Source of the DNA: a bacterium
GTDB taxonomy: Bacteria; JAHJDO01
Length of the DNA: 7,204 bases
Reading direction: 5' to 3'
Assembly (NCBI GenBank): GCA_030652805.1
Contig: JAUSPT010000037.1
Coordinates: 1 to 7,204, forward strand
A model generated the notes under the pieces. The model was not told where the DNA came from and made no database searches. It was given only the letters and a program-made list of their open reading frames with translations. Below, piece by piece: positions 1 through 7,204 of the stretch (its first letter is position 1; every line of letters starts with the position of its first letter). The position numbers and the translations under genes were made by a program.

Positions 1-89
1 CGTTCACCAATAGAGAGCTTTTTCAAGTAGTCCAGTTCAAACTCCATTTCTTTTTTTTTACTACTATTATCTACCTGTAGTATAGACAC
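1..89 (-). CDS. 5' end of an unidentified protein, cut by the window edge
   Basis: A reading frame opens on the minus strand at GTG (87-89) and runs without a stop to the left edge, giving 29 complete codons. The start was chosen because a good ribosome binding site, GAGAGGGTG (95-103), lies five bases upstream and a promoter-like pair lies further upstream at 117-145. An in-frame ATG at 45-47 is an alternative start without an equally good site. The visible protein begins with a polar stretch rich in Ser and Lys, then an acidic/amphipathic helix with the pattern EFELDYLKKLSIGER. I do not recognise the family with confidence. The 'YLKKLSIGER' pattern recalls small bacterial proteins of unknown function with a 'YL..LS..ER' motif, but that is memory, not a search result. 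A run of nine A (51-59, read as T on the plus strand) encodes Lys-Lys-Lys and is a slippage-prone site. It is a separate transcription unit from the pump operon. Confidence 0.5.
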   Translation of the reverse strand, partial: MSILQVDNSSKKKEMEFELDYLKKLSIGE

Positions 90-116
90 AATATCACCCT
101 CTCATACTGTAAAAAC

Positions 117-145
117 ATATTACCATAAACCCTGATGATTCACAA
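117..145 (-). promoter_or_regulatory. Sigma70-like promoter of the left-edge gene
   Basis: On the minus strand a -35-like TTGTGA (140-145) is separated by exactly 17 bp from a -10-like TAATAT (117-122). Each matches four of six consensus bases. The predicted start of transcription near 110 would give a leader of about 20 bases that contains the GAGAGGGTG ribosome binding site of the gene starting at 89. Spacing and position support it, but the boxes are only moderate matches. Confidence 0.45.
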
Positions 146-290
146 GAAATCGAATTGCAGAAAGGTTTTTATGTTTTTTAGTCACTAATGCTTGATAGGG
201 GAGTCTGGCGTTTGAAGATTTGAGCGTGGGTTTTGAGGAAAGGGCGCTGTCTCATTTGTCTTATTATTTAGAAGAGGTTCTGTCATATTT

Positions 291-310
291 CCTTTGTGGT
301 GACCTTTGTG
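291..310. repeat. Short tandem repeat CCTTTGTG
   Basis: The octamer CCTTTGTG occurs at 291-298 and again at 303-310, a period of 12 bp with GTGA between the copies. The 'CCTTTGTGGTGA' text resembles an intergenic repeat motif I associate with candidate-phylum and planctomycete genomes; that resemblance is from memory. It could also be chance. Confidence 0.35.
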
Positions 311-354
311 ATTTATTTGCATTTTATTTCCTTAATGTGTATTGATAAAAAAAT

Positions 355-645
355 TTACGTCATTTCTTCCAAACTCCAGGCAAAGGCCTTGATGCCTTCT
401 TTTCCCAATTTTTGGCGCAAGCTTTTTATCCGCTCAATAAGCCTGTCTTTTTTATTATCTTCAACAGCAACTGCCAAAGCAGAATTTACTGTCGGCCAGA
501 TATGGGTGTCTAAATGCGGACCACTGGTTATTCCTTGTCCTTGAACTCTTGGCCACCGTGTAAATCCTTCTATCGCCAACTCTTTTAAAACTTCCATTAC
601 TTCGGTCTCAATAGCCACATTATATGTTATAAAGACCATTTTCAT
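355..645 (-). CDS. PII-like small protein coupled to the RND permease
   Basis: This 96-residue protein has the length and alternation of a PII/GlnB-like ferredoxin-like fold. It has strand 1 (residues 2-9), helix 1 (about 13-27), a G-x-G-containing loop where the T-loop would be (about 34-54, including VQGQG and SGPHLDTHIWP), strand 3 (55-62) and helix 2 (64-79). The usual C-terminal B-loop for ATP (TGxxGDGK-like) is not visible; the end reads GKEGIKAFAWSLEEMT. ATP/2-oxoglutarate sensing as in GlnB is therefore doubtful. His44, Asp46 and His48 in the loop could form a small metal site (inference). The start ATG at 643-645 overlaps the permease stop (ATGA), with AGGAGA eight bases upstream. 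It is the last gene of the operon, so it is probably made in step with the permease. Small PII-like proteins (for example DUF3240) are known beside heavy-metal RND pumps in Proteobacteria, so it may sense substrate or modulate the pump. No signal peptide is seen, so it is likely cytoplasmic. Confidence 0.72.
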   Translation of the reverse strand: MKMVFITYNVAIETEVMEVLKELAIEGFTRWPRVQGQGITSGPHLDTHIWPTVNSALAVAVEDNKKDRLIERIKSLRQKLGKEGIKAFAWSLEEMT

Positions 646-3600
646 TTCGCCTGTCTCCTCTTCATCAAATTGTTATTCTTGAGATGCTGCTCAAATAAAG
701 AATAGACAATGGGAACAATAATCAAGGTTACCAAGGTAGACACAAGTAGTCCCCCGATCACCGCACCCCCTAAAGGTCTCCATATCTCAGAGCCTTCTCC
801 TCGAATCAGGACTAGTGGTAACATCCCACAAATGGTACTGAGTGAGGTCATTAAAACTGGTCTGAGTCTATGCTCACCTGCGGTTTGAATAGCTTCAAAT
901 AAATTGAGTCCCCGAGCACGTAAGATGTTTGTATAATCAACCAGAACAATACCATTATTGACTACAATCCCCATTAGCATAATCAGACCGATAAAAGAGG
1001 TGATGGATAAGGTAGTTCCGGTGAGGAGAAAAAACCAGATTACTCCTACAAAGGCAAAGGGGACTGAAAACATAATCACAAAGGGGTCTAATAGCGACTC
1101 AAATTGAGAAGCCATGACCATATAGACCATAAGAATACCCAAAATTAGAAGCATAATTAAGTCCCTGAAGGCCTTTCTTTGTTCCTCTACCTCGCCGCCA
1201 AAGCCCACTGATATACCCTCTGGTACATCTATCTTGGCGAGTTCTGCCTTTATATCGCTGGCTATCTGACCTAATGGACGGCCGTATATCCTGGCCTCAA
1301 CCTTGACGATTCGCTCCTGTCCTTTTCTTTCAATCTCCAGAGGTTCAAGCTCCTCAGTAATAGTAGCGATATTCTTTAACTTGATGGCTTTGCCTGTAAA
1401 GGAGGTAATGGTGATATTTTCTATATCAGGGATGATTCTGCGATCCTTTTCCTTCAGTCGAACAAAGATATCATATTCCTCACCGGCCTCCCGGAATTTG
1501 GTAGCCTCCTTTCCATAGAAATGAGTCCTCAGGGTATCCGCAATCTGAGCCATATTGAGACCCAAAGCAGAAGCCCTCTTCCTATCTACCTTAATCCGAA
1601 GTTCAGGCCTACCAACATCCCTGCTTATCATGATATCAACTGCACCGGGAGTGTCTTCTACTATTTTCTTTATCTTAGTAGCTAATTTATCGGTCTTCTC
1701 CAGATTGTGCCCAATAATCTCAATAGATATGGGTTTGGCTCCAGCAAAGAGCATCTGTGCCATAGCGGCCCCAGCCCTTATATCTATTTTTCTAATCCCC
1801 GGGATACGGGATACCTTTTCCCTCATAACCTTACCAATCTCTTTAGTGGATCTCCCGCGCTCACCCTTCCTGACCAACTTCGCAAAAAACTTCCCTACGT
1901 TTGACCCTCCCTTCATACCCATGGTCTCCTCATAACCTTCTTCTGATTGGCCAGTGAAACCAGCTATATTTTTCACCTCTGGTACATTCTTCTCAAATAT
2001 CTTCTCTATCTCCTGAGTAACCCTATCTGTCTCCTCTATTCTCATGCCCACGGGGAGCTCTATTCCCATATGGAATTCGCCTGAGTCTATCTCAGGGATA
2101 AACTCAGTGCCGATTATGGGGACTAAGGCTAAACTTAAGATAAAGATTAATACAATAATGCCTAAGGTTCTCTTACGATGACTAAGGGTCCAACCCAAAA
2201 GTTTTTTGTATCTTGATTCTACAATCTTAAACCAACGTTCGCTCAATTCATAGAAACGTTTTCCAAATCGTTTCTTAGGATTATCAGAAGGAGCAACCTT
2301 AAGTAGTCGAGAAGATAACATGGGCGTAAGGGTGAGGGCGGTAAAAAGAGATGCAAGAAGGGTAATGCTCATTACAAAAGCTAATTGTTTAAACATCACA
2401 CCTACGATTCCTCCAAGAAACATCAAGGGAACAAAAATTACTATGGTAGTAAAGGTTGCGGACATGACAGCCAATCCTACTTCTGAGGGAGCAAAAATCG
2501 CGGCCTCCCTTAATTTTTCCCCCCTATCTCTGTGCCGAGTGATATTATCTAAGACGACAACAGCATTATCTACTACCATTCCCACGGCGATGGCCATACT
2601 AACCAGGGACATCACATTGATGGTATATCCGCATAGATACAGGAAAATAAAACCTATAATCAGAGAGAAAGGAATAGTTAATGCTATAATCAGGCTGGAA
2701 CTCAACTGGCGAAGAAAAAATAGGCTAACCAAGATAACGAATATCCCTCCCCATATTACAGATTGCTTTAAGTTATCAATAGTCCAGACTATCAAGTCGG
2801 AACTATCTATTATGGGGAGAATTTCTATATCTTTAGGAAGGGTCATTTGTAATTTCTTAAGTTTTTCCTTGACTGCCTTGGTGATGTTGACAGTATTACC
2901 ACCGGTCATCTTCTGAATCATAAGCATTAATCCGTATTCCCCATTGGTGCGGGCAAACATAGTCTGCTCTTTAAAACTATCCTCTACCTTTGCCACATCT
3001 TTAAGATAAAGTAAGATGCCCGCATGTTGACCAATTACTACATCTCCTATTTCATCCGGGGTTTCAAACTCTCCAGGCAACCGGATAATATATTCAGTCT
3101 TTCCTAATTTGAGACTTCCTGCAGGAAGGGTTATATTCTCCATGGCCAGAATTTGGACTACCTGCTGGATAGGTATGTGAAAGGCCTCTAAGCGTTCTCG
3201 ATCAAAGTAGACATTTATCTGTCTCTGGAGTCCTGCCATTATCTTGACTGAACCCACCCCTGGTACTGTCTTTAAAGGGTCTACAACCTTATCATCAATG
3301 ATATCGTACAATTTAAGATAACTCTCCTTAGCCTTTACTCCACATACCAAGATGGGCATCATAGCAGTATTGAATTTGAAGACCATAGGTTTCTCTATAT
3401 CGTCAGGCAGGTCTTTTTTGGCAAACTCAAGCTTGTCTCGTACATCATTAGAAGCCTCATTCAGATCGGTTCCCCATTCAAATGTGCAGGTAACAATAGA
3501 GAGATTCTCTTTGGATTTGGAGGTAATTTTATCGAGGTTATTCACAATAGAAAGGCTATCTTCGATATACTTAGTAACCTTGGTCTCTACATCGGTAGCT

Positions 3601-3764
3601 CCCGCTCCTGGATAGATGGTTATGACGCTGATGGCCGGAGGTTCAATCTCCGGCATCAAATCAATAGGGAGTCGAGTAAAGCAAATTGCCCCCAAGATAA
3701 AAATACCCAGAAATAACATTGTTACTGTAGTGGGATGCTTTACTCCAAACTCAGGTAACCTCAT
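642..3764 (-). CDS. RND-family efflux permease (AcrB/HAE1-like inner-membrane subunit)
   Basis: At 1040 residues this is the usual length of AcrB-type pumps, and it shows the duplicated architecture. TM1 is at about 11-29, followed by a periplasmic porter loop (about 30-333). TM2-6 lie in 335-483, a cytoplasmic linker at 485-530, TM7 at about 532-550, a second porter loop (551-866), and TM8-12 in 867-1022. The TM4 motif GMVVDNAVVVLDN (395-407) carries one acidic residue, Asp399, with Asn400 at the second position where AcrB has a second Asp. TM10 reads GIVVNNGIVLVDY (932-944), with Asn936 at the position of AcrB Lys940. Arg966 and Thr973 match AcrB Arg971 and Thr978. These motifs fit drug/lipophile (HAE1-like) pumps better than heavy-metal CusA-type pumps, but the substrate cannot be read from sequence. 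The protein uses proton flow to export compounds from the periplasm or membrane through the adaptor and outer-membrane factor encoded just upstream. The ATG (3762-3764) overlaps the adaptor stop as ATGA and has AAAGGAG seven bases upstream. No frameshift or truncation is seen. Confidence 0.96.
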   Translation of the reverse strand: MRLPEFGVKHPTTVTMLFLGIFILGAICFTRLPIDLMPEIEPPAISVITIYPGAGATDVETKVTKYIEDSLSIVNNLDKITSKSKENLSIVTCTFEWGTDLNEASNDVRDKLEFAKKDLPDDIEKPMVFKFNTAMMPILVCGVKAKESYLKLYDIIDDKVVDPLKTVPGVGSVKIMAGLQRQINVYFDRERLEAFHIPIQQVVQILAMENITLPAGSLKLGKTEYIIRLPGEFETPDEIGDVVIGQHAGILLYLKDVAKVEDSFKEQTMFARTNGEYGLMLMIQKMTGGNTVNITKAVKEKLKKLQMTLPKDIEILPIIDSSDLIVWTIDNLKQSVIWGGIFVILVSLFFLRQLSSSLIIALTIPFSLIIGFIFLYLCGYTINVMSLVSMAIAVGMVVDNAVVVLDNITRHRDRGEKLREAAIFAPSEVGLAVMSATFTTIVIFVPLMFLGGIVGVMFKQLAFVMSITLLASLFTALTLTPMLSSRLLKVAPSDNPKKRFGKRFYELSERWFKIVESRYKKLLGWTLSHRKRTLGIIVLIFILSLALVPIIGTEFIPEIDSGEFHMGIELPVGMRIEETDRVTQEIEKIFEKNVPEVKNIAGFTGQSEEGYEETMGMKGGSNVGKFFAKLVRKGERGRSTKEIGKVMREKVSRIPGIRKIDIRAGAAMAQMLFAGAKPISIEIIGHNLEKTDKLATKIKKIVEDTPGAVDIMISRDVGRPELRIKVDRKRASALGLNMAQIADTLRTHFYGKEATKFREAGEEYDIFVRLKEKDRRIIPDIENITITSFTGKAIKLKNIATITEELEPLEIERKGQERIVKVEARIYGRPLGQIASDIKAELAKIDVPEGISVGFGGEVEEQRKAFRDLIMLLILGILMVYMVMASQFESLLDPFVIMFSVPFAFVGVIWFFLLTGTTLSITSFIGLIMLMGIVVNNGIVLVDYTNILRARGLNLFEAIQTAGEHRLRPVLMTSLSTICGMLPLVLIRGEGSEIWRPLGGAVIGGLLVSTLVTLIIVPIVYSLFEQHLKNNNLMKRRQAK

Positions 3765-4693
3765 TCTTGTGCTCCTTTAGATATAATCTCCACAGCCTGA
3801 CCATCTTTTAAGCCCTGTTGTCCTGTTATAACCACTGAATCTCCCTCTTGAATTCCATCGGTTACTTCTATCTTATCCTCTTCACTCATCCCTGTTATTA
3901 TTTTCCTTTTGCAGGCTTTGCCATCTTTAATTATAAAGCAATACATTTCACCATTTTCTCTAATAACAGCATCTCGCAAAATATATGGGACTCCTTTATG
4001 TTCTAAAACATCTATTCTCACTCTGGCAAACATACCGGATTTTAAGATATGTTCGGGGTTTGATATTTCAATTTCAAGCGGAGCAGTGCGAGTTGTAAGA
4101 TCTATAACTGGGCTGACCATAGAAACCTTTCCTTCAAATATCTCTTCAGGATAGGCATCTACTTTAACCTGGGATAGCTGATCTTCTTTAACCTTGGGCA
4201 AATCCCTTTCCACAATGTCAATTTTTACTTTTATCACATCCATATTTACAATCTTAGCAATAGGTATTTGCGGTGAAACGTTTTCTCCTTTATCTACATA
4301 AATCCTACCTATTATCCCATCTATTGGGGAGGTAACTGGCGATTTCTCAAATTTTAATCCAATCTCATCTCTATCAATATAAGTAAGAACATCGCCTTTC
4401 TTTACTGCATCTCCTTCCTTGGCAAGTTTTTCTATAATTTTACCGGTCACTTTAGGATAAACTATTGCTTCATCTTCAGCCTTTATATCCCCTACGTAAG
4501 AAAGCACTTCCTTAATGTCGACTCTTTTTACTTTCGTTACCCTTACTGGAATTTTAGCTACTTTTATTTCAGCAACTTTTTTGCCACAACCTGCTAAGAT
4601 TGAAATTCCAAGCACTAAGCACCAAATAACAAACAAATTACAAGCACCAAATATCCAATGACCAAAACTACTTTGCTTTGAATTTTTCCGCAT
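3761..4693 (-). CDS. Periplasmic adaptor (membrane fusion protein) lipoprotein, hairpin-less type
   Basis: This 310-residue RND adaptor begins with a hydrophobic signal peptide and a lipobox L33-A34-G35-C36, so mature Cys36 should be lipidated and anchor the protein to the inner membrane. The first biotinyl-lipoyl half is at about 76-107 (VTGKIIEKLAKEGDAVKKGDVL). The second half is at about 120-150 (VTSPIDGIIGRIYVDKGENV). A beta-barrel domain follows (about 151-232) and then a membrane-proximal domain (about 233-305). Only about a dozen residues (108-119) join the two lipoyl halves, so the coiled-coil alpha-hairpin that usually meets TolC is absent. This explains a length below the usual 340-400. 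The role is to link the permease to the outer-membrane factor. The ATG (4691-4693) comes one base after the upstream stop codon, with GGAGAG five bases before it. Residues 9-31, including most of the signal-peptide core, are encoded by repeat-like DNA (4602-4668). Confidence 0.92.
   Translation of the reverse strand: MRKNSKQSSFGHWIFGACNLFVIWCLVLGISILAGCGKKVAEIKVAKIPVRVTKVKRVDIKEVLSYVGDIKAEDEAIVYPKVTGKIIEKLAKEGDAVKKGDVLTYIDRDEIGLKFEKSPVTSPIDGIIGRIYVDKGENVSPQIPIAKIVNMDVIKVKIDIVERDLPKVKEDQLSQVKVDAYPEEIFEGKVSMVSPVIDLTTRTAPLEIEISNPEHILKSGMFARVRIDVLEHKGVPYILRDAVIRENGEMYCFIIKDGKACKRKIITGMSEEDKIEVTDGIQEGDSVVITGQQGLKDGQAVEIISKGAQE
4602..4668. repeat. Low-complexity repeat inside the adaptor signal-peptide coding region
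   Basis: The plus strand carries AAGCACCAAAT twice, at 4617-4627 and 4642-4652 (period 25 bp), with a partial copy AAGCACT at 4610-4616. The flanks are AAC- and CAA-rich and end in CCAATGACCAAAAC. I recognise this style of sequence (GCACCAAATAACAAA...CCAATGACCAAAA) as an intergenic repeat seen many times in some planctomycete and candidate-phylum genomes; this is recollection, not a search. Read on the minus strand it stays open in the adaptor frame and supplies residues 9-31. Confidence 0.6.
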
Positions 4694-4694
4694 T

Positions 4695-6251
4695 TTATCT
4701 CTCCAATTTTATATCATTTTTAACTAAAGTTAATCCTTCTGATTTGTCCAGATTGATGATAGATATTTCGTGATCTATCAAAGCCTTTATGTAATCCAGC
4801 TCAGCCTGCGATAATCTCTCCTGATAGTCCAGCATATCATGAGTGCTTACCTCGCCTGCTGTGTATCTCTCGTTTTGAACATTATAGTTCTGTGTCTCTG
4901 CTTCTCTGGACAATGAAGAAGCTTCAACCTGACGGTATTGTATATCAACTTCTCTTACCTTATCTCTTACTTCAAGAATGATATTCTGCTCAAGTCTCTT
5001 GAATGATATTAACGCCTGAATTTTTTCTAACTTTTTCTTATTATACTCCCCGCGCGCTTTTTTGTTTCCCAGAGGAACCTTAAAATTCAATCCAATGCTC
5101 CAATCCTCATAGTCTCCTGTTCCAACTTTACTGAGCGCTTCGTCAAGATTATCTCCTAGGCCATTCAAGCCAAAACTTCCAACTAGATCCAGAGTAGGGA
5201 AGAGAACATTCTTAGCTTTTTTTATCTTTATGTCCCTATTCTCAAGAGCAATCTCTTCCGAAGCATAATCAGGCCTGTATTGAAAAGCATTACTAAGACT
5301 TCTTGCAAGATCAACGTATTCTTTTGTAAAAACAGGTTTATCTAAAGGCACAATCTCAGTGTTCCAGAGGGATGGGTCATCAACCAGGCTTGTTATCAAT
5401 TTCAACTCATCTTCAGATTTTTTCAATGTTGATTCTGCTGAAATTAGATTTTTTTGTCTCTTGGCAACAGCTGTCTTTGTCTCCAGCAAAGTCAGAGAAC
5501 TTACCAGTCCCGCTTTATATCGTTTATTGTTAATCTGAAGCATGTCCTCTGCGCGCTTTAATGATGATTTTGCTATATTGTGTTTTTCTGTGTAAAAAAT
5601 GTAATTATAATAAGCAGCTTTCGTTTTTGTTATTATATCTGCAACTGTATTTTCAAAATCTTCCTCTGAGATATTTTTATCATTTTTGGCAATAGTAATA
5701 TCTGCGCGGTTTACCTGCACGCCAAATCCTTTAAGTAATGGCTGTGTGATCGTGATCTTGGCTTCTGATGTGTAATTGTCGTTCCTAAGACTGGCGGAAG
5801 AAGGATCATCTTTGCTTCTATTGTTTAGAAAGTCCATGTTGTATTTAGTCCCGGTATATAACTTTCCTGATAAACCTGCGTTAATATCTTCATCTCTTGA
5901 GTTAATTGTATTATCTGTGTATGCAGTGGAATTATTCTGGTTTGTGTTATCTCTGAGTTTATAAGTTGCATCAAAGGACGGCTCAAAATCTGAGCGAGCG
6001 ATTTTTATATCAGATTCCTTTAATCTTGGCTCAATCTTTTTAATTTTGATTTCTGAATTATTCCTTAAGGCAAAGGCTATACAATCAACAAGTCCTATTT
6101 TTAAAACCTTTTTTGTATTAGCAGAGGCGATGAAATCCTCTTTTTTATAAGTAGGTATTTTATCTGTAGTTTCTGCCAAACAAATAACATACATAAATAT
6201 GTTCAAGCATAGGGAAAAAAGCATAAAGAATAAGGCATATTTTTTATTCAT
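4695..6251 (-). CDS. TolC-family outer-membrane efflux factor
   Basis: This 518-residue protein is the outer-membrane channel of the pump. An N-terminal signal peptide (basic MNKK, hydrophobic core to about residue 25) ends in a plausible signal peptidase I site after Ala26 (ICLA, then ET). I see no lipobox, so it is probably not lipidated. Two OEP repeats are recognisable: the first about 50-290, the second about 312-505. Each has the family's conserved helix start, RYKAGLVSSLTLLE (244-257) and RYTAGEVSTHDMLD (462-475), followed by a long helix rich in Ala, Gln and Glu. Beta segments for the barrel include the TQPLLKGFG region (169-177), FPTLDLVGSFG (351-361) and LNFKVPLGN (388-396). It is somewhat longer than E. 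coli TolC because of a Asn/Asp/Ser-rich stretch at 100-160, probably barrel and surface loops. The ATG (6249-6251) overlaps the tetR stop (ATGA). Its ribosome binding site (GGGG, eight bases upstream) is weak, so it may rely on coupling to tetR translation. Confidence 0.94.
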   Translation of the reverse strand: MNKKYALFFMLFSLCLNIFMYVICLAETTDKIPTYKKEDFIASANTKKVLKIGLVDCIAFALRNNSEIKIKKIEPRLKESDIKIARSDFEPSFDATYKLRDNTNQNNSTAYTDNTINSRDEDINAGLSGKLYTGTKYNMDFLNNRSKDDPSSASLRNDNYTSEAKITITQPLLKGFGVQVNRADITIAKNDKNISEEDFENTVADIITKTKAAYYNYIFYTEKHNIAKSSLKRAEDMLQINNKRYKAGLVSSLTLLETKTAVAKRQKNLISAESTLKKSEDELKLITSLVDDPSLWNTEIVPLDKPVFTKEYVDLARSLSNAFQYRPDYASEEIALENRDIKIKKAKNVLFPTLDLVGSFGLNGLGDNLDEALSKVGTGDYEDWSIGLNFKVPLGNKKARGEYNKKKLEKIQALISFKRLEQNIILEVRDKVREVDIQYRQVEASSLSREAETQNYNVQNERYTAGEVSTHDMLDYQERLSQAELDYIKALIDHEISIINLDKSEGLTLVKNDIKLER

Positions 6252-6856
6252 CTTTTTACCCCGTTTAAGAAGACTTCCAACACTAAGGGTGCATTGCTCA
6301 CAATTTCCTCTTTAGCTGGATTTCTGCCCTTTAACCAATACACAATGATATTATGGATAATACCTGTTAAAACATGCGCTAGCTTTTCCGCAGGATAGAT
6401 TTTCTTGATACTATCTTTCTCCTGAGCTTCTTTAATAACACATATAAAGAGATCTAAGTGCTTTCTAAATTTATCTCTTTTATATACATCTATGTCTTGC
6501 ATTACTTCTTTGAGACTGCTTTCTTCGTAGAAGTAAATCTTGAAAAAATCAACATTTTCTGCAACAAATTCAAGATTTGCGCTCACTAGCACCTTGATTT
6601 TTTTTATAGGGTCTCTAATTCTCTTTATTTTTTCGTTTATACGACTAAAAAGTTCATCAGTTTTACGTTCCAGCAGCGCAAGATATAAACTCTGCTTGTC
6701 CTTAAAGTAATTATAGAGTGTTCCTACTGCGTATTGTGCCTCGCTAGCGATATCGAGCATACTGCTGTTATAATAGCCTTTGGTTGCAAAAATTCTCTCT
6801 GCAGCACCTAGAATATCATTTTGTCTTAAGTTTTTGTCTCTTTCTTTTCTATCCAT
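6248..6856 (-). CDS. TetR/AcrR-family transcriptional repressor
   Basis: This 202-residue protein has a classic TetR N-terminal DNA-binding domain. Helix 1 is ILGAAERIFATKGYY (15-29). The helix-turn-helix follows at about 32-51, with the hallmark GTLYNYFKDKQSL (45-57). The remainder (about 58-200) is all-helical with no recognisable signature, as expected for a ligand-binding and dimerisation domain; the ligand is unknown. It is the first gene of the pump operon and overlaps the outer-membrane factor gene by ATGA. It should therefore repress itself and the pump together and be released by a substrate of the pump. The ATG (6854-6856) is the first possible start, because an in-frame TAA lies three codons upstream. 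No Shine-Dalgarno sequence precedes it; that space is filled by the AT-rich palindrome at 6858-6871. Poor initiation would keep repressor levels low. Confidence 0.95.
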   Translation of the reverse strand: MDRKERDKNLRQNDILGAAERIFATKGYYNSSMLDIASEAQYAVGTLYNYFKDKQSLYLALLERKTDELFSRINEKIKRIRDPIKKIKVLVSANLEFVAENVDFFKIYFYEESSLKEVMQDIDVYKRDKFRKHLDLFICVIKEAQEKDSIKKIYPAEKLAHVLTGIIHNIIVYWLKGRNPAKEEIVSNAPLVLEVFLNGVKR

Positions 6857-6857
6857 A

Positions 6858-6910
6858 TGAATTTATATTCAATTAATGAGTTTATGTTCACAATATAAAA
6901 TACAAATTCA
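6858..6910. promoter_or_regulatory. Three operator-like elements, putative TetR binding sites
   Basis: Three related 14-bp elements are spaced at 19 and 20 bp. Site 1 is TGAATTTATATTCA (6858-6871), symmetric at six of seven positions. Site 2 is TGAGTTTATGTTCA (6877-6890), with 12 of 14 bases identical to site 1. Site 3 is AAAATACAAATTCA (6897-6910), which matches the reverse complement of site 1 at 11 of 14. Site 3 sits in the promoter spacer and touches the -10. Site 2 covers the predicted transcription start. Site 1 abuts the tetR start codon. Position, symmetry and two-turn spacing make them likely operators of the adjacent TetR protein. The AT-rich background makes some of the similarity cheap. 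Confidence 0.55.
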
Positions 6911-6920
6911 CTTTTGTCAA
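6892..6920 (-). promoter_or_regulatory. Main sigma70-type promoter of the efflux operon
   Basis: On the minus strand a perfect -35 TTGACA (6915-6920) is followed by a 17-bp spacer and TATATT (6892-6897), five of six matches to the -10 consensus. The predicted start is near 6885, giving a leader of about 29 bases before the tetR ATG. A second TTGACA (6927-6932) lies 12 bp upstream in the same orientation and forms a direct repeat, TTGACAAAATCG then TTGACAAAAGTG. This is a strong promoter, which fits an operon held down by a repressor. Confidence 0.8.
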
Positions 6921-6976
6921 CGATTTTGTCAAGCACCCTAGAATCGCTATTGGAAATAAATTGATGAGAAAAAATA

Positions 6977-7005
6977 TTGAAAAAGCCTCGTTGGCAAGCG
7001 ATAAT
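6977..7005 (+). promoter_or_regulatory. Divergent sigma70-like promoter
   Basis: On the plus strand TTGAAA (6977-6982) is followed by exactly 17 bp and GATAAT (7000-7005), each five of six consensus matches. It points away from the pump operon toward the six-codon ORF and hairpin downstream. The predicted start is near 7012. The spacer contains the left arm of a 9-bp inverted repeat (CCTCGTTGG, 6986-6994), a possible repressor half-site. Confidence 0.5.
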
Positions 7006-7044
7006 AGGACTTGTGAAAACAAAACAACCACTTAACCAACGAGG
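6986..7044. repeat. 9-bp inverted repeat CCTCGTTGG / CCAACGAGG
   Basis: CCTCGTTGG (6986-6994) and CCAACGAGG (7036-7044) are perfect inverted copies separated by 41 bases. The right arm overlaps the GAGGTG ribosome binding site at 7041-7046, and the left arm lies inside the promoter spacer. The repeat could be a pair of protein-binding half-sites, the ends of a small element, or an RNA stem hiding the ribosome binding site if transcription starts further upstream. Confidence 0.6.
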
Positions 7045-7051
7045 TGAAACA

Positions 7052-7072
7052 ATGGTACAACAAACGTTATAG
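7052..7072 (+). CDS. Six-codon ORF (MVQQTL), leader peptide or gene remnant
   Basis: ATG at 7052-7054 follows GAGGTG (7041-7046) at an ideal five-base distance and reads six codons, MVQQTL, to a TAG at 7070-7072. A hairpin terminator begins ten bases later, and a promoter-like pair lies upstream at 6977-7005. So good initiation signals serve an almost empty gene. It may be a leader peptide, the stump of a gene (perhaps a transposase) whose body was deleted, or chance. No run of one amino acid suggests classical attenuation. Confidence 0.3.
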   Translation: MVQQTL

Positions 7073-7073
7073 T

Positions 7074-7204
7074 TTAGTTATAAAAAGTTGATCTTTTCAA
7101 CTTTTTTTGCATTTTTACTTTATACGTAGAAACGCCACGACAATTCAAGCTCTCTGCCACCTCCTTTCCAGCTTGATTGATATTGATATATAGTATCATT
7201 TTTT
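7074..7204 (-). pseudogene. Possible remnant of a LuxR/NarL-type helix-turn-helix C-terminus
   Basis: A minus-strand frame is open from the right edge to a TAA at 7074-7076; from the ATG at 7197-7199 it encodes 41 residues. Its centre, AGKEVAESL then VSTYKVKMQKKLK, fits the LuxR/NarL DNA-binding helix-turn-helix pattern (typically NKEIAEEL...KTVSTYR..I..KL). The turn between AESL and VSTY is about two residues shorter than normal. The frame stops soon after the KL, earlier than response regulators usually do. No receiver domain can be judged because the window ends. The DNA also contains AAAGGAGGTGG (minus strand, 7159-7169), which looks like a ribosome binding site but here may simply encode Lys-Glu-Val. 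It could be the worn or truncated end of a response-regulator gene, or chance resemblance. Confidence 0.35.
7082..7108. terminator. Bidirectional intrinsic terminator hairpin
   Basis: AAAAAGTTGA (7082-7091) pairs perfectly with TCAACTTTTT (7097-7106) around a five-base TCTTT loop, giving a 10-bp stem flanked by T-runs in either direction. On the plus strand it would end the mini-unit containing the six-codon ORF. On the minus strand it overlaps the last codons of the frame entering from the right edge. The stem is AT-rich with only two G-C pairs, so strength is moderate. Confidence 0.6.

Follow-up and report, generated by a model that had tools for sequence, protein, structure and literature searches.

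A PG0541-family PII-like protein encoded with an RND efflux permease: a candidate cytoplasmic regulator of the pump

Introduction

What might a small PII-like protein be doing as the last gene of an operon for a drug-type RND efflux pump? As far as is known, RND pumps are controlled mainly at the level of transcription, and only a few modulators that act after translation are known (AcrZ, WatS1). Both PII proteins and RND permeases form trimers. The locus that raises the question lies on a stretch of 7204 bases (hereafter the window), which is an entire contig of a 2.0-Mb genome assembly. Here, we analyze the family, fold, gene neighborhood and ligand-site residues of the PII-like protein and consider how it might act.

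Results

Operon layout

The genes on the minus strand form an operon of the order TetR-TolC-adaptor-permease-PII, with the 96-residue PII-like gene in final position:

6892..6920, minus strand: sigma-70-like promoter TTGACA-17-TATATT (11 of 12) ahead of the TetR gene (consensus match only)
6248..6856, minus strand: TetR-family regulator, first gene of the operon (PF00440, 53.2 bits)
4695..6251, minus strand: TolC-type outer membrane efflux protein (PF02321 OEP, 170.7 bits)
3761..4693, minus strand: periplasmic adaptor, or membrane fusion protein (TIGR01730, 202.8 bits, cut-off 94.9; HlyD_D23)
642..3764, minus strand: RND permease of 1040 aa, gene partner of the PII-like protein (PF00873)
642..645, minus strand: ATGA overlap of permease stop and PII-like start (ORF coordinates)
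355..645, minus strand: PII-like protein of 96 aa, PG0541 family (PF00543, NF045581)

The promoter assignment is to be read against the finding that promoter-like sites are as numerous in a shuffled sequence as in the window. Among NCBIfam models, the TetR gene product most resembles FadR/FasR, at scores under their cut-offs (NF053878, 69.1 bits, cut-off 200). The genes are tightly packed, with 4-bp overlaps at the TetR/TolC, adaptor/permease and permease/PII junctions and a gap of 1 bp between TolC and adaptor. The last of these overlaps had been pointed out in a first-pass annotation of the window, and it is borne out: the start of the 96-residue ORF (645-355, minus strand) shares the ATGA at bases 645-642 with the stop of the permease ORF (3764-642, minus strand). 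Judged from this arrangement, translational coupling of the two genes is plausible, yet the PII-like gene also has a start signal of its own, a Shine-Dalgarno-like GAGGAG about 9 nt 5' of its ATG within the end of the permease gene.

Family, fold and selection of the PII-like protein

The 96-residue protein scored 28.5 bits against the Pfam P-II model PF00543 (gathering cut-off 25) and, over residues 2-90, 106.4 bits against NF045581 (curated cut-off 45), a model that NCBIfam names "PG0541 family transporter-associated protein". PF00543 also matched 28 of 44 relatives at E <= 0.1, and a profile built from these 44 relatives found PII proteins among the solved structures (best E 1.7e-05). An AlphaFold model of the protein alone, built from two sequences and thus of modest confidence (mean pLDDT 73, pTM 0.66), displays a beta-alpha-beta, beta-alpha-beta layout in PII order, with strands at residues 2-8, 28-31, 55-61 and 85-90 and helices at 10-22 and 63-79, while loop residues 36-49 (pLDDT < 50) are left unmodelled. 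Its structural neighbors are CPII, TT1020, PotN, GlnK and SbtB (Foldseek E down to 3.4e-05), and VIA-align gave Z values of about 9-10.5 relative to CPII, TT1020, GlnK and SbtB. By profile matches and predicted model, the family and the monomer fold of the protein are thus PII-like, as the first-pass annotation had proposed. That annotation had also brought up the DUF3240 proteins that accompany heavy-metal RND pumps. Kinship with these was rejected, as a profile search with PF11582 gave no match for the window protein at E 1 and a weak one for 1 of the 44 relatives.

The closest relative (L008), from a metagenome-assembled genome labelled Candidatus Omnitrophota, encodes a 71% identical PII-like protein in an operon of identical order, likewise with the 4-bp overlap. 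Comparison of the two PII-like genes yielded a dN/dS of ~0.2, which argues for a real gene under purifying selection. The minus-strand frame, and not the overlapping plus-strand ORFs, was taken as the gene because it is there that the family matches and the purifying selection are found. A contig scan of genomes with the single PII-like protein as query returned one locus only.

The window holds a PG0541 member outside Bacteroidota, which is like the rest of the family in score and gene order and differs from it in nothing essential. Annotated records of Bacteroides finegoldii and Parabacteroides distasonis show the same TetR-TolC-adaptor-permease-PG0541 order. With the family already named as "transporter-associated" in NCBIfam, the pairing is part of database annotation and its novelty is smaller than the first-pass annotation implied; functionally, the family is unstudied. 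We found no literature reference to the function of PG0541 in a search conducted mostly without subscription journals, and in the papers found it appears for Porphyromonas only as "hypothetical protein".

Survey of the permease/PII-like pairing

We surveyed 385 genomes across the bacterial domain. Matches to the NF045581 family occurred in 50, of which 42 were over the cut-off, and none of 14 control genomes contained a family member. The neighborhood was readable for 41 of the 42 over-cut-off hits, the hit in G178 lying at a contig edge. An RND permease adjoins the gene in 40/41 readable cases: in 39 the PII-like gene is located directly downstream on the same strand (in G152 and G169 behind a broken or remnant permease), and in G273 directly upstream. 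Of the 42 hits over the cut-off, 13, with the window among them, have exactly this 4-bp overlap of the two genes. The surveyed genomes carry only ~1-13 RND genes each, and adjacency by chance was ruled out on these grounds. Location beside a transporter, which gives the family its name, thus applies to the window as to nearly all readable members.

The reverse search, with the window permease against 370 genomes, gave a similar picture. In other genomes, a PII-like gene lies directly downstream of 15 of the 17 top matches, those of G154 and G270 being without it, and the gene becomes rarer under ~42% permease identity. The two outcomes that would have spoken against the first-pass annotation, a fold unlike PII and an absence of the gene beside orthologous permeases, were thus not observed. 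No PII-like ORF was present in the downstream stretch read for the unlinked RND paralogues that we examined, most of them taken from genomes with a family member; a few of these flanks were shortened by a contig end. In G372, a second pump copy (L115) is devoid of the PII-like gene. Together with the pumps of G154 and G270, this copy indicates that the pump can manage without the PII-like protein. In a permease tree, the PII-linked permeases make up one large group, with few members that lack the gene, plus several separate branches; the pairing has therefore been kept or re-made repeatedly. Within the window's genus, a close permease was found in one of four other genomes (47% identity, ended by a contig end) and a PII-like gene was detected in none of the four, so the operon is accessory there.

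The regulator gene at the head of the operon brings in a different reading, according to which the PII-like protein would be a cytosolic sensor that controls operon expression or another soluble target, for example by binding TetR, and would reside in the operon for co-expression only. PII proteins also regulate soluble enzymes and regulators, and the Bacteroides and Parabacteroides operons with their identical TetR-TolC-adaptor-permease-PII order would be in line with such a role. However, the gene adjoins the permease even at loci where no window-type TetR was detected nearby (L051, L065, L075 and others), and the very frequent overlap with, or distance of a few bases from, the permease stop favors the permease as partner. 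We therefore consider an expression sensor unlikely, though a contender to be taken seriously.

One family member and some weak matches occur in other surroundings. The sole over-cut-off member distant from an RND pump, in G035 (L081, 5396-7288), lies between an apparent glutamate synthase small-subunit gene, which it follows, and a gene of radical-SAM-like type. Weak PII-like matches below the cut-off in G136 and G273 (L093, L095) are situated right behind an RNase E/G-type-like gene of ~480-500 aa and not behind an RND pump.

Loop and ligand-site motifs

Compared with E. coli GlnK, the T-loop of the window protein (about residues 32-54) is shortened by 7 residues; the GlnK segment ELYRG aligns to a gap, and the long T-loop with its modifiable tyrosine is thus missing. 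At the position of the GlnK B-loop GDGK the protein reads LGKEGIKAF, and it stops short of the C-terminal tail RIRTGE. The window protein accordingly has neither the ATP-binding B-loop GDGK nor the RxRxGE tail of canonical PII proteins (GlnB/GlnK). The same holds for the family at large, with a GxGK B-loop and a C-terminal Arg tail each in 0/42 over-cut-off members; the first-pass annotation was right in noting that the usual ATP B-loop is not visible. What the family has conserved instead is a motif at the loop end, WPGxN, in which P51 is present in all 42 members, G52 in 36, W50 in 34 and N54 in 31, along with G36 in 35/42. The window protein has W50-P51-x-x-N54, with T at position 52 where the family mostly has G.

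Loss of the residues of the canonical ATP and 2-oxoglutarate site, taken together with the ATGA overlap, would suit a co-translationally made factor that helps to assemble or stabilize the permease and senses no ligand. Small modulators of RND pumps are known in AcrZ and WatS1 (PMC10710835), and the comparison here is to the role of AcrZ, not to its fold: AcrZ consists of one transmembrane helix (PMC10710835), whereas the window protein is predicted to be a soluble ferredoxin-like PII domain. We regard an assembly factor as improbable, in view of a conserved PII fold combined with high conservation of the loop motif (P51 42/42, W50 34, G52 36), which suggests a regulated interface, and of structures of PII-like SbtB and CPII, which bind ligands without a classical B-loop. 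As nucleotide-bound structures of SbtB and CPII are among the structural neighbors, lost ATP motifs do not exclude nucleotides, and the ligand could be a nucleotide bound in SbtB/CPII fashion or a pump substrate.

A metal as ligand had been suggested in the first-pass annotation on account of His44, Asp46 and His48 in the loop, and the protein might accordingly be a metal sensor or metal-binding pump partner. The three residues occur together in the window protein, L008 and L053. These are 3 of 42 family members; the commonest residues at positions 44, 46 and 48 are Arg, Gly and His, and residues of the H/D/E/C type occupy all three positions in 4/42 only. The HxDxH loop is thus, by sequence comparison, a local trait of the small subgroup to which the window belongs and was rejected as a family feature, and a general metal site of the family, held by this triad, is unlikely. 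A separate PII group, PII-NG, for which cobalt sensing has been proposed, is encoded beside CzcABC metal pumps (PMC7726332), which lends the idea some plausibility. Against it, the heavy-metal score of the window permease (528 bits, cut-off 701) is no better than its HAE1 score (533 bits, cut-off 940), the best model being that of a multidrug subfamily (780 bits). A metal-sensing function is therefore very improbable in our assessment.

The RND permease

The window permease matches ACR_tran (PF00873) over its full length (residues 5-1024, 889.8 bits). It had been described as being of the HAE1 kind, which was not confirmed: the score against TIGR00915 is well under the cut-off, as is that against the CusA/CzcA model (see above), and the top NCBIfam model, that of the multidrug subfamily, has a cut-off of 1250. 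The closest solved structure is E. coli MdtB. The proton relay of AcrB, Asp407-Asp408-Lys940, is not preserved, TM4 carrying Asp399-Asn400 and TM10 Asn936 at these positions, with Asn in place of both Asp408 and Lys940; going by these substitutions, ion coupling may differ from that in AcrB. The Asp/Asn/Asn pattern is common to many unlinked, PII-less paralogues and therefore characterizes this portion of the RND family, irrespective of PII linkage. A different distribution is seen for Arg951, a residue of the cytoplasmic loop between TM10 and TM11, which is present in 24/24 linked permeases of the main group and in 23% of the unlinked ones. This makes it a candidate contact for the PII-like protein, although a weak pointer, as shared ancestry explains the distribution equally well.

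Discussion

We favor a model in which the PII-like protein, made together with the RND permease, would form a small cytosolic trimer of the PII type that docks via its shortened WPGxN T-loop onto the cytoplasmic face of the permease trimer. A cytosolic ligand bound in the clefts between subunits would then turn pump activity up or down. This would follow the logic of GlnK on AmtB or SbtB on SbtA, with matched three-fold symmetry, applied here to an exporter. Direct control of the pump had been put forward in the first-pass annotation, and given the conserved pairing it is the hypothesis that suggests itself; that annotation was thus right in what it observed and in part in what it proposed. 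Docking and tuning appear most likely to us because PII proteins and RND permeases are both trimeric and because of the SbtB-SbtA precedent, where SbtB is bound at the cytoplasmic side of the SbtA trimer around a common three-fold axis with the T-loop inside the transporter (PMC8352866). As in GlnK-AmtB and SbtB-SbtA, a PII-type protein is co-encoded with a trimeric transporter, and T-loop docking is the proposed mode. Those systems are importers or channels with established ligand-controlled docking, whereas the putative partner in the window is an RND exporter. In being a small modulator of an RND permease, the PII-like protein would resemble AcrZ and WatS1.

The family and fold assignments, the 40/41 pairing, the 15/17 best permease matches with the gene and the dN/dS of ~0.2 support docking on the pump; the close permeases lacking the gene, the G035 member outside an RND operon and the low-confidence loop 36-49 speak against it. 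Operon neighborhood is no proof of physical contact between permease and PII-like protein, and the trimeric state, the docking and the regulation of the pump are what we infer. Weighing these points, we give roughly half our credence to a PII-type trimer that docks on the pump from the cytoplasmic side and tunes its activity by a ligand. A bolder version, in which a drug-type RND exporter is gated directly from the cytoplasm by a widespread PII switch that has lost its classical ATP site and responds to a ligand new to PII proteins, is possible but doubtful.

If the pair works along these lines, many bacteria, including gut Bacteroides, would tune an efflux pump to a metabolic signal by means of a PII switch. 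The value of the present analysis lies in a functional question that had gone unasked and in the sequence rules that accompany it: WPGxN in the loop, ATP motifs that have disappeared, and a group of permeases linked to the PII-like gene. With the partner gene adjacent, the relation of PII-like protein and permease is simple to test.

A related issue is that PII proteins accompany other RND exporters as well. PMC7726332, citing Sant'Anna 2009, places PII-NG proteins beside CzcABC metal pumps, as with Geobacter GSU2134. PII-NG and the window protein have in common that they are encoded beside an RND exporter; the pump partner is of the CzcABC type in the former, and the window permease scores under the CusA/CzcA cut-off. 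We observed one such arrangement in G348 (L153), where a CusA/CzcA-type permease (3-1403) is followed by a PII protein (1459-1794). This PII protein of the PII-NG kind retains an intact GDGK B-loop and an Arg-containing tail and gives no match to the PG0541 model, whereas the PG0541 family lacks both ATP motifs and goes with permeases of a different kind. At least two different forms of association between PII proteins and RND exporters have thus arisen.

Finally, both ends of the contig bear on how the locus was assembled. The last ~139 bases of the window (7066-7204) recur as 99-100% identical copies at no fewer than 8 other sites in this genome, of which several are at the ends of contigs, and are a repeat element that interrupted assembly. 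Positions 1-150 resemble part of contig C32 of the same genome at 95% identity, so that the left contig end also lies within a repeat. Just upstream of the 7066-7204 repeat, at 6966-7072, there is an inverted pair made up of CCTCGTTGG and CCAACGAGG. Behind it comes atggtacaacaaacgttatag, a short frame with an ATG start that terminates immediately; pair and frame are possibly the remnant of a mobile element.
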